Below, piece by piece: positions 1 to 64,000 of a stretch of DNA of 64,000 bases (positions are counted from its first letter, which is position 1; every line of letters starts with the position of its first letter). The stretch is from Lysobacter terrestris (GTDB taxonomy: Bacteria > Pseudomonadota > Gammaproteobacteria > Xanthomonadales > Xanthomonadaceae): NCBI RefSeq assembly GCF_014489475.1, contig NZ_CP060820.1:2496001-2560000 (forward strand), written 5' to 3'. The position numbers and the translations under genes are program-made. Under the pieces are notes generated by a model. The model worked only from the letters and a program-made list of their open reading frames with translations. It did no database searches and had not been told where the DNA came from.

Positions 1-357
1 CGCGCCCTCGCGGTCGAGGCGGCGGTCGAGCCCTTCGCCGTCGATGTAATCCATGCTGATCAGCCACTGGCCGTCATGCTGGGCGAGGTCGTGGATGCGC
101 ACCACGCGCGGACTCGACACCTGCCGCGCCAGCAGCAGTTCCTGGCGAAAACGCTCGAAGGCGTCCGCGCGCTGGGCGAGTTCGGGCCGCAACAGCTTCA
201 ACGCGACCGGAACATCCAGCGCCAGGTCGGTGGCGCGGTACACCACGCCCATGCCGCCGATGCCCAGCATCGCCTCGATGCGGAAGCGCCCGGCGAGGAT
301 CGAGCCGGGCGCGTGCTGGTGCTGGGCGTGGAGCCCGGTGGCGGTCGGCTCGGTCAT
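1..357 (-). CDS. Serine/threonine protein kinase, N-terminal part (cut by window edge)
   Basis: Only the first 119 codons are inside the window; the gene continues off the left edge. The start ATG overlaps the stop of the upstream FHA-GAF gene (ATGA at 354-357), so the two are translationally coupled. The visible part is a Hanks-type kinase N-lobe: a glycine-rich loop GIGGMGVVYRATD at about residues 32-44 and the beta-3 VALKLL segment with the ATP-binding Lys at about residue 54. The HRD and DFG motifs lie outside the window. The FHA neighbour suggests phosphothreonine signalling between kinase and reader. Kinase family is clear; the substrate is unknown. Confidence 0.9.
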   Translation of the reverse strand, partial: MTEPTATGLHAQHQHAPGSILAGRFRIEAMLGIGGMGVVYRATDLALDVPVALKLLRPELAQRADAFERFRQELLLARQVSSPRVVRIHDLAQHDGQWLISMDYIDGEGLDRRLDREGA

Positions 358-1268
358 GCGGTGCCGGCGCGCGGTGCGCGGTCGGACTGCCCGTCGACGA
401 TGGTCTGCCAGCGCGGTGCATCGTCCAGCGACTGCACTGCGCGGCTGGCGAGCAGGTACAGCGTTGCGCTTTCGGCGAAGGCGCCAATCAGTTCCATGTC
501 GAAGTCGGTGACGGGTTCGCCGCGGCTGCCGTCGGGCGCGCTGCGGCGGTCCGCGTACACCGCACCGATCACGCGCGCGCCATCGCGCAGCGGCAGGCAC
601 ACCAGGGTGCACAGGGCGCCGGCGACGACCGATGCACGACCGGCCAGCCAACCCTCGTTGCCGACGTCGTTGACCACCAGCGGCCGGCCTTCGGTGAGCA
701 CGCGCTGCACCGCGCCGACGCTGCCCGAGAATGCGCGCTGGTCCAGCGCCTGCGCATCGAGTTGCAGGCTGGCGCGCACGCTGAAATCGGCGGTGCCCGG
801 ATCGGCCAGCAACAGGAAACCGCGATCGCTGCCGGACAACTCGACCACGCCGCGCAGCACCTGCGCCGGCAGCGAATCGCCGCGGCTTCCGGGCAGCGAG
901 ATCCTGTGCGCCAAGGCCTGCGACAGCGCGACGCGTTCGGCACGGTGCGCCTGCAACGCGGCCGCCTGCACCGCATCGAATACGCCGAAGTCGCAGTAGC
1001 AGTCGCCCAGGCGCAGCCAGCAGTCGCTGCGGATGGGGTGGTCGCTGACGGGGATGCCATCGACGAAGCTGCCGTTCTTGCTGCCCAGGTCGCGCAGGCG
1101 CCAGTCGCTGCCGTCGTGACTCAACTCGGCATGGGCGCGCGAAACGGAAGGGTGTTCGATCACCAGGTCGCAACCGGGATCGCGGCCGATGCGCAGCCGC
1201 ATGCCGGGCTGCAGCCAGCGGCTCAGGGCCGCGGCATCGGGTGGGTAGGCAGTCAGGCGGGCCTGCAT
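354..1268 (-). CDS. FHA and GAF domain protein
   Basis: 304 residues. An N-terminal forkhead-associated domain is visible at about residues 20-95, with RIGRDPGCDLVI, the SRAHAEL turn and LGSKNGSFVDG; such domains bind phosphothreonine peptides. After a linker, a GAF-type sensory domain covers about residues 125-285. No output domain and no signal peptide are seen, so it is probably a cytoplasmic adaptor or sensor. It overlaps the start of the downstream kinase by four bases and is probably its regulator or substrate. That partnership is inferred from the operon. Confidence 0.85.
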   Translation of the reverse strand: MQARLTAYPPDAAALSRWLQPGMRLRIGRDPGCDLVIEHPSVSRAHAELSHDGSDWRLRDLGSKNGSFVDGIPVSDHPIRSDCWLRLGDCYCDFGVFDAVQAAALQAHRAERVALSQALAHRISLPGSRGDSLPAQVLRGVVELSGSDRGFLLLADPGTADFSVRASLQLDAQALDQRAFSGSVGAVQRVLTEGRPLVVNDVGNEGWLAGRASVVAGALCTLVCLPLRDGARVIGAVYADRRSAPDGSRGEPVTDFDMELIGAFAESATLYLLASRAVQSLDDAPRWQTIVDGQSDRAPRAGTA

Positions 1269-1428
1269 GGCCGCATCTTAGCGCGCGCCGCTGGTCGCCC
1301 CGGGGCGGCCTCCGCGGCGAAATGTGCCGCGGATCACGCGCGGGTTCGCTGCCCGGAGAGCTGCGTCAGCGCTGCGAAGCGTGCGCGCGTCGCTGTGCTG
1401 CTGCGCGCGCGCCGCCGGCGACCGAGCG

Positions 1429-2307
1429 TTACTGACCGAAGTCGCGCAGGTAGGCGACGCTGAAGCGCAGGGTGTTGGCGCCTGCGACCAGCTCGCCCGC
1501 CTGGTTGGTCACGTCGCGCGTTGCGCGCCATTCGTTGGCGAGCTGCTGGCCGGCGCGGGCCTGGGCGCGGGCCCGCAGCGCGTCGATCGCGGTGATTGCC
1601 GCGGCGTAGTCGGCGCCGTCCGCGCCGGCCTCGGCCTGGTCGAGCAGGGCGTCGAACGCGGGGCGTTCGCCGGCCGGCAATGCCGCGACCTTGGCGCGCA
1701 GCCAGGTGAGTTTCTCTTCGACCACGTCGGCGGTATTGCGGACGTCGACCAGGATCAGGAACTGCGAGAACCCGCCGTAGGTGGTGCGCGCGCGCACGCT
1801 GCCCTGGGCGATCTCGTCGGTCACGTCGCGGAACGCGCCGCCCAACGGTGCCTTGAACACGCGGAACGAGCTGCCGATCGAGTAGGGAATCGCGTGGGTG
1901 TGGATCTCGAGCCGCCCGGTGTTGCGGAAGCTGAGGCCGCCGGCGGCCGGCGGCTCGATGGTGACGAGCAGCGGCAGCGCGCCGGGCAGGGTGGTGAGGG
2001 TCGCGCTGGGCAGGCGCGCGAGCAGCGCCGGATCGAGCGGGTCGACGAGGCTGGCGGTCACGCCCAGGCTGCTGGCGCTCAGGCCGGTGGCGTCCTGGAA
2101 GTCCAAGCTGAGCTCGGCGATGGGCTGGGTGGGCGAGCCGATCGAGGCTTGGGCATGGTTGCCCGACGCGGTCAGGGTGATCGGCAGGGCGGCGGCGCTG
2201 GCGGCGGCGCTGGCGAGATACAGCAGCGCCAGCGACAGGATTCCAACGGCGCGCTGCGGCAGGGCCTTGCGGGCGAAGGCAGCGACTTTCGGCGACAGGC
2301 TCGGCAT
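1429..2307 (-). CDS. Secreted protein of unknown function (possibly DUF6689-type)
   Basis: 292 residues. The start at 2307 was chosen over an in-frame upstream ATG at 2466 because it has a GGGAG ribosome site (about 2312) and begins a clear signal sequence: basic MPSLSPKVAAFARK, hydrophobic ILSLALLYLASAAASA, Ala-rich cleavage region. The mature part looks beta-rich up to about residue 200 and then alpha-helical. No catalytic motif is recognised. It is divergent from the subtilisin gene across a 342-bp spacer. The family name is a guess from general resemblance. Confidence 0.75.
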   Translation of the reverse strand: MPSLSPKVAAFARKALPQRAVGILSLALLYLASAAASAAALPITLTASGNHAQASIGSPTQPIAELSLDFQDATGLSASSLGVTASLVDPLDPALLARLPSATLTTLPGALPLLVTIEPPAAGGLSFRNTGRLEIHTHAIPYSIGSSFRVFKAPLGGAFRDVTDEIAQGSVRARTTYGGFSQFLILVDVRNTADVVEEKLTWLRAKVAALPAGERPAFDALLDQAEAGADGADYAAAITAIDALRARAQARAGQQLANEWRATRDVTNQAGELVAGANTLRFSVAYLRDFGQ

Positions 2308-2649
2308 TGCAACTCCCAGAAAGGGTTCCCCGTATCGAACCGGCATCCGCTTCCGGGTGCGCCGGATGGCCGGCGCAGGCGGCCGGGTGCCGCACGAGCG
2401 CGAGACTACGTGGCTCGCACGGCCGGCGTCTGTAGGGGTTTCCACCCAGGTTCGGGGGTGATTCACGCGTGTGAACGGGGCGTGCAGCCTGCGTCATCGC
2501 GGTCCGGGCGGTGTGAGGCGCGGCGGGGCGGGCGCCTGGGGGTAGTTCCCCGGCGTTCCTGGGGGCTCTTCCGGATGGGCACCCGCTTCGGGCCACGGAA
2601 GACTCGTCCCGCTTGCTCCCGTCGGAGCACCCTCAGGAGACGATCCGTC
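2308..2649. other. Divergent intergenic region
   Basis: 342 bp between two divergent secreted-protein genes, so promoters for both should lie here. I see ribosome sites at both ends (GGGAG for the left gene; AGGAG at 2634-2638 for the right gene) and a short inverted repeat TTCAC-N4-GTGAA at 2462-2475 that could be an operator. No gene is apparent. Confidence 0.4.
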
Positions 2650-5160
2650 ATGCCGTTCCATGCTGCTTCCTTGCAAAGCCACATCAAGTTGAGCGCACTC
2701 GCCATGGGCCTGCTGGCCAGTGGCGTGGCCCTTGCCGATGCCCATCTTGATCCGCAACTGCTCTCGCGCATGGACGGCGCCGCACAGACCGACGAGCTGC
2801 AGGTCATCGTCAGCTACAAGCAGTCCGCTCCCGTCACGCCCGGCCAGGTCGCGGCCCTGCAGTCGCTGGGCATCAATAAGGGCGTCACCATGCACGCCCT
2901 GCCGATCGCCGGCGTCATCGCCACGCCGGCGGAAATCCGCGCACTGGCCGCGCGCAGCGACGTTGCCTCCATCTACTGGAACGCCCCGCTGCGTTACTTC
3001 AACAAGGAGGCCCGCGAGATCACCAGCGCCGCCCGCGCCCAGGCCAACCCGGGCGACTACGGTCGCGCGCTGCCCTTCAGCGGCCGCGGCGTGACCGTGA
3101 TGGTCAACGATTCCGGCATCGATGCGACGCACGAGGACCTCAAGCTCGGCACCCACGTGGTCGACAACGTGCTGGCGCCGCAGAACGTGCTTGCCGAAGT
3201 TGCCGCGGACCTCGCGCCGGGCATCGTGCCGATCACGCACCTCAACAACGTGCCCAACACCGATCTCGGCTCCGGCCACGGCACCCATTGCGCCGGTACC
3301 GTCGGCGGCAATGGCGCGCGCAGCAACGGCCTGTATCGCGGTGTCGCGCCCGGTGCGGACCTGATCGGCTACGGCTCCGGCGCGGTGCTGTTCATTCTCG
3401 ATGCCGTCGGCGGACTCGACTACGCGGCCACGCGCCAGTTCGACTACGCTGCGCCGATCCGCGTGGTGTCCAATTCCTGGGGTTCGTCGGGCAAGTTCGA
3501 TCCGGAAAACCCGGTGAACATCGCCAGCTATGAGTTGTACAAGCGCGGCATCGTCAGCGTCTTTGCCGCCGGCAACGACGGCCCGGGCGAGGACACCCAC
3601 AATCCCTACGCACAGGCGCCGTGGGTCATCTCCGTCGGCGCCGGCGAGAAGGACGGCGTGCTGACCGGCTTCTCCTCGCGCGGCAAGCGCGGCGAGAGCG
3701 GCACCTTCACCATGGCCGACGGCAAGAGCTGGACCTACTACAACCAGCCGACCATCGTCGCGCCCGGCGTCGACATCGTGTCGACCCGCGACGTACTGGG
3801 CGCGCTGCCGCCGCTGGAAGCGCAGCACGACGCGGAAACGCTCGAGCCTCAGTACCTGCCGTTCTATACGCACATGAGCGGCACCTCGATGGCGACGCCG
3901 CACGTGGCCGGTATCGTCGCGCTGTTGCTGGAGGCCAATCCCAACCTCACGCCTGCGCAGGTCAAGGACATCCTCATCCGAACCGCAAGCAACATGACCG
4001 GCCGCCTGGCGTGGGAGGCGGGCAGCGGCCATGTCAACGCGTATGAAGCACTGGCGATGGCGACGGGCATCCGCAGCGACTTCGGTGCCACCGTCAACGC
4101 GCTGCGCAGCTTCAACAGCAATGCCGTGCTGCTCGGCGGCGTGCCGAGCGTGCCGTTCTCGATCGACTTCGCGCCGGTTGGCACCGTCGAATCGCAGAGC
4201 TTCACCGTGGGCGCGGACATCGCCTGGGTGGCCGCGCGGGCGACGGTCGACGCAAACACCGTCGCGATCGTCCTCACCGACCCGGACGGCAACCAGTACG
4301 GCTCCTCGATCGCGTTGCCGGTGCTTGGAGACACTGTCAGCACGGGCGCGCCGGGTAAAGCAGGCACCTGGAAGGTCACCGTCCGCGGCATCGGTTCGGT
4401 GTCGGGCACGGGCCTGGATCCGCTGCAGGTCACCAACGGCTATGCATTGCCGGGAACGATCAATGGCGAGATCAGCTTCCTCAGGAGCGGTGGCTACACC
4501 GGGCTCAACGACATTTCCGGCCATGCCGCGCGGCAGGCGATCGAGTTCGCCGTGGCCAACCGCCTGGTGGATGGCTATGCGGACGCGAGCTTCCGCCCCG
4601 ACCAGACCCTGCGGCGCGCGGAAATGGCGCAGTACCTGCTGATGGGGGCCAGCGTCCGTCAGCACCTGCCGTTCAACGGACAGCGCAGCTTCACCGACGT
4701 GTCGACGACCTCGCCGGCATATGCCTACGCGGAGGCGGCAGTGGCGAAGGGTGCGCCGCTGCGTGACCTCAGCAACGCACACGACGGCGTGATGGGCCTG
4801 GTCAACGGCCAGTTCCGTCCGAACGACTACGTCACGCGCGCCAGCCTCGCGTATTCGCTGGTGCAGGCGATGGGCCTGCAGGACCAGGCCCGCGGCTTCA
4901 GTGGCGAGCTCACCGTGTTCTACGACGGCAAGCGCATCGCGATAGACGACGCCGCTTCGATCCCGGCCAGCCTGCGCGGCTACGCACAGCTCGCGCTCGA
5001 CCAGGGCCTGATAAACGCGCGCTTCGTCGTCACCCAGGGGCCGTTCGACCTGCAGCCGACGCTGCACGCCTACTTCGACCCGAGCAAGACGGTGACCCGC
5101 GCGGCGTATGCGGTCGCGGCCGGCCGCTACCAGGCGGCGTATCAGGCGGCGCAGGACTGA
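2650..5160 (+). CDS. Subtilisin-like S8 serine peptidase with C-terminal S-layer-homology repeats
   Basis: 836 residues; the start has AGGAG 11 bases upstream, followed by a signal peptide (LSALAMGLLASGVALADA). The catalytic triad is complete: Asp154 in MVNDSGID, His210 in GSGHGTHCAG, Ser413 in SGTSMATPH. An inhibitor-I9-like propeptide segment precedes the catalytic domain. After a beta-rich region, about residues 615-670 form an SLH repeat (DISGHAARQAIEFAVANRL, then GYADASFRPD and LRRAEMAQYLL); two weaker repeats follow at about 680-745 and 775-830. SLH domains usually anchor proteins to cell-wall polymers in Gram-positives and cyanobacteria, so they are unusual here. The enzyme is exported and probably active. 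Confidence 0.93.
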   Translation: MPFHAASLQSHIKLSALAMGLLASGVALADAHLDPQLLSRMDGAAQTDELQVIVSYKQSAPVTPGQVAALQSLGINKGVTMHALPIAGVIATPAEIRALAARSDVASIYWNAPLRYFNKEAREITSAARAQANPGDYGRALPFSGRGVTVMVNDSGIDATHEDLKLGTHVVDNVLAPQNVLAEVAADLAPGIVPITHLNNVPNTDLGSGHGTHCAGTVGGNGARSNGLYRGVAPGADLIGYGSGAVLFILDAVGGLDYAATRQFDYAAPIRVVSNSWGSSGKFDPENPVNIASYELYKRGIVSVFAAGNDGPGEDTHNPYAQAPWVISVGAGEKDGVLTGFSSRGKRGESGTFTMADGKSWTYYNQPTIVAPGVDIVSTRDVLGALPPLEAQHDAETLEPQYLPFYTHMSGTSMATPHVAGIVALLLEANPNLTPAQVKDILIRTASNMTGRLAWEAGSGHVNAYEALAMATGIRSDFGATVNALRSFNSNAVLLGGVPSVPFSIDFAPVGTVESQSFTVGADIAWVAARATVDANTVAIVLTDPDGNQYGSSIALPVLGDTVSTGAPGKAGTWKVTVRGIGSVSGTGLDPLQVTNGYALPGTINGEISFLRSGGYTGLNDISGHAARQAIEFAVANRLVDGYADASFRPDQTLRRAEMAQYLLMGASVRQHLPFNGQRSFTDVSTTSPAYAYAEAAVAKGAPLRDLSNAHDGVMGLVNGQFRPNDYVTRASLAYSLVQAMGLQDQARGFSGELTVFYDGKRIAIDDAASIPASLRGYAQLALDQGLINARFVVTQGPFDLQPTLHAYFDPSKTVTRAAYAVAAGRYQAAYQAAQD

Positions 5161-5228
5161 TGCGGCAAACCCGATGACCCGGCATTGCCGGGCCATCGGT
5201 TCCGGAGGTTTCCGGAACAGAAAAAAAG

Positions 5229-5256
5229 AAAAAGCCCGCATCGCTGCGGGCTTTTT
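5229..5256. terminator. Bidirectional rho-independent terminator
   Basis: A perfect stem AAAAAGCCCGCA with loop TCGC and its complement ending in TTTTT. It lies between the subtilisin gene (plus) and tRNA-Phe (minus), so it can serve both strands. Confidence 0.9.
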
Positions 5257-5268
5257 CTATTGAATAAA

Positions 5269-5344
5269 TGGTGGCCGGGGAGGGAATCGAACCCCCGACA
5301 CGGGGATTTTCAATCCCCTGCTCTACCAACTGAGCTACCCGGCC
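5269..5344 (-). tRNA. tRNA-Phe (anticodon GAA)
   Basis: 76 nt with encoded CCA. Acceptor stem GGCCGGG pairs with CCCGGCC, discriminator A. The anticodon loop TTGAAAA lies inside stem GGGGA/TCCCC. The D-loop AGCTCAGTTGGTAGAGC and T-loop GGTTCGATTCC are canonical. No integration scar is visible next to it. Confidence 0.97.
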
Positions 5345-5508
5345 GGCTCACCAGCCGTGCAACGGCCGTGAAAGAGCGGGAATGATACGGTTCAGCTGCG
5401 CGGCTGGCAAGCCTGATTTTCGCTGAACACGAAACGGGCGCGGCCTTCCGGCCTCTAGCGGCGGGCGCATCATGCAGTCACCACGCAAGTTTCGCGTCGG
5501 AGGCTGCC

Positions 5509-5952
5509 ATGAAATCCCTGCAAACCGCGCTCGCCGCGTTCGCGCTCGCATTGTCCGCCTGTGCCACGGGCGGGATGTCCGACAACGACAAGCTGGCCCT
5601 GTATCGCGCCCATGCCCTGGCGCCGGTCGACAGCTTCCGCTACCTCAACCGCATCGACGGCTGGACGCCACTGGGCGACACCGCCGTCGCCATCTGGACG
5701 CGCCCCAACGAGGCCTACCTGCTGGAAGTCGATGGGCCGTGTCCGGACCTCGACTTCGCCCAGGCGATCGGGCTGACCAACCAGATGGGAACGGTCTACT
5801 CGCGCTTCGACAAGGTGATCCCGCGCACGGGCGTGGGGCGCGAGCCGCATCCGCTGCCGTGCCGGATCCAGCAGATCCGCCCGCTCGACGTGAAGGCGAT
5901 CAAGTCCGCGGAGCAGGACATCCGCCGCGAGGGCGAAAAGGCCAGCAGCTGA
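5509..5952 (+). CDS. Small lipoprotein (DUF6491-like)
   Basis: 147 residues with a lipoprotein signal: ALAAFALALSAC, the lipobox Cys at residue 18. A GGAGG ribosome site precedes the start. The mature part contains two Cys (PCPDL, LPCRI) that may pair as a disulphide. It resembles small lipoproteins common in Xanthomonadaceae; function unknown. Confidence 0.75.
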   Translation: MKSLQTALAAFALALSACATGGMSDNDKLALYRAHALAPVDSFRYLNRIDGWTPLGDTAVAIWTRPNEAYLLEVDGPCPDLDFAQAIGLTNQMGTVYSRFDKVIPRTGVGREPHPLPCRIQQIRPLDVKAIKSAEQDIRREGEKASS

Positions 5953-5975
5953 CGGTGGTTGTGTAGACGCTGCCG

Positions 5976-6248
5976 TTACTGCTCCGGCGGCACGTAGCCC
6001 GCCGGCTTTTCCGCGTCGCCGCCGAACAGGAACTTCTGCATCTCGCCCTCGAGGAAGGCGCGGTGCTGCGGGTTCATCGGCGAGAGCCGGTTCTCGTTGA
6101 TCAGCATCGTCTGGTGCGCCAGCCATTTCGCCCACGCCGCCTTGCCGATGTGGGCGAACACGCGCTTGCCCAGTTCGCCCGGCCACGGGACGAAATCGAG
6201 CCCTTCGGCGTCGCGGTGTTCGAACTCGCAATGGATGGTGCGCGGCAT
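5976..6248 (-). CDS. yggX: YggX family Fe(II)-trafficking / oxidative damage protection protein
   Basis: 90 residues, the family's usual length. It shows the conserved [27 protein letters not shown] and [11 protein letters not shown] segments. The family protects Fe-S enzymes from oxidation. It lies 3 bp downstream of mutY, itself a 4Fe-4S enzyme, an arrangement conserved in many proteobacteria. Confidence 0.95.
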
Positions 6249-6251
6249 CGG

Positions 6252-7343
6252 TCAGGGTTCCAGCTTGGTTTCCAGCAACTTGCGGATCGGCGCGGGCATG
6301 CCGAGCGAAGCGAATTCACCGCGTGCGACCCAGCGCAGGTCGGCATTGTCGCCGACGCGTCCGTGCAGCGCGACATCGCGCAGGCGCAGCGGTTGCAGGC
6401 GCAGCTTGTAGTGGCTGAAGGCGTGGTCGATCGGTGGCAGCGCCTTGGCCCGGCTGAAATCGCCGCGCGCCTCGTGTTCGAACCAGGCGCGCGAGGCGCT
6501 CGCATCATCGGCCTGCGGCAATGTCCACAGCGAGGCCCAGATCCCGGTCGGTGGGCGACGCAGCATCAGTACCTCGCCATCGGCGTTTTCCAGCCACAGC
6601 ACGCAGGCGTGCTTCTGCGGCACGGGCTTGCCGGGCTTGGGCGTGGGCAGTTCGGCGACGCGGCCCTCGCGCCGCGCGACGCAATCATCCTGCAGCGGGC
6701 ACAGCACGCACGCGGGATCGGCGCGCGTGCACAGCGTGGCGCCGAGGTCCATCTGCGCCTGGGTGTAGTCGGCCATGCGCGCGGAGGGCAGGTGCGACTC
6801 CGCTCTTTGCCACAACTGCTTCTCTACCGCGGGCTGGCCGGGATAGCCGTCGATGCCGTGGTAGCGCGCGAGCACGCGCTTCACGTTGCCGTCGAGGATC
6901 GCGTGGCGATCGCCCCAGGCCTGCGACAGGATCGCCGCCGCCGTACTGCGGCCGATGCCGGGCAACGCGGTCAGCGCGTCGATGTCGCGCGGCAACTCGC
7001 CGCCGTGCTGTTCCATGCATCGCCGCGCCGCGGCCTGCAGGTTGCGGGCGCGCGCGTAGTAGCCGAGCCCGGACCACAGCGCCATGACGTCGTCGCCGGG
7101 CGCCGCCGCCAGCGCCGGCAGTGTCGGCAACGCGGCGACGAAGCGCTCGAAGTAGGGAATGGCGGTCTTGACCTGCGTCTGCTGCAGCATGATTTCCGAC
7201 AGCCACACGCGATACGGCGTGCGCGGATGCTGCCAGGGCAGGTCGTGGCGGCCGTTGATGTCGAACCAGCGCAGCAGGCGCTCGGCATAGCCGGCGTCGG
7301 CGGGTGTCGCGGTTCCGGCAGCGGCAAGCGCGGGTGCGTTCAT
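6252..7343 (-). CDS. mutY: A/G-specific adenine glycosylase
   Basis: 363 residues. Removes adenine mispaired with 8-oxoguanine. Visible: catalytic Glu in SEIMLQQTQV, helix-hairpin-helix LPGIGRSTAAAI, catalytic Asp in ILDGNVKRV, and a 4Fe-4S cluster loop C-X6-C-X2-C-X5-C (CTRADPACVLC ... C). A C-terminal NUDIX-like 8-oxoG recognition domain follows. The ATG at 7343 overlaps the stop of the AsmA-like gene (ATGA), so the cluster ftsY-asmA-mutY-yggX is one coupled minus-strand operon. Confidence 0.96.
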   Translation of the reverse strand: MNAPALAAAGTATPADAGYAERLLRWFDINGRHDLPWQHPRTPYRVWLSEIMLQQTQVKTAIPYFERFVAALPTLPALAAAPGDDVMALWSGLGYYARARNLQAAARRCMEQHGGELPRDIDALTALPGIGRSTAAAILSQAWGDRHAILDGNVKRVLARYHGIDGYPGQPAVEKQLWQRAESHLPSARMADYTQAQMDLGATLCTRADPACVLCPLQDDCVARREGRVAELPTPKPGKPVPQKHACVLWLENADGEVLMLRRPPTGIWASLWTLPQADDASASRAWFEHEARGDFSRAKALPPIDHAFSHYKLRLQPLRLRDVALHGRVGDNADLRWVARGEFASLGMPAPIRKLLETKLEP

Positions 7344-8614
7344 GGCGGGGTTCCTGGAGCCGGCGGCGCGCCGTCGTCGAATTCCACTTCGACGCCTTCC
7401 AGCGTCGCGCCGGACACCTCGATCTTCGGTGCGAGCAGCGAACCCGTAAGCGGCGGCAAGGGCGAGCCGGCGGGTTGTTCGATCCACGCCAGCATGTCCG
7501 GCAATCGGAAATGCCCTTCGAAGCGGTAGGCATCGCGCGCCAGCCGCAGCGTCGCGGTGTCGGTGAAACCCGCCGCGCCGTCGTAGCGCAACGCGAAGGG
7601 CAGGGGCGAGGTCGACTGGCCCAGCGGCGGCGGCAAGGCCGGCCAGGCTTGCGGCCACTGCGCGAGCACGCCGTCGAGCTGCAAGGTGAGCCGACGGCCC
7701 AGCGCGAGCGTGCCGTGCGCATCGGCCTTGGGAATGGGATCGCCCGCGTCCGTGCCGCGCGGGCGCAAGGCCACGCCGGCCGGCGCCCAGGTCCAGGTCG
7801 CTTCATCGAAGCGCAGCGGGCCGTACAGGCCGAGGGCGAAGGGAACGCGCGTCGTACCGGATTCGTAGGTGGCCGCCGTGCCCAAGCGCGCCGGCGCGAT
7901 CCGCAGTTCGTCGCCGCCGAGCTGCAGGGGACCCGACAGCGCCACGGTCGCGGGCAGGCGCCAGTCCGTGCCGTGCCCGATGGTCACCGCGCCGTGCGTG
8001 GCGAAACCGGTGCTGCCGTTCCGGATCAATGCGTCCGGTCGCACGATCGCCACGGCGAGGTCGACCGGGATCGCCAGCGGCGCGTCGAGGTAGCGGCCGC
8101 GCAGGCGGGCGCGCAGCGGTTGCGCAGGATCCAGCAGCGGCAGGTCGACGTCGATGCGATCGATGCGCCAGTCGTCGTTGGCGATTTCGCCATCGCGGAT
8201 GCGCAGGCCGTCGGTCAGTCGCGGCAGGCGCTTTTCCGACGGCGGACGCGTCGCCAGCCAGTGCTGCAGGGCGGGCAGGTCGAGATGGGGCGCATCCAGT
8301 TCGATGCGGCGTGCCACCAGTTCGCGCGTGCGCAGCGTCGACCAGGGCAGGGCGACATGGATGCGTCGCGCCGTCAGCAGCAGGTTGGGCGCGCCCGGTT
8401 CGCGCACGCGCACGTTGCGCAGCACCAGCAGGGGCGTGCCGCGCAGCCGGTATTCGGTGATGCCGTCGGCGTGGATTTCCAGGCCGAGCGCGGCGCCGAG
8501 CTGGCGGGTGACCAGTGCGGCAACACTGCGCGGACGCGACAGCCAGTACAGCGCGACAAGCAGCGCGACCGCGACCAGCGCGAGGACGAGCAGGGTGCGG
8601 CGGCGACGCGTCAT
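7340..8614 (-). CDS. AsmA-like membrane-anchored protein
   Basis: 424 residues: a basic N-terminus and one membrane anchor (about residues 6-25), then a long beta-rich periplasmic region in the style of the AsmA/TamB-related family, which is involved in outer-membrane lipid homeostasis. It overlaps ftsY upstream (8611-8614) and mutY downstream (7340-7343) by four bases each. Precise role unknown. Confidence 0.7.
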   Translation of the reverse strand: MTRRRRTLLVLALVAVALLVALYWLSRPRSVAALVTRQLGAALGLEIHADGITEYRLRGTPLLVLRNVRVREPGAPNLLLTARRIHVALPWSTLRTRELVARRIELDAPHLDLPALQHWLATRPPSEKRLPRLTDGLRIRDGEIANDDWRIDRIDVDLPLLDPAQPLRARLRGRYLDAPLAIPVDLAVAIVRPDALIRNGSTGFATHGAVTIGHGTDWRLPATVALSGPLQLGGDELRIAPARLGTAATYESGTTRVPFALGLYGPLRFDEATWTWAPAGVALRPRGTDAGDPIPKADAHGTLALGRRLTLQLDGVLAQWPQAWPALPPPLGQSTSPLPFALRYDGAAGFTDTATLRLARDAYRFEGHFRLPDMLAWIEQPAGSPLPPLTGSLLAPKIEVSGATLEGVEVEFDDGAPPAPGTPP

Positions 8615-9804
8615 CCGGTGCCGAGTGCGTCCGGCAGCAGCGCGTCGACGAAGGCTTCGGCGTCGAACACGCGCAGGTCTTCCGGGCGTTCGCCGATGCC
8701 CGCGAAGCGGATCGGGATGCCGAACTCGCGCGCCAGCGCGAACACCACGCCGCCCTTCGCGGTGCCGTCGAGCTTGGTGACCACCAGCCCGGTGACGCCG
8801 ACCGCGGCGTGGAACTGGCGCAGCTGCGACAGCGCGTTCTGCCCGGTGGTGCCGTCGATCACCATCAGCACTTCATGCGGCGCGGAGGCATCGAGCTTCT
8901 GGATCACGCGCTTGATCTTGCCCAGCTCGGCCATCAGGCCCTGTTGCGTGTGCAGGCGACCGGCGGTGTCGGCGATCAGCACTTCGGTGCCGCGTGCCTT
9001 GGCCGCCTGCAACGCATCGAACGCGACCGAGGCCGCATCGGCGTTCTGGCCCTGCGCAACGACCGGCACGCCGTTGCGCTCGCCCCAGGCCTGCAACTGG
9101 GCCACGGCGGCGGCGCGGAAGGTGTCGCCCGCGGCGAGCATCAGCGGACGACCTTCGTCCTTGAAGCGCTTGGCCAGCTTGCCGATGGTGGTGGTCTTGC
9201 CGACGCCGTTGACGCCGACGGTCAGCAGCACGAAGGGGCGGGCCGCGCGATCTATCTGCAGCGGCTGCGCGACCGGTTGCAGCATCGCGATGAGGTCGCC
9301 GCGCAGCGCCGCCAGCAGCGCGTTGGCGTCGGCGAACTCGCGTGCCTTCATGCGCTTGCGCAGGTCGGCGACGAGTTGCGTGGTCGCGGCGACGCCCACG
9401 TCGGCCATCAGCAACGCCGTCTCGATCTCGTCGAGCAGGTCGTCGTCCAGGCGCGGGTTGCGCGAGAACAGGCCGCCGAGCGTGCGTGCGAAGGCGCTGC
9501 CGCGCAGGCGTTCGCGCCAGCCCTTCTTGCCGGGCGCTGCCGCCGCGGTGTCGTCGCCGGTTGCAGCGGCAACGTCCCCGGTTGCCGCCACGTTGTCGGT
9601 TTCGGCCGGCGCGCGCTGCGCGGGTTCGGTTTCCATCGCGGCGGCGATGATTTCCGCGGGCACCGCTTCTGTCGTGGCGGTTTCGAGGCCGACATCCGCG
9701 CCGGCGCCGGTCTCGCCCTGTGGCGCCTGCGGCTGCGGCGGACGCGGTTCGGCGGGCGTCGCGGGCGACGCCTCGGGCTTCTTGCGGCGGAAAAAGTTGA
9801 GCAT
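8611..9804 (-). CDS. ftsY: Signal recognition particle receptor FtsY
   Basis: 397 residues. The start at 9804 (MLNFFRRKKPE, a membrane-targeting basic helix) is preferred over an in-frame ATG 36 bases upstream. An acidic, Ala/Pro-rich A domain spans about residues 10-90, then the N domain, then the G domain with P-loop GVNGVGKTTT, DTAGR and TKLDGTAKGG. It is the docking GTPase for SRP at the inner membrane. It is divergent from rsmD, as in many proteobacteria. Confidence 0.96.
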   Translation of the reverse strand: MLNFFRRKKPEASPATPAEPRPPQPQAPQGETGAGADVGLETATTEAVPAEIIAAAMETEPAQRAPAETDNVAATGDVAAATGDDTAAAAPGKKGWRERLRGSAFARTLGGLFSRNPRLDDDLLDEIETALLMADVGVAATTQLVADLRKRMKAREFADANALLAALRGDLIAMLQPVAQPLQIDRAARPFVLLTVGVNGVGKTTTIGKLAKRFKDEGRPLMLAAGDTFRAAAVAQLQAWGERNGVPVVAQGQNADAASVAFDALQAAKARGTEVLIADTAGRLHTQQGLMAELGKIKRVIQKLDASAPHEVLMVIDGTTGQNALSQLRQFHAAVGVTGLVVTKLDGTAKGGVVFALAREFGIPIRFAGIGERPEDLRVFDAEAFVDALLPDALGTG

Positions 9805-9869
9805 CGCGAGGGGGAAGCGGGAGTGCGCGAGAATGTGCACATGATAGCCCCCCGGCCCAGTCCCGCCCG

Positions 9870-10535
9870 ATGAACCGTCCGCGCTCGAGTTCCATGCCCG
9901 CTGCGCCCGGCCGGGTCCGCATCATCGGTGGCCGCTGGCGCGGGACCCGGCTCGACGTGCCGATGGCGCCCGGCCTGCGCCCCACCAGCGATCGCGTGCG
10001 CGAGACGCTGTTCAACTGGCTGCAGCCCGTATTGCCGGGCGCACGCGTGCTCGACCTGTTCGCCGGCAGCGGCGCGCTCGGACTGGAGGCGCTGTCGCGC
10101 GGCGCGGCGTCGGCCGTGCTGGTCGAGCGCGACGCGAAACTCGCCGCGGCGCTGCGCACCACGGCCACGCGCCTGCAGGGCGGCGAGGCGGCGAACGTGG
10201 TGTGCGCGGACGCGCTGGGCTGGCTGCACGGGCAGCCCGAGGCCGGGTTCGACCTCGCCTTCGTCGATCCGCCCTTCGATGCGAATGTCTGGGCCGGCGT
10301 GCTGCCGCTGCTGGCGCCGAAGCTCGCCCGCAATGCCTGGCTCTACGTGGAGGCGCCGCACGCCGCCGTGGCCGCGCCGCCGGCGGAGTGGGCGCTGCAC
10401 CGCGAGGGCAGCACCCGCGAGGTCCGCTACGCGCTGTACCGTCGGCGGGCAGATGCCGCCGTCGATGCCGGGGGCGGCGCCACTGCTACACTGGCGCCCA
10501 ATCCGGCCGGGCCAGCCGCCACATCGCCGATCTGA
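9870..10535 (+). CDS. rsmD: 16S rRNA (guanine(966)-N(2))-methyltransferase
   Basis: 221 residues. SAM-binding loop DLFAGSGALGLEALSRGA at about residues 62-79 and the N-methyltransferase catalytic motif DPPF. The N-terminal RIIGGRWRG is typical. The last ~35 residues (GGGATATLAPNPAG) extend past the usual fold and may be a tail. Downstream coaD starts 30 bp later. Confidence 0.95.
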   Translation: MNRPRSSSMPAAPGRVRIIGGRWRGTRLDVPMAPGLRPTSDRVRETLFNWLQPVLPGARVLDLFAGSGALGLEALSRGAASAVLVERDAKLAAALRTTATRLQGGEAANVVCADALGWLHGQPEAGFDLAFVDPPFDANVWAGVLPLLAPKLARNAWLYVEAPHAAVAAPPAEWALHREGSTREVRYALYRRRADAAVDAGGGATATLAPNPAGPAATSPI

Positions 10536-11069
<534 letters not shown>

Positions 11070-11124
11070 CCCATCCGCAATACCCACGCACAACCACGCA
11101 TTACCAAGACTGGGGGAGTTCCCG

Positions 11125-11616
11125 ATGAAGATTTCGACCCGACTGCTGCTCGCCGCCTGCCTCGCGCTGCCCCTGCTGGGCGCCTGCAAGAAGGAGGAAG
11201 CCGCGCAGGAAACCGCCAAGGCTCCGGTCGCCGTGCCGACCGTCGCCACCGACGAGAACGCATGGAACGCGTACCTGACCGACGTGGTCACCCGCAACCT
11301 CGACAACGCGACCAGCACCTACGTCTACACGCTGCCGGCCGATTCGTCCGCCGACTTCCAGGGTTCCTACGACCGCCAGCTGGAGAAGGCGGAAGGCGAC
11401 ATGATGCGTGGTGGCGTGGAAGGCACGCTGCTCGCGTTCGGTGGCCCGAACTCGGCCAAGAGCGCCGATCTGGCCGTGGCCGCGTTCGCCAAGGCCGAAG
11501 CGGGCACCATGAAGGGCGTGAAGGTGCTCTTCATCGGCGCGCAGGCGGACAGCGATCGGGTCAAGGCTGCGGTCGATCCGTCCGGCGCCACCTACAAGTT
11601 CGTCGACGCGAAGTAA
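11125..11616 (+). CDS. Lipoprotein of unknown function
   Basis: 163 residues. Start chosen at MKISTRLL with GGGGGAG about 6 bases upstream. Lipobox ALPLLGAC gives Cys18. The mature domain (about 40-163) has a BON-like or small alpha/beta look with the repeated theme VKVLFIGAQADSDRVKAAV. No recognised enzyme motif. Confidence 0.75.
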   Translation: MKISTRLLLAACLALPLLGACKKEEAAQETAKAPVAVPTVATDENAWNAYLTDVVTRNLDNATSTYVYTLPADSSADFQGSYDRQLEKAEGDMMRGGVEGTLLAFGGPNSAKSADLAVAAFAKAEAGTMKGVKVLFIGAQADSDRVKAAVDPSGATYKFVDAK

Positions 11617-11681
11617 TCGGGCCCGCCCGCGTCCGTTTCTGGCGGGCGCGGGCAGTTTGGCTGGAAAGAGTTGCTGTAACC

Positions 11682-11933
11682 ATGGCGCTGAAGATCAACG
11701 AGCTCTGCGTCAATTGCGACGTCTGCGAACCGGCGTGCCCGAACCAGGCCATCTCGCAGGGCGAAACCATCTACGTGATCGATCCCGCGCGCTGCACCGA
11801 GTGCGTGGGGCATTTCGACGAACCGCAATGCGTGGTCGTCTGTCCGGTCGAATGCATCGATCCGGATCCCGCGTTTCCCGAATCCAACGAACAGTTGCTG
11901 GCCAAGCTGGCGCGCCTGCAGGCGCAGGGCTGA
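11682..11933 (+). CDS. YfhL family 4Fe-4S dicluster ferredoxin
   Basis: 83 residues. Two cluster motifs: CVNCDVCEPACP and CTECVGHFDEPQCVVVC with the insertion between the second and third Cys typical of YfhL/Alvin-type ferredoxins, followed by P. In many proteobacteria it lies just downstream of coaD, as here with one gene between. Electron carrier; partner unknown. Confidence 0.93.
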   Translation: MALKINELCVNCDVCEPACPNQAISQGETIYVIDPARCTECVGHFDEPQCVVVCPVECIDPDPAFPESNEQLLAKLARLQAQG

Positions 11934-12041
11934 TGCCGGCTCCGACGCTGTTCGCGCAAAGCCTGTGTGCCTGAACCTGTCTGCTGAAGTCTGTCCGTTG
12001 AAACCCGTCCGTCGATCCGCCCAGCGGAGGAGTGACTGCCC

Positions 12042-13787
12042 GTGACGAAGATGCCCCGGCCGCTGCACACGCTGATCCTCGCCCTGGTGTTGTGCGTGCC
12101 GACCGTGGCGCCCGCCGCGCAGGCGCCCCGTGACGACGCATCCGTCGCGCCGCTGGCGAAGCCGCCGGGCGCCGCCATCGCCAGCGGCCACGCCCTGGCG
12201 ACGCAGGCGGGAATCGACATGATCCGCGCCGGCGGCAATGCCTTCGATGCCGCGGTGGCCGTGTCGGCCACGCTGTCGGTGGTCGAACCGATCAGTTCCG
12301 GCATCGGCGGCGGCGGTTTCTTCCTGCTGCACGATGCGAAGAGCGGTCGCGACATCTTCGTCGACGCCCGCGAGACCGCGCCGGCTGCCGCGACGCCTGC
12401 GGCCTTCCTTGACGCGAACGGCGAGCTCAACCGCGATCGTGCCACCAACGGGCCGTGGTCCGCGGGCATCCCGGGGTTGCCCGCCGCGCTCGTGCACCTC
12501 ACGGAGAAATACGGCCGGCTGCCGCTGAATACCACGCTGGCACCGGCGATCCGCCTGGCGCGCGAGGGCTTCGAGATCTACCCGCGCCTGGAGAAGGGCT
12601 ACGCCAGCCGCCGCCAGGTGATGGAGCGTTATCGCGGCACGCGCGCCGTGTTCCTCGCCGACGGCACGCCGCCGACGGCGGGCGAAATCCTCAAGCAACC
12701 GGAACTGGCGCGCACGCTGGAACTGATCGCGGAAAAGGGCTTCGACGGCTTCTACCGCGGCGAGACCGCGAAGAAACTGCTGGCCGCGGTGAAGGAGGAA
12801 GGCGGCCGCTGGCGCGCCGACGAACTCGCCGGCTACGTGGTCAAGGAGCGCGAGCCGCTGCGGTTCCGCTATCGCGGCTGGGACGTCACCACCGCGCCGC
12901 CGCCGTCGTCGGGCGGTGTCGCGCTGGCGCAGATGCTGCAGATCCTCGAAGGCTGGGACCTGGCCAGGCTCGACGACGCACACCGCCACCACGTCGTCGT
13001 CGAAGCGATGCGCCGCGCGTATCGCGATCGCACCATCTACCTGGGCGATCCGGATTTCGTGAAGGTGCCGGTGCGGCGCCTGGCGAGCGCGGACTACGCC
13101 GCCGGCCTGCGCGCCACCATCCACCCCGACAAGGCCACGCCCAGCGCGTTGCTGTCGGGACAGCCCGCGCCGCTGGAGGATGACGAGACCACGCACTTCT
13201 CGATCCTCGATGCCGAAGGCAACCGCGTCTCCGCGACGCAGACGGTGAACCTGCTCTACGGCTCGGGCATGGTCGCGCCCGGCACCGGCGTGCTGTTGAA
13301 CAACGAGATGGACGACTTCGCCCTGCGCCCCGGCACGCCCAATGCGTTCGGCGTGATGGGCTTCGCCGCCAATGCGCCGGAAGCGGGCAAGCGCATGCTC
13401 AGTTCGATGACGCCGAGCTTCATCGAATCCAAGGACAGGCTCGCCGCGATCGGCGCGCCCGGCGGCAGCCGCATCATCACCGAAGTGCTGGTGGGCATCC
13501 TCGGCTACGACGCGGGACTGAATGCGCAGCAGGTCGCCGCGCTGTCGCGCTTCCACCACCAGTGGCTGCCGGACGTGATTTCGGCGGAAACGGGCGCCAT
13601 CGACCCGGCGACGGTCGCGGCATTGCAGGCGATGGGCCACACCGTCAACGCCGCCGAAGCCAACTGGGGCAACCTGCAGACGGTGTCGTGGGACAAGCGC
13701 ACCGGCGCGCTGGAAGGCGGCACCGATCCGCGCAATCCCGTGGGCAGCGCCGAGGTCCTGAACGCCAGCGAACAGCCACGGCGCTGA
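12042..13787 (+). CDS. ggt: Gamma-glutamyltransferase
   Basis: 581 residues with a signal peptide (HTLILALVLCVPTVAPAAQA). A precursor that cleaves itself; the nucleophile is the Thr in the ETTHFSILDAEGN segment. Other family landmarks: GGNAFDAAVAVSATLSVVEP, GIGGGGFFL, LLNNEMDDF and the small-subunit APGGSRIITEV. It hydrolyses or transfers the gamma-glutamyl group of glutathione in the periplasm. The start has a GGAGG-type site upstream. Confidence 0.95.
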   Translation: MTKMPRPLHTLILALVLCVPTVAPAAQAPRDDASVAPLAKPPGAAIASGHALATQAGIDMIRAGGNAFDAAVAVSATLSVVEPISSGIGGGGFFLLHDAKSGRDIFVDARETAPAAATPAAFLDANGELNRDRATNGPWSAGIPGLPAALVHLTEKYGRLPLNTTLAPAIRLAREGFEIYPRLEKGYASRRQVMERYRGTRAVFLADGTPPTAGEILKQPELARTLELIAEKGFDGFYRGETAKKLLAAVKEEGGRWRADELAGYVVKEREPLRFRYRGWDVTTAPPPSSGGVALAQMLQILEGWDLARLDDAHRHHVVVEAMRRAYRDRTIYLGDPDFVKVPVRRLASADYAAGLRATIHPDKATPSALLSGQPAPLEDDETTHFSILDAEGNRVSATQTVNLLYGSGMVAPGTGVLLNNEMDDFALRPGTPNAFGVMGFAANAPEAGKRMLSSMTPSFIESKDRLAAIGAPGGSRIITEVLVGILGYDAGLNAQQVAALSRFHHQWLPDVISAETGAIDPATVAALQAMGHTVNAAEANWGNLQTVSWDKRTGALEGGTDPRNPVGSAEVLNASEQPRR

Positions 13788-13866
13788 CGGCGAAGCAAAC
13801 GCACCGGCTTCGCCGCAGCCGCATTCGGCGCGATAATCCGCGCATGCCCTCATTTGGAATGCGGCG

Positions 13867-14757
13867 ATGAAACTCTGGTCCCTGCTCGGCAACAGCCAGA
13901 AGCTCGATGGCGGCGCCATGTTCGGCAACGCGCCGCGGGCGATGTGGGAGAAGTGGTCGCCACCGGATGCGCACAACCGCATCGACCTGGCGTGCCGCGC
14001 GCTGCTGGCGACGCCGCTGGCCGGCAAGACGGTGCTGTTCGAGTCCGGCATCGGCGCGTTCTTCGAACCGAAGCTGCGCGAGCGCTACGGCGTCAACGAA
14101 GAGCGCCACGTGCTGCTGGATTCGCTCGCGGCGGCGGGATTCAAGCCGGAGGACATCGACGTGGTGGTGCTGTCGCACCTGCACTTCGACCACGCCGGCG
14201 GCGTACTGGCGAAGTGGGAGGAGGGCGCACCGCCGCGCCTGGCGTTCCCCAACGCCAGCTACCTCGTCGGTCGCGAACACTGGGAGCGCGCGCAGCACCC
14301 GCACCCCCGCGATCGCGCCAGCTTCATCGCCGAGCTGCCCGGCCTGCTGGAATCGACCGGCCGCCTCGAACTCGTCGAGGGCGCGCATTCGAAGCTGCTC
14401 GGCGCCGCGGTGCGTTTCCATTACAGCGACGGCCACACGCCTGGGCTGATGCTGGCGGAAATCGTCGGCCCGGAGGCCGTAAACGGCGATGCGCACGGCG
14501 GCGTGGTGTTCTGCGCGGACCTGATCCCGGGCCGCCCGTGGGTGCACGTGCCGATCACGATGGGCTACGACCGCAATGCCGAACTGCTGATCGACGAGAA
14601 GAAGCAGTTCCTCGAAGACAAGCTCGCGCGCAACGTGCACCTGTTCTTCACCCACGATCCGGGTTGCGCGCTGGCGCAGGTGACGCGCGACGAGAAGGGG
14701 CGCTTCGGTACCGCCCACGAAGTCGCCGAGCTGCAGGCCAGGAGCCTGGCGGCATGA
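13867..14757 (+). CDS. Metallo-beta-lactamase-fold hydrolase
   Basis: 296 residues. The zinc-site motif HLHFDHAGG (about residues 105-113) is intact; further ligands are in SDGHTPG and the late THDPG. No signal peptide is seen. It resembles the quorum-quenching-lactonase-like / MBL-fold group, but the substrate cannot be told. Its stop overlaps the start of the next gene (ATGA at 14754-14757). Confidence 0.88.
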
Positions 14758-15485
14758 CCGTATCCGCCACGCCACGCGCGCTGTTCGCGTCCGCGCTGGC
14801 GGTGCTGTCGTTGCTGCCGGCCGCGCCGGCTTCCGCGCAGGCCGAGCCGGAAGGGTTCCCCGACCCCGGCGCCGCGCTTGTCGATCCCGACTTCAAGGTC
14901 GGCACGCGCGAATTCGGCCTCGATCGCCGCGTCGAGATGTACCAGTGGCGCCTGGGCGAACGCGGTTACGAGCAGGTATGGCACGGCGCCTGGATCGATT
15001 CGGCCGGCTTCGACGCCGCGCATGCGAATCCGCCGAAGCTGCTGCTCGACAACCGCCGCTGGTGGGCGGAGCAGCCGACGCTGGATGGCAAGCCGCTCGA
15101 TCCGGCGGTGCTGCGCAGCCTGGGCGAATGGCGCGTGCTGCGTCCCGGCTTCTCGCGGCTGCCGGCCAACCTGGCGGCTTCGTTCCAGCCGGAAGGCGAG
15201 GGGCTGGGCAGCGCCGAGAATCCGCTCGAGCCGCAGATCGGCGACCTGCGCGTCACCTGGCGTGAGCTGGTGCTGCCGCCGTTGGCCGGCAAGGTCGCCC
15301 TGCGCGATGGCGCGTGGCGGCTGGTGGAAGATCCGGTGGCGCCGCGCGCGAATCCGCCGGCAACCGTGGCGGCGACGCCGCCGCAGCACGCGCAGCGCAT
15401 GTGGCCGTTCTTCGGCTCGGGCCTGGTGGTGATCGTGGCGATCGCCGTGGCCGCGCGACGCCGGCGCCGGCACCACCCGAAGTGA
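14754..15485 (+). CDS. TMEM43-like membrane protein
   Basis: 243 residues. N-terminal hydrophobic signal ([19 protein letters not shown]), a soluble domain with the phrase [10 protein letters not shown] that recalls TMEM43-family proteins, and a C-terminal membrane segment (about 213-230) followed by a basic tail. It is shorter than typical TMEM43 proteins, which have several C-terminal membrane segments. Translationally coupled to the hydrolase upstream. Family assignment moderate. Confidence 0.6.
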
Positions 15486-15514
15486 AGTAGCGCGTTCGAC
15501 CGCAGCGGTGCGGC

Positions 15515-16147
15515 TTATTCGTGCCGCGTGCCGAAGATCTTGTCGCCCGCGTCACCCAGTCCCGGCAGGATGTAGCCGACCTCGTTGAGGCGTTCGTCGA
15601 CCGCGGCCGTGTAGACCTCCACGTCCGGGTGCCTGGCTTCCAGCGCGCGCAGCCCCTCGGGCGCGGCCACCAGGAACAGGCCCTTGATGCGCTTGCAGCC
15701 CGCGGCCTTCAGCATGTCGACCGTGGCGACCAGGGTGCCGCCGGTCGCCAGCATCGGGTCGAGGATGATCGCGGTGCGTTCGTCCATGCGACCGGTGAGT
15801 TTTTCGTAGTAGCCGGTGGGCTGCAGCGTGCGTTCGTCGCGCTGCAGGCCGACCACGCCGACCTTGGCCGCGGGGATCAGTTCGAGCACGCCGGGCAGCA
15901 TGCCCAGGCCCGCACGCAGGATCGGCACCAGGGTGACCTTGGCGCCCTTGATGCGATGTGTCTTGACCGGGCCGGCCCAGCCGTCGATGACGACTTCCTC
16001 GGTCTCGAGGTCGGCGGTGGCCTCGTAGGTCAGCAGCGTCGCGACTTCGGAGGCGAGTTCGCGGAATTCCTTGGTGCTGATGCCGGCGGCCCGCATCAGG
16101 CCGAGCTTGTGGCGGACCAGGGGGTGGCGGACTTCGGTGATTTTCAT
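15515..16147 (-). CDS. upp: Uracil phosphoribosyltransferase
   Basis: 210 residues, the usual length, from [19 protein letters not shown]. It makes UMP from uracil and PRPP. The PRPP loop DPMLATGGT and the conserved PILRAGLGM are present. A longer in-frame ORF upstream is rejected because it runs through the intergenic repeat. Confidence 0.97.
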
Positions 16148-16181
16148 GGCGGGAGGGTAGCGCAAGTTGTCTTTGCCTTCG

Positions 16182-16342
16182 CTTCTCCCCGCTGTGCGGG
16201 GAGAAGCTGCCCGCAGGGCTGATGAGGGGAGGCGAGCGCAGCGAGCTGCTTTCGTTTTACCGGCGAGCAAAGCAACAGCAGCTCGCTGCGCTCGCCCCCT
16301 CACCCGCCTTCGGCACCCTCTCCCCGCAAGGCGGGGAGAGGG
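16182..16342. repeat. Intergenic inverted repeat
   Basis: Outer arms rich in TCTCCCCGC / GCGGGGAGA and an inner pair GCGAGCGCAGCGAGCTGC / GCAGCTCGCTGCGCTCGC around a short spacer. This composite hairpin has the look of dispersed Xanthomonadaceae intergenic repeats. It lies between upp and the aminotransferase terminator. Confidence 0.8.
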
Positions 16343-16395
16343 ACAAGACACTGCTCCCCCGTTGGCAATGGAATAAGGGAAACCCTGAAAAGCAG

Positions 16396-16417
16396 AAGGC
16401 CGGGATAACCCGGCCTT
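16396..16417 (-). terminator. Rho-independent terminator of the aminotransferase
   Basis: Perfect stem AAGGCCGGG / CCCGGCCTT with a 4-base loop; on the minus strand it is followed by a T-rich stretch. It lies 28 bp after the aminotransferase stop. Confidence 0.8.
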
Positions 16418-16444
16418 CCGTCGTGCCTGCGAGGGCGTGGTGCG

Positions 16445-17941
16445 TTACGCCGCAGCCGCCTGCTGCGCGCGCGGACCTTCCTTCAGCGCGCGGGCGACCA
16501 TCGCCACGACCAGGTCGATCTCCTCACTGGTGATGCCGAAGGTCGGGGTGAAGCGCAGCGAATTGACGCCGCCGTGGATCACGCCGATGCCGTGTTCGCG
16601 CAGCCATTCTTCGGTCGAGCCGGCGCCGTAGCACTTGAACTCGTTCGACAGCTCGCACGAGAACAGCAGGCCGGTGCCCTGGACCTTGGTGATCATGCCG
16701 CCGAGTTCGGCCTTCAGCTTCTCCAGCTTGTCGGTCGCTTCCTTGCCCTTGGCGCGGATGTTCTCGCGCAGTTCCGGCGTCACCTGCTTGAGCACCGCCA
16801 CCGCGACATCGAGCGCGCGCGGGTTGGTGGTCATGGTGTTGCCGTACAGGCCCTTCTTGTAGATCTCGCCGGTGCGCTTGCTCACCGCGAGCACCGACAG
16901 CGGGTACTGACCGGCGTTGAGCGCCTTCGAATAGGTCTCCATGTCCGGAGCTTCAACGTTCTCGAAGCCGGGATAGTCGATGATCGACAGCACGCCGTTG
17001 GCGCGCAGGCCGGCCTGGATCGAGTCGACCAGCAGCAGCGAACCGTGCGCCTTGGTCAGCTCGCGCGCGGCGTTGTAGAACGCCACCGGCACGCCGCGGC
17101 CCGGGTCGCCTTCGCCCATCACCGGCTCGAGGAACATCGCTTCGATGAACCAGCCGTTGGCATCGGCATCGGCGAAGACCTTCTTCAGCGCGTCGACGTC
17201 GTAGGGCTCGACCGTCAGCACGGTGTCCTCGCCGCGGAAGCTGGCCAGGTGCTGGACGTAGGTCTTGCGGCTGGAATCCGAATACAGCGCCGGACGCTCC
17301 GTGCGGCCGTGGAAGCTGCCCTTCACGACCAGGCGCTTGATCGCGCGGCCGGCGTGCTTCGCGCCCGCGTCGGTCATGGTCTTGGCGTTGGCATCGACGA
17401 TGCGCGAGGCCAGCGAGACCGATTCCGAACCGGAGTTCAGGCACAGGAACTTGTCGTACGGACAGGCGCCGCGGCTGAGGCCAATGGCGGCGCGGATCGC
17501 CTTCTCGAAGCGCAGCTGCGACAGCGAGGCGGTCATGATGTTGGCCATCGCCTGCGGCTTGGCCATGGCATCGATCACCACCTGCGGGGTGTGGCCGAAG
17601 CCGAGCATGCCGTAGCCGCCGGAGTCGTGCAGGACCGCGCCCTTGAGGGTGACGATCCAGGGGCCGCGAGCGGCGAGGGCGACGTACGGGTTCACGCCGT
17701 CGTCCGGGTAGAAGTTGACGTAGCCGGCCTGCACGGCGCGCAGCTGCGCGTCCTCGTCCAGGTCGAGCAGGCCAGCGAAGTCGGCCTTGATCGCCGCGTA
17801 CTCGGCGGCCGCGGCATCGACGGCGGCGACCAGGTCGGGGTGCGAGGCGGCAAACTGGGCGATGACCGCGTCATCGAGACCGACGGTGCGGCGCTTGCCG
17901 GCGTGGGCGCGCAGGGGCGCGAGTTTGGCGGTGAGGGCCAT
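16445..17941 (-). CDS. Class III PLP-dependent aminotransferase
   Basis: 498 residues; the start has AGGAG 8 bases upstream. Class III fold is shown by LNSGSESVSLASR, GSFHGRTERPA, the VDSIQAGLR segment (DEVQxGxGR in most relatives) and YSKALNAGQYP, whose Lys is the probable Schiff-base residue. Substrate not determinable; acetylornithine/lysine aminotransferase relatives are closest in style, but the DSIQ variant sets it apart. It is divergent from an Lrp/AsnC regulator, which probably controls it. Confidence 0.85.
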   Translation of the reverse strand: MALTAKLAPLRAHAGKRRTVGLDDAVIAQFAASHPDLVAAVDAAAAEYAAIKADFAGLLDLDEDAQLRAVQAGYVNFYPDDGVNPYVALAARGPWIVTLKGAVLHDSGGYGMLGFGHTPQVVIDAMAKPQAMANIMTASLSQLRFEKAIRAAIGLSRGACPYDKFLCLNSGSESVSLASRIVDANAKTMTDAGAKHAGRAIKRLVVKGSFHGRTERPALYSDSSRKTYVQHLASFRGEDTVLTVEPYDVDALKKVFADADANGWFIEAMFLEPVMGEGDPGRGVPVAFYNAARELTKAHGSLLLVDSIQAGLRANGVLSIIDYPGFENVEAPDMETYSKALNAGQYPLSVLAVSKRTGEIYKKGLYGNTMTTNPRALDVAVAVLKQVTPELRENIRAKGKEATDKLEKLKAELGGMITKVQGTGLLFSCELSNEFKCYGAGSTEEWLREHGIGVIHGGVNSLRFTPTFGITSEEIDLVVAMVARALKEGPRAQQAAAA

Positions 17942-18010
17942 GAAGGTCTCCTGAGATGGGGCCATCTGCCCATTATCTGGAATAATTCGTCGATCGGTAG
18001 TGCGGATTTG

Positions 18011-18034
18011 GACGAAATAATCGTATATTTCGTC
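18011..18034. promoter_or_regulatory. Candidate Lrp/AsnC operator
   Basis: A perfect inverted repeat GACGAAAT-N8-ATTTCGTC centred in an AT-rich 119-bp divergent spacer between the aminotransferase and the regulator. A second half-like copy, ATTCGTC, lies at about 17986-17992. AT-rich centre with short symmetric arms fits Lrp-family binding. Function inferred. Confidence 0.6.
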
Positions 18035-18060
18035 AATCCGACGAGACTTGCCGCTCTTTT

Positions 18061-18492
18061 GTGAAGATCACCGCCTCCGACCAGCAACTGCTGACCGTGC
18101 TCCGGGAAAACGCCCGGGCCTCGACCGCCGACATCGCCCGCCGGCTCAAGCTCTCGCGCACCACGGTGCAGAGCCGCATCGAGCGGCTCGAGCGCGAGGG
18201 CGTGATCGGCGGCTACACCGTGCGCGTCAACGACACGGCCGAACGCGGCCACATCCGCGCCCACATCATGATCACGGTGCTGCCCAAGCAGATGCCCGCG
18301 GTGGTGGACGCGCTGCGGGCGATGCCGGAAGTGCGGGCGCTGCATTCGGTGAGCGGGCCCTTCGACCTGGTGGCGATGGGCGTGGTCCCCACCGCGGCGG
18401 AAATGGACGAGCTGACCGACCGGATCGGCGCCATCGACGGCGTCGAGCGGACCACGTCCTCGATCATCCTGTCGGCCAAGTTCGAGCGTTGA
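18061..18492 (+). CDS. Lrp/AsnC family transcriptional regulator
   Basis: 143 residues with a GTG start. N-terminal helix-turn-helix (ASTADIARRLKLSRTTVQSRI) and a C-terminal RAM/ligand-binding domain (about 65-143). Family members sense amino acids and often regulate the divergent catabolic gene, here a class III aminotransferase. Confidence 0.92.
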   Translation: MKITASDQQLLTVLRENARASTADIARRLKLSRTTVQSRIERLEREGVIGGYTVRVNDTAERGHIRAHIMITVLPKQMPAVVDALRAMPEVRALHSVSGPFDLVAMGVVPTAAEMDELTDRIGAIDGVERTTSSIILSAKFER

Positions 18493-18507
18493 AGCAGCGC
18501 TGGAAGG

Positions 18508-18590
18508 CCTGTCGTTCCGAGTACCGCGAGGGACCGGCTTTTTCCGGGGGACGGCGAACAGCAGGTCCCTCGCTGCGCCCGGGATGACAC
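18508..18590. repeat. Intergenic repeat
   Basis: GGGACCGGCTTTTTCCGGGGG... GCAGGTCCCTCGCTGCGCCCGG with the flanking GTCGTTCCGAG / CGGGATGACA ends, forming an imperfect hairpin. The ends resemble dispersed repeats seen elsewhere in this window (for example around 19.73 kb). Confidence 0.6.
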
Positions 18591-18651
18591 CTGAGCGGGT
18601 AATCGAGCCGCAAGTCCTACAATTACGCGTTTTCCGCCGTCCCAGCCGACT

Positions 18652-19716
18652 TTGAAGAAATCCGACTTCCACTACGACCTGCCGCCCGAGCTCATCGCGC
18701 AGGCGCCGCTTCCCGAACGTTCGGCCAGCCGCCTCCTGGTGGTGCCGCCGGGCGCCGACGTGGCGACCGCAGGCCACGCCTCCGAATGGCACTTCGAGGA
18801 CCGGAGCTTCCGCGAGCTGCCGTCGCTGCTGCGCGCCGGCGACCTGCTGGTGTTCAACGACACGCGGGTGATTCCCGCGCGCCTGTTCGGGCAGAAGGCC
18901 ACCGGCGGCCGTGTCGAGATCCTGATCGAACGCCTGCTCGGCGGTTTCGACGCGCGCGTGCAGCTGGGCGTGAGCAAGTCGCCCAAGCCGGGCGCGCGCA
19001 TCGCCCTCGACGCCGGCGGCGAACTGGAAGTGCTGGATCGCGACGGCGAGTTCTACGTCGTCCGCTTCCACGTGCCCGAATCGCTGGAGCAATGGCTGCT
19101 GCATGCGGGGCGCCTGCCGCTGCCGCCGTACATCCAGCGCGAACCCGGTGCCGATGACGACGAGCGTTACCAGACCGTGTTCGCGCGCGAAGTGGGCGCC
19201 GTGGCCGCGCCGACGGCCGGGCTGCACTTCGACGACGCGCTGCTGGACGCGCTGCGCGCGCAGGGCGTGCAGTTCGGGCACGTGACCCTGCACGTGGGCG
19301 CGGGCACCTTCCAGCCGGTGCGCGTCGACGATCTCGCCCAGCACGTGATGCACAGCGAATGGCTCAACGTCGGTGCCGAACTGATCGAACAGATCCGTCG
19401 CACGCGCGCCGCGGGCGGGCGCGTGGTCGCGGTGGGCACGACCGTGGTGCGCGCGCTGGAAAGCGCTATGCGCGACGGGGAGTTGCAGCCGTTTGCCGGC
19501 GAGACGCGCCTGTTCATCCTGCCCGGTTACCGCATCCGCTCGGTGGATGCGCTGATCACCAACTTCCACTTGCCGGAAAGCACGCTGCTGATGCTGGTGT
19601 CGGCCTTCGCCGGCAAGGCGCGCATGTTCGCCGCCTACGAACATGCGATCCGCGAGCGCTACCGGTTCTTCTCCTATGGCGACGCGATGCTGCTGTATCC
19701 GCAGGCGGGCGAATGA
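18652..19716 (+). CDS. queA: S-adenosylmethionine:tRNA ribosyltransferase-isomerase
   Basis: 354 residues with a TTG start. Transfers the ribosyl part of SAM to preQ1 in tRNA to give epoxyqueuosine. Conserved DFHYDLPPELIAQ, LLVFNDTRVIPARL, PTAGLHF and THVGAGTFxPV-like (LHVGAGTFQPV) are seen. First gene of the queA-tgt-yajC-secD-secF cluster. Confidence 0.97.
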   Translation: MKKSDFHYDLPPELIAQAPLPERSASRLLVVPPGADVATAGHASEWHFEDRSFRELPSLLRAGDLLVFNDTRVIPARLFGQKATGGRVEILIERLLGGFDARVQLGVSKSPKPGARIALDAGGELEVLDRDGEFYVVRFHVPESLEQWLLHAGRLPLPPYIQREPGADDDERYQTVFAREVGAVAAPTAGLHFDDALLDALRAQGVQFGHVTLHVGAGTFQPVRVDDLAQHVMHSEWLNVGAELIEQIRRTRAAGGRVVAVGTTVVRALESAMRDGELQPFAGETRLFILPGYRIRSVDALITNFHLPESTLLMLVSAFAGKARMFAAYEHAIRERYRFFSYGDAMLLYPQAGE

Positions 19717-19729
19717 GATACGTGGATTC

Positions 19730-20985
<1,256 letters not shown>

Positions 20986-20992
20986 GGCGTTT

Positions 20993-21105
20993 CCGGGCTG
21001 CGCCCGGGAAACCCCAAAGTTTGCCGTGCAAACTTTGGGCCCCGCCGCGCGCTGCCACACCCCCATTCGCACCTGCGGTGCGAATCGCCCCCTGACTCAG
21101 GGGGC
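20993..21105. repeat. Three consecutive hairpins between tgt and yajC
   Basis: CCGGGCTGCGCCCGG (20993-21007), then CCCAAAGTTTGC-CGT-GCAAACTTTGGG (21013-21039), then ATTCGCAC-CTGCG-GTGCGAAT (21065-21085) and GCCCCCTGACTCAGGGGGC (21087-21105). They are a dense hairpin cluster without T-runs, so more like a repeat or mRNA-processing element than a terminator. Confidence 0.7.
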
Positions 21106-21170
21106 TGCCAGGGTCCGGTGTTGGCGACGTGGCATAATCCGCCGTTATTTCGCATCCGGACGCATCCAAG

Positions 21171-21512
21171 ATGAACCTGCTCGACCTCCTGATCGCCCCC
21201 GCCTACGCCCAGACTGCCGCCGCGCAGCCGCAGGGCATGGGTGGCTTCGGCCTGCTGATGCCCATCGCGCTGATCGCGATCATGTACTTCCTGATGATCC
21301 GCCCGCAGATGAAGCGCCAGAAGGAACACCGCGGCATGCTCGAGAAGCTGTCGAAGGGCGACGAAGTGCTGACCAACGGCGGCATCGCCGGCGTGGTGGC
21401 CGACATCGGCGAGAACTTCGTCACGGTCGAGGTGGCCGACAACGTCCGCCTGCGCATCCAGAAGGGCGCCATCGCCAACGTCCTGCCCAAGGGCACCTTG
21501 AAGTCGGCCTAA
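21171..21512 (+). CDS. yajC: Preprotein translocase subunit YajC
   Basis: 113 residues; one membrane segment (about 23-42) and the conserved RPQMKRQKEHR and GDEVLTNGGIAG motifs. Accessory subunit of the SecDF-YajC complex, encoded next to secD and secF. Confidence 0.96.
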   Translation: MNLLDLLIAPAYAQTAAAQPQGMGGFGLLMPIALIAIMYFLMIRPQMKRQKEHRGMLEKLSKGDEVLTNGGIAGVVADIGENFVTVEVADNVRLRIQKGAIANVLPKGTLKSA

Positions 21513-21570
21513 TCCGCCGCCACCACGTTCTGCATGCTGGCGGCCGGGGAGCTGCCACGGGATCTCTTCG

Positions 21571-23439
21571 ATGCTGACTTACGCACGCTGGAAATACGCT
21601 GCCTTCCTGATCGTCCTGCTGCTCAGTGCCGTTTACGCGGTGCCGAACCTGTTTCCGCAGGATCCATCGGTGCAGGTCACTGCCAATCGCGGCGCTCCGG
21701 TCGATGAGGCGCTGCGCACGCGCGTCGCCGCCAGCCTGCAGAAGGCCGGTGTCACCGCCAAGCAGGTGGAACTGGATACCAAGAAGAACAACCTGCTGGT
21801 CCGCCTCGCGAGCCCGGACGTCCAGGTCAAGGCGGCCGACGCGCTGCGCCCGGAGCTGGGCAGCGACTACATCGTCGCGCTCAACATCGCCTCGACCGTG
21901 CCGGACTGGCTGGAGAAGTTCGGCGCGCGCCCGATGTCGCTGGGCCTCGACCTGCAGGGTGGCGTGCACTTCCTGATGCAGGTCGACCAGAAGGCGGCGC
22001 TGGAAAAGCGTCTTGAAGCCACCACCGAAGACCTGCGCGTGCTGTTGCGTGACAAGCGCATCGCCTACATCTCGGTCGATCGCCGTCCCGACAACAGCAT
22101 CGTCGCCACGCTGCGCGATGCGGCCGCCGCCAGTGCGGCGGCGGGCGTCATCGTCAAGGGCCAGCCGACGCTGCTGCAGCAGATGCAGGGCAACCAGATC
22201 GTCCTGCAGGTGCAGCCGGCGGAACTGCAGAAGTACGCCGCGGACGCCATCGACCAGAACGTCTCCACCCTGCGCAACCGCGTGAACGCGCTCGGCGTCG
22301 CCGAGCCGGTCATCCAGCGCCAGGGCAACGACCGCATCGTCGTCGAGCTGCCGGGCGTGCAGGACACCGCGCAGGCCAAGCGCATGATCGGCGCGACGGC
22401 CACCCTGGAATACCGCGCCGTGGTCGAAGGCAATGCCTTCGATGCGGTCGAATCCGGCAACGTGCCGCCGGAAGCGCGCGTCTATTACCGCCGTGAACGC
22501 GGTCCGGACGGCAAGCCGATGCCGATCCTGCTCAACAAGCGCGTGATCGCCTCGGGCGACCAGCTGGTCGGCGCCACCACCGGCATCGATTCGCAGAGCG
22601 GCACCCCGACCGTGTCGGTGCGCCTGAACAGCGCCGGCGGCCAGCGCATGTTCGACTTCACCAGCGAGAACGTCGGCAAGCCGATGGCGGTGGTGTACAT
22701 CGAGCGCCTGCCGGAAGTGAAGGTTGTCAACGGCCAGGAAATCCGCAGCACGCGCATCAACGAAGAAGTCGTTTCGGTCGCCACGATCAACGGCGTCTTC
22801 AGCAACGAATTCCAGACCACCGGCCTGAGCGGCCAGGAAGCGGCCGACCTGTCCAAGCTGCTGAAGTCCGGCTCGCTGGCCGCGCCGATGGACTTCGTCG
22901 AGGAACGCATCATCGGCCCGAGCCTGGGCAAGCAGAACGTCGAAAGCGGCCTGAAGGCGGTGACGTTCTCGTTCGCCTTCGCGCTGGTGTTCTTCCTGAT
23001 CTACTACCGCATGTTCGGCGTGATCACCTGCATCGCGCTGCTGCTCAACCTGGTGATGGTGTTCGCGCTGATGTCGTTCTTCGGCGCGACGATGTCGCTG
23101 CCGGGCCTGGCGGGCATCGCGCTGACCGTCGGCATGTCGGTCGACGCCAACGTGCTGATCAATGAGCGCATCCGCGAAGAGTTGCGCCTGGGGCTGCCGC
23201 CGCAGACCGCGATCGCGACCGGTTACGACCGCGCCGCCGGCACCATCCTCGACGCCAACATCACCGCGTTCCTGGTGGGCCTGGCGATGGCTGCGTTCGG
23301 CACCGGCCCGCTGCGCGGCTTCGGCATCACCACGATGCTGGGCATCGCCACTTCGGCCTATACCGCTGTTTCCGTCTCGCGCGCGATCGCCACGCTGATC
23401 TACGGTGGCCGCCGCAAGTTGAAGTCGATCTGGATCTGA
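21571..23439 (+). CDS. secD: Protein translocase subunit SecD
   Basis: 622 residues. Membrane segment at about 8-25, a large periplasmic region with LGLDLQGGVHFL, and five C-terminal membrane segments with the proton-path region GMSVDANVLINERIREE. Uses the proton gradient to assist late stages of Sec export. Confidence 0.97.
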   Translation: MLTYARWKYAAFLIVLLLSAVYAVPNLFPQDPSVQVTANRGAPVDEALRTRVAASLQKAGVTAKQVELDTKKNNLLVRLASPDVQVKAADALRPELGSDYIVALNIASTVPDWLEKFGARPMSLGLDLQGGVHFLMQVDQKAALEKRLEATTEDLRVLLRDKRIAYISVDRRPDNSIVATLRDAAAASAAAGVIVKGQPTLLQQMQGNQIVLQVQPAELQKYAADAIDQNVSTLRNRVNALGVAEPVIQRQGNDRIVVELPGVQDTAQAKRMIGATATLEYRAVVEGNAFDAVESGNVPPEARVYYRRERGPDGKPMPILLNKRVIASGDQLVGATTGIDSQSGTPTVSVRLNSAGGQRMFDFTSENVGKPMAVVYIERLPEVKVVNGQEIRSTRINEEVVSVATINGVFSNEFQTTGLSGQEAADLSKLLKSGSLAAPMDFVEERIIGPSLGKQNVESGLKAVTFSFAFALVFFLIYYRMFGVITCIALLLNLVMVFALMSFFGATMSLPGLAGIALTVGMSVDANVLINERIREELRLGLPPQTAIATGYDRAAGTILDANITAFLVGLAMAAFGTGPLRGFGITTMLGIATSAYTAVSVSRAIATLIYGGRRKLKSIWI

Positions 23440-23452
23440 GGGAACCGCTGCC

Positions 23453-24403
23453 ATGAAACCCTTCAACGTTTTCCCTTACGACAGCAAGATCAACTTCATG
23501 CGCGTGCGCATGATCTCGCTGGCCATCGCGGCGCTGCTGATGTTCGCCGCGATCGGGGCGATGGCCGTCAACGGCTTCAACTTCGCGCTCGACTTCACCG
23601 GTGGCGTTGGCGTCGAGCTGCGCTTCGCCAAGCCGGTCGAGGTCGAGGCCGTGCGTTCGAAGCTGGCCGCCGCCGGCTTCGACAACGCGCAGGTGCAGAG
23701 CTTCGGCACCGGCACCGATCTGCTGGTCCGCCTGCAGAAGGAAGAAGGTCGCCGCAACGAGGGCACCGGCAGCATCGCGCAGGACGTGCAGGCGGCGGCG
23801 TCCAGCGCCGACAACCCGGCCGAAGTGCGCAGCAGCGCGGAGATCAGCGCGCAGGTGGGCAAGGAGCTGCGCGACAAGGGCATCCTCGCCCTGGTGTTCG
23901 TGATCGTCGGCTTCATGATCTACATCTCGTTCCGCTTCGAGTGGAAGTTCGCCGTCGCGGCGATCATCACCACCCTGCACGACGTGGTGATCGTGGTCGG
24001 CTGGTTCGCGCTGAGCGGGCACGAGTTCGACCTGACCGTGCTGGCCGGTGCGCTGTCGGTGATGGGCTTCTCGGTCAACGACACCATCGTGGTGTTCGAT
24101 CGCGTGCGCGAGAACTTCCGTTCGATGCGCGCCAGCCCGGAGGAGGTCCTCAACGCCTCGGTCAACCAGACCCTGTCGCGTACGGTGATCACCTCGTTCG
24201 TGGCTCTGCTGACCGTGCTGGCGCTGTACTTCTACGGTGGCGCCTCGCTGCGCGGCATGGCCGAGTCGCAGATCATCGGTATCGTGATCGGCACCCTGTC
24301 CTCGATCTTCGTCGCCTGCCCGCTGCTGATGTGGCTGGGTGTGAGCAAGCAGGACCTGATGCCGAAGGCGCGCGACGAAGCGGCGCTGGCGCGTCGCCCG
24401 TAA
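23453..24403 (+). CDS. secF: Protein translocase subunit SecF
   Basis: 316 residues; the start is 13 bp after secD. The first membrane segment is followed by LDFTGGVGVELRF, and the C-terminal segments carry GFSVNDTIVVFDRVREN. Forms the SecDF complex with the preceding gene. Confidence 0.97.
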   Translation: MKPFNVFPYDSKINFMRVRMISLAIAALLMFAAIGAMAVNGFNFALDFTGGVGVELRFAKPVEVEAVRSKLAAAGFDNAQVQSFGTGTDLLVRLQKEEGRRNEGTGSIAQDVQAAASSADNPAEVRSSAEISAQVGKELRDKGILALVFVIVGFMIYISFRFEWKFAVAAIITTLHDVVIVVGWFALSGHEFDLTVLAGALSVMGFSVNDTIVVFDRVRENFRSMRASPEEVLNASVNQTLSRTVITSFVALLTVLALYFYGGASLRGMAESQIIGIVIGTLSSIFVACPLLMWLGVSKQDLMPKARDEAALARRP

Positions 24404-24422
24404 TTCACGGCGCCAGTGAACG

Positions 24423-24451
24423 AAAAAGGCCGCGCAATGCGCGGCCTTTTT
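24423..24451 (+). terminator. Rho-independent terminator after secF
   Basis: Perfect stem AAAAAGGCCGCGC / GCGCGGCCTTTTT with loop AAT, 20 bp after the secF stop. Confidence 0.9.
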
Positions 24452-24472
24452 CTTTGTCGGGGATCGCGGGCT

Positions 24473-24532
24473 GGGTCGGCTCATCGACCCGGCGTTTACA
24501 TCTGCGCGCAGCCGGGTCGATGGAGCCGACCC
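24473..24532. repeat. REP-like inverted repeat between secF and suhB
   Basis: Arms GGGTCGGCTC-AT-CGACCCGGC and GCCGGGTCG-ATG-GAGCCGACCC around a 17-base spacer. The look is that of Stenotrophomonas/Xanthomonas REP elements. Confidence 0.7.
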
Positions 24533-24541
24533 GGTCTACGT

Positions 24542-25360
24542 TCAATCCAATGCGTTGGCGTAGCCGGTCGCGACGATCTTGGTCTGCAGCGCATCGCAGA
24601 TCTTCAGGTTGCCGGCAACGAGCGGGCGGCCCATCAGGCCGCGGGTGTCCATCGGGCCGGTGCTGCGGCCGCGGTAATCGACGACCTTGCCGCCGGCTTC
24701 GCGCACCATCAGCGCACCCGCGGCGATGTCCCACGGCTTCACGCCGGATTCGAAGTAGGCATCGGCGCGGCCGCAGGCCACGTAGGCCAGGTCCAGCGCC
24801 GCCGAGCCGGTGCGGCGGATGTCCTCGGCTTCCAGCAGCAGGGCATCGATGCACTTGAGCTGGGCGCTGAGGTTCTTGCGCTCGCGCGGCGGGAAGCCGG
24901 TGATCAGAAAGGCGCCGTTGAGGTCCTTGCGTTCGGCCACGCGGATGCGCTTGTCGTTGAGCGTGGCGCCGCTGCCCTTGCTGGCGGCGAAGATCTCGTT
25001 GCGCAGCGGGTCGAAGATCACGCCGTGGATCGGCTCGCCGTTCTCGACCAGGGCGATCGACACGCAGAAGTGCGGGAAGCCGTGCAGGTAGTTGCTGGTG
25101 CCATCGAGCGGGTCGATGACCCAGGTGAAGCGGCCCGAACCCTGCGCGCCGCCTTCCTCGCCGAGGATGGCGTAGTCGGGCGTGGCCCGGCGCAGTTCCT
25201 TGATCACGGCCGCTTCGGCCAGTCCGTCGACTTCGCTGGCGTAGTCCAGCCGGTCCTTCTCCACCACGTTGAGCGCGTCGAGCTTGTGCATGTTGCGCAG
25301 CAGGACGTTGCCCGCAGCGCGGGCGGCCTTGATCATGAGGGTGACGGCGGGTTTCTGCAT
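24542..25360 (-). CDS. suhB: Inositol monophosphatase family protein SuhB
   Basis: 272 residues. Metal-binding motifs [19 protein letters not shown] and [15 protein letters not shown]. In gammaproteobacteria SuhB also joins the rRNA antitermination complex. Divergent from trmJ. Confidence 0.95.
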
Positions 25361-25459
25361 GGCGGTACGAGCCTCTTGATCGGGGCGTGGGACGGGCTGG
25401 CGGTGCGAAAGAGCGGGCCGGCACCTGTGGCCGGGGCGCGGAGTTTACCATTGCCGCGC

Positions 25460-26257
25460 ATGAGTACCGATCCGAACAATGCCCTGCACCCGGGGCCAGA
25501 CAACGTCGCCGACCGCATCCGCATCGTCCTGGTCGGCACCCAGCACCCCGGCAACATCGGTTCGGCCGCCCGGGCGATGAAGACCATGGGCCTGTCCCGG
25601 CTGGTGCTGGTGGCGCCCGAACGCGCCCCGGACGCCGACTCCTACGCCCTGGCCGCGGGGGCGGACGACGTGCTGGCCGCCGCGGTCGTCCACGCCACCC
25701 TGGCCGAAGCCGTCGCCGACTGCCGCCTGGTCCTGGGCTGCACCGCGCGCAGCCGCCGGATCCAGCTGGAGGAGCTCGAGCCGCGCGCGGCCGGTGCCCG
25801 GGCGGTCGGGGAAGCGCTGGGCGGCGCCGAGATCGCGCTGGTGTTCGGCCGCGAACGCACCGGCCTGAGCAACGACGAGTACGAGCTGTGCCATCTCGCG
25901 GTGCACATCCCGGCCAACCCCGAGTACAGCTCGCTCAACCTGGCGATGGCGGTGCAGGTGCTCAGCTACGAGGTCCGCATGGCCGCATTGGCGGCCCGGC
26001 CGACGGCCGCCGTGGCCACGGACGAGGAGGAGCGCGAACCCCCGGCGTCGCACGCGCAGATGGAAGGATTCTTCGCCCAGCTGGCCGAGACCCTGGACGC
26101 CATCGACTTCCACAAGGGGCGGGCGCCGGAATCGGCGATGCGCAAGCTGCGGCGCCTGTTCCTGCGCGCGCAGCCCGATGCCCGCGAGGTCCGGATCCTG
26201 CGGGGGGTGCTGGCCGACGCGCAGCGGATGGCCCGCCTGGCCGGGGAGCGCGGGTAG
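25460..26257 (+). CDS. trmJ: tRNA (cytidine/uridine-2'-O-)-methyltransferase TrmJ
   Basis: 265 residues. SPOUT-class knot methyltransferase: VGTQHPGNIGSAARAMKTMG at the N-terminus, LVFGRERTGLSNDE and PANPEYSSLNLAMAVQVLSYE at the knot. A C-terminal helical extension follows. Modifies position 32 of tRNAs. Its TAG stop lies inside the first bases of the palindromic element that follows. Confidence 0.95.
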   Translation: MSTDPNNALHPGPDNVADRIRIVLVGTQHPGNIGSAARAMKTMGLSRLVLVAPERAPDADSYALAAGADDVLAAAVVHATLAEAVADCRLVLGCTARSRRIQLEELEPRAAGARAVGEALGGAEIALVFGRERTGLSNDEYELCHLAVHIPANPEYSSLNLAMAVQVLSYEVRMAALAARPTAAVATDEEEREPPASHAQMEGFFAQLAETLDAIDFHKGRAPESAMRKLRRLFLRAQPDAREVRILRGVLADAQRMARLAGERG

Positions 26258-26547
26258 GGCCTGCTAACGCCATGCGGACAGGCCGCGCCGGGCGTGGACG
26301 CGTGCGAGGCAAGGAAGAGCGAGGGCGCGCGTATGTCGATACGCAACCGAGCGATGACGTCGAACCGCGCCAACCGGCGCGGTGAGGTCGTGCGCGTCCA
26401 CACCCGGCCCTTCGGGTTGCCCCTCAGGGGCCGCTAGGCGGCGCCGCGCGCCTTGACCTTGCAGTCAGCAAGGCGCGGCGGCACGCAACACCACCTGACG
26501 GCCCCTGAGGGGCAACGCGGCCTGTCCGCATGGCGTTAGCAGGCCCT
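26256..26547. mobile_element. 292-bp nested palindromic element (MITE-like)
   Basis: Outer arms of 32 bp are perfectly inverted (26256-26287 and 26516-26547, beginning AGGGCCTGCTAACGCC). Inside are two further stems: GCCGGGCGTGGACGCG (26287-26302) against 26393-26408 with one mismatch, and a perfect 18-bp pair at 26416-26433 and 26499-26516 (GTTGCCCCTCAGGGGCCG). The whole can fold as a three-way junction. No ORF. The left arm starts within the trmJ stop codon. It fills the gap between trmJ and the next gene. A mobile or MITE-like nature is inferred; no target duplication is obvious. Confidence 0.65.
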
Positions 26548-26620
26548 GGCCCGTTCGCCGGTTCCGCGACCCGCGGCACCTCCCCAAGCCCGCGGTTTTT
26601 GCTTTAGTCTGCAACGTCGA

Positions 26621-27574
26621 TTGCATCCCGGTTTCCACTGCTTGAGCGTCCGCCTGTCCGCCACATTGCGACGTATCGCCGCCCTGGCGCTCGCTTTCGC
26701 CCTGCTGCTGCCGATGTCGGCGTTCGCCGGCGATCCGGGCGTGCTCGTGCTCGGGCGGATCAGCGACGATCCCAAGGCGCACTACGAACAGCTCAAGGCG
26801 CTGCTCGACTACGTCGTGCCGCGGATGAAGGACGTGGGCATCCGCGAAGGCCGCATCCTCATGGCCAAGGACGCCACGCAGATGGCCAGCTACCTGCGCC
26901 GCGGCCGCGTCGACTGGGTCACCGAAACCGCGGGCACGGGCATGCTGCTGAAGCAGCGTGCCGGCGCCGAGCCGCTGCTGCTGACCGAGCGCGACGGCAC
27001 CAGCCACTACCACTCGGTGTTCTTCGCCCGCACGGACAGCAGCGTCCGTTCGCTCGACGACCTGCGCGGGCACAGCGTCGCCTTCCAGCGTCCGACCTCC
27101 ACCAGCGCCTACTTCCTGCCGGTCAGCGAACTCCTGCACCGCGGCAATTCGCTGGAGCTGCTGCTGTCGCCCACCGACAAGCTGGATTCGAGCGTGGTGG
27201 GTTACGTGTTCGCGCGTTCCGAACTCAACATCGCCACCTGGGTGCACAAGCGCCTGGTCGACGTGGGCGTGATGAGCAACCTCGACTGGGACAATCCGCG
27301 TCGCGTGCCGACGGCCTTCCGCCAGGACCTGCGCGTGATCGGTTCCACCGGCAACGTGCCGCGCGCGCTCGAACTGGTACGCGCCGACCTCGACCCGAAG
27401 GTCGAGGAGCGGCTGCGCCAGGTGCTGTGCCAGGCCGCCAAGGATCCGCAGGCGCGCGATGCGCTGCAGGGCTTCTTCCAGACGACCCGCTTCCTGCCGG
27501 TGGATGCCGCCTCGCGGCAGGCGCTGGACGACCTGGCCGACGGCGTCGCCCGCGTGCGCAGCGAAGTGGAATAG
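26621..27574 (+). CDS. PhnD-like phosphate/phosphonate-type periplasmic binding protein
   Basis: About 317 residues with a TTG start at 26621 (a second TTG at 26642 is also possible). Signal peptide with core AALALAFALLLPMSAFA. The fold is the PhnD/phosphate-phosphite-phosphonate substrate-binding type: LRRGRVDWVTETAGTG, SLDDLRGHSVAFQRPTSTSA. No ABC permease or ATPase is nearby; instead a GGDEF-EAL gene starts 41 bp downstream, which suggests a sensing rather than transport role. Confidence 0.8.
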   Translation: MHPGFHCLSVRLSATLRRIAALALAFALLLPMSAFAGDPGVLVLGRISDDPKAHYEQLKALLDYVVPRMKDVGIREGRILMAKDATQMASYLRRGRVDWVTETAGTGMLLKQRAGAEPLLLTERDGTSHYHSVFFARTDSSVRSLDDLRGHSVAFQRPTSTSAYFLPVSELLHRGNSLELLLSPTDKLDSSVVGYVFARSELNIATWVHKRLVDVGVMSNLDWDNPRRVPTAFRQDLRVIGSTGNVPRALELVRADLDPKVEERLRQVLCQAAKDPQARDALQGFFQTTRFLPVDAASRQALDDLADGVARVRSEVE

Positions 27575-27615
27575 GGCACGGACACCATGCGGGCGATCGA
27601 CAGGGCGATTTGCGG

Positions 27616-29748
27616 ATGAACCTTCGCTACGGGCTGCAGGCCCGCTTCCTCGCCCTGATGGCGCTGGCGCTGCTGGTGGTGCTGGGCCTGATGACCCTGC
27701 TGTGGAGCCGGCAGGGGCGCATGCAGGCCGAAGTGGAAACCGTCACCCGCGACGGCATGGAGCGCATCGTCGGCGCGAGCGTGCGCCGACAGGGCGAGGG
27801 CATGGTCACGCAGCTGGCGGAATCGCTGGCCAACCCGCTCTATTACTTCGACCTCGACGCGATCGGCGTGCTCAGCCGCGCCGCCCTCAACCAGCCGGGC
27901 ATCCGCTACGTGCTGGTGTACGACGGTGCCGGCAACATCCTCCACGACGGCAGCGAGGAGATTCCCAGCTACGGCAAGCGCATGGACGACGCGATGGCGC
28001 CGCAGGTGGTCGCGGCGCCGCAGCTGCTGACGCAGTTCAGCGACGACGTGATGGACGTGTCGGCGCCGGTACTGATCGGCAACGAGCGCATCGGCGGCGT
28101 GCGCGTGGGCTACGACCTGCGCGGCTTGCGCAACGACCAGGACGCCGCGGTCAGCGAGCTGCGCATGCGCCTGAACGAACTGGGCCGTCGCCAGCTGCTC
28201 TGGGTCGTGGTGCTCAGCGCCAGCCTGGTCGGCCTGGGCGTGCTGATGCTGTGGCTGATCCAGCGTTTCCTGGTGCAGCCGATCCGGCAGCTGGCCGATG
28301 CGGCGCATGCGATCGAGATGGGCCGCTTCGAAGTCGCGCGCACGCCCGTCAGCACCCGCAACGACGAGGTCGGCGACCTGCTGCGCGCCTTCAACCGCAT
28401 GAACACGTCGGTAGCGCGCCACGATCGCGAGATCCGGCGCATGGCCTACACCGATGCGTTGACCAGCCTGGCCAACCGCCTCGCGTTCCGCGAAACCCTG
28501 GACGAACGCCTGCTGCAGATGCAGGGCGCGGGCCGCCAGTTGGCGTTGCTGTTCGCCGACATCGACGACTTCAAGCGCGTCAACGACACCCTCGGCCACG
28601 ATGCCGGCGACGAAGTGCTGCTGCAGTTCGCGCAGCGCATCCGCGAAACCGTCAAGCGCATCGGCGGCGCCGGTGCGGCGCTGGCGCGGTTCGGCGGCGA
28701 CGAGTTCGTGATCCTGGTCGAGCCCGACGCGCACACCGGGCAGGACGCGCGCGAAGTCGCCAGCCGCCTGGCCGAAGCGCTGGTCACCGAACTCGGGCAG
28801 CCGATCACCGTGCACGAACGACAGGTGTTCCTGGGGACCTCGATCGGCATCACCCTGTTCCCGCAGGACGCCGCGGGCGCCAACGCGCTGATGAAGAACG
28901 GCGACATCGCCATGTACCAGGCGAAGGTCGCGGGCAAGAACTGCTACCGCTTCTACAGCCGGGCGATGGACCAGGCGGTGGAGCGTCGCGTGCACCTGGA
29001 GCACGAGCTGCGCGGCGCCTGGGACCGCGGTGAACTGAGCCTGGTCTACCAGCCGGTCTACCGCGTGTCCGACAACGCCCTGCTCGGCGCCGAGGCCTTG
29101 CTGCGCTGGCAGCACCCCGAGCACGGCGCGATCGCGCCCTCGGTGTTCATCGATGTCGCCGAGCAGAGTGGCCTGATCGAAACCCTGGGCCCGCAGGTGC
29201 TGCGTGCGGCCTGCGAGGACGCGGTGCGCTGGAGCGCGCAGCGCGGCGATCGCGAGCCGCTGTTCGTGTCGGTCAACCTCTCGCCGCGCCAGCTGCGCAG
29301 CGGCGACCTGCCGCGCATCGTCGCCGACGTGCTGGGCGACACCGGATTGCATCCGCGCCAGCTGCACCTGGAGCTCACCGAAACCGCCGTGCTCGGCGAC
29401 GAATCGCTCGCCAGCGCGATGCTGTCGCAGCTGCGCGACACCGGCGTGCAGGTATGGCTGGACGATTTCGGCACCGGGTTCTCCGGGCTCAGCCACCTGC
29501 GCCGCGTGCCCATCGACGGCGTGAAGATCGACCGCAGCTTCATCGCGGACATCCTGCGCGACCCGGACGACCTCGCGCTCACCACCGCGATCATCGCGAT
29601 GGCGCATTCGCTCGGGATCATCGTGGTCGCCGAGGGCGTGGAGCGCGAAGGGCAGTACGAACTGCTGCGCGAGCGCGACTGCGACCTGGCCCAGGGCTAC
29701 CTGCTGGGCCACCCGCTGCACATGGACGAGTTCCAGAAACTGCTGTGA
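27616..29748 (+). CDS. Membrane GGDEF-EAL protein (c-di-GMP turnover)
   Basis: 710 residues. Two membrane segments (about 9-28 and 193-215) bracket a periplasmic sensor of ~165 residues; a HAMP linker follows (about 215-267). GGDEF is intact (RFGGDEF, residues 360-364) and no RxxD inhibitory site is seen five residues before it. EAL is intact (EALLRW, 493-498) with VNLSPRQL, LELTETAV, DDFGTGFSGLSHL, KIDRSFI and EGVE, so phosphodiesterase activity is also possible. The upstream periplasmic binding protein probably feeds the sensor. Confidence 0.93.
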   Translation: MNLRYGLQARFLALMALALLVVLGLMTLLWSRQGRMQAEVETVTRDGMERIVGASVRRQGEGMVTQLAESLANPLYYFDLDAIGVLSRAALNQPGIRYVLVYDGAGNILHDGSEEIPSYGKRMDDAMAPQVVAAPQLLTQFSDDVMDVSAPVLIGNERIGGVRVGYDLRGLRNDQDAAVSELRMRLNELGRRQLLWVVVLSASLVGLGVLMLWLIQRFLVQPIRQLADAAHAIEMGRFEVARTPVSTRNDEVGDLLRAFNRMNTSVARHDREIRRMAYTDALTSLANRLAFRETLDERLLQMQGAGRQLALLFADIDDFKRVNDTLGHDAGDEVLLQFAQRIRETVKRIGGAGAALARFGGDEFVILVEPDAHTGQDAREVASRLAEALVTELGQPITVHERQVFLGTSIGITLFPQDAAGANALMKNGDIAMYQAKVAGKNCYRFYSRAMDQAVERRVHLEHELRGAWDRGELSLVYQPVYRVSDNALLGAEALLRWQHPEHGAIAPSVFIDVAEQSGLIETLGPQVLRAACEDAVRWSAQRGDREPLFVSVNLSPRQLRSGDLPRIVADVLGDTGLHPRQLHLELTETAVLGDESLASAMLSQLRDTGVQVWLDDFGTGFSGLSHLRRVPIDGVKIDRSFIADILRDPDDLALTTAIIAMAHSLGIIVVAEGVEREGQYELLRERDCDLAQGYLLGHPLHMDEFQKLL

Positions 29749-29796
29749 TCCGGCCGCGGCCGCATGCCGCGGTTGTCCGGCGCTAGGCAGGCACGT

Positions 29797-30435
29797 TCAG
29801 GCCAGCATCCCGAACCAGCGCGTCGCCGCGGCGGCGAGGCTGCCCGAGAGGATCCCGAACGCCGCGATCGCGACGACGCTGGCGCACCAGGCGCCGGCGA
29901 GCAGGCGACCGTCGCGTTCGAGCAGGGCCAGCGCGAACGGCAGCAGCAGCAGCGCGAACAGCACGTTGGTGAAGGGGATCGGCAGCGACAGCAGCAGGCC
30001 CAGCAGGATCAGGTTGAGGCCGGTGAAGGCGCTGGCCAGCGGATGGTCCAGCAGCACGTGCGTGCGCGGCTTCACCACCCGTTCCAGTTTCGCCAGCCAC
30101 GGGCCGAGCCGGTCGCGGAACGTGGCCATGGCATGGCGGTGCGGGCCGCGCCGGCCGAGGAAGCCCGGCAGCCACGGCTCGTTGCGCCCGAACAGCAGCT
30201 GCACCCCCACCAGGATCACCAGCGGGCCGCTGATCACGCCGGCCACGCCGGGGATGAAGGCGGTGGGGATCGACAGGAACAGCAGCATGCCGAAGGCGCG
30301 CTCCTCCAGCCCGCCGAGCACGTCGACCAGGCGGATGGTCTCGGCGGGATCGCCCTGCGCGAAGCGGTCGAGCAGGGCGCGCGTACTGGCCTCCGGCGCC
30401 GCGGGCTTCCTGCCGTGATCAGGCGGCGCCGTCAT
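29797..30435 (-). CDS. ExoD family exopolysaccharide synthesis protein
   Basis: 212 residues with several membrane segments (for example VLLDHPLASAFTGLN followed by LLGLLLSLPIPFTNV) and the ExoD-type opening GDPAETIRLVDVLGGLEERAF. ExoD was first linked to exopolysaccharide production in rhizobia; biochemical role unknown. It overlaps the C-terminal codons of the upstream CorC-type gene, so the two are co-transcribed. Confidence 0.8.
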   Translation of the reverse strand: MTAPPDHGRKPAAPEASTRALLDRFAQGDPAETIRLVDVLGGLEERAFGMLLFLSIPTAFIPGVAGVISGPLVILVGVQLLFGRNEPWLPGFLGRRGPHRHAMATFRDRLGPWLAKLERVVKPRTHVLLDHPLASAFTGLNLILLGLLLSLPIPFTNVLFALLLLPFALALLERDGRLLAGAWCASVVAIAAFGILSGSLAAAATRWFGMLA

Positions 30436-31741
30436 CGTCGTTGCGGTCCTCGTCGCCGGGTTGGCGCTGCAGGAGCAGTTTGTCGATGCGCGGGCCGTCC
30501 AGGTCGACCACCTCGATGCGCCAGTCGTTCCAGCGGAAGTTCTCGCCCACGTGCGGGATGCGGCCGAAATGCGCGATCACCATGCCCGCCGCGGTGTGGA
30601 AGTCGTGCTCGAGTTCGCCGGGCAAGGCGCCGCCGCCGACCAGTTCGCGCAGTTCCTCCAGCGGCAGCGCGCCGTCGACGTACCAGGAGCCGTCCTCGCG
30701 CTCGACCACCGGCGGTTCGTGCTCGTCGTCCTCGTCCGACTGGTAGATGCGGCCCATCACCGCGCCCATGACGTCGTTGATGCTCACCACGCCGCTGACG
30801 TCGCCGTATTCGTCGACCACCAGGGCGAAGGACTGCTGTTCCTCGCGGAAGATCTCCAGCAGCTTCAGCGCGTGGGTCGATTCGGACACGAACAGCGCCT
30901 CGCGCAGCTCGCCGAACAGGTCCGGATCGGCATGGCCGAGGCGGTCCAGCAGCGTCTTCACTTCAAGGATGCCGGCGACGTCGCTGTCGCTGCCGCGGTA
31001 GACCGGGTAGCGCGAATAGGCGTGTTCGCGCATGGTCGCCAGGTTCTCCTCCAGCGACGCGGCGGCATCGAGCCAGGCGATGCGCACGCGCGGGGTCATC
31101 AGGCTCTCGGCAGTGCGGTCGCCGAGGCTGAGGACGCGGTTCATCATCTTGCGTTCGTCCGCGTCGATCACGCCCTGCTCGTGGCTTTCGCTGACCAGCA
31201 AGCGGATTTCCTCTTCCGTGACCCGCTCGTCGTTGCCGGTTCCCAGCCCGATCAGGCGCATGATCGTGCGCGTGCACCAGGCCAGCGTCATCACGAAGGG
31301 CTTGGCCGCCTTGGCGAAGAAATCCATCGGGAAGGCCACCGCCGTCGCGATCTGCTCCGGGCGCAGCGTGCCGATGCGCTTGGGCACCAGTTCGCCGACC
31401 AGGCCGAACAGGAACAGCATCAGCAGGAAGCCGGCGGCAAAACCAATCCTGCCGGCGTACGGCGCCAGCAGCGGGATGTTGCGCAGCGGCGCGGCGATCT
31501 CGTCGCCCATGGATTCGCCGCCGAAGTAGCCGGTGAGCAGGCTCAGCAGGGTGATCCACAGCTGCACGGCCGAGAGGAAGCTCTCGGGGTGCTCGGACAG
31601 CTCCAGTGCCTTGGCGGCGCGGCGACTGCCTTGCGCCATCTGCTTGAGCCGGCTCTTGCGCGAGGTCATCACCGCCATCTCCGACATCGCGAAGAAGGCG
31701 TTGAACAGGATCAGGGCGAGGACGATCAGGAAATGCAGCAT
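30419..31741 (-). CDS. Hemolysin-family / CorC-type membrane protein (DUF21-CBS-CorC_HlyC)
   Basis: 440 residues. A DUF21/CNNM-type membrane domain (about 1-185), a pair of CBS domains (about 205-330, with SLMTPRVRIAWLD and SRYPVYRGSDSDVAGIL) and a C-terminal CorC_HlyC domain with GMVIAHFGRIPHVGE. Members handle Mg2+/Co2+ or other cations. Upstream (divergent) is the DUF47 gene across a 300-bp spacer. Confidence 0.9.
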   Translation of the reverse strand: MLHFLIVLALILFNAFFAMSEMAVMTSRKSRLKQMAQGSRRAAKALELSEHPESFLSAVQLWITLLSLLTGYFGGESMGDEIAAPLRNIPLLAPYAGRIGFAAGFLLMLFLFGLVGELVPKRIGTLRPEQIATAVAFPMDFFAKAAKPFVMTLAWCTRTIMRLIGLGTGNDERVTEEEIRLLVSESHEQGVIDADERKMMNRVLSLGDRTAESLMTPRVRIAWLDAAASLEENLATMREHAYSRYPVYRGSDSDVAGILEVKTLLDRLGHADPDLFGELREALFVSESTHALKLLEIFREEQQSFALVVDEYGDVSGVVSINDVMGAVMGRIYQSDEDDEHEPPVVEREDGSWYVDGALPLEELRELVGGGALPGELEHDFHTAAGMVIAHFGRIPHVGENFRWNDWRIEVVDLDGPRIDKLLLQRQPGDEDRNDDDGAA

Positions 31742-32042
31742 TCGCGCCGGTCCATTGGGGGGAGATCAGCGCGGGCGCGCAGGGTCGGGGCCGGGCTGGC
31801 CGGGGTCGGGCACTGCGGTTTTGGGTCGTCGTCCATTGTCAGGGCGGCAGGAAGGGCGAGGGGATGTTAGCAGGCGGCCCCCGGGTGGCCCCGGACGGCT
31901 CCTGCAGTCATGGGGGCCGCGGCGAAGCGGCACAAGGCGGCAGCCTGTCGGCGGGGAATGGCCGAAACCGTCACCGAGCCGTCATAATCGCGCCCGCCGA
32001 TCCGGCCCCACCTCATTTCCGTCTAACCGACGAGGCTTCCGC
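31742..32042. other. Divergent intergenic region
   Basis: 301 bp between the CorC-type gene (minus) and the DUF47-pit pair (plus). It is GC-rich and holds no ORF of note; promoters for both directions should lie here but I cannot place them. Confidence 0.4.
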
Positions 32043-32675
32043 ATGTTCTCCCTGCAAACCATCTTCGGCCAAGGCATGCAGTTCTATACGCTGCTGGAAG
32101 CGGCGGCGAACGCGGCCCACGACAGCACCAAGGCGCTGCACGCGATGTTGAAGGACACCGGGACCGGGCGCGCGCCGTCGCTGGACGCCTTCAAGCTGGC
32201 GCGCCAGCGCGAGCGCGAGGCCTCCGACAAGATCAGCCAGGAGCTGGTCAACAGCTTCATCACCCCGATCGAGCGCGAGGACATCGAGGCGCTCGGCTCG
32301 GCCCTGTACAAGATCCCCAAGCAGGTCGAGAAGTTCGCCGACCGCTATTCGCTGGCGCTCACCCACCTGGAAGGCATCGATTTCGCGCCGCGCGCGGCGA
32401 TGCTGGAGCAGGCCGCCGCCGTGGTGGTGAAGATGGTCCACGAGCTGCGCGACATGAAGCTGGAGCGCATGAAGTCGCTCAACGACCAGCTGCGTTCGAT
32501 CGAGATGGAAGCCGACCGGCTGATGCTGGAACTGTACCGCGACATCTACTCCGGCAAGCTCGACCACCTGCAGATGTTCCTGCTCAAGGAATTCTTCGAG
32601 ATCCTGGAAAAGGCCATCGACCGCTGCCGCGAGGCGGGCGTGGTCGCCTACGAAATCGTGCTGAAGAACTCGTAA
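32043..32675 (+). CDS. DUF47 (PhoU-like) protein
   Basis: 210 residues, almost entirely helical, with the family phrases HDSTKALHAML, ANSFxxPIxREDI-like VNSFITPIEREDIEALGSALYKIP and FEILEKAIDRC. Members regulate the Pit phosphate transporter encoded downstream; pit starts 27 bp later. Confidence 0.9.
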   Translation: MFSLQTIFGQGMQFYTLLEAAANAAHDSTKALHAMLKDTGTGRAPSLDAFKLARQREREASDKISQELVNSFITPIEREDIEALGSALYKIPKQVEKFADRYSLALTHLEGIDFAPRAAMLEQAAAVVVKMVHELRDMKLERMKSLNDQLRSIEMEADRLMLELYRDIYSGKLDHLQMFLLKEFFEILEKAIDRCREAGVVAYEIVLKNS

Positions 32676-32702
32676 GCGACACCACCCGTAGGAGATGCGG
32701 TC

Positions 32703-33830
32703 ATGCTGACCCTGGTTCTCGTCGTGGTGTTCGCGGCGTTGGTTTTCGAATACATCAACGGCTTCCACGACACCGCCAATTCCATCGCCACCGTCGTGGC
32801 CACCAAGGTGCTTTCGCCGATGCAGGCCGTGGGCCTGGCGGCGTCCATGAACCTGGTCGGCGCGCTGTGGGGCACGGCGGTCGCCAAGACCGTGGCCTCC
32901 GGCATCATCGACGCCGGCGTCGTCGACGTGACGTCGCAGCTGATCCTGTGCGCGCTGCTCGGCGGCATCGTCTGGAACCTGATCACCTGGGCGCTGGGCC
33001 TGCCGTCCTCGTCCTCGCACGCGCTGATCGGCGGCCTGTGCGGCGCGGCACTGGCGGCGGCATCCAACGACTTCCATTCGATCATCTGGTCGGAAGCGAA
33101 GGAGCCGATCTGGAAGAGCGGTGGCGTGCTGTGGAAGGTGATCGTGCCGATGGTGACCTCGCCGCTGCTGGGCTTCATCACCGGCGTGGCGGTCATGGGC
33201 CTGCTGTTCGCGATCATCTCCGGTATGGCCTCGTCCGGCGGCGTGCTGCGGCGCCTGGCGCGCCCGCGCTGGGTCAACGGGTTCTTCGGCAAGGCGCAGA
33301 TCTTCAGTGCGGCCGGCATGGGCTTCGCGCACGGCTCCAACGACGCGCAGAAGACCATGGGCATCATCGCGCTGACCCTGGTCGCGGCGCAGGCCGACGG
33401 CACGCTCAACGACCTGCCGTCGTGGCTCGCCTTCCTGCATCCGTCGCAGGGCGCGATCGCCAACAAGGACATCGACACCTGGATCAAGCTGACCTGCGCC
33501 GTCGTCATGGCCGCGGGCACCGCGGCGGGCGGCTGGCGCATCATCAAGACGCTCGGTCACAAGCTGGTGAAACTGCATCCGATCCACGGCTTCGCCGCCG
33601 AGACCAGTGCGGCCTCGGTGATCCTGCTCGCTTCGAGCCTGGGCATCCCGGTGTCGACCACGCACAACATCTCGTCCGCGATCATGGGCGTGGGCGTGGC
33701 CAAGCGCTTCAACTCGATCAAGTGGACCGTGGTCGAGAAGATGATCTGGGCTTGGATCCTCACCATTCCCGCAGCCGGCGGATTCGCCTACGGGTTCTTC
33801 CGGCTGTTCCGGGCGATGGGCTGGGCCTGA
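32703..33830 (+). CDS. pit: Low-affinity inorganic phosphate transporter
   Basis: 375 residues, about ten membrane segments. The two symmetric signature halves are visible: NGFHDTANSIATVV near the N-terminus and FAHGSNDAQKTMGIIALT in the middle, plus GIPVSTTHNISSAIMGVG. Paired with a DUF47 regulator upstream. Confidence 0.95.
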   Translation: MLTLVLVVVFAALVFEYINGFHDTANSIATVVATKVLSPMQAVGLAASMNLVGALWGTAVAKTVASGIIDAGVVDVTSQLILCALLGGIVWNLITWALGLPSSSSHALIGGLCGAALAAASNDFHSIIWSEAKEPIWKSGGVLWKVIVPMVTSPLLGFITGVAVMGLLFAIISGMASSGGVLRRLARPRWVNGFFGKAQIFSAAGMGFAHGSNDAQKTMGIIALTLVAAQADGTLNDLPSWLAFLHPSQGAIANKDIDTWIKLTCAVVMAAGTAAGGWRIIKTLGHKLVKLHPIHGFAAETSAASVILLASSLGIPVSTTHNISSAIMGVGVAKRFNSIKWTVVEKMIWAWILTIPAAGGFAYGFFRLFRAMGWA

Positions 33831-33865
33831 TCGCCGGCAGCGGACAGCGAATGCCCCGGAAACAG

Positions 33866-33891
33866 AAAAAGCCCGCGCAAGCGGGCTTTTT
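33866..33891. terminator. Bidirectional rho-independent terminator after pit
   Basis: Perfect stem AAAAAGCCCGC / GCGGGCTTTTT with a GCAA loop, between pit (plus) and the convergent gene ending at 33925 (minus). Confidence 0.9.
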
Positions 33892-33924
33892 CTTTCACTG
33901 CGACCGGCCGCGAAGCCCGGCGGA

Positions 33925-34332
33925 TCAGAGCAGGTCGCCACCCGCCGACATCATCCGCTCCATGCGGTCGCCGAGCCCGCCGATCTCCAGCACCAGGCGA
34001 TCGACTTCCGAGGCATCGAGGCCTTCGTACGGGCGGTTCTCGACCAGCTGCAGGTAGGGCACGCCGTCGAGGTCGCCGATGGCGAGGTAGCCCACCACGC
34101 TCTGCCAGTTGAACGCGAGTGCGCGCCGCGGGTCCATGCCGGTGGTCGGCGCGATCGCCGTGCTCACGCGCAGGTAGGGCCGTCCGTCGTCGTCGTCGAG
34201 TTCGGAGAGGAAGATCGACTGGTGCCGCGTGCCCTTCTCCAGCGACAGCTCGATGCAGATCACCTCTTCGTCATGCATCGTCGCGTTGTAGGCAGTGGTG
34301 ACGTGGCGGCGGATGGATTCGAAATTGCGCAC
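33925..34332 (-). CDS. Conserved small cytoplasmic protein of unknown function
   Basis: 135 residues with a GTG start and AAGGAG 7 bases upstream. No signal or membrane segment; acidic. The body (CIELSLEKGTRHQSIFLSEL...) resembles the alpha/beta fold of type-III-chaperone-like or YbjN-like proteins, but no firm family is recognised. A much longer reading frame upstream is rejected because it runs antisense through two genes. Convergent with pit and divergent from the ATL gene. Confidence 0.7.
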   Translation of the reverse strand: MRNFESIRRHVTTAYNATMHDEEVICIELSLEKGTRHQSIFLSELDDDDGRPYLRVSTAIAPTTGMDPRRALAFNWQSVVGYLAIGDLDGVPYLQLVENRPYEGLDASEVDRLVLEIGGLGDRMERMMSAGGDLL

Positions 34333-34404
34333 GGGAAGCTCCTTGTGGCTTGGCCGCGATCGGTCATGCAGGACCCGCGCGGCATCGGCGGCTATGCTAC
34401 CGCG

Positions 34405-34863
34405 ATGGACGTGGACACGACCAAGCGCATACTCCAGGCGATCCGCGCGATCCCGAAAGGCGAGGTGGCCGGTTACGGCGAAGTGGCCCGTCGCGCCGGT
34501 TTGCCGGGGCGTGCACGCCTGGTGGCGCGGCTGCTGAGCCAGAACGAAGACCGCAAGCTGCCGTGGCATCGCGTGCTGCGTTCCGACGGCCGCATCGCCT
34601 TCCCCGAAGGTTCCGCGGAATGGCGTGAACAGGGCGCGCGGTTGCGCAGCGAAGGCGTGGTCGTCGAGAACGGGCGCGTCCACGGCCAGCGCGCGGCGGT
34701 GACCGCGGAGGAGGCGCTGGATGCGGCCGTATGGGGCGCGCCGCCGCCGGCGCCGCGAGCCAAGGCTGGCAAGAGCGCAGCCAAGAAGAAGCCAGCCAAG
34801 AAGGCAGCCAAGAAGGCAGTCAAGAAGGCAGTCAAGACCACCCGGGCGATCGCGCGACGTTGA
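34405..34863 (+). CDS. Alkyltransferase-like protein (ATL) with Lys/Ala-rich tail
   Basis: 152 residues. The MGMT C-terminal DNA-binding domain covers residues 1-110, but the alkyl-acceptor motif reads PWHRVL, with Trp in place of the Cys of PCHRV. This marks a non-catalytic ATL that binds O6-alkylguanine and flags it for nucleotide excision repair. The last ~35 residues are a histone-H1-like run of AKK repeats, probably for DNA binding. Confidence 0.88.
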   Translation: MDVDTTKRILQAIRAIPKGEVAGYGEVARRAGLPGRARLVARLLSQNEDRKLPWHRVLRSDGRIAFPEGSAEWREQGARLRSEGVVVENGRVHGQRAAVTAEEALDAAVWGAPPPAPRAKAGKSAAKKKPAKKAAKKAVKKAVKTTRAIARR

Positions 34864-34932
34864 CCGTGTCGGCAGGCGCGCACCGGCAACCGCGCCAATC
34901 CCGGTACCATGTGGCTTCCCCCGAGGTGCCCG

Positions 34933-35589
34933 ATGTTCTCCCGACTTCCCCCCGTTACCAAGGGCTTGTTGATCGCCAACGGCCTGATGTTCCTGCTGCA
35001 GTGGCTGCTGGGCGACGAGCAGCTCTCGGCCCTGGCGTTGTGGCCGATCGGCATCGACGGCAATCCGTTCTCGCAGGGCTTCATGCCCTGGCAGCTGCTG
35101 ACCTACAGCTTCCTGCACGGCAACCTGCCGCACATCGCGTTCAACATGCTCACGCTGGCGATGTTCGGCTCGCAGATCGAATACGTCTGGGGCGCGAAGC
35201 GCTTCCTCAACTACTACCTCGTGTGCGTCGCCGGCGCGGCGCTGTGCCAGCTGCTGGTGGGCTGGTGGACGCTGTCGCAGGGCGGTGAGGCGTATCCGAC
35301 GCTGGGTGCATCCGGCGGCATCTTCGGCCTGCTGCTCGCCTACGGCCTGATGTTCCCGAACCAGCGCGTGATGCTGCTGTTCCCGCCGATCCCGATGAAG
35401 GCGCGGACGCTGGTCATCCTCTACGCCGTGATCGAACTGCTGCTCGGCCTGAACGGCTGGCAGCCTGGCGTCGCCCACTTCGCGCACCTGGGCGGCATGC
35501 TGTTCGGGTGGCTGCTGCTGCGCTACTGGAGCGGGAAGCCGCCGTTCGGGCGCAAGCCGCGCGGACCGCGGATGCGCGTCGTGCGCTGA
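34933..35589 (+). CDS. Rhomboid family intramembrane serine protease
   Basis: 218 residues, about six membrane segments. Catalytic Ser127 in GASGGIFG and His185 in AHFAHLGGMLFG, plus the HIAFNMLTL loop. Start taken at MFSRLPP with a GAGGTG site just upstream; an in-frame ATG lies 24 bases earlier. Cleaves membrane-anchored substrates; natural substrate unknown. Confidence 0.92.
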   Translation: MFSRLPPVTKGLLIANGLMFLLQWLLGDEQLSALALWPIGIDGNPFSQGFMPWQLLTYSFLHGNLPHIAFNMLTLAMFGSQIEYVWGAKRFLNYYLVCVAGAALCQLLVGWWTLSQGGEAYPTLGASGGIFGLLLAYGLMFPNQRVMLLFPPIPMKARTLVILYAVIELLLGLNGWQPGVAHFAHLGGMLFGWLLLRYWSGKPPFGRKPRGPRMRVVR

Positions 35590-35614
35590 CGGCCTGTTGC
35601 GAGTGCATGAATGC

Positions 35615-35642
35615 GAACGGCGCGGAAACTTCCGCGCCGTTC
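35615..35642 (+). terminator. Rho-independent terminator after rhomboid gene
   Basis: Stem GAACGGCGCGGAA / TTCCGCGCCGTTC followed by TTGTTTT. It sits between the rhomboid gene and the convergent M13 peptidase gene and could serve both. Confidence 0.8.
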
Positions 35643-35667
35643 TTGTTTTGCGAGGGGGCGCTTGAGG

Positions 35668-37731
35668 CTACTTCTTCGCCGCCACCGGCGCTGCCGGTGT
35701 GGCTGACGGCCACAACGCATTGCGCTGCTCCGCCTTGGCCTGCATCGCCGTGCCGGCCTTGCAACCGAACGCATCGCCGAAGCCGCCGAGGTTGTACAGC
35801 GGACCGTTCACGCGCCACTGCCCCGGCGGATAGACGCTGCTGGCGGCGAGTTGCACCGCCGCTTCCTTCGTCAGTTGCTGCGGCCACAGGTGCGCCCAGC
35901 CGTTGAAGAAGGCCTGGCGTGCGTCCTTGGCTGCGATCGGCTGCGTGCGGTTGAACGCGATCCACGCCAGCTCGACGCCGGCCTGGTCGGCGATCGCAAT
36001 ATCGCGAACCTGGTTGCCGTTGAGCTTGCCGCCCGCGAGCGGCACGGCATAGCCGGAGTACTGCGCGACGAAGCGGCTGCCGAGTGCATCCCACGCCGCG
36101 GCTTCGGCCGGCGACCACCAGTCGCGCAGTTCGGCCTTGGCGTCCACCAGTCGGCCCTTGTTGTCGATGGCATGGCTCAGTTCGCGCCCGGCCAGCGCGC
36201 CGAACGCACCGTATTGCGCGGCCAGCGTGTCCGCCGGATCCAGCACCGGTGGCTGCAGCACGGCCGCGGTGACGATCAACCGGTTGCCGGCCAGGTCGTA
36301 GGCCAGTGCCGGCTGCTGCGGCAGCACGTCCCAGCGGCGGTCGGCGTTGCCGCGACCGATGCGCTTCATCTCTTCGCGGTGGTGCCAGGTGGAGGCGATC
36401 AGCATGTTGCTGCCGAAGCTGCCGCGTCCCATCGGTTGCACGGAGTAGTCGAGGTCGCGGCGCGGCGCGCCGACTTCGATCTTCAGCGCCTCGATCTTCG
36501 CCTCGGCTTCCGCCTTCGCCGCGTCACCCAGGCGCGGATCGCTCGCGGCCGCGTCGGCCAGCGCCGTGCGCACTTCCGTCGCGATTTCTTCCGCGCGCGC
36601 GCGCGTTGCCGGCGGCAGGTAGCGGGCGACGTATTCGTGGCCGAGCATCGGCCCGGCGGCGAGGTTGATCGCATCGAGCACCACCTGCTGCCGGCTCGGC
36701 GCCGTCGCCTGCGCGCCGAGAACGCGGCCGCGGAAGTCGAAGCTGGCGTCGCGCCACGGCTTGGCCATGTACGGCGCCATCGCGTCGCCGACGCGCCAGC
36801 GCAGGTAGGTCTTCCACTGCGCCGGCTTCAGCGAGCCGACGAGCTTGTCGAGCTGCGCGAACAGCTGCGGATTGGCGATCGACACCGCATCGTCCTTCAC
36901 GCCCTGCGCCTTGAGGAACTCGGCCAGCTGCAGCTTGCGGTAGGTCTTGCCGAGCCCGGCCACGGGCACCGGCGCGTAGTTCGCACGCGGACTGCGCAGC
37001 TCGACCAGCGGCTTGCTCGCCTGGGCGATGCGCGTCTCCAGGTCGATCACCTGTTGCGCTTCGGCGGCGGCCTTGTCCGCAGGCGTGCCGGTGAGCACGA
37101 GGATCTTCTGCACGTAGCCGTTGTACAGGCCCAGCAGGGTGCGCGTGTCGGCGTCGCCGCGGGTGTAGTACGCCGGATCGGGCAGGCCCAGCCCGCCCTG
37201 GCTGAAGTAGCCGATGTGGCGGTTGAGGTCGTTGAGGTCGATGTCGGCGCCGAAGTTGAAGGCGACGGGAATGCCGACCTGGTGCAGCGCCGCGATCGAA
37301 GCCGAGACGTCGCCGGCCTTCTTGATGGCGTTGATGCGACCCAGCAGCGGGGCGACGGGCGCGGCACCGTCGCGCTCGACCGCCGCTTCGTCCAGGCCGC
37401 TGGCCCAGAAGTCGCCGAGCAGCTTCTGCACGTTGCCGCGCGGCGCGAGCGCGGCCGCGTCGAGCAGTTCGACCTGCTGCCGGCGCGTGCGATCGCCGAG
37501 CTGCTCCATCGCCGACAACGCGGGCACGCCCGGCAACAGCGTGTTCGACTTCAGCCAGGCGCTGTTCGCATGGGCGTAGAAGTCGCTGCACGCGTTGGTG
37601 CTGGCGGCCGGCGCCTTGGCCTTGCCGGATTTCTTCTTCGCCGCGTGCGCGTCGGGCGTCGCGCTGCCGGCGACCAGGGTGACGAGCAGGGCATATGCGA
37701 GCGGGCGTAGTGAAGGCATCGCCGGGTCCAT
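35668..37731 (-). CDS. M13-family (neprilysin-like) peptidase with degenerate zinc site
   Basis: About 687 residues with an N-terminal signal (LAYALLVTLVAGSATPDAHA); start at 37731 or, in frame, 37719. The M13 fold is clear along its length, but the zinc motif HExxH reads RELSH: Arg516 (codon CGC at 36184-36186) replaces the first zinc-binding His. The third ligand, the Glu of GENIAD, is Ile578 in DIAIAD. NAYY of the substrate cleft is LAYD. Two of three zinc ligands are therefore lost; the protein is probably a non-catalytic paralogue of the intact M13 peptidase next door, with which it is tandem. Confidence 0.9.
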   Translation of the reverse strand: MDPAMPSLRPLAYALLVTLVAGSATPDAHAAKKKSGKAKAPAASTNACSDFYAHANSAWLKSNTLLPGVPALSAMEQLGDRTRRQQVELLDAAALAPRGNVQKLLGDFWASGLDEAAVERDGAAPVAPLLGRINAIKKAGDVSASIAALHQVGIPVAFNFGADIDLNDLNRHIGYFSQGGLGLPDPAYYTRGDADTRTLLGLYNGYVQKILVLTGTPADKAAAEAQQVIDLETRIAQASKPLVELRSPRANYAPVPVAGLGKTYRKLQLAEFLKAQGVKDDAVSIANPQLFAQLDKLVGSLKPAQWKTYLRWRVGDAMAPYMAKPWRDASFDFRGRVLGAQATAPSRQQVVLDAINLAAGPMLGHEYVARYLPPATRARAEEIATEVRTALADAAASDPRLGDAAKAEAEAKIEALKIEVGAPRRDLDYSVQPMGRGSFGSNMLIASTWHHREEMKRIGRGNADRRWDVLPQQPALAYDLAGNRLIVTAAVLQPPVLDPADTLAAQYGAFGALAGRELSHAIDNKGRLVDAKAELRDWWSPAEAAAWDALGSRFVAQYSGYAVPLAGGKLNGNQVRDIAIADQAGVELAWIAFNRTQPIAAKDARQAFFNGWAHLWPQQLTKEAAVQLAASSVYPPGQWRVNGPLYNLGGFGDAFGCKAGTAMQAKAEQRNALWPSATPAAPVAAKK

Positions 37732-37843
37732 GGGGGAAGGGCGCCCGAGTGTAACAAGGGTCCTGCGAACGTCATGACTGGCCGCGCAACCGCGCACGCT
37801 GGTCGCGGCCTTTGCCCGACATGGGCAAAAAACAGGCAAAAAA

Positions 37844-37874
37844 GAAGGCCCGGACGACGAGGTACCGGGCCTTC
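37844..37874 (-). terminator. Rho-independent terminator between the two M13 genes
   Basis: Stem GAAGGCCCGG / CCGGGCCTTC with an 11-base loop, followed on the minus strand by a T-run. It lies 51 bp after the stop of the second M13 gene. Confidence 0.8.
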
Positions 37875-37925
37875 GGGTCGGCCGCCGGAGACCGGCGGCC
37901 TTACCTTCGTTCGGTGGTCAACCGA

Positions 37926-40028
37926 TCACCAGATGACCACCTGCTTGTCGCCTTCACGCACCATCGGCTGCCCCGCCTTGCACGAGAACGCCGCGGCGAA
38001 CGCCGGCAGGTTCGACGGCGCGCCGATCGCGCGGAAGTTCGCCGGCGCGTGCGGATCGGTGGCGAGGCGCACCTTCAGCGCTTCCGGGGTGAAATTGCGG
38101 CGCCACACCGTGCCCCAGTTGAGGAAGAAGCGCTGGTCGCGGGTCAGGCCGTCGGTCTTCGGGTCGTCCTTGCCTTCCGTCGCCTTCTTCATCGCGTCAT
38201 AGGCCGTGGCCAGGCCGCCGAGGTCGGCGATGTTCTCGCCCAGGGTCAGCTTGCCGTTGACGTGCGCGCCCGGCGCGGCTTCGTAACCGTTGAACTGGTT
38301 GATCAGCTTGTCGGTACGGCTGGAGAAGCCCTTGGCGTCGGCGTCGCTCCACCAGTTCTCGAAGTTGCCGGTGGCACCGAAGCGGCTGCCCTGGTCGTCG
38401 TAACCGTGGGTCATCTCGTGGCCGATCACCGCGCCGATGCCGCCGTAGTTGGTGGCGTCGTCGGCGTTGGGATCGAAGAACGGCGGCTGCAGGATCGCGG
38501 CCGGGAACACGATCTCGTTCTGCAGCGGGTTGTAGTAGGCGTTCACCATCTGCGGCGGCATGCCCCACTCGGTGCGGTCGACCGGCTTGCCGATCTTGCC
38601 CAGCTGCCACTTGTAGTTGAACTGGTTGGCCGCCAGCACGTTGCCGATGTAGCTGTCGCGCGAGGTGGCCAGGCCGGTCCAGTCGCGCCACTTGTCCGGG
38701 TAGCCGATCTTCGGGGTGAAGCTGGCCCACTTCTCCATGGCCTTCTTCTTGGTCTCGTCGCCCATCCAGTCGAGCTTCTCGATGCGCGCCTTGAGCGCCT
38801 CGGACAGGTTCTTCACCAGCTCCTGCATGCGCGCCTTGGATTCCGGCGAGAAGGCGACCTTGACGTACATCTGGCCCAGCGCTTCGCCGGCCTGGTTCTC
38901 GACCGTGTCGAGCACGCGCTTGCCGCGTTCCTTCAGTTCCTTCTGGCCCTTCAGCGTCTTGTCGTAGAACTCGTAGTTCTCCTGCACGAAGGCATCGGAC
39001 AGGAACGGCGAGGCCTTGTCGACGGTGTGGAAGCGCAGGTAGCTCTGCCACTGCGCGGCCGGCACGTCGGCCAGCATCTTGCTGACTTCGGCGTGGAAAG
39101 CCGGGATCGACAGCGAGAACATCTTCGGCACCGCGACGCCCTGCGATTCGAAGAACTTGGTCCACGCGAAGTTCGGCGCCAGCTTGTCGGCGTCGGCCGG
39201 GCTGACCGGGTTGTAGTACAGCGAGACGTCGCGCGAGAGTTCCTCGCTCGACTTCGACACCTTGGCCAGGCGGGTCTCGAACGCGATCACGTCCTTGGCC
39301 TGCTTGGCGGCATCGGCGGCGGCCACGCCCGACAGCTCGAGCACCTTGGCCACGTGCTGCTCGTACGCCGCGAGCTTTTCCTTCTTGTCGGCGTCGAAGT
39401 AGTAGCCCTTGTCGGGCAGGCCCAAGCCGCCCTGCGCGGCGTAGGCGATGTTGTTCTTGGAATCCTTGAAGTCCGCTTCCGGGCCGAAGCCGAACAGCAC
39501 GTTCTCGCCCTGCGCAGCGCTGGTGCGCAGGTAGTCGGCGATCTTGTCCTGGCTGTCGAGCGCGGCGATGGCGTCGAGACGCGACTTCAGCGGTTCGATG
39601 CCCTGCGCGTTGATCTTCGCCGAGTCCATGCCGGTGGCGTAGAAGTCACCGACGATCTTTTCCACGCCAGTGGCGTTGCTCATCGCCGCGGCCTGCTCGG
39701 CCAGCTGGCGCTGCACGCCCTGCGAGCGCTCGTCGAGCATCTCGAACGCACCCCACGAGCTGCGGTCGCCCGGGATGGCATTGGCCGCGAGCCACTTGCC
39801 GTTGACGTAGCCGCCGAAGTCCGTGCAGGCGTCCTTGGTGGCGTCCAGGTCGCCGATCGCGAAGCGGTTGACCGGCGGCAGCTTGCTCTCGTCCAGCGTG
39901 AACGCGGCTTCGGCGGTGGCGGCCGGGGCCGGCGAGGAGGCGGCTTCTTCCTTCTTGCCGCAGCCCGCCAGGGCGGCGGTGACGGCGAGGGACAACAGCA
40001 GGACTTGGGGCTTCTTCACGGGATTCAT
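37926..40028 (-). CDS. M13-family zinc metallopeptidase (lipoprotein)
   Basis: 700 residues. Lipoprotein signal LSLAVTAALAGC. The zinc site is intact: His537-Glu-x-x-His541 in GHEMTHGYDDQ, the Glu ligand in GENIADLGG, substrate-cleft NAYYNP. Probably an outer-membrane-attached or periplasmic oligopeptidase of the PepO/neprilysin type. The degenerate paralogue is immediately downstream. Confidence 0.94.
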   Translation of the reverse strand: MNPVKKPQVLLLSLAVTAALAGCGKKEEAASSPAPAATAEAAFTLDESKLPPVNRFAIGDLDATKDACTDFGGYVNGKWLAANAIPGDRSSWGAFEMLDERSQGVQRQLAEQAAAMSNATGVEKIVGDFYATGMDSAKINAQGIEPLKSRLDAIAALDSQDKIADYLRTSAAQGENVLFGFGPEADFKDSKNNIAYAAQGGLGLPDKGYYFDADKKEKLAAYEQHVAKVLELSGVAAADAAKQAKDVIAFETRLAKVSKSSEELSRDVSLYYNPVSPADADKLAPNFAWTKFFESQGVAVPKMFSLSIPAFHAEVSKMLADVPAAQWQSYLRFHTVDKASPFLSDAFVQENYEFYDKTLKGQKELKERGKRVLDTVENQAGEALGQMYVKVAFSPESKARMQELVKNLSEALKARIEKLDWMGDETKKKAMEKWASFTPKIGYPDKWRDWTGLATSRDSYIGNVLAANQFNYKWQLGKIGKPVDRTEWGMPPQMVNAYYNPLQNEIVFPAAILQPPFFDPNADDATNYGGIGAVIGHEMTHGYDDQGSRFGATGNFENWWSDADAKGFSSRTDKLINQFNGYEAAPGAHVNGKLTLGENIADLGGLATAYDAMKKATEGKDDPKTDGLTRDQRFFLNWGTVWRRNFTPEALKVRLATDPHAPANFRAIGAPSNLPAFAAAFSCKAGQPMVREGDKQVVIW

Positions 40029-40206
40029 GTTGTAAACGGGCTCCGGCGGACACGGCTAGGCCCCGGGACCGGGGCGAACGCCGACATTAACCGGCTGGCG
40101 CGGTTCCGGCGGGTGTCGAAAGTCAGGGCCGGGGTGGTGGGGTGGGCGCCGCCCGGTTCAGGCCTGGAGCAGGGGTGCTTGGGCGGATGGGGTCGCACCT
40201 CCTTCC

Positions 40207-40665
40207 TCAGCTGCCCCGGCGATAGGCCATGGAGACGAAGGCCGGGACGGCATCGGTTTGCGGCGCGGCCGTGGCGACGAAACCCAGCCGCTCGTAGACC
40301 GGGACCGCGAACAGGGAGGAATTCACCGTGAAGCGCTCCACGCCTTCAAGGTCTGCCAGGATGCGCAGCCACAAGGCACGCGCCAGCCCCCGCCCATGCA
40401 GGTCGGAACGGACAAACAGGTGATACAGATGCGAGCCGTCGCGTACCGCCGCGAAACCGCACAGCTGCGTATCGTCCATCGCGACGTAGTGGCGGAAGTT
40501 GGGCGCAGTGATGCGTGCTGACACCGCTTCCGGGGCAAGTGTGGCGAGGAAATCCTGCGCGTCCGGGCTTGCCGGGTCGGCAATGTAGAAGTGGGAAAGG
40601 CCGATGATCAGGCCGCTGATCGCAGGCGCGTCCGCTTCAATTCCCGGGCGAATCGTGATTTCCAT
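40207..40665 (-). CDS. GNAT family N-acetyltransferase
   Basis: 152 residues from MEITIRPG (an in-frame ATG 24 bases upstream overlaps the preceding small gene). GNAT acetyl-CoA loop VRSDLHGRGLARALW and the C-terminal VPVYERLGFVATA. Substrate unknown. It is the first clearly chromosomal gene beyond the distal end of the integron array. Confidence 0.85.
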   Translation of the reverse strand: MEITIRPGIEADAPAISGLIIGLSHFYIADPASPDAQDFLATLAPEAVSARITAPNFRHYVAMDDTQLCGFAAVRDGSHLYHLFVRSDLHGRGLARALWLRILADLEGVERFTVNSSLFAVPVYERLGFVATAAPQTDAVPAFVSMAYRRGS

Positions 40666-40667
40666 TG

Positions 40668-40805
40668 TCAGGTGCGCAGGCCGCCCCATGAAGCCGTGGG
40701 GATTTGCTCATGGTTGGAATCCTTGACGGGTTTCCCTGGTCTGTCCTCAGCAAAACAATGGGAACTGGCCAGCAACATTGCATAGATAGCGAATGCGTTG
40801 CGCAC
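40668..40805 (-). CDS. Small secreted peptide, just beyond the array end
   Basis: 45 residues, GTG start with AAGGAG 7 bases upstream. A signal-like segment (NAFAIYAMLLASSHCFA) is followed by a short polar tail. It ends 2 bp before the GNAT start. It lies between the decayed terminal attC and the chromosome, so it may be the remains of the oldest cassette or a chromosomal gene. No family recognised. Confidence 0.55.
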   Translation of the reverse strand: MRNAFAIYAMLLASSHCFAEDRPGKPVKDSNHEQIPTASWGGLRT

Positions 40806-40842
40806 GAGAATCTCCTTATTCAAGTCCGTGGGCTTGGCGAAT

Positions 40843-40891
40843 GAACTAAGCCGATCCGTGGAGCGGCGTCGGCTTGAATGAATTGTTAGGC
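40843..40891 (-). repeat. attC 1 (terminal, truncated)
   Basis: R'' GCCTAAC and a variant stem (GATCCGTGGAGCGGCGTC on the plus strand) are present, but the low-coordinate half lacks the CAGGCGTTAGGC core. This marks the decayed distal end of the array. Confidence 0.85.
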
Positions 40892-40894
40892 CCA

Positions 40895-41203
40895 TCACCG
40901 CACCCGGTGAAACGTGCCCGAATCTGAGCGAATGGTATCAGCGCCAATCACCGTGTACCGGAAGGTAGAGCCCTTGTTGGCGCCATCTTCATACGTAACC
41001 AAGACATCGTTCCAATACGTCTTGTAAGAAACTCTCTTGATGGTACCCATGGACTCCACTTGACCATGACGGAAAGACACGGTCACCGGAAATGGGTCTG
41101 TCATTCTCCATGTGCCCTCAAGCGGTCCAGGACTCTTGCTGGTACAGGCTGTGAGACCTAACGCCACGATGCCAAGTGCCGTGCCGCGAAGGAGATTGCT
41201 CAC
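40895..41203 (-). CDS. Cassette 1: lipoprotein of unknown function
   Basis: 102 residues with a GTG start. Lipobox LGIVALGLTAC. The mature part, LEGTWRMTDPFPVTVSF..., looks like a short beta-sheet domain (lipocalin-like start GTW). Function unknown; last cassette of the array. Confidence 0.75.
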   Translation of the reverse strand: MSNLLRGTALGIVALGLTACTSKSPGPLEGTWRMTDPFPVTVSFRHGQVESMGTIKRVSYKTYWNDVLVTYEDGANKGSTFRYTVIGADTIRSDSGTFHRVR

Positions 41204-41227
41204 AGTTCCTCTGAACTTGCGAATGGG

Positions 41228-41287
41228 GCCTAACGCCTGAACTAAGCCGAGCCGCGAAGCGGCTTCGGCTTGAATGAATTGTTAGAT
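41228..41287 (-). repeat. attC 2
   Basis: 60 bp; R'' ATCTAAC, core GTTAGGC; one stem variant (GAACTAAGCC for GAATTAAGCC on the plus strand). Confidence 0.95.
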
Positions 41288-41289
41288 GG

Positions 41290-41739
41290 TTACTGCCAGT
41301 AGCGTGAGTCTTCAAATGCCGGCTGCAGGCAAACCGAATTTGGGATCTCGGTGCGAGCGGCATCAATTGGCTCCACCCAAACCTTGTAGTTCTTTGGGTC
41401 GGTCCGGCGGTAGCGAACGATATATGCGCTACCTGCCTCAAACTTGTGGGTGATTGAAGTAATACCTTCCCCGGAAACGTTCCACGAAGCCCCCGGTGCC
41501 ATATAGAGAACCCTGATCGTGTGCTCGCCAGGCGCGACAATGAGCCTTTGCGTCTCGAACCGCTTGAATACAGTTGAGTCAACACCTTCAAGGTGCACGA
41601 GCCCACGGCCTTGGCCTAGGCAGACTTCCTTTACAAGGACAGCGCCGCTCGATCCAGCACTAGGATCGGTGTAAGTGATTGTTGGTGCGGTCGTTGCACA
41701 ACCGGTCAGACAAACGAGAAGGCAAAGTACAAAACGCAT
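41290..41739 (-). CDS. Cassette 2: lipoprotein of unknown function
   Basis: 149 residues; start chosen at MRFVLCLL with GGGGAG upstream. Lipobox LCLLVCLTGC. The mature part has a PEGA/DUF2846-like feel (LIVAPGEHTIRVLY, SAYIVRYRR): beta-rich, envelope. Function unknown. Confidence 0.75.
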   Translation of the reverse strand: MRFVLCLLVCLTGCATTAPTITYTDPSAGSSGAVLVKEVCLGQGRGLVHLEGVDSTVFKRFETQRLIVAPGEHTIRVLYMAPGASWNVSGEGITSITHKFEAGSAYIVRYRRTDPKNYKVWVEPIDAARTEIPNSVCLQPAFEDSRYWQ

Positions 41740-41755
41740 AGATCTCCCCATAACC

Positions 41756-41815
41756 ATCTAACGCCTGAATTAAGCCGAGCCGCGAAGCGGCTTCGGCTTG
41801 AATGAATTGTTAGGC
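41756..41815 (-). repeat. attC 3
   Basis: 60 bp; R'' GCCTAAC, core GTTAGAT, which matches the ATCTAAC R'' of attC 2. Confidence 0.95.
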
Positions 41816-42007
41816 AGCGGGCGGAGGTGCTTGGCTGCCATCCGTTGGATCCGCCTGAGGCGTGATTGGTGGGTCATTGCAGCAAATGCACTCGGCGTCG
41901 TCCAATTGGATGGTCGGCTGCTCGGGTGGTGGCGGGAGGGATGGCCGTGTAGCAGCACATGCCGAAAGAATCAGTGCCGCCAGCAAGGTCATTACTCGAA
42001 TCGCCAT
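41810..42007 (-). CDS. Cassette 3: short Pro-rich lipoprotein
   Basis: 65 residues. Lipobox LAALILSAC, then a Pro-rich stretch and a Cys pair (CICC). The TAA stop is part of the attC 3 R'' box (GCCTAAC). Function unknown. Confidence 0.65.
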   Translation of the reverse strand: MAIRVMTLLAALILSACAATRPSLPPPPEQPTIQLDDAECICCNDPPITPQADPTDGSQAPPPAA

Positions 42008-42022
42008 GGAGCTTTCCCCGCG

Positions 42023-42082
42023 GCCTAACGCCTGAATTAAGCCGAGCCGCGAAGCGGCTTCGGCTTGAATGAATTGTTAGGG
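42023..42082 (-). repeat. attC 4
   Basis: 60 bp; R'' CCCTAAC, core GTTAGGC; standard stem. Confidence 0.95.
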
Positions 42083-42322
42083 GGCAGCGGAAGCATCCGA
42101 GTCCCCAGAGATGACTTTGCGATAGCTAGCGACGGCTGCCCACAGCGGGACGGCGAAAGACAGGGCTAGCCAGAGGTAGCCAAGCGCGTCGGAAAAAGCA
42201 GGGGAGCTGCCGTGTCCCGAGAACAAGAACATCGCCATCAGGAAGTAGACAAACGCAAACGGGAGGAGGGTGACGACAAACATCCCCATTGCGGCTCCTA
42301 TCGCTACGAGTTGCTGCTTCAC
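42077..42322 (-). CDS. Cassette 4: small membrane protein
   Basis: 81 residues, two membrane segments (about 8-33 and 45-66). Stop codon lies in the attC 4 R'' box. No family recognised. Confidence 0.7.
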   Translation of the reverse strand: MKQQLVAIGAAMGMFVVTLLPFAFVYFLMAMFLFSGHGSSPAFSDALGYLWLALSFAVPLWAAVASYRKVISGDSDASAAP

Positions 42323-42332
42323 GCGGTCTGCC

Positions 42333-42452
42333 CCCTAACGCCTGAGTTAAGCCGACCCGCAGCGGGAAGAACCGGTGGGCGAGGCGACGGCAAATTGCGA
42401 GGAGTTCAAGACGAAGCCGCGAAGCGGGTTCGGCTTGAACGAATTGTTAGGC
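42333..42452 (-). repeat. attC 5 (extended, 120 bp)
   Basis: R'' GCCTAAC and core GTTAGGG flank a site twice the usual length. The arms are standard (TTAAGCCGA... CGGCTTGAAC) but the hairpin end carries about 60 extra bases. Core matches the CCCTAAC of attC 4. Confidence 0.85.
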
Positions 42453-42716
42453 GGCACTTGCGGCGCTGCCCTTGCATAGAAAACGAGCAATTCTGGGAGA
42501 GGCTCTCAGGCCGATAAGGCCAACGGCAATGTCGATCGGTGCCATTAGAGCGCTTGGCCAAGCAGAGTTTTTGAGCAACTGAAACACGGTGTCCGGTGGT
42601 GTAGACGCGATAAGCAAAAAGGCGACTACACAGAACACAAAAGACATGATGCCAAAGACAATCATCAAAAAGCTGGCAAATCTGACCAGCACGACTGAAA
42701 AATCAAATGCGCTCAT
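42447..42716 (-). CDS. Cassette 5: small membrane protein
   Basis: 89 residues; AGGAGG ribosome site. Two or three membrane segments (about 8-37 and 55-72), Phe/Val-rich. Stop in the attC 5 R'' box. Function unknown. Confidence 0.7.
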   Translation of the reverse strand: MSAFDFSVVLVRFASFLMIVFGIMSFVFCVVAFLLIASTPPDTVFQLLKNSAWPSALMAPIDIAVGLIGLRASPRIARFLCKGSAASAA

Positions 42717-42731
42717 GAACCCTCCTGTGCC

Positions 42732-42791
42732 GCCTAACGCCTGAATTAAGCCGAGCCGCGAAGCGGCTTCGGCTTGAATGAATTGTTAGGC
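42732..42791 (-). repeat. attC 6
   Basis: 60 bp, GCCTAAC / GTTAGGC, standard stem. Confidence 0.96.
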
Positions 42792-43115
42792 CGCGTGCCG
42801 AGAAGTGGGGCGCACGGCCTTAACTGTGAGAAAAAATGATGTGGCGAGCCATACTAGGAGGACTGCGCTGATAATGGTTGCAACGGACAGCCACTGTCCG
42901 AGATCCCGCAAGTCACTGGCCGTTCCGGTGCCCAGTGCGGCTGGAACGGCGCGAAGGAAAACATCCTGGCCCCAGAAGAGCCATGCCACAAAGGCGGGGA
43001 TGGAGATCAAAAGCGAAAGGCTGCTAAAGCGCCGAAGACGGACGTGAAGAAGGACGCAGCCCGCAAGAAACAGCAGCAGGGCCAATATCTCTAGTATTTG
43101 AGTCGCGATGGTCAT
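42786..43115 (-). CDS. Cassette 6: membrane protein, three segments
   Basis: 109 residues; membrane segments at about 8-25, 34-50 and 77-98. Ends in the attC 6 R'' box. No family recognised. Confidence 0.7.
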   Translation of the reverse strand: MTIATQILEILALLLFLAGCVLLHVRLRRFSSLSLLISIPAFVAWLFWGQDVFLRAVPAALGTGTASDLRDLGQWLSVATIISAVLLVWLATSFFLTVKAVRPTSRHAA

Positions 43116-43132
43116 AGAGGCTCATCCTAGCG

Positions 43133-43192
43133 GCCTAACGCCTGAATTAAGCCGAGCCGCGAAGCGGCTTCGGCTTGAATGAATTGTTAGGC
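43133..43192 (-). repeat. attC 7
   Basis: 60 bp, GCCTAAC / GTTAGGC, standard stem. Confidence 0.96.
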
Positions 43193-43197
43193 CGCAC

Positions 43198-43713
43198 CTA
43201 GGCTTGTCCGTAACGATACTTGTAGATCAGGCGCCGCAAACCTGAGTTGCCAAGTACTAGCCATACGGAAAGAACTAGCTGAACTAGGGTCGCAACGATG
43301 CCAGCAATCTGCTCGTGACTCCACTCAACGGAGGTTCCGGTGGCGTCTGTGACTTGCTTGGACTTGATGAAAAGTGTGAGCCAGTACGATGCATCGGCAA
43401 TAGAGTATGCAAATAGCCATACCCCGATGAGTACGAGGCCAAGTGAGAGTGCGATAGGGGCGCCAATAACCTCCTCGGAGCGAGGCTCTCGCATCACTGG
43501 CAGGAGTCTCCTGGCAATGGATAGCGGAAAAAACCACAAGAAGGCGCAGAGTAAGATACCTGCCGCAAGGACCGCAGCATAAACCCCGGCCCATTCCTTT
43601 CCGCCGGGGCCAGTCAGGATTTGCGCCGCGCTGGGAACGTTCCGAAGTATGTTGAAGAGAACGTAGATCGAAAACAGACGGACAGCGACAGCGACTACAT
43701 CTTCTCGGCTCAC
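43198..43713 (-). CDS. Cassette 7: membrane protein, four segments
   Basis: 171 residues with segments at about 8-25, 44-65, 83-105 and 138-155. A short soluble loop carries SKQVTDATGTSVEWSHEQ. It probably cannot be excised, since the core at its upstream end (attC 8) is mutated. Function unknown. Confidence 0.75.
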   Translation of the reverse strand: MSREDVVAVAVRLFSIYVLFNILRNVPSAAQILTGPGGKEWAGVYAAVLAAGILLCAFLWFFPLSIARRLLPVMREPRSEEVIGAPIALSLGLVLIGVWLFAYSIADASYWLTLFIKSKQVTDATGTSVEWSHEQIAGIVATLVQLVLSVWLVLGNSGLRRLIYKYRYGQA

Positions 43714-43730
43714 GAAATTCCTCCTGTGCG

Positions 43731-43790
43731 GCCTAGCGCCTGAATTAAGCCGAGCCGCGAAGCGGCTTCGGCTTGAATGAATTGTTAGGG
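43731..43790 (-). repeat. attC 8 (core mutated)
   Basis: 60 bp; R'' CCCTAAC, but the core reads GCTAGGC instead of GTTAGGC (plus strand GCCTAGC at 43731-43737). The invariant GTT is broken. Confidence 0.93.
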
Positions 43791-43791
43791 C

Positions 43792-44310
43792 TCACAGGCA
43801 GCCCTCTACGTACTGAATAGCTTCCGCTGTACCCGCGTAGTAGGTAGTAACCACCCCGTGATCTGTCTCAAACCGCATGCCGTATTTACGGTTTGGCGAA
43901 TACATGGTGAGGTAAGAGCCATCGGGTGCGGTGTAGTGATGGGGTGTGATTTGTATGCGGTCGCGGTATAGGGCGAGAACGGAGTCCTGTGCGTCCCCGA
44001 CCTGTGCCCCAGAGATGGTTTTAACCCCTGAGCTCGAGACGTCAATGCGAACAAGGCGCTCGTTGACGAGCATGAAGCTCAAGGCGTCGTGCCCGGTCTC
44101 CGGCGCTACGTAGTCACAGCCCATCTCATCTGCGTCCGGGTACTGGCCGACGAGCTTGCTACCAATAGCCTGCTCCAATTCTTTACGCGTCATGCCAATG
44201 CGTGCAGGACCATAGCCGACAAACGACACTCGTAGTTCCTTTGGAACTACAGTCGTGTCTGGAGCGGCAGAAGCTCCCAGAGCGATGGCTAGGATTGCGA
44301 TGATCTTCAA
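43792..44310 (-). CDS. Cassette 8: secreted protein of unknown function
   Basis: 172 residues with a signal peptide (IIAILAIALGASAA). The mature part begins LRVSFVGYGPARIGMTRKELEQAIG, a BamE/SmpA-like GMTxxEL motif common in small envelope proteins, and ends beta-rich. Function unknown. Confidence 0.75.
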   Translation of the reverse strand: MKIIAILAIALGASAAPDTTVVPKELRVSFVGYGPARIGMTRKELEQAIGSKLVGQYPDADEMGCDYVAPETGHDALSFMLVNERLVRIDVSSSGVKTISGAQVGDAQDSVLALYRDRIQITPHHYTAPDGSYLTMYSPNRKYGMRFETDHGVVTTYYAGTAEAIQYVEGCL

Positions 44311-44316
44311 TATGAG

Positions 44317-44376
44317 CCCTAACGCCTGAATTAAGCCGAGCCGCGAAGCGGCTTCGGCTTGAATGAATTGTTAGGC
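44317..44376 (-). repeat. attC 9
   Basis: 60 bp; R'' GCCTAAC, core GTTAGGG matching attC 8 R''. Confidence 0.95.
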
Positions 44377-44745
44377 AGCATCCGTGTTGCTGCCATACCC
44401 AGAGATAGAAGCCACTACCGGAAGCGGTGCCGGGTTGTCTGTGTAGCTGTATACCTCTAGCCCCGAGAGGTGGCCATTGAGCGCCCAAATGATGAGCCCA
44501 ATGTCCTCACCACTAGGAGCTTTTGCAACCGCATCAGCGACCATGTGGGCAACTTGATCTGGCCCTGGCCTGCAAAAATCCACAGAGGCGCATCCGCACT
44601 CGCACCGGCCGACGACCTGAAGCGCCCGGACCGACGAGCTAAGTGCAGCCGCGGACTCGTCAGTTGCCGCCACGGCAAGCGCACGCTCAATGACAGCCAC
44701 TTCTGCTTCTGAGATTTGCCTGACGGTCGCTAGAGATCTGGACAT
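44371..44745 (-). CDS. Cassette 9: soluble protein with CxCxC motif
   Basis: 124 residues, no signal or membrane segment. The motif CECGCASVDFC in the middle may bind a metal. Starts 4 bp from attC 10 and ends in the attC 9 R'' box. Function unknown. Confidence 0.75.
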   Translation of the reverse strand: MSRSLATVRQISEAEVAVIERALAVAATDESAAALSSSVRALQVVGRCECGCASVDFCRPGPDQVAHMVADAVAKAPSGEDIGLIIWALNGHLSGLEVYSYTDNPAPLPVVASISGYGSNTDAA

Positions 44746-44748
44746 GCT

Positions 44749-44808
44749 GCCTAACGCCTGAATTAAGCCGAGCCGCGAAGCGGCTTCGGCTTGAATGAAT
44801 TGTTAGAT
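44749..44808 (-). repeat. attC 10
   Basis: 60 bp; R'' ATCTAAC, core GTTAGGC. Confidence 0.95.
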
Positions 44809-45387
44809 CTCCGCGCCTGGAAGTGAGGCAAGGAGCTTTTGCTGTTGCTGATTAGCCTTGTGGTGCAGGGCTAGCTCTCGAAGCAGGTGAGGGTGGGTAG
44901 AGCGAACTAGCTCAAAAGTATCTCGAATGACCCGATCAATGCGCGGGCCATTGCCCCCAAGCAACGCCACTGCTAGGGCAGGAGTAACAAGACCAAGAAC
45001 CTCAGGATAGGGCGATGTTTTGAAGGCCAAGGTCTGGAGAGCATGCGCTCGTCTGAGGTTGTGCGGTTCAGTATCCGCAATGGTCACCAGTTCCGCGGCC
45101 CACTCTGAAGCCAGTTGCGGGTTGACCTTGGCCAGGGCTCCAACCGGCCAGGAAGCAACTGTAACGACTCGATTTGGCTCGCTCTGCTCTTTGGCTGCGG
45201 CGAAAGCTTTGGAAAGCGCGGCCAGTTGATCTTTGCCGCGGAGTTGTTCCGCAGCAGCCGTGAGAGATTGGCACCGATACCAGGCATGAGCAATGGTGCC
45301 AGCTAGCTTGAGCGCAGCCTTAGGGTCAGTAGCTGCAAGGCGAGAGACCTGGGCTCGGCCTTGGACGTCGCTTGCGGAAACTTCCAT
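44803..45387 (-). CDS. Cassette 10: soluble helical-repeat-like protein
   Basis: 194 residues, nearly all helical, with TPR/HEAT-like Ala-Leu-rich helices (AATDPKAALKLAGTIAHAW, LASEWAAELVTIAD). No enzyme motif. Stop in the attC 10 R'' box. One of the larger cassette genes. Confidence 0.75.
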   Translation of the reverse strand: MEVSASDVQGRAQVSRLAATDPKAALKLAGTIAHAWYRCQSLTAAAEQLRGKDQLAALSKAFAAAKEQSEPNRVVTVASWPVGALAKVNPQLASEWAAELVTIADTEPHNLRRAHALQTLAFKTSPYPEVLGLVTPALAVALLGGNGPRIDRVIRDTFELVRSTHPHLLRELALHHKANQQQQKLLASLPGAEI

Positions 45388-45391
45388 GGAG

Positions 45392-45451
45392 ATCTAACGC
45401 CTGAATTAAGCCGAGCCGCGAAGCGGCTTCGGCTTGAATGAATTGTTAGGC
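45392..45451 (-). repeat. attC 11
   Basis: 60 bp; R'' GCCTAAC, core GTTAGAT matching attC 10 R''. Confidence 0.95.
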
Positions 45452-45865
45452 CCGTGGCCCGGTGGACTCAAAGACCTTGGGGTGCGACGTGGAAAGGACA
45501 GACACGCACTCCTGATACGCCGCGATTATGAACTCAAAAGGCCGGGTGTCTTGATGCTTGGCATAGAAGTCGTCGCGGGTTGACTCGAGCTCAAACTAGC
45601 CGCCGGCACTAACCTCGAAAAGCCACGTTGATCCCAGTGCTTGTCTGTCAGAACTCATCCAGACGCCCGCGAGGTCAAGCTCGTGCAGCACCCGCAGCCC
45701 AACCACAGAATCAAACTCCACAACGAACCTACGGTCGGTGCGCTTGGAGAGCACCTCGATCTGTGTGGGCCTTTCGTCGCTCCAATGAACGCCGACAACC
45801 TTGATGGAGTCGTCAACGAAGGGCACAGGTATAGGAGAAATTGTAGACACGGGCCTAACGCTCAA
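45446..45865 (-). pseudogene. Cassette 11: soluble protein gene interrupted by in-frame TAG
   Basis: The frame from ATG 45865 meets TAG at 45596-45598 after 89 residues, but continues in the same frame for 48 more sensible codons (FELESTRDDFYAKHQ...) to a TAA inside the attC 11 R'' box, exactly where other cassette genes end. The intact protein would be about 139 residues. A recent nonsense mutation is the simplest reading; a sequencing error is possible. Function unknown. Confidence 0.75.
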
Positions 45866-45912
45866 GGTAACCCGAGCCGCGAAGCGGCTTCGGGTTGAGT
45901 GCGTAGTTATAC
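45853..45912 (-). repeat. attC 12 (second arm type)
   Basis: 60 bp; R'' GTATAAC, core GTTAGGC. Arms read CTCAAGGTAACCCG / CGGGTTGAGTGCGTA on the plus strand instead of the common sequence, with the same GAGCCGCGAAGCGGC stem tip. Confidence 0.92.
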
Positions 45913-46192
45913 GGGGCTGGCGGAGATGCCCGAGACATTGGAATGCAGCCCCCCCGATAGCTACTGGTGACCGTTACGGTATCAAGTTGCCGGACGGGGC
46001 TCTACCCGGAACCCGTGATGCGAGTAGTAACCGAAGGAGCAGGGCAATGGGAGCACCGCGAGCCGTCCGCTCAAGGCCGAAGCCGAGCGACCTTCCGATG
46101 GCGAGAGCGGCAAAGGCCACTTGCCGGAGCCGACTGCGAACGATGCGACAGGGTGGCCTAGATGCAGGCGCCGGCAATGCCGTCCCAGCACC
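45913..46192. other. Cassette 12: ORF-less cassette, family A
   Basis: 280 bp without a convincing gene; the short ORFs on both strands have no ribosome site and are not shared with relatives. Sequence is shared with cassettes 18, 29 and 36: GGGGCTGGC at one end, TACGGTATCAAGTTGCCGGA and CTCTACCCGGAAC inside, CCCAGCACC next to the GTATAAC box at the other. Candidate non-coding RNA or regulatory cassette. Confidence 0.7.
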
Positions 46193-46252
46193 GTATAACG
46201 CCTGAATTAAGCCGAGCCGCGAAGCGGCTTCGGCTTGAATGAATTGTTAGCC
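46193..46252 (-). repeat. attC 13
   Basis: 60 bp; R'' GGCTAAC, core GTTATAC matching attC 12 R''; standard stem. Confidence 0.94.
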
Positions 46253-46253
46253 C

Positions 46254-46616
46254 TCAGGGGGTTGCGGTGAACCACTGCTTGGTGGACTGAGACCGGAGCA
46301 GATGCGCCAGGATTGTGACAAAGGCTGCTCCCTCAACTATGTAAAGAACCATGGCCAATGAAGTGTACTGGCCATAGAACTCCGCGGTTGGCGGGAACAG
46401 GATGGTGATGAGTGGGACGAAGAACGAGAAAGACTGAACCCACCGCCAGGTCCAAGGTTTGCGACGCATGAAGAGAAGCAAGCAAGTGACTATGCCCAGG
46501 CAGATGAGGGGAGTCGTGTAACGAGCAAGTCCTGTCTCGTACAGCGGCGCGAGGCACGCCAAGGCAACGCCAGTTGCTATTGCGATGATGCACGCTATGC
46601 GGAGTAGGTTGGGCAT
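46254..46616 (-). CDS. Cassette 13: membrane protein, four segments
   Basis: 120 residues; segments at about 5-23, 35-50, 62-78 and 88-107. No family recognised. Confidence 0.7.
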   Translation of the reverse strand: MPNLLRIACIIAIATGVALACLAPLYETGLARYTTPLICLGIVTCLLLFMRRKPWTWRWVQSFSFFVPLITILFPPTAEFYGQYTSLAMVLYIVEGAAFVTILAHLLRSQSTKQWFTATP

Positions 46617-46619
46617 GAG

Positions 46620-46679
46620 GGCTAACGCCTGAATTAAGCCGAGCCGCGAAGCGGCTTCGGCTTGAATGAATTGTTAGGC
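46620..46679 (-). repeat. attC 14
   Basis: 60 bp; R'' GCCTAAC, core GTTAGCC matching attC 13 R''. Confidence 0.95.
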
Positions 46680-46836
46680 CGCGGCGGCGATGGACTGACC
46701 GACTGTGGCCTTGCCGAAAGACTGTACCGCGGGCCTTACCGAAAGCGCTCGATGCGTGGTGCCAAGCGAAGCGATGCACGTTGGACGACAGCGACCGGCC
46801 CGCGCTTGACCCACGACACTCCCCACTTCCAACGCG
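46680..46836. other. Cassette 14: ORF-less cassette, diverged family B
   Basis: 157 bp, the shortest cassette here. Shares GACTGACCGACTGTGGCC and CGAAAGACT with cassettes 24, 26 and 52, and a GATGCG...GAAGCGATGCA block. No gene seen. Confidence 0.65.
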
Positions 46837-46896
46837 GCCTAACGCCTGAATTAAGCCGAGCCGCGAAGCGGCTTCGGCTTGAATGAATTGTTAGGC
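46837..46896 (-). repeat. attC 15
   Basis: 60 bp, GCCTAAC / GTTAGGC, standard stem. Confidence 0.96.
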
Positions 46897-47274
46897 CGCA
46901 CGCCGCCACCTTGTGAGGGCGCCAATGCCGCCGCCAATAAGCCCAAAAATTGCACCTAAGACTATCGCGAATACTGCGGTATAGACCCAGACCGACGGTG
47001 TGAGAGTGACACCGGAAACGCGGCCAGGACCAATGGCCCAAGAGACGGCCCAGCCAAGCGTAACGTCGGTGATGCCCATTACCGCGCCGAGCAACAGTGC
47101 AGGCCAGAAGCCGAACATCCGAGCGGCGAAGTATGCGAACACGATGTAGAGGGCAGCAGACCCCAAGGTGGCATACGAGTAGGGAAAGCCAAGCCCCAAG
47201 GACGCAACAGATGCGACCGCATCAAATGCGATTACCGACAAGGACGAGAGTGCAAAGAACTTGAGGGCTTGCAA
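46891..47274 (-). CDS. Cassette 15: membrane protein, four segments
   Basis: 127 residues, Gly/Ala-rich segments at about 8-28, 36-52, 58-78 and 94-118. Stop in the attC 15 R'' box. Unknown. Confidence 0.7.
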   Translation of the reverse strand: MQALKFFALSSLSVIAFDAVASVASLGLGFPYSYATLGSAALYIVFAYFAARMFGFWPALLLGAVMGITDVTLGWAVSWAIGPGRVSGVTLTPSVWVYTAVFAIVLGAIFGLIGGGIGALTRWRRAA

Positions 47275-47290
47275 GAAGGTCTCCTGTGCG

Positions 47291-47350
47291 GCCTAACGCC
47301 TGAATTAAGCCGAGCCGCGAAGCGGCTTCGGCTTGAATGAATTGTTAGGC
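47291..47350 (-). repeat. attC 16
   Basis: 60 bp, GCCTAAC / GTTAGGC, standard stem. Confidence 0.96.
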
Positions 47351-47680
47351 CGCAGCGCCATACAACGCAGACCCGATGGTAAGAGACAGGACAACGACTA
47401 GTGTTGTCGTGAACCAGACTACTGCGACCCAGGGCTTGCCTAAGAGCGCTTTTCTTGCACGATCTAGGTCGGACACCAGCAGCGGATTTGCCGCGTCCTC
47501 TTGGCGCAGGCGGTGCCAACCAAGCGCGAAGAACACAAACCCGGACGCGTAGAGGATCCATAGCATAAGAACGGCAGTATCAATCGGGGACGTGGCCCAC
47601 GTGATCAAGGTCGGCGCGATTGCCAATAGCGCCATTGCATACAGGAAACGCCCCCACGAAAGTCGCCAACGCTTAGACAT
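47345..47680 (-). CDS. Cassette 16: membrane protein, three segments
   Basis: 111 residues; segments at about 12-29, 36-54 and 84-106; a basic N-terminus (MSKRWRLSWGR). Ends in the attC R'' box. Confidence 0.7.
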   Translation of the reverse strand: MSKRWRLSWGRFLYAMALLAIAPTLITWATSPIDTAVLMLWILYASGFVFFALGWHRLRQEDAANPLLVSDLDRARKALLGKPWVAVVWFTTTLVVVLSLTIGSALYGAAA

Positions 47681-47693
47681 TGCCCCTCCTGCG

Positions 47694-47753
47694 GCCTAAC
47701 GCCTGAATTAAGCCGAGCCGCGAAGCGGCTTCGGCTTGAATGAATTGTTAGGC
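47694..47753 (-). repeat. attC 17
   Basis: 60 bp, GCCTAAC / GTTAGGC, standard stem. Confidence 0.96.
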
Positions 47754-48170
47754 CTCATTGTAGACCTGCAGCAGAGATGGCTCTTGGGAGCTAGCAGCAA
47801 TATGCACAAGTACCGTCCGCTGTAGCTCGACCTCGCCGTGATCAGCATGGTGCTTTGCGAAAGAGAAGACCTCGGATAGTGATTCGTTCTCGTGCCATGA
47901 GGTCATGACAAATTGGTCATCCGGGATGTCGCCGTAATCAAAAGCTCGAAGGTTTGCCATATCTACGGAATCGTCCCAGGAGCTGCAGCCATAGCCCCAA
48001 GCCATCATAAACAGGCAGCCGGAACGGACGAGCCAATCGCTCACCTCATCTTGCCAGTCCGTCGGGACGGCTTGCTCCGCTATTACTACGGCGCGGAATG
48101 GCGATCGGGCACCCAAGTCTGGTGGGGTTGAGCCGCGAGCGAGATGTATGTAAGTGGGAGTGCTTGGCAT
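47748..48170 (-). CDS. Cassette 17: soluble acidic protein of unknown function
   Basis: 140 residues, no signal. Phrases such as SGCLFMMAWGYGCSSWDDSVD and FVMTSWHENESLSEVFSFAKHHA look like a conserved uncharacterised family seen in integrons and scattered genomes; possibly DUF7684. Ends in the attC R'' box. Confidence 0.75.
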   Translation of the reverse strand: MPSTPTYIHLARGSTPPDLGARSPFRAVVIAEQAVPTDWQDEVSDWLVRSGCLFMMAWGYGCSSWDDSVDMANLRAFDYGDIPDDQFVMTSWHENESLSEVFSFAKHHADHGEVELQRTVLVHIAASSQEPSLLQVYNEA

Positions 48171-48173
48171 GAG

Positions 48174-48233
48174 GCCTAACGCCTGAGTTAAGCCGAGCTG
48201 CGAAGCAGCTTCGGCTTGAACGAATTGTTATGC
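48174..48233 (-). repeat. attC 18
   Basis: 60 bp; R'' GCATAAC, core GTTAGGC. Stem tip GCTGCGAAGCAGC: both sides changed together, so pairing is kept. Confidence 0.94.
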
Positions 48234-48450
48234 GGGGCTGGCCAAGATGCCGGCGAACTGAAGCGAAGGCGGCCGCTCCCCGCGGTTGGCCGATACGGTA
48301 TCAAGTTGCCGGACGGGGCTCTACCCGGAACCTGTGGCGCGTGATGTACCCGAAGCAGGGGGCTTTGCCAGGATGCTGCCCAGAGCCGACTCTCAACGAT
48401 CGCGTGGGCTTGCCGGAGGAATGGCCAGCAGAGATGCCAATCCCAGCACC
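48234..48450. other. Cassette 18: ORF-less cassette, family A
   Basis: 217 bp; closest to cassette 36. Carries the family block CGATACGGTATCAAGTTGCC and GACTCTCAACGATCGCG, and ends ATCCCAGCACC. No credible gene on either strand. Confidence 0.7.
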
Positions 48451-48510
48451 GTATAACGCCTGAATTAAGCCGAGCCGCGAAGCGGCTTCGGCTTGAATGA
48501 ATTGTTAGGG
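48451..48510 (-). repeat. attC 19
   Basis: 60 bp; R'' CCCTAAC, core GTTATAC. Confidence 0.94.
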
Positions 48511-49005
48511 CGCACACCGATGGCCCGCGAACTCCGTGAGCCTTTTAGTGAGCGACCATCCGTCCTGCCATTGGATGTTGAGTATCACCCAGTTGCCATG
48601 TCTATTGGCTAGAAGGACCGTGTCAGTCCACTGCAGAGTGTCATAGCGCAGGGTGGCCGAAACACGAGCGACGTCGCCGTAGAGCTGTTGCGAGGTCGTC
48701 AAGAGCTCCTGCGCACCGTCTGGGATCTGAATAAAAATGTCCTGATCAATCATATGAGGCTTCATATCAGGAGGGGTAATGCGAGCACAGGCCCTTTCAT
48801 ATGCAACAAATGCAGTGAGGGCTTTAGCCAGCTCTTGGCCCAGCAATGGCAGCACCGGAGAGAACCTGGGCGCTGCAATCTCTTGTTTGGTTGGGTGCAG
48901 CGCCCTGCGATAGAACTCGCTCACGATATCGGCGGGCTGTTGGCCGTGCACAGTGGCCGGGACAGTCAAAGCTGTGACAAGCAACCAGTGGCGAAGATGT
49001 GTCAT
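48505..49005 (-). CDS. Cassette 19: secreted protein of unknown function
   Basis: 166 residues; signal peptide WLLVTALTVPATVHG. The mature domain (ADIVSEFYRRALHP... NWVILNIQWQDG) has an NTF2-like/DUF3828-like layout. Ends in the attC R'' box. Confidence 0.75.
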   Translation of the reverse strand: MTHLRHWLLVTALTVPATVHGQQPADIVSEFYRRALHPTKQEIAAPRFSPVLPLLGQELAKALTAFVAYERACARITPPDMKPHMIDQDIFIQIPDGAQELLTTSQQLYGDVARVSATLRYDTLQWTDTVLLANRHGNWVILNIQWQDGWSLTKRLTEFAGHRCAP

Positions 49006-49010
49006 GTGCG

Positions 49011-49070
49011 CCCTAACGCCTGAATTAACCGGAGCCGCGAAGCGGCTTCCGGTTGAATGAATTGTTAGGC
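49011..49070 (-). repeat. attC 20
   Basis: 60 bp; R'' GCCTAAC, core GTTAGGG. Stem arms TTAACCGGAG / CTTCCGGTTGAA: compensatory change from the common form. Confidence 0.94.
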
Positions 49071-49074
49071 CGCG

Positions 49075-49443
49075 TCACCGGGCGACCCAAACGACGACGG
49101 CAAGTATCACCAAAGCTATGGCGCCAAGCCAACGTGGATGCACGGTAATGGTTTGCCCGGACGGCTCGGGAACAATCCCTTGCTCCAGACTGGCAATAAT
49201 CTCACCCAGAGCCTCATCTTGCTCTTTCCGGTACTCGGGATCTTTGACCCGAATGTCAGCGTCGTGCAGGTAGAACATGACGCGCGGTGGCAACTGCACA
49301 TCCGGGAATGTGGAGTGTTGCCACTCAACGAACCGACGCCCAGCCGCGTACCAACTGTCTAAACCGTCGCGGGATACAGGAGAGGACTGCTGCAGCCGCC
49401 GGAGCTCTTGAGCAATCTCTTTGAGTTGCGATGGATTTGCCAT
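49075..49443 (-). CDS. Cassette 20: C-tail-anchored protein, copy 1
   Basis: 122 residues: a soluble N-terminal part (LKEIAQELRRLQQ, RRFVEWQHSTFPD) and one C-terminal membrane anchor (about 106-120). Differs from cassette 38 at only four residues (R25H, Q88R, Q97R, A110T), so one is a recent copy of the other. Function unknown. Confidence 0.8.
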   Translation of the reverse strand: MANPSQLKEIAQELRRLQQSSPVSRDGLDSWYAAGRRFVEWQHSTFPDVQLPPRVMFYLHDADIRVKDPEYRKEQDEALGEIIASLEQGIVPEPSGQTITVHPRWLGAIALVILAVVVWVAR

Positions 49444-49448
49444 GAGCG

Positions 49449-49508
49449 GCCTAACGCCTGAATTAAGCCGAGCCGCGAAGCGGCTTCGGCTTGAATGAAT
49501 TGTTAGGC
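49449..49508 (-). repeat. attC 21
   Basis: 60 bp, GCCTAAC / GTTAGGC, standard stem. Confidence 0.96.
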
Positions 49509-49769
49509 CGCAGTGCCGCGCAGCTTGCGGCGCAAAATTGTGCCAGCAATGAACATTGCGACCCCAAGAATGAGAAGAAGGTAAGGCAAATAATCCGGAC
49601 CTTGTGACTCAGCCGGAGCCATCCGAAAGAACTGATGGGAGGCTTGGCCGTTGTTGGGAAGCATGAAGGAGATCGGGAGTTGATCCCGGAGTAGTGGCGT
49701 GTCGATTAGTCCGGTAAGCGCGACTAACGATCCGAGAACGGTAATCAAATTTGCGATAACTTTCTTCAT
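49503..49769 (-). CDS. Cassette 21: small membrane protein, two segments
   Basis: 88 residues; segments at about 5-22 and 62-80 separated by a polar loop likely outside the membrane. Ends in the attC R'' box. Confidence 0.7.
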   Translation of the reverse strand: MKKVIANLITVLGSLVALTGLIDTPLLRDQLPISFMLPNNGQASHQFFRMAPAESQGPDYLPYLLLILGVAMFIAGTILRRKLRGTAA

Positions 49770-49772
49770 GCG

Positions 49773-49832
49773 GCCTAACGCCTGAGTTAAGCCGAGCCGC
49801 GAAGCGGCTTCGGCTTGAATGAATTGTTAGGC
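49773..49832 (-). repeat. attC 22
   Basis: 60 bp, GCCTAAC / GTTAGGC; GAGTTAAGCC variant on the plus strand. Confidence 0.95.
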
Positions 49833-49841
49833 CGCGCCCGA

Positions 49842-50159
49842 TTACCCTTGGGCATGCAGCCTAGCAATGAGCAGGATTACTCCAGTGTTCAACACCATCG
49901 TGATGGGGAACAACCATCTGACTGACCCCAGCCAACTTGATGCACCCATGCCCCCGCACACCTCAGACATTTCGCGGGTGTAAAGGTTATTGATGATGCC
50001 TAGTGCCTGGCCCTTGCCGAAGGTCGTGGCCCGTCCGATGCGACTCCAGTAATCAGGAGCCTTCTGCTCCAACTGGGCTCGTAGTCTCGAAACGGCAAAT
50101 ATATAGACGATCGTCAAGGCGAACGCGAAGAAGAACAGAAACAAGAACAAGACAGCCAT
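49842..50159 (-). CDS. Cassette 22: membrane protein, two segments
   Basis: 105 residues; Phe-rich N-terminal segment (FLFLFFFAFALTIVYIFAV) and a C-terminal one (about 83-100), with a soluble loop between. Unknown. Confidence 0.7.
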   Translation of the reverse strand: MAVLFLFLFFFAFALTIVYIFAVSRLRAQLEQKAPDYWSRIGRATTFGKGQALGIINNLYTREMSEVCGGMGASSWLGSVRWLFPITMVLNTGVILLIARLHAQG

Positions 50160-50181
50160 ACCTACCTCGGTGTTTCGCGCG

Positions 50182-50241
50182 GCCTAACGCCTGAATTAAG
50201 CCTAGCCGCGAAGCGGCTTCGGCTTGAATGAATTGTTAGGG
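50182..50241 (-). repeat. attC 23
   Basis: 60 bp; R'' CCCTAAC, core GTTAGGC; one stem mismatch (AAGCCTAGCC on the plus strand). Confidence 0.94.
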
Positions 50242-50634
50242 GCCACCGACGACCTCAACGGACCGAGCCAAAACCCAGCCGGACATTCCGTAAGACTGAT
50301 CTAGCTCGTAGGCCCTAACACTCTGAGAAATGCAGAACGAAGTGGCTGCGTCTAAGGATGCCGCCCAAGGGCCAGGCCAGCCACACAGTCGGTGCCCCTC
50401 GGAAAGGTTAGCCCATTCTCTATGTAAGAGCTGCTCGGCAGGGCTCTCTGCAAGGCTCAGCACAACGGAGGGAATGAGTGGGTAGAGGAACTGGTGCGCA
50501 ACGACGCCGCGAAACACGAGGCGGAAGGTGTCAGGCGCAGAGCCCGTGCCGGGCGCCAACGTTAGCACCAGCTCCGACGTGCGCGAATCTACCGAGTAAG
50601 CGATTACCTCGCTGTCGTGAACTCCGGGAAACAT
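50236..50634 (-). CDS. Cassette 23: soluble protein of unknown function
   Basis: 132 residues without signal. The opening HDSEVIAYSVDSRTSELVLTL is a beta-hairpin pattern seen in several small immunity-like or DUF proteins. Ends in the attC R'' box. Confidence 0.75.
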   Translation of the reverse strand: MFPGVHDSEVIAYSVDSRTSELVLTLAPGTGSAPDTFRLVFRGVVAHQFLYPLIPSVVLSLAESPAEQLLHREWANLSEGHRLCGWPGPWAASLDAATSFCISQSVRAYELDQSYGMSGWVLARSVEVVGGP

Positions 50635-50642
50635 CCTATGGC

Positions 50643-50702
50643 CCCTAACGCCTGAATTAAGCCGAGCCGCGAAGCGGCTTCGGCTTGAATGAATTGTTAG
50701 GC
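50643..50702 (-). repeat. attC 24
   Basis: 60 bp; R'' GCCTAAC, core GTTAGGG matching attC 23 R''. Confidence 0.95.
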
Positions 50703-50904
50703 CGCAGCCAACCCGCGAACTGACCGACTGTGGCCTTACCGAAAGACTATCAGCGGAACGGCCCGTGAGCCGATGACAGAACCGCTACCCCGACGCGGCG
50801 CTTTACCCGGAACGCTTGATGCGCGATGCCGGACGAAGCGATGCAAGCACAATCCCGAAAACCCCGCCGAAGCCAAAGCCCGAGATGGAACAGGTTTTGG
50901 TGCG
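50703..50904. other. Cassette 24: ORF-less cassette, family B copy 1
   Basis: 202 bp, near-identical to cassettes 26 and 52: CGCAGCCAACCCG start, GACTGACCGACTGTGGCC, CTTTACCCGGA, GATGCGCGATGCCGGAC, GATGGAACAGG end. No gene on either strand. Confidence 0.75.
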
Positions 50905-50964
50905 GCCTAACGCCTGAATTAAGCCGAGCCGCGAAGCGGCTTCGGCTTGAATGAATTGTTAGGC
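50905..50964 (-). repeat. attC 25
   Basis: 60 bp, GCCTAAC / GTTAGGC, standard stem. Confidence 0.96.
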
Positions 50965-50970
50965 CGCAGC

Positions 50971-51330
50971 CTAGATGATGTGTGCGCCATCCAGCCCGCC
51001 TACGTAGATCTGCATGGACTCGTACTGCTCCGAAGTGTCGAGCAGGAGCAACTCTAGCCCGTTGGCAAGCCGAAGGCTAAGGCGCTTTGGATCTAGTACG
51101 GCAAAGGCCAGTAAGGCCGTGTTGAGCACTTGATAGAACGCCGGATCAGGCCAGCCGCCGGCCTCCCAGATTCCGGCCGGGTCGCCGCCGCGCCATATCT
51201 CTACCTTGGACTGAATTGCAAATGCGACGGTGCCGAAGGAGAACTGAAGATCGTAGGGGCCAACGCAAAGTTGCGTGGTCTCTTGTCCCAGCGCGGGAGA
51301 AAGATCTAGGTCAGCAGGGAATCCGTACAT
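50971..51330 (-). CDS. Cassette 25: DUF6188-like soluble protein
   Basis: 119 residues. The opening MYGFPADLDLSPALGQETTQ and the following beta-rich LCVGPYDLQFSF recall DUF6188 proteins, a small uncharacterised family. TAG stop 7 bp before attC 25. Confidence 0.75.
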   Translation of the reverse strand: MYGFPADLDLSPALGQETTQLCVGPYDLQFSFGTVAFAIQSKVEIWRGGDPAGIWEAGGWPDPAFYQVLNTALLAFAVLDPKRLSLRLANGLELLLLDTSEQYESMQIYVGGLDGAHII

Positions 51331-51333
51331 GCG

Positions 51334-51393
51334 GCCTAACGCCTGAATTAAGCCGAGCCGCGAAGCGGCTTCGGCTTGAATGAATTGTTAGGC
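51334..51393 (-). repeat. attC 26
   Basis: 60 bp, GCCTAAC / GTTAGGC, standard stem. Confidence 0.96.
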
Positions 51394-51595
51394 CGCAGCC
51401 AACCCGTGAACTGACCGACTGTGGCCTTACCGAAAGACTATCAGCGGAACGGCCCGTGAGCCGATGACAGAACCGCTACCCCGACACGGCGCTTTACCCG
51501 GAATGCTTGATGCGCGATGCCGGACGGAGCCATGCAATTACAACCCCGAGAAACCAGCCGAAGCCAAAGCCCAAGATGGAACAGGCTTTGGTGCG
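51394..51595. other. Cassette 26: ORF-less cassette, family B copy 2
   Basis: 202 bp, the same length as copy 1 and differing from it at scattered single bases, mostly in the last third. It is one cassette away from copy 1. Confidence 0.75.
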
Positions 51596-51665
51596 GCCTA
51601 ACGCCTGAATTAAGCCGAAAACAATCGCGTAGCGATTGGTTTTCGGCTTGAATGAATTGTTAGGC
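51596..51665 (-). repeat. attC 27 (70-bp variant stem)
   Basis: Boxes GCCTAAC / GTTAGGC as usual, but the stem tip is GAAAACAATCGC-GTA-GCGATTGGTTTTC, unrelated to the common one. Shared only with attC 34. Confidence 0.93.
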
Positions 51666-52025
51666 CTATGCCGCGAAAAGACTAAGCATTGCGATGACAC
51701 ACTTGCCACGGACAAGAACGTATCCATCTGGCAACGGCAGGCCAGGGCCGACCATGGGATTGTCCAGTTCGCGTAGTTTATCCCCAGGCTGCATCAAGGC
51801 TTTCATATGATTCCATTGGCGGTTTCCGTAAGCGAATGGAACCTGAGGGACAGCAGGATTTCGCGCCGCGAAAGCCGTCCCAATAGCCTCAAGCTCGTCG
51901 ACTGAGTAGGAGCGACCCGTAACGCGAAATCCGCCATCCATAGACAGGCAGGAGGTGTTCCTCGGCGGCGTAGCCGCGCAAGACGCTGAGAGAGTTGCAA
52001 GCAAGATTGCGAGGATCTTGAGCAT
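51666..52025 (-). CDS. Cassette 27: lipoprotein of unknown function
   Basis: 119 residues from MLKILAIL (longer frames run into attC 28). Lipobox LLATLSASC. The body has SYSVDELEAIGTAFAARN. Ends one codon from the attC. Confidence 0.7.
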   Translation of the reverse strand: MLKILAILLATLSASCAATPPRNTSCLSMDGGFRVTGRSYSVDELEAIGTAFAARNPAVPQVPFAYGNRQWNHMKALMQPGDKLRELDNPMVGPGLPLPDGYVLVRGKCVIAMLSLFAA

Positions 52026-52027
52026 AG

Positions 52028-52087
52028 GCCTAACGCCTGAATTAAGCCGAGCCGCGAAGCGGCTTCGGCTTGAATGAATTGTTAGGC
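52028..52087 (-). repeat. attC 28
   Basis: 60 bp, GCCTAAC / GTTAGGC, standard stem. Confidence 0.96.
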
Positions 52088-52097
52088 ACCGCACCGG

Positions 52098-52397
52098 TTA
52101 CAAGCAGTCACCATAACTGCAGGCTGTCAGTAGGCCGGTAAACAGTAGTGCCACGTAAAGAAGCATACCAAGAACAATCATGCTTACGATCCGCGCCCCC
52201 ATGGTCTTAAAGGGCCACATGGCAATGGCAAGAATGCCAATTGCTAAGCCGGTAAAGCGCCCGATCTCCGTCCAAGGTCGATGCAACGATATTGGACTAG
52301 TCCAGTACGCCGAGGCTGTGGCGAGCCATACGACGAAGAACGCGAGGAGGATTCCGATCGCTGTGTACGCTGCCCGATGTGCCGTTGCGCTCGCCAT
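52098..52397 (-). CDS. Cassette 28: membrane protein, three segments
   Basis: 99 residues; segments at about 12-30, 46-62 and 70-92; ends with a CSYGDC Cys pair. Unknown. Confidence 0.7.
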   Translation of the reverse strand: MASATAHRAAYTAIGILLAFFVVWLATASAYWTSPISLHRPWTEIGRFTGLAIGILAIAMWPFKTMGARIVSMIVLGMLLYVALLFTGLLTACSYGDCL

Positions 52398-52401
52398 AGG
52401 T

Positions 52402-52461
52402 GCCTAACGCTCAAGGTAACCCGAGCCGCGAAGCGGCTTCGGGTTGAGTGCGTAGTTATGC
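52402..52461 (-). repeat. attC 29 (second arm type)
   Basis: 60 bp; R'' GCATAAC, core GTTAGGC; CTCAAGGTAACCCG / CGGGTTGAGTGCGTA arms as in attC 12. Confidence 0.92.
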
Positions 52462-52737
52462 GGGGCTGGCGACGATGCTGGCATGGCCTGGCCGAAGCGC
52501 TCCGAATAACTCGATGGGTCGATACGGTACCAGCTTGCCGGACCACGCTGTACCCGGACGCCCAAAGGCGAAGTGGCTCCGGAGCCGCAAGCGAGTCGAG
52601 TGCGATGGGCTGTCAGGTCTAGGCCGGAGCGGGGGAGTTGCCGACGCCTTGTCACTGAAGGCAACTTGCCGGAGCTAGGCCTCAACGATGCGGGGTTGTT
52701 GCCCAGGAGCGAGCGACGGCAATGCAGACCCAGCACC
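52462..52737. other. Cassette 29: ORF-less cassette, family A
   Basis: 276 bp. Begins GGGGCTGGCGACGATGCTGG, contains CGATACGGTACCAGCTTGCC and CTGTACCCGGA, ends ACCCAGCACC. Carries several CCGGAG motifs on the plus strand. No credible gene. Confidence 0.7.
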
Positions 52738-52797
52738 GTATAACGCCTGAATTAAGCCGAGCCGCGAAGCGGCTTCGGCTTGAATGAATTGTTAGGC
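52738..52797 (-). repeat. attC 30
   Basis: 60 bp; R'' GCCTAAC, core GTTATAC. Confidence 0.94.
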
Positions 52798-52819
52798 CGC
52801 AGCCCCGACGCCACACCAA

Positions 52820-53128
52820 TCATTGCTGCCACTTCGGGAGGTTGCAATGACGGCACATGCGGGCGAACGGCCAGTAGCTGAAAGTTTGGAAGAAGAAGAA
52901 CTCTTTACAGCGGGGACAACGAAACCGTTGGAGATGGAACCCGGCGAACGCAAAGGTAGCCATCCAAATGAAGCCAAGGACCAGGCCCACCCAATCGGGC
53001 GCATGCAGAAGGGAAAGCGCAACCACTAGCGCTGCGACCGCGCCAAATCCACCAAGCCATGCCAAAAAGAACCACAGAACACGCCGACGGTAGTCTTTCC
53101 AAGCTAAGGCGTACGAGTAGTTTGTCAT
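52820..53128 (-). CDS. Cassette 30: membrane protein with C-terminal zinc ribbon
   Basis: 102 residues: two membrane segments (about 17-42 and 47-65), then FRCPRCKEFFF ... RMCRHCNLP, a CxxC-CxxC zinc ribbon. Function unknown. Confidence 0.78.
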   Translation of the reverse strand: MTNYSYALAWKDYRRRVLWFFLAWLGGFGAVAALVVALSLLHAPDWVGLVLGFIWMATFAFAGFHLQRFRCPRCKEFFFFQTFSYWPFARMCRHCNLPKWQQ

Positions 53129-53131
53129 GCG

Positions 53132-53191
53132 GCCTAACGCCTGAATTAAGCCGAGCCGCGAAGCGGCTTCGGCTTGAATGAATTGTTAGGC
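53132..53191 (-). repeat. attC 31
   Basis: 60 bp, GCCTAAC / GTTAGGC, standard stem. Confidence 0.96.
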
Positions 53192-53197
53192 CCTTGC

Positions 53198-53560
53198 CTA
53201 GTCAACGCAGGGCCACTGCTTTAGACGACCATTCTCAACGGAAAAGCCGCAGTTGGGCTTGCTGGGCCGGTAGGCCGTGCAGATGCCGCGAAAAACACCA
53301 CTAGCTGGCACCTCCAAGACGCGCACACCCGACCCTTGCTCTTTCCAGTGCTCCGACGCTAGCTCGCAGTAGCCTTGGCACTGTGAGCTCGAAGTGCAGG
53401 CCCGCCCAGCATCTCCAGATGGCCATTGGCAGACCTCAATGAGCTGAGTGACCCGCATCAACGAGCCTCCAGACTTGGCGCAGTCGGCCGCATCAATGGG
53501 GTGCGGGGTGGCGCAGCCAGCTAAAGAGAGGATTACCAGAAGCCAGGTGAGTCGGTTCAA
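53198..53560 (-). CDS. Cassette 31: Cys-rich lipoprotein
   Basis: 120 residues; lipobox LLVILSLAGC. Nine further Cys in the mature part (for example CTSSSQCQGYC) suggest several disulphides in the periplasm. Unknown. Confidence 0.75.
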   Translation of the reverse strand: MNRLTWLLVILSLAGCATPHPIDAADCAKSGGSLMRVTQLIEVCQWPSGDAGRACTSSSQCQGYCELASEHWKEQGSGVRVLEVPASGVFRGICTAYRPSKPNCGFSVENGRLKQWPCVD

Positions 53561-53562
53561 GG

Positions 53563-53622
53563 GCCTAACGCCTGAATTAAGCCGAGCCGCGAAGCGGCTT
53601 CGGCTTGAATGAATTGTTAGGC
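53563..53622 (-). repeat. attC 32
   Basis: 60 bp, GCCTAAC / GTTAGGC, standard stem. Confidence 0.96.
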
Positions 53623-54119
53623 CACATGCCCAGGTGCCTCCAGTGTGAGCATTTGTCGGCCGGGTCTATGTATTGCGTACGCCAAGAACCCATGAGCGGA
53701 TCCCAAGCTCGCTGGCCCATCAAGATGCGTCCGTCGAGAAGTGAGAAGGTGACCGAGTAGTAGTCATTGGTTGGACGGCGTGGGTCGTATGCGCCACTGT
53801 AAAAAGTCAGCGTGGCGTAAGGAGGAGTATCGCCGCGGGTGTGGTACCAAGAGCCACTCGCCTGGATATGGGTGATGTGCTTTAGTTTGCTGACAATGCA
53901 CTCATTGAGCACGATATTAAAACGCGGTGAAGACACCGCTACTCGCGTCAGTGTCGCAGGATTTTTCGGTGCGCGAGAGATGTGCACTTTGACGGGACCG
54001 TAGGTCGCGGGGACTACGCCTAGGGTGCCATCTGGAGCGATCGGCAGGATGCGATCCTTATGAGCAGAGGCTGCTCCCGCCATGAGCCAGAGAACTAGGA
54101 TTGCGGCAATCTTTCTCAT
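53577..54119 (-). CDS. Cassette 32: secreted protein with attC-encoded tail
   Basis: 180 residues; signal peptide AAILVLWLMAGAASA. The frame passes through most of attC 32, which supplies the last residues NNSFKPKPLRGSA before TAA at 53577-53579. The unrelated cassette 41 gene ends with the same tail. Unknown function. Confidence 0.72.
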   Translation of the reverse strand: MRKIAAILVLWLMAGAASAHKDRILPIAPDGTLGVVPATYGPVKVHISRAPKNPATLTRVAVSSPRFNIVLNECIVSKLKHITHIQASGSWYHTRGDTPPYATLTFYSGAYDPRRPTNDYYSVTFSLLDGRILMGQRAWDPLMGSWRTQYIDPADKCSHWRHLGMWPNNSFKPKPLRGSA

Positions 54120-54122
54120 GTG

Positions 54123-54182
54123 GCCTAACGCCTGAGTTAAGCCGAGCCGCGAAGCGGCTTCGGCTTGAACGAATTGTTAGGC
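54123..54182 (-). repeat. attC 33
   Basis: 60 bp, GCCTAAC / GTTAGGC; GAGTTAAGCC and GAACGAATT variants on the plus strand. Confidence 0.95.
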
Positions 54183-54506
54183 GGCCGCAACTGCAAGAAC
54201 ACTTGAACCAACTCGCTTGAACTCACAAGCCCAGACGCCGCCTTGTCTTTTGCCGGCCGAAGCCGGGCAGGGCGAGTTTGCCAGAAGGTAAGCCGCGCGC
54301 GTAGCGGGCGGCGTGAGATGCGCGGGCTTTGGACAACTGCAACGGCGATAATGCAGCCGTGCGCGTCGCGAGTAACCAACAGGACCGCAATGCTGGGAGC
54401 GGACGGCGTGATGGAGCGAGAGTGCTGAAGTGCGGGCCGGCTTACGCGACAGACCTGCAAGTAGCGATGGAGTAGGCGCCTTACCCGCCGAAGAAGGCTC
54501 TTTGCC
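54183..54506. other. Cassette 33: ORF-less cassette, unrelated to families A and B
   Basis: 324 bp. A minus-strand frame exists but starts with TTG without ribosome site, is Arg-rich and runs into the attC, so I treat the cassette as non-coding. GC-rich, with CCGAAG/GCCGG-type motifs as in the other ORF-less cassettes. Confidence 0.55.
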
Positions 54507-54576
54507 GCCTAACGCCTGAATTAAGCCGAAAACAATCGCGTAGCGATTGGTTTTCGGCTTGAATGAATTGTTAGGG
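54507..54576 (-). repeat. attC 34 (70-bp variant stem)
   Basis: R'' CCCTAAC, core GTTAGGC; the same alternative stem tip as attC 27 (ACAATCGC-GTA-GCGATTGG). Confidence 0.93.
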
Positions 54577-54855
54577 CCCGTGCCCGGCGCCCCAAAGGGA
54601 AGTATCCCAGAGCGACAAGTAGCTTGTCTCTTGCGACCGTAGAGGCAGCAAAGGAGTGATGTCGATCAGCCAGCGCCGGAATATCACGAGCAGTTGCAGC
54701 ACGGTATCTGACTCCACCGGGCCATCTAACGTCAGCTCAAGGGTAGTGCCGGCACCGCGAATGTCTTTGTATCCGGGCAATGAGGCCAGCCAACGAAAGA
54801 AGCAGTCCTCATCTGCCGCAGCAAAGAATGTTGGACCTTCAAAGGAAATGATCAC
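54571..54855 (-). CDS. Cassette 34: soluble protein of unknown function
   Basis: 94 residues; opening IISFEGPTFFAAADEDCFFRWL suggests a small alpha/beta fold. Stop lies in the attC R'' box. No family recognised. Confidence 0.7.
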   Translation of the reverse strand: MIISFEGPTFFAAADEDCFFRWLASLPGYKDIRGAGTTLELTLDGPVESDTVLQLLVIFRRWLIDITPLLPLRSQETSYLSLWDTSLWGAGHGP

Positions 54856-54858
54856 GGG

Positions 54859-54918
54859 GCCTAACGCCTGAATTAAGCCGAGCCGCGAAGCGGCTTCGGC
54901 TTGAATGAATTGTTAGGG
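54859..54918 (-). repeat. attC 35
   Basis: 60 bp; R'' CCCTAAC, core GTTAGGC (does not match attC 34 R'', unlike most neighbours). Confidence 0.95.
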
Positions 54919-55164
54919 CTGGCGCCGAGCTGCTGCAGTGCCCAATGCCACGCCAATGGCAAAGCCAACGGAACCATAGAGCACCCCGTGGCCACTACCG
55001 GCACCGATCGCCGTGCCGACACCACCGCCTATAAGGCCAAAACCGATCACACGCCATGTGGGTTTCGCGGGGTTAGCGAGAACGCGCTCAGTTTGACGAG
55101 TCTGCGCCGCTTTGGTGGGTGCCATCAGTGCGTCGGACGCGGCATTGGCTTGATCTTTGTCCAT
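54913..55164 (-). CDS. Cassette 35: glycine-zipper-like membrane protein
   Basis: 83 residues; polar N-terminal half, then Gly-rich membrane stretch (GFGLIGGGVGTAIGAGSG, GSVGFAIGVALGT). The pattern resembles glycine-zipper proteins. Ends in the attC R'' box. Confidence 0.7.
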   Translation of the reverse strand: MDKDQANAASDALMAPTKAAQTRQTERVLANPAKPTWRVIGFGLIGGGVGTAIGAGSGHGVLYGSVGFAIGVALGTAAARRQP

Positions 55165-55182
55165 TACAGTCTCTCCAAACAG

Positions 55183-55242
55183 GCCTAACGCCTGAGTTAA
55201 GCCGAGTTGCGAAGCAACTTCGGCTTGAACGAATTGTTATGC
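55183..55242 (-). repeat. attC 36
   Basis: 60 bp; R'' GCATAAC, core GTTAGGC. Stem tip GTTGCGAAGCAAC keeps pairing by paired changes. Confidence 0.94.
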
Positions 55243-55460
55243 GGGGCTGGCCAAGATGCTGCCGACTTAAAGCGAAGGAGGCCGTACCCCACGGTTGACC
55301 GATACGGTAGCAAGTTGCCGGACGAGGCTCTACCCGGAACCCGTGGCGCGTGATGTAACCGAAGGGGAGGGAATTACCCGGACGCTATGGATGGCCGACT
55401 CTCAACGATCGCGGAAGCCAGGCCGAAGGAACGGCCCGCAGCAATGCCGATCCCAGCACC
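55243..55460. other. Cassette 36: ORF-less cassette, family A
   Basis: 218 bp, the closest relative of cassette 18 (same opening GGGGCTGGCCAAGATGC, ACTCTCAACGATCGCG, ending CGATCCCAGCACC). No credible gene. Confidence 0.7.
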
Positions 55461-55520
55461 GTATAACGCCTGAGTTAAGTGGAGCCGCGAAGCGGCTTCC
55501 ACTTGAACGAATTGTTAGGC
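55461..55520 (-). repeat. attC 37
   Basis: 60 bp; R'' GCCTAAC, core GTTATAC. Arms TTAAGTGGAG / CTTCCACTTGAA: compensatory change. Confidence 0.93.
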
Positions 55521-55546
55521 GGCAAACCCGCGCCGCCTGGCTACGA

Positions 55547-56242
55547 TTACTGAGCAGGAATCTCAGCCAAGCATTGCTGATAGCAAGCGTCTCGGTCGAA
55601 TTGCTTGCCCTGCTTGACAGCAACACCTTTGACGATGCGGCAACGATCATCGCATGAGTCGATATACCACTGATGCAGGTCCTTCTTTGCCTTGTCTCGT
55701 GCCGCGGCATCGAGATCTGCGTCAGCGGTGCCGCCAATAGCTACTTGAGTTGAGTAGTCAACGACGGTGCCGCCGACAGGCGATGGGCCAGTAAGCGGGC
55801 CCTTTAAGTTTGAGCCATTGTCGCCAATGGCAGATTGGACACTAGCGGGTTGCAGCGCCGCCAATGGACTGCCAATGTCAATGGTGTACTTGCCGGGATT
55901 TAGATCAGAGCCTTGCTGCGAGAATGGCCCCGCACGAAACGCTCCGCCAGAGACCGTCGTTTTGTCCTGCGCTAAGAAAGAGCTCTGCTTGCGGGACAGT
56001 GAAACCATCAGCACTGTGCCGTCGGGTAGATTTGTTAAACCAACAACAGCCGGTTTAGATCCACCATCCAGGCGTGCCGATAACGTAACGGTTCCGTCGA
56101 ATGCGGCGGGCGCGGGTCTTGCCTGAGTTGATGCTGGTGCGGGAGTGGCAACTGACTGTGGCGGTGCCACGTCCGTTTGGCCGCACGCCGCGACGAGTAA
56201 TCCGATGGTCGTAGCTGCGAGAGTGTTGCGGATGACGCTCAT
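55547..56242 (-). CDS. Cassette 37: large lipoprotein
   Basis: 231 residues, the longest cassette product here. Lipobox TIGLLVAAC. A Pro/Ala linker precedes a beta-rich domain (FDGTVTLSARLDG) and a C-terminal helical part with two CxxxC motifs (CDDRC, CYQQC). Probably envelope; unknown function. Confidence 0.78.
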   Translation of the reverse strand: MSVIRNTLAATTIGLLVAACGQTDVAPPQSVATPAPASTQARPAPAAFDGTVTLSARLDGGSKPAVVGLTNLPDGTVLMVSLSRKQSSFLAQDKTTVSGGAFRAGPFSQQGSDLNPGKYTIDIGSPLAALQPASVQSAIGDNGSNLKGPLTGPSPVGGTVVDYSTQVAIGGTADADLDAAARDKAKKDLHQWYIDSCDDRCRIVKGVAVKQGKQFDRDACYQQCLAEIPAQ

Positions 56243-56278
56243 TGCTCCCCCTCCAGTTTCGATGATGTGTCTTTTGCC

Positions 56279-56338
56279 GCCTAACGCCTGAATTAAGCCG
56301 AGCCGCGAAGCGGCTTCGGCTTGAATGAATTGTTAGGC
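56279..56338 (-). repeat. attC 38
   Basis: 60 bp, GCCTAAC / GTTAGGC, standard stem, unlike the attC 20 of the duplicate gene. Confidence 0.96.
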
Positions 56339-56342
56339 CGCG

Positions 56343-56711
56343 TCACCGGGCGACCCAAACGACGACGGCAAGTATCACCAAGGTTATGGCGCCAAGCCAG
56401 CGCGGATGCACGGTAATGGTTCGCCCGGACGGCTCGGGAACAATCCCTCGCTCCAGACTGGCAATAATCTCGCCAAGAGCCTCATCTTGCTCTTTCCGGT
56501 ACTCGGGATCTTTGACCCGAATGTCAGCGTCGTGCAGGTAGAACATGACGCGCGGTGGCAACTGTACATCCGGAAATGTGGAGTGTTGCCATTCAACGAA
56601 CCGACGCCCAGCCGCGTACCAACTGTCTAAGCCGTCGTGGGATACAGGGGAGGACTGCTGCAGCCGCCGGAGCTCTTGGGCAATCTCTTTGAGTTGCGAT
56701 GGATTTGCCAT
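56343..56711 (-). CDS. Cassette 38: C-tail-anchored protein, copy 2
   Basis: 122 residues, 118 of them identical to cassette 20 (see there for layout). The two copies are about 7 kb apart with different attC stems, so the gene and part of its cassette were copied rather than the array segment. Confidence 0.8.
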   Translation of the reverse strand: MANPSQLKEIAQELRRLQQSSPVSHDGLDSWYAAGRRFVEWQHSTFPDVQLPPRVMFYLHDADIRVKDPEYRKEQDEALGEIIASLERGIVPEPSGRTITVHPRWLGAITLVILAVVVWVAR

Positions 56712-56716
56712 GAGCG

Positions 56717-56776
56717 GCCTAACGCCTGAATTAAGCCGAGCCGCGAAGCGGCTTCGGCTTGAATGAATTGTTAGGC
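56717..56776 (-). repeat. attC 39
   Basis: 60 bp, GCCTAAC / GTTAGGC, standard stem. Confidence 0.96.
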
Positions 56777-56813
56777 CGCGTGGCAGCCCAACTCGATACC
56801 AGTATGCCGGTGG

Positions 56814-57035
56814 TCACTGAGTTTCGCTCCCGCCAGTGCGACGCCTATATGGAAGAAGGGATGTGACTAGCGGGGATATCAGATATGCGATGGCAAAGGC
56901 TGGAATTGCAAACAAAGGAGAGAAGAACGCTGTGATTAAAGCAGCGGAGGAGGTAAGCATTGCAACGATGCCAAGGACTAGGCCAACGATGACTAAGATC
57001 GCAAAGGCAGCTTTGATTCGGAGAACAATTGGCAT
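56814..57035 (-). CDS. Cassette 39: small membrane protein, two segments
   Basis: 73 residues; segments at about 9-28 and 32-56, basic tail YRRRTGG. Unknown. Confidence 0.68.
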   Translation of the reverse strand: MPIVLRIKAAFAILVIVGLVLGIVAMLTSSAALITAFFSPLFAIPAFAIAYLISPLVTSLLPYRRRTGGSETQ

Positions 57036-57046
57036 GTTTGTAAGCG

Positions 57047-57106
57047 GCCTAACGCCTGAATTAAGCCGAGCCGCGAAGCGGCTTCGGCTTGAATGAATTG
57101 TTAGGC
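57047..57106 (-). repeat. attC 40
   Basis: 60 bp, GCCTAAC / GTTAGGC, standard stem. Confidence 0.96.
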
Positions 57107-57113
57107 CGCACTG

Positions 57114-57536
57114 CTAGGGCTGTGCGACCAGGGTGATGGTGGGCTCGCCGTTGAGGATTGCGCGCAAATCGGCGTCAAGCCTTGAAACTTGGGTGGAAGT
57201 ATCCGGCCTTTTGAGGATGCGTTTCCAGAATGGGACCTCCGCCATTGGGAAGCAGTGCCAGATTACATTCTCTTTAGCAGGGGGCGGATCATCATGTGAT
57301 GCCGTGCCATAGTCCACGACGCTGCCGCAGCCAACCCAAAGCGTGAATGGCTCGCGGGAACACATAAGGCAGCGCCCCCAGTCCTCCGCAATTACTGGCT
57401 CGATGTCGTAGCCACGCTGTTCGAGTTGCGTCTTGAGCCACGCAGCGAGTTGACGGCCATACATGCGAGGGTTGATCTCCTCGTCCTCGCCGGGCTCGAT
57501 CTCAAACAAGGTCGATGTAAACCAGTATCCGTCCAT
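57114..57536 (-). CDS. Cassette 40: soluble acidic protein of unknown function
   Basis: 140 residues; YWFTSTLFEIEPGEDEEINP start, CLMCSREPFTLWVGCGS in the middle with three Cys. No signal. I do not recognise a family. Confidence 0.75.
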   Translation of the reverse strand: MDGYWFTSTLFEIEPGEDEEINPRMYGRQLAAWLKTQLEQRGYDIEPVIAEDWGRCLMCSREPFTLWVGCGSVVDYGTASHDDPPPAKENVIWHCFPMAEVPFWKRILKRPDTSTQVSRLDADLRAILNGEPTITLVAQP

Positions 57537-57539
57537 GCG

Positions 57540-57599
57540 GCCTAACGCCTGAATTAAGCCGAGCCGCGAAGCGGCTTCGGCTTGAATGAATTGTTAGCG
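57540..57599 (-). repeat. attC 41
   Basis: 60 bp; R'' CGCTAAC, core GTTAGGC. Confidence 0.95.
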
Positions 57600-58009
57600 C
57601 CCGTGCCGGCCAACTGCGCCAAACGACGCTTTGCAAAAAGATGCGTGGTAAGAGAAACGCACCCTCCGAACAAGAGGACGAGCACAGCTATGTTTGGCTC
57701 GAACGGCAGGACCAGCAAACCAGGAGTGACGCCAATTAATGAAGCCGTCAATCCATTAGCCACTTTGTGTTTGGACAGGAGCGCATAGAAAGGCGCGCCA
57801 TAAAGGAAACTGGGAAGAATGCCAATAAATGCTGCGACCATTGCCACGAATAGTCCGAAAGCGAACGCCTTTGGGAACTGACTGAGGTTGCCAGTATCGG
57901 CAAGCAGCGCATAGAAGCCGGTCAACAGTCCGCCAACGACGCACCCCACGGGCAAGCCCGCCAAAGTAGCTAGCATTGAATACGCAAAATATTGGCTGTA
58001 CTTGATCAA
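57554..58009 (-). CDS. Cassette 41: membrane protein with attC-encoded tail
   Basis: 151 residues, about four membrane segments (LATLAGLPVGCVVGGLLTG, FGLFVAMVAAFIGILPSF and others). The frame runs into attC 41, which adds NNSFKPKPLRGSA before the stop, the same tail as in cassette 32. Confidence 0.72.
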   Translation of the reverse strand: MIKYSQYFAYSMLATLAGLPVGCVVGGLLTGFYALLADTGNLSQFPKAFAFGLFVAMVAAFIGILPSFLYGAPFYALLSKHKVANGLTASLIGVTPGLLVLPFEPNIAVLVLLFGGCVSLTTHLFAKRRLAQLAGTGANNSFKPKPLRGSA

Positions 58010-58012
58010 GGG

Positions 58013-58072
58013 CGCTAACGCCTGAATTAAGCCGAGCCGCGAAGCGGCTTCGGCTTGAATGAATTGTTAGCC
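58013..58072 (-). repeat. attC 42
   Basis: 60 bp; R'' GGCTAAC, core GTTAGCG matching attC 41 R''. Confidence 0.95.
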
Positions 58073-58519
58073 CCCATTCTGGGCTGCTCGCGCCTCATCT
58101 GAAAGCACCGCGCGAGCGATTCCGTAGACCATGATGATCATGGCGAGAAGCCATTTGAAATCCGGATCCCCCTCCGCCCGGCCTTGAAGCACGGAAATAG
58201 GCAGGCAAGAGAAGTTTTCTGGGTTATTTGCCGCATACAGAACCTTGACGATGTCACCCGGCTTAGCTGTTTCGCAGCTCTCCACGCAGTGCGCAGTGTC
58301 CGAATACTCCGTTCCGGCCAGGGAATATTTGTAGCTGACCTGGCGGTGGTTATTGCATTGCGTTTCCGTGATGTAACCATTGATCGAGACGGGCGAGGCG
58401 GAAAGCTCAGCAACCTTCGCCCGGTCGTGATGCTGAAAGTAGGTAATGGCGGCTACGACAAGCGCGGCAAGAACGCCAAACAGAATCATCTCGGCGATGG
58501 CGCGACGGGAGTGGGGCAT
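58067..58519 (-). CDS. Cassette 42: DUF3592-like membrane protein
   Basis: 150 residues; a membrane segment at about 10-27, a periplasmic domain with VSYKYSLAGTEYSDT and GDIVKVLYAANNPE, and a C-terminal segment (about 122-140). The layout is that of DUF3592 proteins. Ends in the attC R'' box. Confidence 0.75.
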   Translation of the reverse strand: MPHSRRAIAEMILFGVLAALVVAAITYFQHHDRAKVAELSASPVSINGYITETQCNNHRQVSYKYSLAGTEYSDTAHCVESCETAKPGDIVKVLYAANNPENFSCLPISVLQGRAEGDPDFKWLLAMIIMVYGIARAVLSDEARAAQNGG

Positions 58520-58523
58520 GGGG

Positions 58524-58583
58524 GCTAACGCCTGAATTAAGCCGAGCCGCGAAGCGGCTTCGGCTTGAATGAATTGTTAGGCC
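58524..58583 (-). repeat. attC 43
   Basis: 60 bp; R'' GCCTAAC, core GTTAGCC matching attC 42 R''. Confidence 0.95.
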
Positions 58584-58951
58584 CAAACGAACTGAACATG
58601 CTCTTTGCCACGGCTGTCTAGCACGTAGGACCGTACGTACATCCGGTGATTGTCCGCCACATAAACCTCCGTGCGCATCTCAGCGATTGCGGAGGGCTCG
58701 ATCTTATGCCGGCTGAGGTGCTCGGGCAGGGACTTGCGATAGTACTTGAGCGATTCCCGTACTCGAGGCGTCAGGCCGAACAGCTCCTCGGGACGCTCAG
58801 GGATCCAGGTGACTATGACCTTTTGGCCTTTTCGATCGCGCGCGAGCTGGTACAAGTCCTCGAACACAAAGTCGCCATTGATGTAGTTCATGCCACTCAT
58901 GAACGAATGGGTCCAATTGTGAGCCATTGACTTGATTAGCTTGAACTTCAC
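58577..58951 (-). CDS. Cassette 43: soluble protein of unknown function
   Basis: 124 residues; MKFKLIKSMAHNWTHSFMSG start, a basic/aromatic-rich body and WIPERPEELFG. No signal or membrane segment. Unknown. Confidence 0.75.
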   Translation of the reverse strand: MKFKLIKSMAHNWTHSFMSGMNYINGDFVFEDLYQLARDRKGQKVIVTWIPERPEELFGLTPRVRESLKYYRKSLPEHLSRHKIEPSAIAEMRTEVYVADNHRMYVRSYVLDSRGKEHVQFVWA

Positions 58952-58967
58952 GGGTGAATGATCTTGG

Positions 58968-59027
58968 GCCTAACGCCTGAATTAAGCCGAGCCGCGAAGC
59001 GGCTTCGGCTTGAATGAATTGTTAGCC
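58968..59027 (-). repeat. attC 44
   Basis: 60 bp; R'' GGCTAAC, core GTTAGGC. Confidence 0.95.
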
Positions 59028-59426
59028 CTCGGGACGGGATGGCGCAGCTTTGACGTACTCGAGGAGACGTACCTGTACATGGGTTCTCTCGAATCCGTCT
59101 GGCCCAATACCATCGACGGCACTACGGCTAAAGAATACTTGGTCCCCAAGAGAGGGACGACCAATCTTTCGGGGTAACTGCAACTTGATTGTAAGTATCT
59201 CGCCCAAGTGGCCATGGCAGTCAACATAACTCTGATCGCCATTCACCTTGGCTCGGTCTGCAGAGGAAATGCGTACATCCAGCTCATAGACGCGGGCGCG
59301 ATTGGATGGAATCAACTCCGCCCGTTCTATGGTTCCTTTAAGGTCGCAGAACTCAAACCAGGAAGCCGACGCCACACCGGGGAAGAAGATCAAGCCGAGT
59401 AGGGCAATGGTCACGGGGAGCTTCAT
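59022..59426 (-). CDS. Cassette 44: secreted protein of unknown function
   Basis: 134 residues from MKLPVTIA; signal peptide TIALLGLIFFPGVASA. Beta-rich mature part (CDLKGTIERAELIPSNRARVYE) possibly an OB-like fold. Longer frames pass through attC 45 and are rejected. Confidence 0.72.
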   Translation of the reverse strand: MKLPVTIALLGLIFFPGVASASWFEFCDLKGTIERAELIPSNRARVYELDVRISSADRAKVNGDQSYVDCHGHLGEILTIKLQLPRKIGRPSLGDQVFFSRSAVDGIGPDGFERTHVQVRLLEYVKAAPSRPEG

Positions 59427-59431
59427 ACGAG

Positions 59432-59491
59432 GGCTAACGCCTGAATTAAGCCGAGCCGCGAAGCGGCTTCGGCTTGAATGAATTGTTAGAC
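59432..59491 (-). repeat. attC 45
   Basis: 60 bp; R'' GTCTAAC, core GTTAGCC matching attC 44 R''. Confidence 0.95.
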
Positions 59492-60031
59492 CTGCAACCC
59501 AAGAACCAGCGCGGCGATGGAAGCGAGCAGAAGAATGGTTGAAATGATAGCTAGCAACCATTGAATCTGAGTCACGCGAGCGGTGTTTCTGGCCAGGTCC
59601 GGATCTTTGAAGACTTTCCGAGCGACCCACTTAAGAAAGCGGGTAGTTGGCAGCGTTGATTTTTCAATCTCGGCTTGAACAATTGAAAAATCCAAATCTT
59701 CGTATGTGACGCTTGCCTTCTCCGCTAGTTCAGCGGCTTTTTCTACCGCCTCCCCGCTGCCGACGACGACAGATGAGATGTATTTTTGCAGCACTGCTGG
59801 GAATGCGGCAGCTAAGAAGAGCAAGGCGGCGCAACCAACCGATGAGCTTGAGATGTAGGGCTGCAACTCGCCAAGATTGCTTACGACCAAGCCAAGTGCT
59901 GCGCCTGTTCCAGCCAGCAGCCAACTTAAGAACGAATCAACTACCGCCGAAGATTTTGCCGAAGACAGGTAGAGCAGCTGGCGCGCCACGTGCCTTGATG
60001 CTTCTTCTTTGAGATCGCTGGAATCTGTCAT
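59486..60031 (-). CDS. Cassette 45: membrane protein with cytoplasmic helical region
   Basis: 181 residues; two segments near the N-terminus (about 33-53 and 65-88), a ~70-residue charged helical stretch (EAVEKAAELAEKASVTYEDLD), and a third segment (about 158-178). The layout recalls effector membrane domains of some defence systems, but no family is recognised. Confidence 0.72.
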   Translation of the reverse strand: MTDSSDLKEEASRHVARQLLYLSSAKSSAVVDSFLSWLLAGTGAALGLVVSNLGELQPYISSSSVGCAALLFLAAAFPAVLQKYISSVVVGSGEAVEKAAELAEKASVTYEDLDFSIVQAEIEKSTLPTTRFLKWVARKVFKDPDLARNTARVTQIQWLLAIISTILLLASIAALVLGLQV

Positions 60032-60036
60032 TGCAG

Positions 60037-60096
60037 GTCTAACGCCTGAATTAAGCCGAGCCGCGAAGCGGCTTCGGCTTGAATGAATTGTTAGGT
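60037..60096 (-). repeat. attC 46
   Basis: 60 bp; R'' ACCTAAC, core GTTAGAC matching attC 45 R''. Confidence 0.95.
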
Positions 60097-60546
60097 GCCA
60101 TGCCGGTAGCCTGCCGGGGAAATGGGCACCACATTGCGCTCACCTTCATCGTAGCGGACGAAGCTAGCTTGGATGGCGTGCCGTTTGGCCAGAAGGCTCA
60201 CTATGCACCGTGCCGCCGTGCGGGCGGACTGTTGAGGGCAGTCACTCCGGTAGCGGGCAAGAACAGCTTGAACGGCAGGGGAGGACTCATTGGACTGGAA
60301 CGGCTCCAGGTAGATGTACTCCGAGACGCCGAACAGGTAGACGAACGCAAAATCCTGGATGGGAAGCGATGCCGATGCGCCGGATAGCGTGAACACCTCA
60401 CAGGTGTTGTCCGGGCAGTACTCAACCGTTGTTGATCCGCCATTGGAAGAGACTTGCACAGAATCCCCCAAGGCCGAAGGCAACTCATGCGCGTTGGAAC
60501 TTAGTGAAACGACTGAAAGAAGCAAGGCGGCGAGAATCTTTCTCAT
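60091..60546 (-). CDS. Cassette 46: secreted protein of unknown function
   Basis: 151 residues; signal peptide ILAALLLSVVSLSSNA. Cys pair CPDNTC and CPQQSARTAARC. Ends in the attC R'' box. Unknown. Confidence 0.73.
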   Translation of the reverse strand: MRKILAALLLSVVSLSSNAHELPSALGDSVQVSSNGGSTTVEYCPDNTCEVFTLSGASASLPIQDFAFVYLFGVSEYIYLEPFQSNESSPAVQAVLARYRSDCPQQSARTAARCIVSLLAKRHAIQASFVRYDEGERNVVPISPAGYRHGT

Positions 60547-60549
60547 GGC

Positions 60550-60609
60550 ACCTAACGCCTGAATTAAGCCGAGCCGCGAAGCGGCTTCGGCTTGAATGAA
60601 TTGTTAGGC
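60550..60609 (-). repeat. attC 47
   Basis: 60 bp; R'' GCCTAAC, core GTTAGGT matching attC 46 R''. Confidence 0.95.
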
Positions 60610-60994
60610 GGTGTCTGGCCCGGGAAACTCAGACCGAACCGCCGACCCGACAACACCTTACCCGAAGGTCAACGCCCTTGACGGTCGCACTCTCCGGTGG
60701 CCGCCGACCAGCCACGCGCGGAGCGGGTGGCGGACCGAAGGCCCGGAGCAAACGGGAAGTGAGCGCCTGCCATGTGAGCCACGCGCGTAAGCGGGTGGCG
60801 TGGTTGCCCGTGATGCACGGGCGAATGCCGGAGCGGAGCCCAACGAATGATCGCAGCGACGACGAGCGACAGGGCCGGAGCGGCCGATCAACTCAACGTG
60901 CGGGGCTGCCAACGAGGACTCACCGGAGCCGGCCGATGACGTCGCCGGGAACGTTCCGAAGAAGCATGCGAGGAAATAGAACCTCCCGCAGCAC
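60610..60994. other. Cassette 47: ORF-less cassette, GC-rich
   Basis: 385 bp, the longest ORF-less cassette. A plus-strand frame exists but is Arg/Ser-rich, lacks a ribosome site and opposes the array, so it is not accepted. Contains paired motifs CACGCGCGGAGCGGGTGGCG / CACGCGCGTAAGCGGGTGGCG (an internal near-repeat, about 60713 and 60780) and several CCGGAGC motifs. Not clearly in family A or B. Confidence 0.55.
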
Positions 60995-61054
60995 CGCCTA
61001 ACGCCTGAATTAAGCCGAGCCGCGAAGCGGCTTCGGCTTGAATGAATTGTTAGC
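60995..61054 (-). repeat. attC 48
   Basis: 60 bp; R'' GGCTAAC, core GTTAGGC. Confidence 0.95.
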
Positions 61055-61373
61055 CCGCTGCCCGATGACGCTGGGCAACTGCCGCTAAGAATAACCAGTT
61101 CAGTGAAAAGCAAACGGCACTGCAGACGATGATGCCGAGGACAGCGCCAAAGAGAGTTGCGCCCATAGACGGATTGGGTTCTTGGAGCCACAGGAAAGTG
61201 ACAATGCCTGAGAGCAGGCTGACCGGCCGAGTAAACATCTGCCACAGGGCAGGGAATTCATAGCTGCGATGCCCGCACGGCAGATATATGGAACGAAATA
61301 CCAACTCCGGGAAAGCCAGCGCGCGCCAGCTGATCCGTGCTTTTTTTCCGCAAAACGTGCAGGTGTAGTTCAT
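61050..61373 (-). CDS. Cassette 48: zinc-finger membrane protein
   Basis: 107 residues from MNYTCTFCGKK. An N-terminal CxxC and a later CGHRSYE may bind zinc; two membrane segments follow (about 51-66 and 70-96). Unknown. Confidence 0.72.
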   Translation of the reverse strand: MNYTCTFCGKKARISWRALAFPELVFRSIYLPCGHRSYEFPALWQMFTRPVSLLSGIVTFLWLQEPNPSMGATLFGAVLGIIVCSAVCFSLNWLFLAAVAQRHRAAG

Positions 61374-61378
61374 GAGCG

Positions 61379-61438
61379 GGCTAACGCCTGAATTAAGCCG
61401 AGCCGCGAAGCGGCTTCGGCTTGAATGAATTGTTAGGC
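61379..61438 (-). repeat. attC 49
   Basis: 60 bp; R'' GCCTAAC, core GTTAGCC matching attC 48 R''. Confidence 0.95.
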
Positions 61439-61861
61439 CGCTGGCCCGTGCCAGTAACCTGCGACGATTATTGCCCAAAGCCCAAGTACGGCAATGAAGT
61501 TGATCGTGAAAACAATGCCCCTAAGGCGAACATTGCGAGTTAGAACTTGGATGAGGCTGTGGAAGATTCGGCCGCCAACAAAGATCCATGCCAGTCCAAC
61601 TGCCAGGGGGATGGGCTGCGCTTGAAGAAGGATCAGGCACGCGACGTAGAAGAGGAGGGGCCACTCAAACTGGTTGGACAAGTTTGCACTGATGCGAGGC
61701 TCAAGACTTGCCCAAGGATTGCTCCCGTCATTACGACGGCCAATGCCCCAGATTGCTGGTGCGCGAGCAACAGTAAGAATCACGTACAGAAAGGCGACCA
61801 GCGCAACGTGTGCCGCCATAGGAACGATCAGCGGATTTGACGTAATGGTTGCAGACACCAA
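61433..61861 (-). CDS. Cassette 49: MAPEG family membrane protein
   Basis: 142 residues, four membrane segments. The motif EPRISANLSNQFEWPLLFYVACL matches the MAPEG region that carries the glutathione-binding N-x-x-E (here N-Q-F-E); a later helix has GGRIFHSLIQVLTRNVRLRG. MAPEG proteins are glutathione transferases or related enzymes. Ends in the attC R'' box. Confidence 0.82.
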   Translation of the reverse strand: MVSATITSNPLIVPMAAHVALVAFLYVILTVARAPAIWGIGRRNDGSNPWASLEPRISANLSNQFEWPLLFYVACLILLQAQPIPLAVGLAWIFVGGRIFHSLIQVLTRNVRLRGIVFTINFIAVLGLWAIIVAGYWHGPAA

Positions 61862-61877
61862 TGCGCTGTCTCCTGCG

Positions 61878-61937
61878 GCCTAACGCCTGAATTAAGCCGA
61901 GCCGCGAAGCGGCTTCGGCTTGAATGAATTGTTAGGC
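61878..61937 (-). repeat. attC 50
   Basis: 60 bp, GCCTAAC / GTTAGGC, standard stem. Confidence 0.96.
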
Positions 61938-62228
61938 AACAAGCCCGCCATATGCGAGCGCGATGCCTTGAAGAAGGGCAGCGATAGCCGCAAACATTGC
62001 TCCCTTACGACTAGCAGCATCCCGGGCCACTCCTGTTGTAAAGAAGTCGTAGTGCTTTCCACCCTCATCGATGATTATCCCAGCGGAACCGTTGTCCTTG
62101 GTTGGATCGTAGAGCACGCGCAAGGTGGCCGAGCGGTACCAGAAATAGGCGGCCACAAAGGCGCCCACGGCAGACAACAGATTGAGTGTGGATAGAGCCA
62201 CTGTCACCGCGGGCATGTACCCCTCCAT
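61932..62228 (-). CDS. Cassette 50: membrane protein, two segments
   Basis: 98 residues; segments at about 12-30 and 76-96 flank a short polar domain (DPTKDNGSAGIIIDEGGKHY). Ends in the attC R'' box. Unknown. Confidence 0.7.
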   Translation of the reverse strand: MEGYMPAVTVALSTLNLLSAVGAFVAAYFWYRSATLRVLYDPTKDNGSAGIIIDEGGKHYDFFTTGVARDAASRKGAMFAAIAALLQGIALAYGGLVA

Positions 62229-62231
62229 GTT

Positions 62232-62291
62232 GCCTAACGCCTGAATTAAGCCGAGCCGCGAAGCGGCTTCGGCTTGAATGAATTGTTAGGC
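62232..62291 (-). repeat. attC 51
   Basis: 60 bp, GCCTAAC / GTTAGGC, standard stem. Confidence 0.96.
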
Positions 62292-62579
62292 GGCATATCG
62301 GCGATACACGAGTATCGTTGCCGACGCCAGGACGAGCACTCCGACGAGTCCCCAGGCCGGGTGCACGGGCGTAGTAGGCCACAGACCCAAGGTTGCAGCC
62401 ACAAGCCCGATGGCGAGGAATAACCAGCCATAGGCTCGATGAGCGCGATACCAAACTGCCGGGTCCGCAAGAGTGCGAGTTGTGCGAAGGCCGAACCAGC
62501 GATTGGGAGGAATGGCCTTAAGGATTAGCAAGACACCGAGTGCGCAGAAGAAGAGGGCTGCGGTGAGCTGGGCCTTCAT
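62286..62579 (-). CDS. Cassette 51: SdpI-like membrane protein
   Basis: 97 residues, three membrane segments. NRWFGLRTTRTLADPAVWYR matches the conserved SdpI/YhfL motif (N-x-W-x-G-x-R-T...W), the C-terminal domain of the Bacillus immunity protein against the SdpC toxin. A protective role is possible but not shown. Ends in the attC R'' box. Confidence 0.82.
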   Translation of the reverse strand: MKAQLTAALFFCALGVLLILKAIPPNRWFGLRTTRTLADPAVWYRAHRAYGWLFLAIGLVAATLGLWPTTPVHPAWGLVGVLVLASATILVYRRYAA

Positions 62580-62601
62580 GTCGCCGTGATCTCCCTATGC
62601 C

Positions 62602-62661
62602 GCCTAACGCCTGAATTAAGCCGAGCCGCGAAGCGGCTTCGGCTTGAATGAATTGTTAGGC
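62602..62661 (-). repeat. attC 52
   Basis: 60 bp, GCCTAAC / GTTAGGC, standard stem. Confidence 0.96.
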
Positions 62662-62863
62662 CGCAGCCAACCCGAGAACTGACCGACTGTGGCCTTACCG
62701 AAAGACTATCAGCGGAACGGCCCGTAAGCCGATGACAGAACAGCTTCCCCGACGCGGCGCTTTACCCGGAGCGCTTGATGCGCGATGCCGGACGAAGCGA
62801 TGCAGACACAACCCCGAAAACCCTGCCGAAGCCAAAGCCCGAGATGGAACAGGTTTTGGTGCG
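62662..62863. other. Cassette 52: ORF-less cassette, family B copy 3
   Basis: 202 bp, the same length as cassettes 24 and 26 and nearly identical to cassette 24. It lies 11-12 kb from those two copies. Confidence 0.75.
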
Positions 62864-62923
62864 GCCTAACGCCTGAATTAAGCCGAGCCGCGAAGCGGCT
62901 TCGGCTTGAATGAGGAGTTATAC
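62864..62923 (-). repeat. attC 53
   Basis: 60 bp; R'' GTATAAC, core GTTAGGC; the R'' side reads TGAGGAGTTATAC on the plus strand instead of TGAATTGTTAGGC. Confidence 0.92.
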
Positions 62924-63209
62924 GGGAGCGGCTGCAGCAACCGGTTGCCAGACCTTATGCCGGAGCCTCCCCGAACCCTCCGATGGCAAAAGGCTATCAC
63001 CTGTCGGGGCCCATGGGCTTTGGCGAGAACCCTTGGCGCGAGGTGTAACCGGAGCCATCGCTAGCCGGAGCACGTGGGGCCTCAGCGCCGAGGGCGAAGC
63101 GAGAGTCTGGCCGGTTGCGGGAAGAGTAGGGAGGGCTGGCCGGAGCCGATGCTCCACGGTGCCGAAGTGTTGCCGAAGGAACAGCAACGAGAGTGCTCAA
63201 CCCGATGCC
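62924..63209. other. Cassette 53: ORF-less cassette, possibly diverged family A
   Basis: 286 bp. Same GTATAAC/GTTATAC boxes as family A and many GCCGGAGC / ACCGGAGCC motifs on the plus strand, but the family core block is not clear. Ends CCCGATGCC. No credible gene. Confidence 0.55.
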
Positions 63210-63269
63210 GTATAACGCCTGAATTAAGCCGAGCCGCGAAGCGGCTTCGGCTTGAATGAATTGTTAGGC
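63210..63269 (-). repeat. attC 54
   Basis: 60 bp; R'' GCCTAAC, core GTTATAC matching attC 53 R''. Confidence 0.94.
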
Positions 63270-63611
63270 CCCGCCCGCGTGAAGCTTGGCGTACAAGGCC
63301 TGCCTATCACTATCACCTTGCAGAGCATAGAACCGATCAAGCAAGCCAAACGAATAGAGCCTCTCATTCATTGTCATGCCACGAATGGTCTCTATCGATT
63401 CTTTCCGGAAGGCTGACCAGAGCGAATAAACCCGGTCATGATCTTGGTCGGAGCCAATCCAGACATTGCCGATGTAGCGCTCCATAGCTATGGAAAGCTC
63501 GTCAGCCGTAGCCGAACTGTCTTTCCAGGCAGCGAGCTGACTCGCGACGCCATGCACCGCCGGGTCGGCGGATATGGCTCGAATCTGCTGCTCCAACTCG
63601 TCAAGGTTCAT
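63264..63611 (-). CDS. Cassette 54: soluble helical protein of unknown function
   Basis: 115 residues, all helical (LDELEQQIRAISADP, ELSIAMERYIGNVW). No signal. Ends in the attC R'' box. No family recognised. Confidence 0.72.
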   Translation of the reverse strand: MNLDELEQQIRAISADPAVHGVASQLAAWKDSSATADELSIAMERYIGNVWIGSDQDHDRVYSLWSAFRKESIETIRGMTMNERLYSFGLLDRFYALQGDSDRQALYAKLHAGGA

Positions 63612-63617
63612 TGAGGG

Positions 63618-63677
63618 GCCTAACGCCTGAATTAAGCCGAGCCGCGAAGCGGCTTCGGCTTGAATGAATTGTTAGAG
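63618..63677 (-). repeat. attC 55
   Basis: 60 bp; R'' CTCTAAC, core GTTAGGC. The next site lies beyond the window. Confidence 0.95.
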
Positions 63678-63995
63678 CGCGTGCCCATTTGCCCGCCAGA
63701 TGTGCTTGTACCAGTAGCTAACAACGCCAAGCGGGCTCGGAAGGAAGAAGAACTGAAGCATCCAGTCACGATGCTGCTCTTTTGGGGCGGATGATCGGTT
63801 TTTTAGGTGCCAAGTAAAGAAGGCGGCAATACCGAACTGAAAGGCCGCAAGCGCAAAAACTAGCTGACCAAAATGGCCATCTAGCCAGGAACGTTCACCC
63901 GCCTGCTGTGAGAGGAGCAGGAAGGCAAAGACGTGCGCAGCCAGGACCGGAAGGAAGCTGGCTATGAGAAGAAGAACTTTGGTTGCCTGTGACAT
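63672..63995 (-). CDS. Cassette 55: membrane protein, three segments
   Basis: 107 residues; segments at about 7-29, 45-62 and 78-93. Stop in the attC R'' box. Start ATG lies 5 bases from the window edge, so a longer form cannot be excluded. Confidence 0.68.
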   Translation of the reverse strand: MSQATKVLLLIASFLPVLAAHVFAFLLLSQQAGERSWLDGHFGQLVFALAAFQFGIAAFFTWHLKNRSSAPKEQHRDWMLQFFFLPSPLGVVSYWYKHIWRANGHAL

Positions 63996-64000
63996 TTCCG

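Follow-up and report, generated by a model that had tools for sequence, protein, structure and literature searches.

A putative exported M13 pseudopeptidase conserved in the Lysobacteraceae, with a repeatedly eroded zinc site

Two adjacent M13 genes and their catalytic residues

The locus described here raises the question of what a full-length M13 peptidase homologue does when it lies beside an intact family member and its own zinc site has been dismantled. The window, a stretch of 64,000 nucleotides from Lysobacter terrestris, carries two such genes. P0002 (37926..40028, - strand; 700 aa) lies directly upstream of P0001 (35668..37719, - strand; 683 aa from the ATG at 37719). The P0001 frame is open up to 37839 (35668-37839), and its residues are numbered here in that 723-aa frame; orthologue agreement and the sequence itself make the ATG at 37719, residue 41, the likely start. 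Both proteins match the Pfam M13_N and M13_C domains end to end on the same strand, which confirms the tandem pair proposed in the initial annotation. The genome carries four further HExxH-bearing M13 proteins besides P0002. An Rfam search of positions 35000-46000 of the window returned zero matches.

The catalytic motifs of P0002 are complete, comprising HEMTH at 537 and ENIAD at 598, by which the initial annotation had called it intact, as well as NAYY at 496, TDPH with His659, and Arg666. An LAGC lipobox predicts a lipoprotein. Across the P0002 clade, Asn, both His, both Glu, Asp, the transition-state His and Arg are retained in 54/54 sequences.

P0001, in contrast, has RELSH, DIAIAD, ALAY and SVY where an active M13 enzyme would have HExxH, ENIAD, NAYY and D-x-H. 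In the alignment, HExxH is absent and RELSH begins at 552 (residues 552-556, codons 36172..36186, - strand), with Arg in place of the first zinc-binding His. The former ENIAD reads IAIAD (residues 614-618, codons 35986..36000, - strand), Ile614 replacing the Glu that forms the third zinc ligand in ENxxD, so that two of the three ligands are gone. The NAY/FY substrate motif is likewise absent; ALAY occupies 511-514 and keeps the second tyrosine, Tyr514. Tyr670 stands in place of the transition-state His, which corresponds to NEP His711 and PepS His654; NEP residue numbers beyond those of the cited papers did not enter any count. The general-base Glu553, the second His556, Asp559, Asp618 and Arg676 remain. 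The initial annotation had identified both zinc-site changes as Arg516 and Ile578, the same residues counted from an ATG at residue 37; its description of LAYD for NAYY captured the loss of the motif, although its register was one residue off. In Shewanella PepS, changing the third ligand (Glu592Asp) was enough to abolish activity, and little remained in His654Ala (PMC4701951); P0001 has lost both equivalent residues. Judged from these residues, the window protein is very probably non-catalytic.

The fold has nevertheless been kept, as had been claimed at the outset. Peptidase_M13_N (E 1.9e-80) and Peptidase_M13 (E 1.7e-34) both pass the Pfam cut-off and cover the whole protein, and the AlphaFold model (pLDDT 88.3, pTM 0.85) shows the two-lobed M13 architecture. 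The model has 19 PDB matches with E up to 0.001, every one of them an M13 structure or the complex 6row, which contains M13, and TfPepO (9eyg) aligns with a TM score of 0.86 over the target. A Sec-type signal peptide predicts that P0001 is exported and soluble; signal peptide and lipobox calls were made with in-house regular expressions, and 54/172 rows of the P0001 clade are without a usable anchor motif.

Motif state, loss history and selection across the family

The orthologous clade of P0001 was found in 157/198 genomes of the family (Lysobacteraceae/Xanthomonadaceae) and in 42/54 genera, with one match per genome among the genomes listed; 41/198 gave no match at E 1e-120, and zero clade matches were seen outside the family in a class sample. 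Motif states were counted in open reading frames that scored above 400 bits to P0001, with a lower score to P0002. Removal of 30 duplicate sequences left 172 distinct orthologues, among them a 552-residue fragment (L258); the divergent L132, L133, L134 and L114 were excluded, as was the broken L088/L130. The latter is a frameshifted copy from one genus, Alkalisalibacterium.

The Asn of NAYY is present in 0/172 orthologues. Tyr514, Asp618 and Arg676 are invariant (172/172), Asp559 in the second shell is retained in 95%, and Leu202, Tyr242, Val319, Phe475, His487, Arg493, Arg502 and Pro510 are fixed sites specific to the clade. The remaining positions vary: the HExxH Glu is found in 157/172 orthologues, the third-ligand Glu in 109/172 and the transition-state His in 90/172. 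HExxH together with the third-ligand Glu (H-E-H-E) is intact in 55 and not in the other 117, and 42 of the 55 also carry the transition-state His, Asp and Arg, which suggests that zinc binding, or cleavage of some substrate, may persist in part of the lineages. Named strains of Lysobacter, Luteimonas, Stenotrophomonas and Pseudoxanthomonas include sites that are intact, half-lost and lost altogether.

The 55 largely complete sites, the frequent retention of Asp559 and the invariance of Asp618 and Arg676 would suit a reading in which the clade consists in essence of active peptidases with altered specificity (NAYY to xLxY), the window lineage being among several in which activity later ceased while a side function was kept. 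We consider this unlikely, in view of how the site has evolved. On the orthologue tree the Asn of NAYY was lost once, and the zinc/Glu set changed 16 times under a loss-only model and 11 times under Fitch parsimony, motif columns being omitted; a repeat FastTree run gave 10 changes and a 71-orthologue tree 12 and 9. The third zinc ligand was lost in 21 separate events and the transition-state His in 20-27. For losses of the zinc set and of the transition-state His, the few independent pairs that are informative agree in direction, though not significantly. Gln replaces the catalytic Glu in each of the three lineages that branch off first (L033, L032 and L034). Site rates in the clade are mid-range at the first His (percentile 44), second His (37), third-ligand Glu (64) and transition-state His (55), compared with percentiles of 11 or below for all four in the active clade; the HExxH Glu, by contrast, evolves slowly in the P0001 clade (percentile 15), a point against a non-catalytic clade.

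Selection, moreover, is just as strong in groups that have lost the intact site. Purifying selection had been named as a check on the pseudoenzyme proposal, and omega is 0.163 for P0001 versus 0.161 for P0002 in the same 11 genomes. Four zinc-broken groups give 0.10-0.145, and omega = 1 is poorer by 264-747 lnL units (of eight chosen loci, L140 was passed over, being absent from the distinct orthologues). P0001 has thus lost its catalytic residues while the protein is under purifying selection, and the proposal is strongly supported across the family, beyond the window genome. In sequence terms, the M13 fold was retained, NAYY was lost once, the zinc ligands and transition-state His were then lost repeatedly, and selection is as strong as on P0002. 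Given this family-wide motif loss, 10-16 breakdowns of the zinc set and continued selection, we therefore regard P0001 as a conserved bacterial M13 pseudopeptidase, and a non-catalytic function throughout the clade is likely. An origin of P0001 as a recent duplicate of P0002 is unsupported: a mixture-model tree, with its backbone open, places the P0001 clade apart and not nested in the P0002 clade.

The neighbouring peptidase and the question of decay

The initial annotation suggested that P0001 regulates or binds P0002. In its strongest form, an obligate heteromeric partnership like that of inactive and active subunits in M16 enzymes, this would agree with the P0002-like gene found upstream on the same strand in 54/66 eligible distinct loci, and with the use of pseudopeptidases of other families as subunits (PMC11266112). 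Neighbourhoods were determined by targeted tblastn, six-frame ORF clustering having over-merged at high GC and been discarded. Several observations, however, make such a partnership doubtful. An intrinsic terminator separates the genes in the window (37829..37872, - strand), consisting of AGGCCCGG, 11 nt and CCGGGCCT, then a T-rich run; a generic terminator scan missed it because that scan permits loops of at most 8. Hairpin terminators are present in 35/49 distinct spacers, versus 0.5 expected from shuffles, and this conservation also argues against a simple P0002-P0001 operon. The neighbour is missing upstream in 12/66 loci, and P0002-clade genes are present in genomes that lack P0001, for example G006, G024 and G035. 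Predicted localisation differs, P0001 being exported and soluble and P0002 a lipoprotein. The rates of the two genes do covary along branches (partial r = 0.39; 25 loci, 47 branches), but this is unspecific, being no higher than the 0.43 between P0001 and the MGMT control. A role of P0001 as regulator or partner of P0002 is therefore not established.

That P0001 is a relic heading for loss, its fold kept only by recency, is very improbable. The frameshifted Alkalisalibacterium copy and the family genomes lacking a match would fit such decay, but omega values of 0.10-0.163, the rejection of neutrality, the spread over 42 genera and the confident full-length fold reject it, that one genus copy excepted. 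The initial annotation had taken orthologues retaining HExxH as a sign of sequencing error or a strain-specific mutation, and the 55 H-E-H-E sequences are such orthologues, yet we give this reading practically no weight: several separate residues are altered, and the two closest relatives found (L008 and L009; 79% and 75% identical) share REL(S/H)H, with Arg for the first His and Val in place of the third-ligand Glu. The pattern is one of repeated independent decay after a single ancestral loss of NAYY.

Proposed role and significance

We hold with moderate confidence that P0001 represents, in the window, a conserved M13 pseudopeptidase of Lysobacteraceae that is soluble and exported, an explanation that includes our best guess of a modulator role. 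The clade ancestor lost the substrate-holding NAYY once; zinc ligands and transition-state His then disappeared over and over on different branches, with purifying selection continuing on the protein as a whole. A zinc site lost 10-16 times without visible cost was probably dispensable beforehand, and a protein preserved by selection after losing its cutting machinery many times probably does something besides cutting peptides. P0001 may act through its shell, binding another protein or peptide without cleaving it. Our best single guess, which we offer tentatively, is that this soluble protein serves envelope M13 peptidases as modulator, scaffold or decoy, with the lipid-anchored P0002 and/or the genome's other four HExxH-bearing M13 proteins as candidate targets. 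It seems reasonably likely, more broadly, that this is a bacterial M13 pseudopeptidase family, fixed as a single copy in most Lysobacteraceae, in which the substrate motif went first, the zinc site eroded about ten times or more, and the chamber became a non-cutting exported binder, whether as a receptor for peptides or proteins or as a decoy or modulator of envelope peptidases.

Pseudopeptidases are best described in animals. P0001 resembles the bacterial M13 endopeptidases PepO (TfPepO, 9eyg; PgPepO, 9fma), M. tuberculosis Zmp1 and Shewanella PepS in whole-length homology, fold, export and second-shell Asp and Arg. In PepS and the M13 family motifs, however, HExxH, ENxxD, NAxx and the transition-state His are all present (PMC4701951), whereas in P0001 zinc ligands one and three are gone, as are the Asn of NAYY and the transition-state His. 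The 21 neprilysin-like (Nepl) M13 proteins of Drosophila, Gone early among them, have likewise lost catalytic motifs and are mostly predicted to be secreted (PMC8223033 and PMC11266112); these are animal proteins that evolved separately, whereas the P0001 clade is bacterial, with one match per listed genome and graded, repeated loss of the zinc site. Drosophila also supplies the one M13 example in the available text of a 2024 pseudopeptidase review (PMC11266112), and no bacterial M13 pseudopeptidase was found in the literature searched. The same review describes inactive M16 subunits such as mitochondrial processing peptidase alpha, in which an inactive metallopeptidase homologue works beside an active one, as P0001 might beside P0002; M16 is another family, and there the inactive subunit helps to build the active centre.

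Pfam scores P0001 far above its cut-off, so naming by domain hits mislabels such genes, and names given from domain matches alone call for caution where M13 pseudopeptidases are concerned. The clade also constitutes a natural replicate series, one protein whose zinc site is whole in some strains, half gone in others and wholly gone in still others, so that the function of an M13 shell without catalysis can be addressed directly.

The M13 gene pair and its surroundings

Two full-length M13 genes lie in tandem on the minus strand. The upstream one encodes P0002, a predicted lipoprotein of 700 amino acids (37926-40028) in which all catalytic motifs and a lipobox are present, and the downstream one encodes P0001 (35668-37719 from the likely ATG, in a frame that is open to 37839). 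In both proteins, the Pfam domains M13_N and M13_C are found with scores well over the cut-off. As the initial annotation had proposed, the zinc site of the downstream protein is broken: compared with active M13 enzymes, P0001 carries RELSH for HExxH, the Ile-bearing DIAIAD for ENIAD, ALAY for NAYY and SVY for D-x-H. Zinc ligands 1 and 3, the substrate Asn and the transition-state His are missing; Glu553, His556, Asp559, Asp618 and Arg676 are retained (numbered from 37839). Among the six M13 genes of the genome, HExxH is present in the other five, and the M13_C score is by far the lowest for P0001 (123.5 bits, against 210-240).

An AlphaFold2 model was calculated from a 41-row alignment that combined P0001 and 40 of the 71 distinct orthologues then available. 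It has a pLDDT of 88.3 and a pTM of 0.85, and its confidence is low at the N terminus and in the tail. A Foldseek search with this model returned TfPepO as the top match (9eyg; TM = 0.86 over the target, 25% identity), and each of the 19 matches with E ≤ 0.001 is either an M13 structure or the 6row complex, which contains M13.

Upstream of the pair, an 11-base repeat occurs in 52 copies between 40871 and 63667, all on the minus strand (51 of TC[A/G]TTCAAGCC and one of TTGTTCAAGCC), spaced by ~200-1100 bases, where 1.4 matches would be expected by chance in the window. The G+C content of this region is 55-59%, compared to 66-72% to its left. Repeats and composition together suggest a large array of integron cassettes in the chromosome, ending just upstream of the M13 pair.

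Residues and constraint among orthologues

A P0001 orthologue was found in 157 of 198 sampled Lysobacteraceae genomes and 42 of 54 genera (E ≤ 1e-120), with one match per listed genome; carriers include Lysobacter, Luteimonas, Stenotrophomonas, Pseudoxanthomonas and one Thermomonas MAG. Only 3 of 274 in the class sample matched at 1e-112, all three from this same family. Four genomes of four genera, none with a P0001 match, hold divergent M13 proteins without NAYY, which group on long branches with the P0001 clade in a mixture-model tree. These are possibly deeper members of the clade, and its true distribution may therefore be broader. Alkalisalibacterium limincola has an intact active M13 gene next to a P0001 orthologue that is spread over different frames, through a frameshift or a sequencing error; the orthologue may be dying in this genus.

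The expectation that orthologues share the substitutions held for the NAYY Asn, which is gone from all 172 distinct orthologues, but not throughout for the zinc site, as 55 keep the full set of HExxH plus third-ligand Glu (42 of them also with the transition-state His, Asp and Arg). Individually, the first His is found in 136, the Glu in 157, the second His in 96, the third-ligand Glu in 109 and the transition-state His in 90, while the second Tyr of NAYY and the equivalents of Asp618 and Arg676 are present in 172/172. The most frequent broken forms are HExxR..E (36), AExxH..V (8) and HExxG..E (7). In the P0002 clade, the same positions are unvarying in 54/54, except for the first Tyr of NAYY (51/54).

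Purifying selection, the other expectation, was borne out. In 11 genomes with both genes, in 9 of which the zinc set of P0001 is broken, omega is 0.163 for P0001 and 0.161 for P0002, values that high-GC synonymous saturation may bias, equally for both. Four zinc-broken groups gave 0.145, 0.120, 0.125 and 0.100; in these groups the fit worsened by 264-747 lnL units when omega was set to 1. Site-rate percentiles for His1, His2, Glu3 and the transition-state His are 44, 37, 64 and 55 in P0001, versus 4, 4, 11 and 4 in P0002; the Glu, Asp and Arg are still slow in P0001 (percentiles 15, 3 and 2). Seventy-two positions, many near active-site motifs, are ≥99% conserved in the active clade and <80% in the P0001 clade, 8 positions are fixed to differing residues, and 14 are newly constrained in the P0001 clade. 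Constraint is gone from the metal site but still acts on the protein.

History of the losses

In a tree built without the motif columns, the NAYY Asn was lost once, at the stem of the P0001 clade. The zinc/Glu set requires 16 losses if irreversible and 11 changes by Fitch parsimony (10 in a second FastTree run, 12 and 9 in a 71-orthologue IQ-TREE), counts taken over trees with weak support at some deep nodes. In the earliest three branches the catalytic Glu is replaced by Gln (GQQLTH, GNQMAH, GHQLHN), with the third zinc ligand retained. In a 45-row mixture-model tree, the P0001 clade is separate both from the P0002 clade and from intact enzymes found in the order's other families, over a backbone of uncertain branching order.

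Partnership and possible function

The proposal that P0001 regulates or binds its neighbour fared less well. Of 66 distinct loci whose flank was long enough, 54 have a P0002-like gene upstream in the same orientation, not always as the immediate neighbour; a convergent rhomboid-like gene lies downstream in 48/68. However, an intrinsic terminator (37829-37872) separates the two genes, and a hairpin of this type with a T run was detected in 35 of 49 distinct spacers (0.5 expected from mononucleotide shuffling). The hairpin core GGCCCGG...CCGGGCC is conserved in many loci of different genera, with variable loop and flanks. By our own regular expressions, P0002 has a lipobox in 53/53 assessable rows (54 examined), whereas the 118 assessable of 172 P0001 rows comprise 109 plain signal peptides, 4 lipoboxes and 5 with neither. 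P0002-clade genes also occur in genomes without P0001, and the partial correlation of branch rates is no higher for P0001-P0002 (0.39) than for P0001 and an unrelated MGMT-like gene (0.43). Tandem position is therefore weak evidence of partnership.

In Shewanella PepS, Glu532Ala, Glu592Asp, Asp538Asn, Asp596Ala and Arg660Lys each singly abolish activity, and His654Ala leaves little, as reported in PMC4701951. Since the counterparts of Glu592 and His654 are both gone in P0001, together with one zinc His, canonical catalysis would, by analogy with this homologue, be very unlikely. Putatively inactive relatives are described in insects: Drosophila Gone early is the sole name in the M13 rows of a 2024 metallopeptidase pseudoenzyme review (PMC11266112), a lack of activity is predicted for 21 Nepl proteins of Drosophila (PMC8223033), and a 2008 M13 survey noted some insect members as possibly inactive (PMC2259306). 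No bacterial M13 pseudopeptidase was found in the open-access literature searched.

The initial reading of a pseudoenzyme with its fold kept agrees with the M13 fold model and with purifying selection despite the lost catalytic residues. As far as sequence can tell, P0001 is an M13 member by descent but, by its residues, not an M13 peptidase: a conserved bacterial pseudopeptidase. We infer that it acts by non-catalytic binding, and modulation of envelope M13 peptidases is the leading, though unproven, guess for its role.

Follow-up and report, generated by a model that had tools for sequence, protein, structure and literature searches.

Gene-less cassettes in the integron array

The window, the whole 64,000-nucleotide stretch of DNA that was analysed (C1:2496001-2560000), belongs to a complete 3.15-Mb genome (G000) and covers part of an integron whose ~98 attC cassettes lie on the minus strand between ~40.9 kb and ~83.3 kb, the array ending 19 kb past the window. 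The integrase, a tyrosine recombinase matching Pfam PF00589 and PF13495, is encoded on the plus strand at 83926-84954, 20 kb outside the window. Complementary R′′/R′ boxes are present at both cassette ends and the array adjoins intI, the signature of attC-bounded mobile cassettes. The cassettes considered below are as follows.

45859-46198, minus strand: gene-less cassette c88 (earlier number 12), defined by attC boundaries and family alignment; body 45913-46198 plus attC; longest sense ORF 69 aa
48180-48456, minus strand: gene-less cassette c82 (earlier 18), defined by attC boundaries; 82% identical to c64
52408-52743, minus strand: gene-less cassette c71 (earlier 29), defined by attC boundaries; 98% identical to its copy c23 beyond the window
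55189-55466, minus strand: gene-less cassette c64 (earlier 36), defined by attC boundaries and BLAST
62870-63215, minus strand: gene-less cassette c47 (earlier 53), a diverged member placed by family alignments; matches profile R1 (see below) at E=8.2e-18, although c47 is among the R1 source sequences
50649-50910, minus strand: gene-less family B cassette c76, one of five near-identical 208-nt bodies; carries TGATAGTCT
51340-51601, minus strand: gene-less family B cassette c74, assigned by BLAST clustering and core motif
62608-62869, minus strand: gene-less family B cassette c48, assigned by BLAST clustering and core motif
46626-46842, minus strand: gene-less cassette c86, a family B relative by BLAST clustering
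60556-61001, minus strand: gene-less family C cassette c53, tied to family A by a superfamily profile (nhmmer E=2e-12)

As the original prediction held, c88, c82, c71, and c64, together with c47, are ORF-less, homologous cassettes. Each has its own attC, all are on the minus strand, and their pairwise similarity is far above chance (c64/c82, E=1.75e-60; c64/c88, E=2e-21; c82/c88, E=9e-20). In the available portion of a Vibrio study, a gene-less cassette is one with no annotated gene and no ORF longer than 210 bp (PMC11014356). ORFs exceeding 210 bp are absent from c88, c82, and c64; c71 contains a 76-aa ORF on the antisense strand, and c47 has sense and antisense ORFs of 89 and 101 aa. Length varies, as had been proposed, with the range of 217-280 bp given for the first four cassettes shifting to 223-286 nt when bodies are measured without attC (c88, 286; c82, 223; c71, 282; c64, 224 nt; c47 measures 292 nt). 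Further family A members of the same array (c42a, c23, and c13) lie beyond the window, and BLAST links family A, the five family B cassettes, family C (c24, c39, and c53), c86, and c3/c42b into a single cluster of 18 ORF-less cassettes.

Several other features of the array were observed. Cassette c42 (L011:4859-5556, window coordinate 64859-65556) consists of two gene-less units joined over a degenerate attC (TAACAATTCGCTCATGCCG...). A palindrome, GCCRCCCGC-TTAC/TCC-GCGCGYGGC, is found in gene-less c53, c67 (54129-54512), c39, and c21, the last two beyond the window; it occurs twice in c53 and c39, and R/Y changes in its stem are paired. Gene cassettes are also duplicated, with c97 and c5 as well as c83 and c25 100% identical and c80 and c62 96% identical (41762-42028, 47700-48179, and 49017-49454 in the window).

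The plus-strand blocks attributed to these cassettes, GGGGCTGGC, TACGGTA..CAAGTTGCCGGA, CTCTACCCGGA, and CCCAGCACC, were all found, with minor deviations: TACGGTACCAGCTTGCCGGA and CTGTACCCGGA occur in c71, and c47 is the most diverged. The distinctive attC types are likewise real, one (ACTACGCACTCAACCC) being shared by c88 and c71 and another (GCATAACAATTCGTTCAAGCC) by c82 and c64. The terminal blocks GGGGCTGGC and CCCAGCACC are reverse complements except for one base; cassettes start with TTATACGGTGCTGG and end with CCAGCCCCGTATAA (or GCATAA), with c47 again more diverged. The ends are conserved because the attC stem formed by the R′ and R′′ boxes extends into the cassette body, and the two conserved ends are the arms of this stem reaching past the boxes. 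Array-wide, pairing beyond the boxes averages 3.84 nt, compared to 1.40 ± 0.12 nt after ends were re-paired within the same R′ type. The conserved ends are thus present as predicted but are not peculiar to family A, as many gene cassettes have them too. Extended stems on gene cassettes include TTAGACCTGCAA / TTGCAGGTCTAA at 59438-60042 (from a comparison that covered this array, over window positions 40860-64000 and L011). A limited literature search found no account of extended attC arms.

A non-coding family in Xanthomonadaceae integrons

Single-sequence BLAST against 100 relatives returned chance matches only, and a profile was therefore needed to reach other genera. Profile R1 was built from sequence only, using the 3′ 134 nt of family bodies. 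In G000, every R1 match below E=0.005 falls inside the array; in other genomes, R1 detected clustered copies sitting in attC cassettes (eight in G232, and copies in genus g19, which is presumably Xanthomonas). R1 matches in three genomes (G068, G307, and G374) and a BLAST match in G087 had no attC sites around them and were discarded. With a g19 cassette as DNA query, 43 of 397 family genomes from eight genera matched; a whole-body profile reaches families A and C of this array, and matches to a pattern scan include Xanthomonas, Stenotrophomonas, and Luteimonas. Judged by these homologies, the family of gene-less cassettes occurs in integrons of at least eight Xanthomonadaceae genera. Searches of plasmid and phage sequences gave no match, and a class-wide search with a cassette of another genome gave 0 of 369, although this sample had no positive control and says little about absence.

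Among 52 unique full-length homologues, an automatic attC pattern lies 3′ of 48 and a G|TTA boundary 5′ of 49. One gene-less element elsewhere (L072, in G360) has its attC hairpin deleted and no normal attC behind it. Alignment of the four original cassettes, c47, and related-genome copies, which had been suggested as a check, gave homology extending to other genera, and a set of 56 non-redundant full-length homologues (effective number, 25) retains islands of conservation despite a mean pairwise identity of 57%. The most conserved island is GGTCGGCTCCGG; like three GCTTCG islands related to one another, it is located upstream of the core element described below. The shared sequence is therefore more than random GC-rich similarity and is kept far outside this array, in line with the proposal that non-coding conservation here implies function.

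Two readings of what the bodies encode can be set against these alignments. First, antisense ORFs of up to 101 aa in some members might suggest decayed protein-coding genes, the outcome that would have removed the case for a non-coding function. Among pairs of the 56 homologues with >60% identity, however, 1310 of 1470 indels are single-base and thus almost all out of frame, and the Xanthomonas set lacks 3-base periodicity, with minor-base fractions of 0.105, 0.103, and 0.102 at the three codon positions. In all six frames, amino-acid and synonymous scores stay within ~1.5 sd of a column-permutation null and conservative substitution is absent; the largest ORFs fall below the cut-off of every Pfam and NCBIfam family. 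A coding origin was rejected on this six-frame test, and decayed genes are scarcely credible.

Second, the cassettes might encode a small or structured RNA. Their non-coding sequence is conserved, Xanthomonas has an integron-encoded RNA (sRNA-Xcc1), and folds of subfamilies are somewhat more stable than shuffled sequences (sense z -3.8 for g18; antisense z -5.5 for this array's set). In this array's subset, however, fold support comes largely from the terminal stem, which is the attC arms. The proposed check for covariation gave a consensus folding energy of 0 on both strands (RNAalifold, 56 sequences; a value that depends on alignment quality), TTTTT occurs in just 2 of the 56 homologues, and relaxing the Rfam threshold to E<=1 gave no match for the Xanthomonas copy. 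Rfam searches of the array at gathering and relaxed thresholds returned nothing credible. Like these cassettes, sRNA-Xcc1 (Rfam RF02221) is non-coding sequence in Xanthomonadaceae integron cassettes, but it is unrelated in sequence, RF02221 has no match in the window, and in L088 it is placed elsewhere and on the opposite strand. We consider an RNA product very unlikely.

A different Rfam RNA, sX15, was observed at L088:996-1155 (121 bits; G055, matching Xanthomonas massiliensis), bordering an attC array; immediately downstream of it is an IS110-family transposase (PF01548 and PF02371). It may be the bridge-RNA-like non-coding end of an IS110-type element.

A conserved sense-strand core and its decayed copies

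On the sense strand, 52 of the 56 homologues share TGNYANNNT at a single site of the alignment, compared to 0.9% of other 17-nt windows; on the antisense strand, no window exceeds 2%. The element lies approximately 70-80 nt before attC. Its hexamer varies by lineage (CACACT, 26; CATGCT, 10; TAGTAT, 6; TACCGT, 5; and single others; CATCAT is also used), with the TG, the A at position 2, and the T at position 6 unchanged across lineages. These are the positions that matter most in an extended -10 element. The Xanthomonas form is the 13-mer TGTGGCACACTCG, whose hexamer, CACACT, resembles a -10 only weakly, and the form in this array is TGnTACCGT or TGATAGyCT. The Xanthomonas form and that of this array and g18 differ in register by 2 nt, and the core match is thus functional rather than strictly positional. 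By alignment, the extended -10-like cores in the window are the following.

45976-45984, minus strand: core TGATACCGT in c88
48295-48303, minus strand: core TGATACCGT in c82
52524-52532, minus strand: core TGGTACCGT in c71
55304-55312, minus strand: core TGCTACCGT in c64
62991-62999, minus strand: core TGATAGCCT in c47

A stricter motif, TGNTANNNT, is found in 13 of 20 ORF-less cassettes of this array vs 6 of 78 gene cassettes (p=2e-7; 8 of 15 vs 6 of 76 with copies collapsed, p=1e-4) and never antisense, although it is absent from c86, c3, and three cassettes of family C. We saw no -35 element, and a sigma-70 and terminator scan gave results at or below shuffled expectation, with no sigma-70 consensus match in these cassettes. 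Upstream regions from 400 kb each of this genome and a Xanthomonas genome yielded no clear motif for a clade -10 matrix. In the same amounts of sequence, TGNYANNNT was not clearly overrepresented ahead of ordinary genes and is therefore not a general promoter consensus of the clade.

Copies outside normal cassettes bear on how the core has been kept. A decayed cassette copy is present in four species of a sister genus, g7, between an ORF that we take, at three loci, to be rnt (RNase T) and a gene for a 153-aa protein. The relic corresponds to the 3′ half of the cassette (nhmmer E=2e-16 in L099 and 3e-7 in L094, the latter also with a decayed attC; in L126, the core alone is recognisable), and the 13-mer TGTGGCACACTCG stands 141-151 nt before the ATG of the 153-aa gene. 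In an alignment of 373 upstream columns from the four species, with pairwise identities of 51-60%, invariance extends furthest at TGTGGCACACTCG (13), AGGAGAA (7), and CGCATG (6); all other invariant runs are 3 or shorter, and the shuffled maximum is 4. The only long invariant runs besides the 13-mer are thus the ribosome-binding site and start codon. Genome-wide, the 13-mer occurs at two sites each in G559 and G237, one an attC-flanked cassette and the other the relic. The 153-aa gene is present in 29 of 35 g19 genomes, where its upstream region is different; its product belongs to a conserved family of Xanthomonas relatives (L124-L147) with no Pfam match. Comparison of these loci suggests that the chromosomal gene has apparently taken over a cassette promoter. 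In G288 (L205), the element has become fused to a homologue of the c68 gene of this array, most of the attC between the two having been lost, leaving a single element-gene-attC unit.

Could the cassettes instead be selfish or neutral passengers, copied and spread by IntI and conserved merely as recent copies? Several arrays do contain copies that are nearly identical or in tandem (in this array, five of family B at 92-98% identity; adjacent copies in L025, L030, and L064). Recent copying sits poorly, however, with sharp islands kept between genera at ~57% mean identity, and the relics weaken the idea further, because they have lost a working attC yet keep the core, and conservation there cannot stem from recent movement. 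We regard this explanation as unlikely.

The cassettes could also act in cis through protein binding of another kind than that of a sigma-70 promoter, offering sites to a regulator, to an architectural protein, or to the integrase, with the 13-mer core as one such site. All 13 bases are kept in the four relics, beyond those critical to a -10; in the genomes searched, the 13-mer is limited to cassettes and the relic, making it more specific than a generic -10; and several upstream GC-rich islands are equally or more conserved. Against this, lineages other than Xanthomonas alter most core bases and retain just the TGnYAnnnT pattern, and the position of the relic before a ribosome-binding site and start codon suits a promoter. 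We consider this alternative rather unlikely.

Candidate mobile promoters

We lean toward the reading that the gene-less integron cassettes found across the Xanthomonadaceae act as mobile promoters. Each would consist of a ~220-290-nt non-coding body and an attC, with the extended -10-like element on the sense strand of the body. The core presumably starts transcription, which would begin just past the element, cross attC, and enter the cassette behind it. A gene-less cassette could thereby express genes that lie at a distance from the main promoter of the array; the upstream conserved islands may modulate this transcription. As attC fixes orientation, the promoter would always be aimed at the next gene. 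A mobile promoter would be expected to show what is seen here: an orientation set by attC, a position ahead of the following gene, survival of the element once mobility is lost, and, in G288, fusion to a gene. Among the functions listed in the original prediction, a small RNA fared poorly, given no superfamily-wide fold, few T-tracts, and no Rfam family, and a promoter or cis-element is favored. A broader proposal is that one ancient mobile cis-regulatory module, comprising a promoter and its own upstream regulator sites, spread through Xanthomonadaceae integrons, placed many cassettes under common control, and also became the promoter of a chromosomal gene; this is conceivable but rather doubtful.

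Related cassettes have been described. In the available portion of the Vibrio study, gene-less cassettes proved mostly to be sense promoters by reporter assays, RT-qPCR, and 5′-RACE (PMC11014356). As here, those cassettes carry attC, are scattered in large sedentary chromosomal integrons (the superintegrons of Vibrionaceae), and are proposed sense-strand drivers, but that portion reports no shared core and ties start sites tentatively to AT-richness (PMC11014356). The sequence here is, by contrast, GC-rich and conserved in at least eight genera, and promoter activity, measured in Vibrio, is for this family an inference. ORF-less cassettes of promoter type have also been found in Treponema, from an oral metagenome (PMC6557892), a different lineage that we liken by description, not by sequence. 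For Xanthomonas integrons, the available portion of another report notes a recurrent "empty" ORF-less cassette, present in several copies per array, and suggests promoter activity (PMC12444791). That cassette, matched by description rather than sequence, is very probably the Xanthomonas branch of the present family; the same portion contains no sequence analysis, conserved core, relic, or spread beyond the genus (PMC12444791). Gene-less promoter cassettes in Vibrio and Treponema and the "empty" Xanthomonas cassette were thus already known; our analysis adds the cross-genus family, the conserved core, and the relic.

How genes far from the single cassette promoter of an integron are expressed is a standing question. 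Because the family can be aligned and its core pinpointed, the promoter question can be put to a direct test by point mutation, and a promoter role, if true, would explain the persistence of "empty" cassettes.
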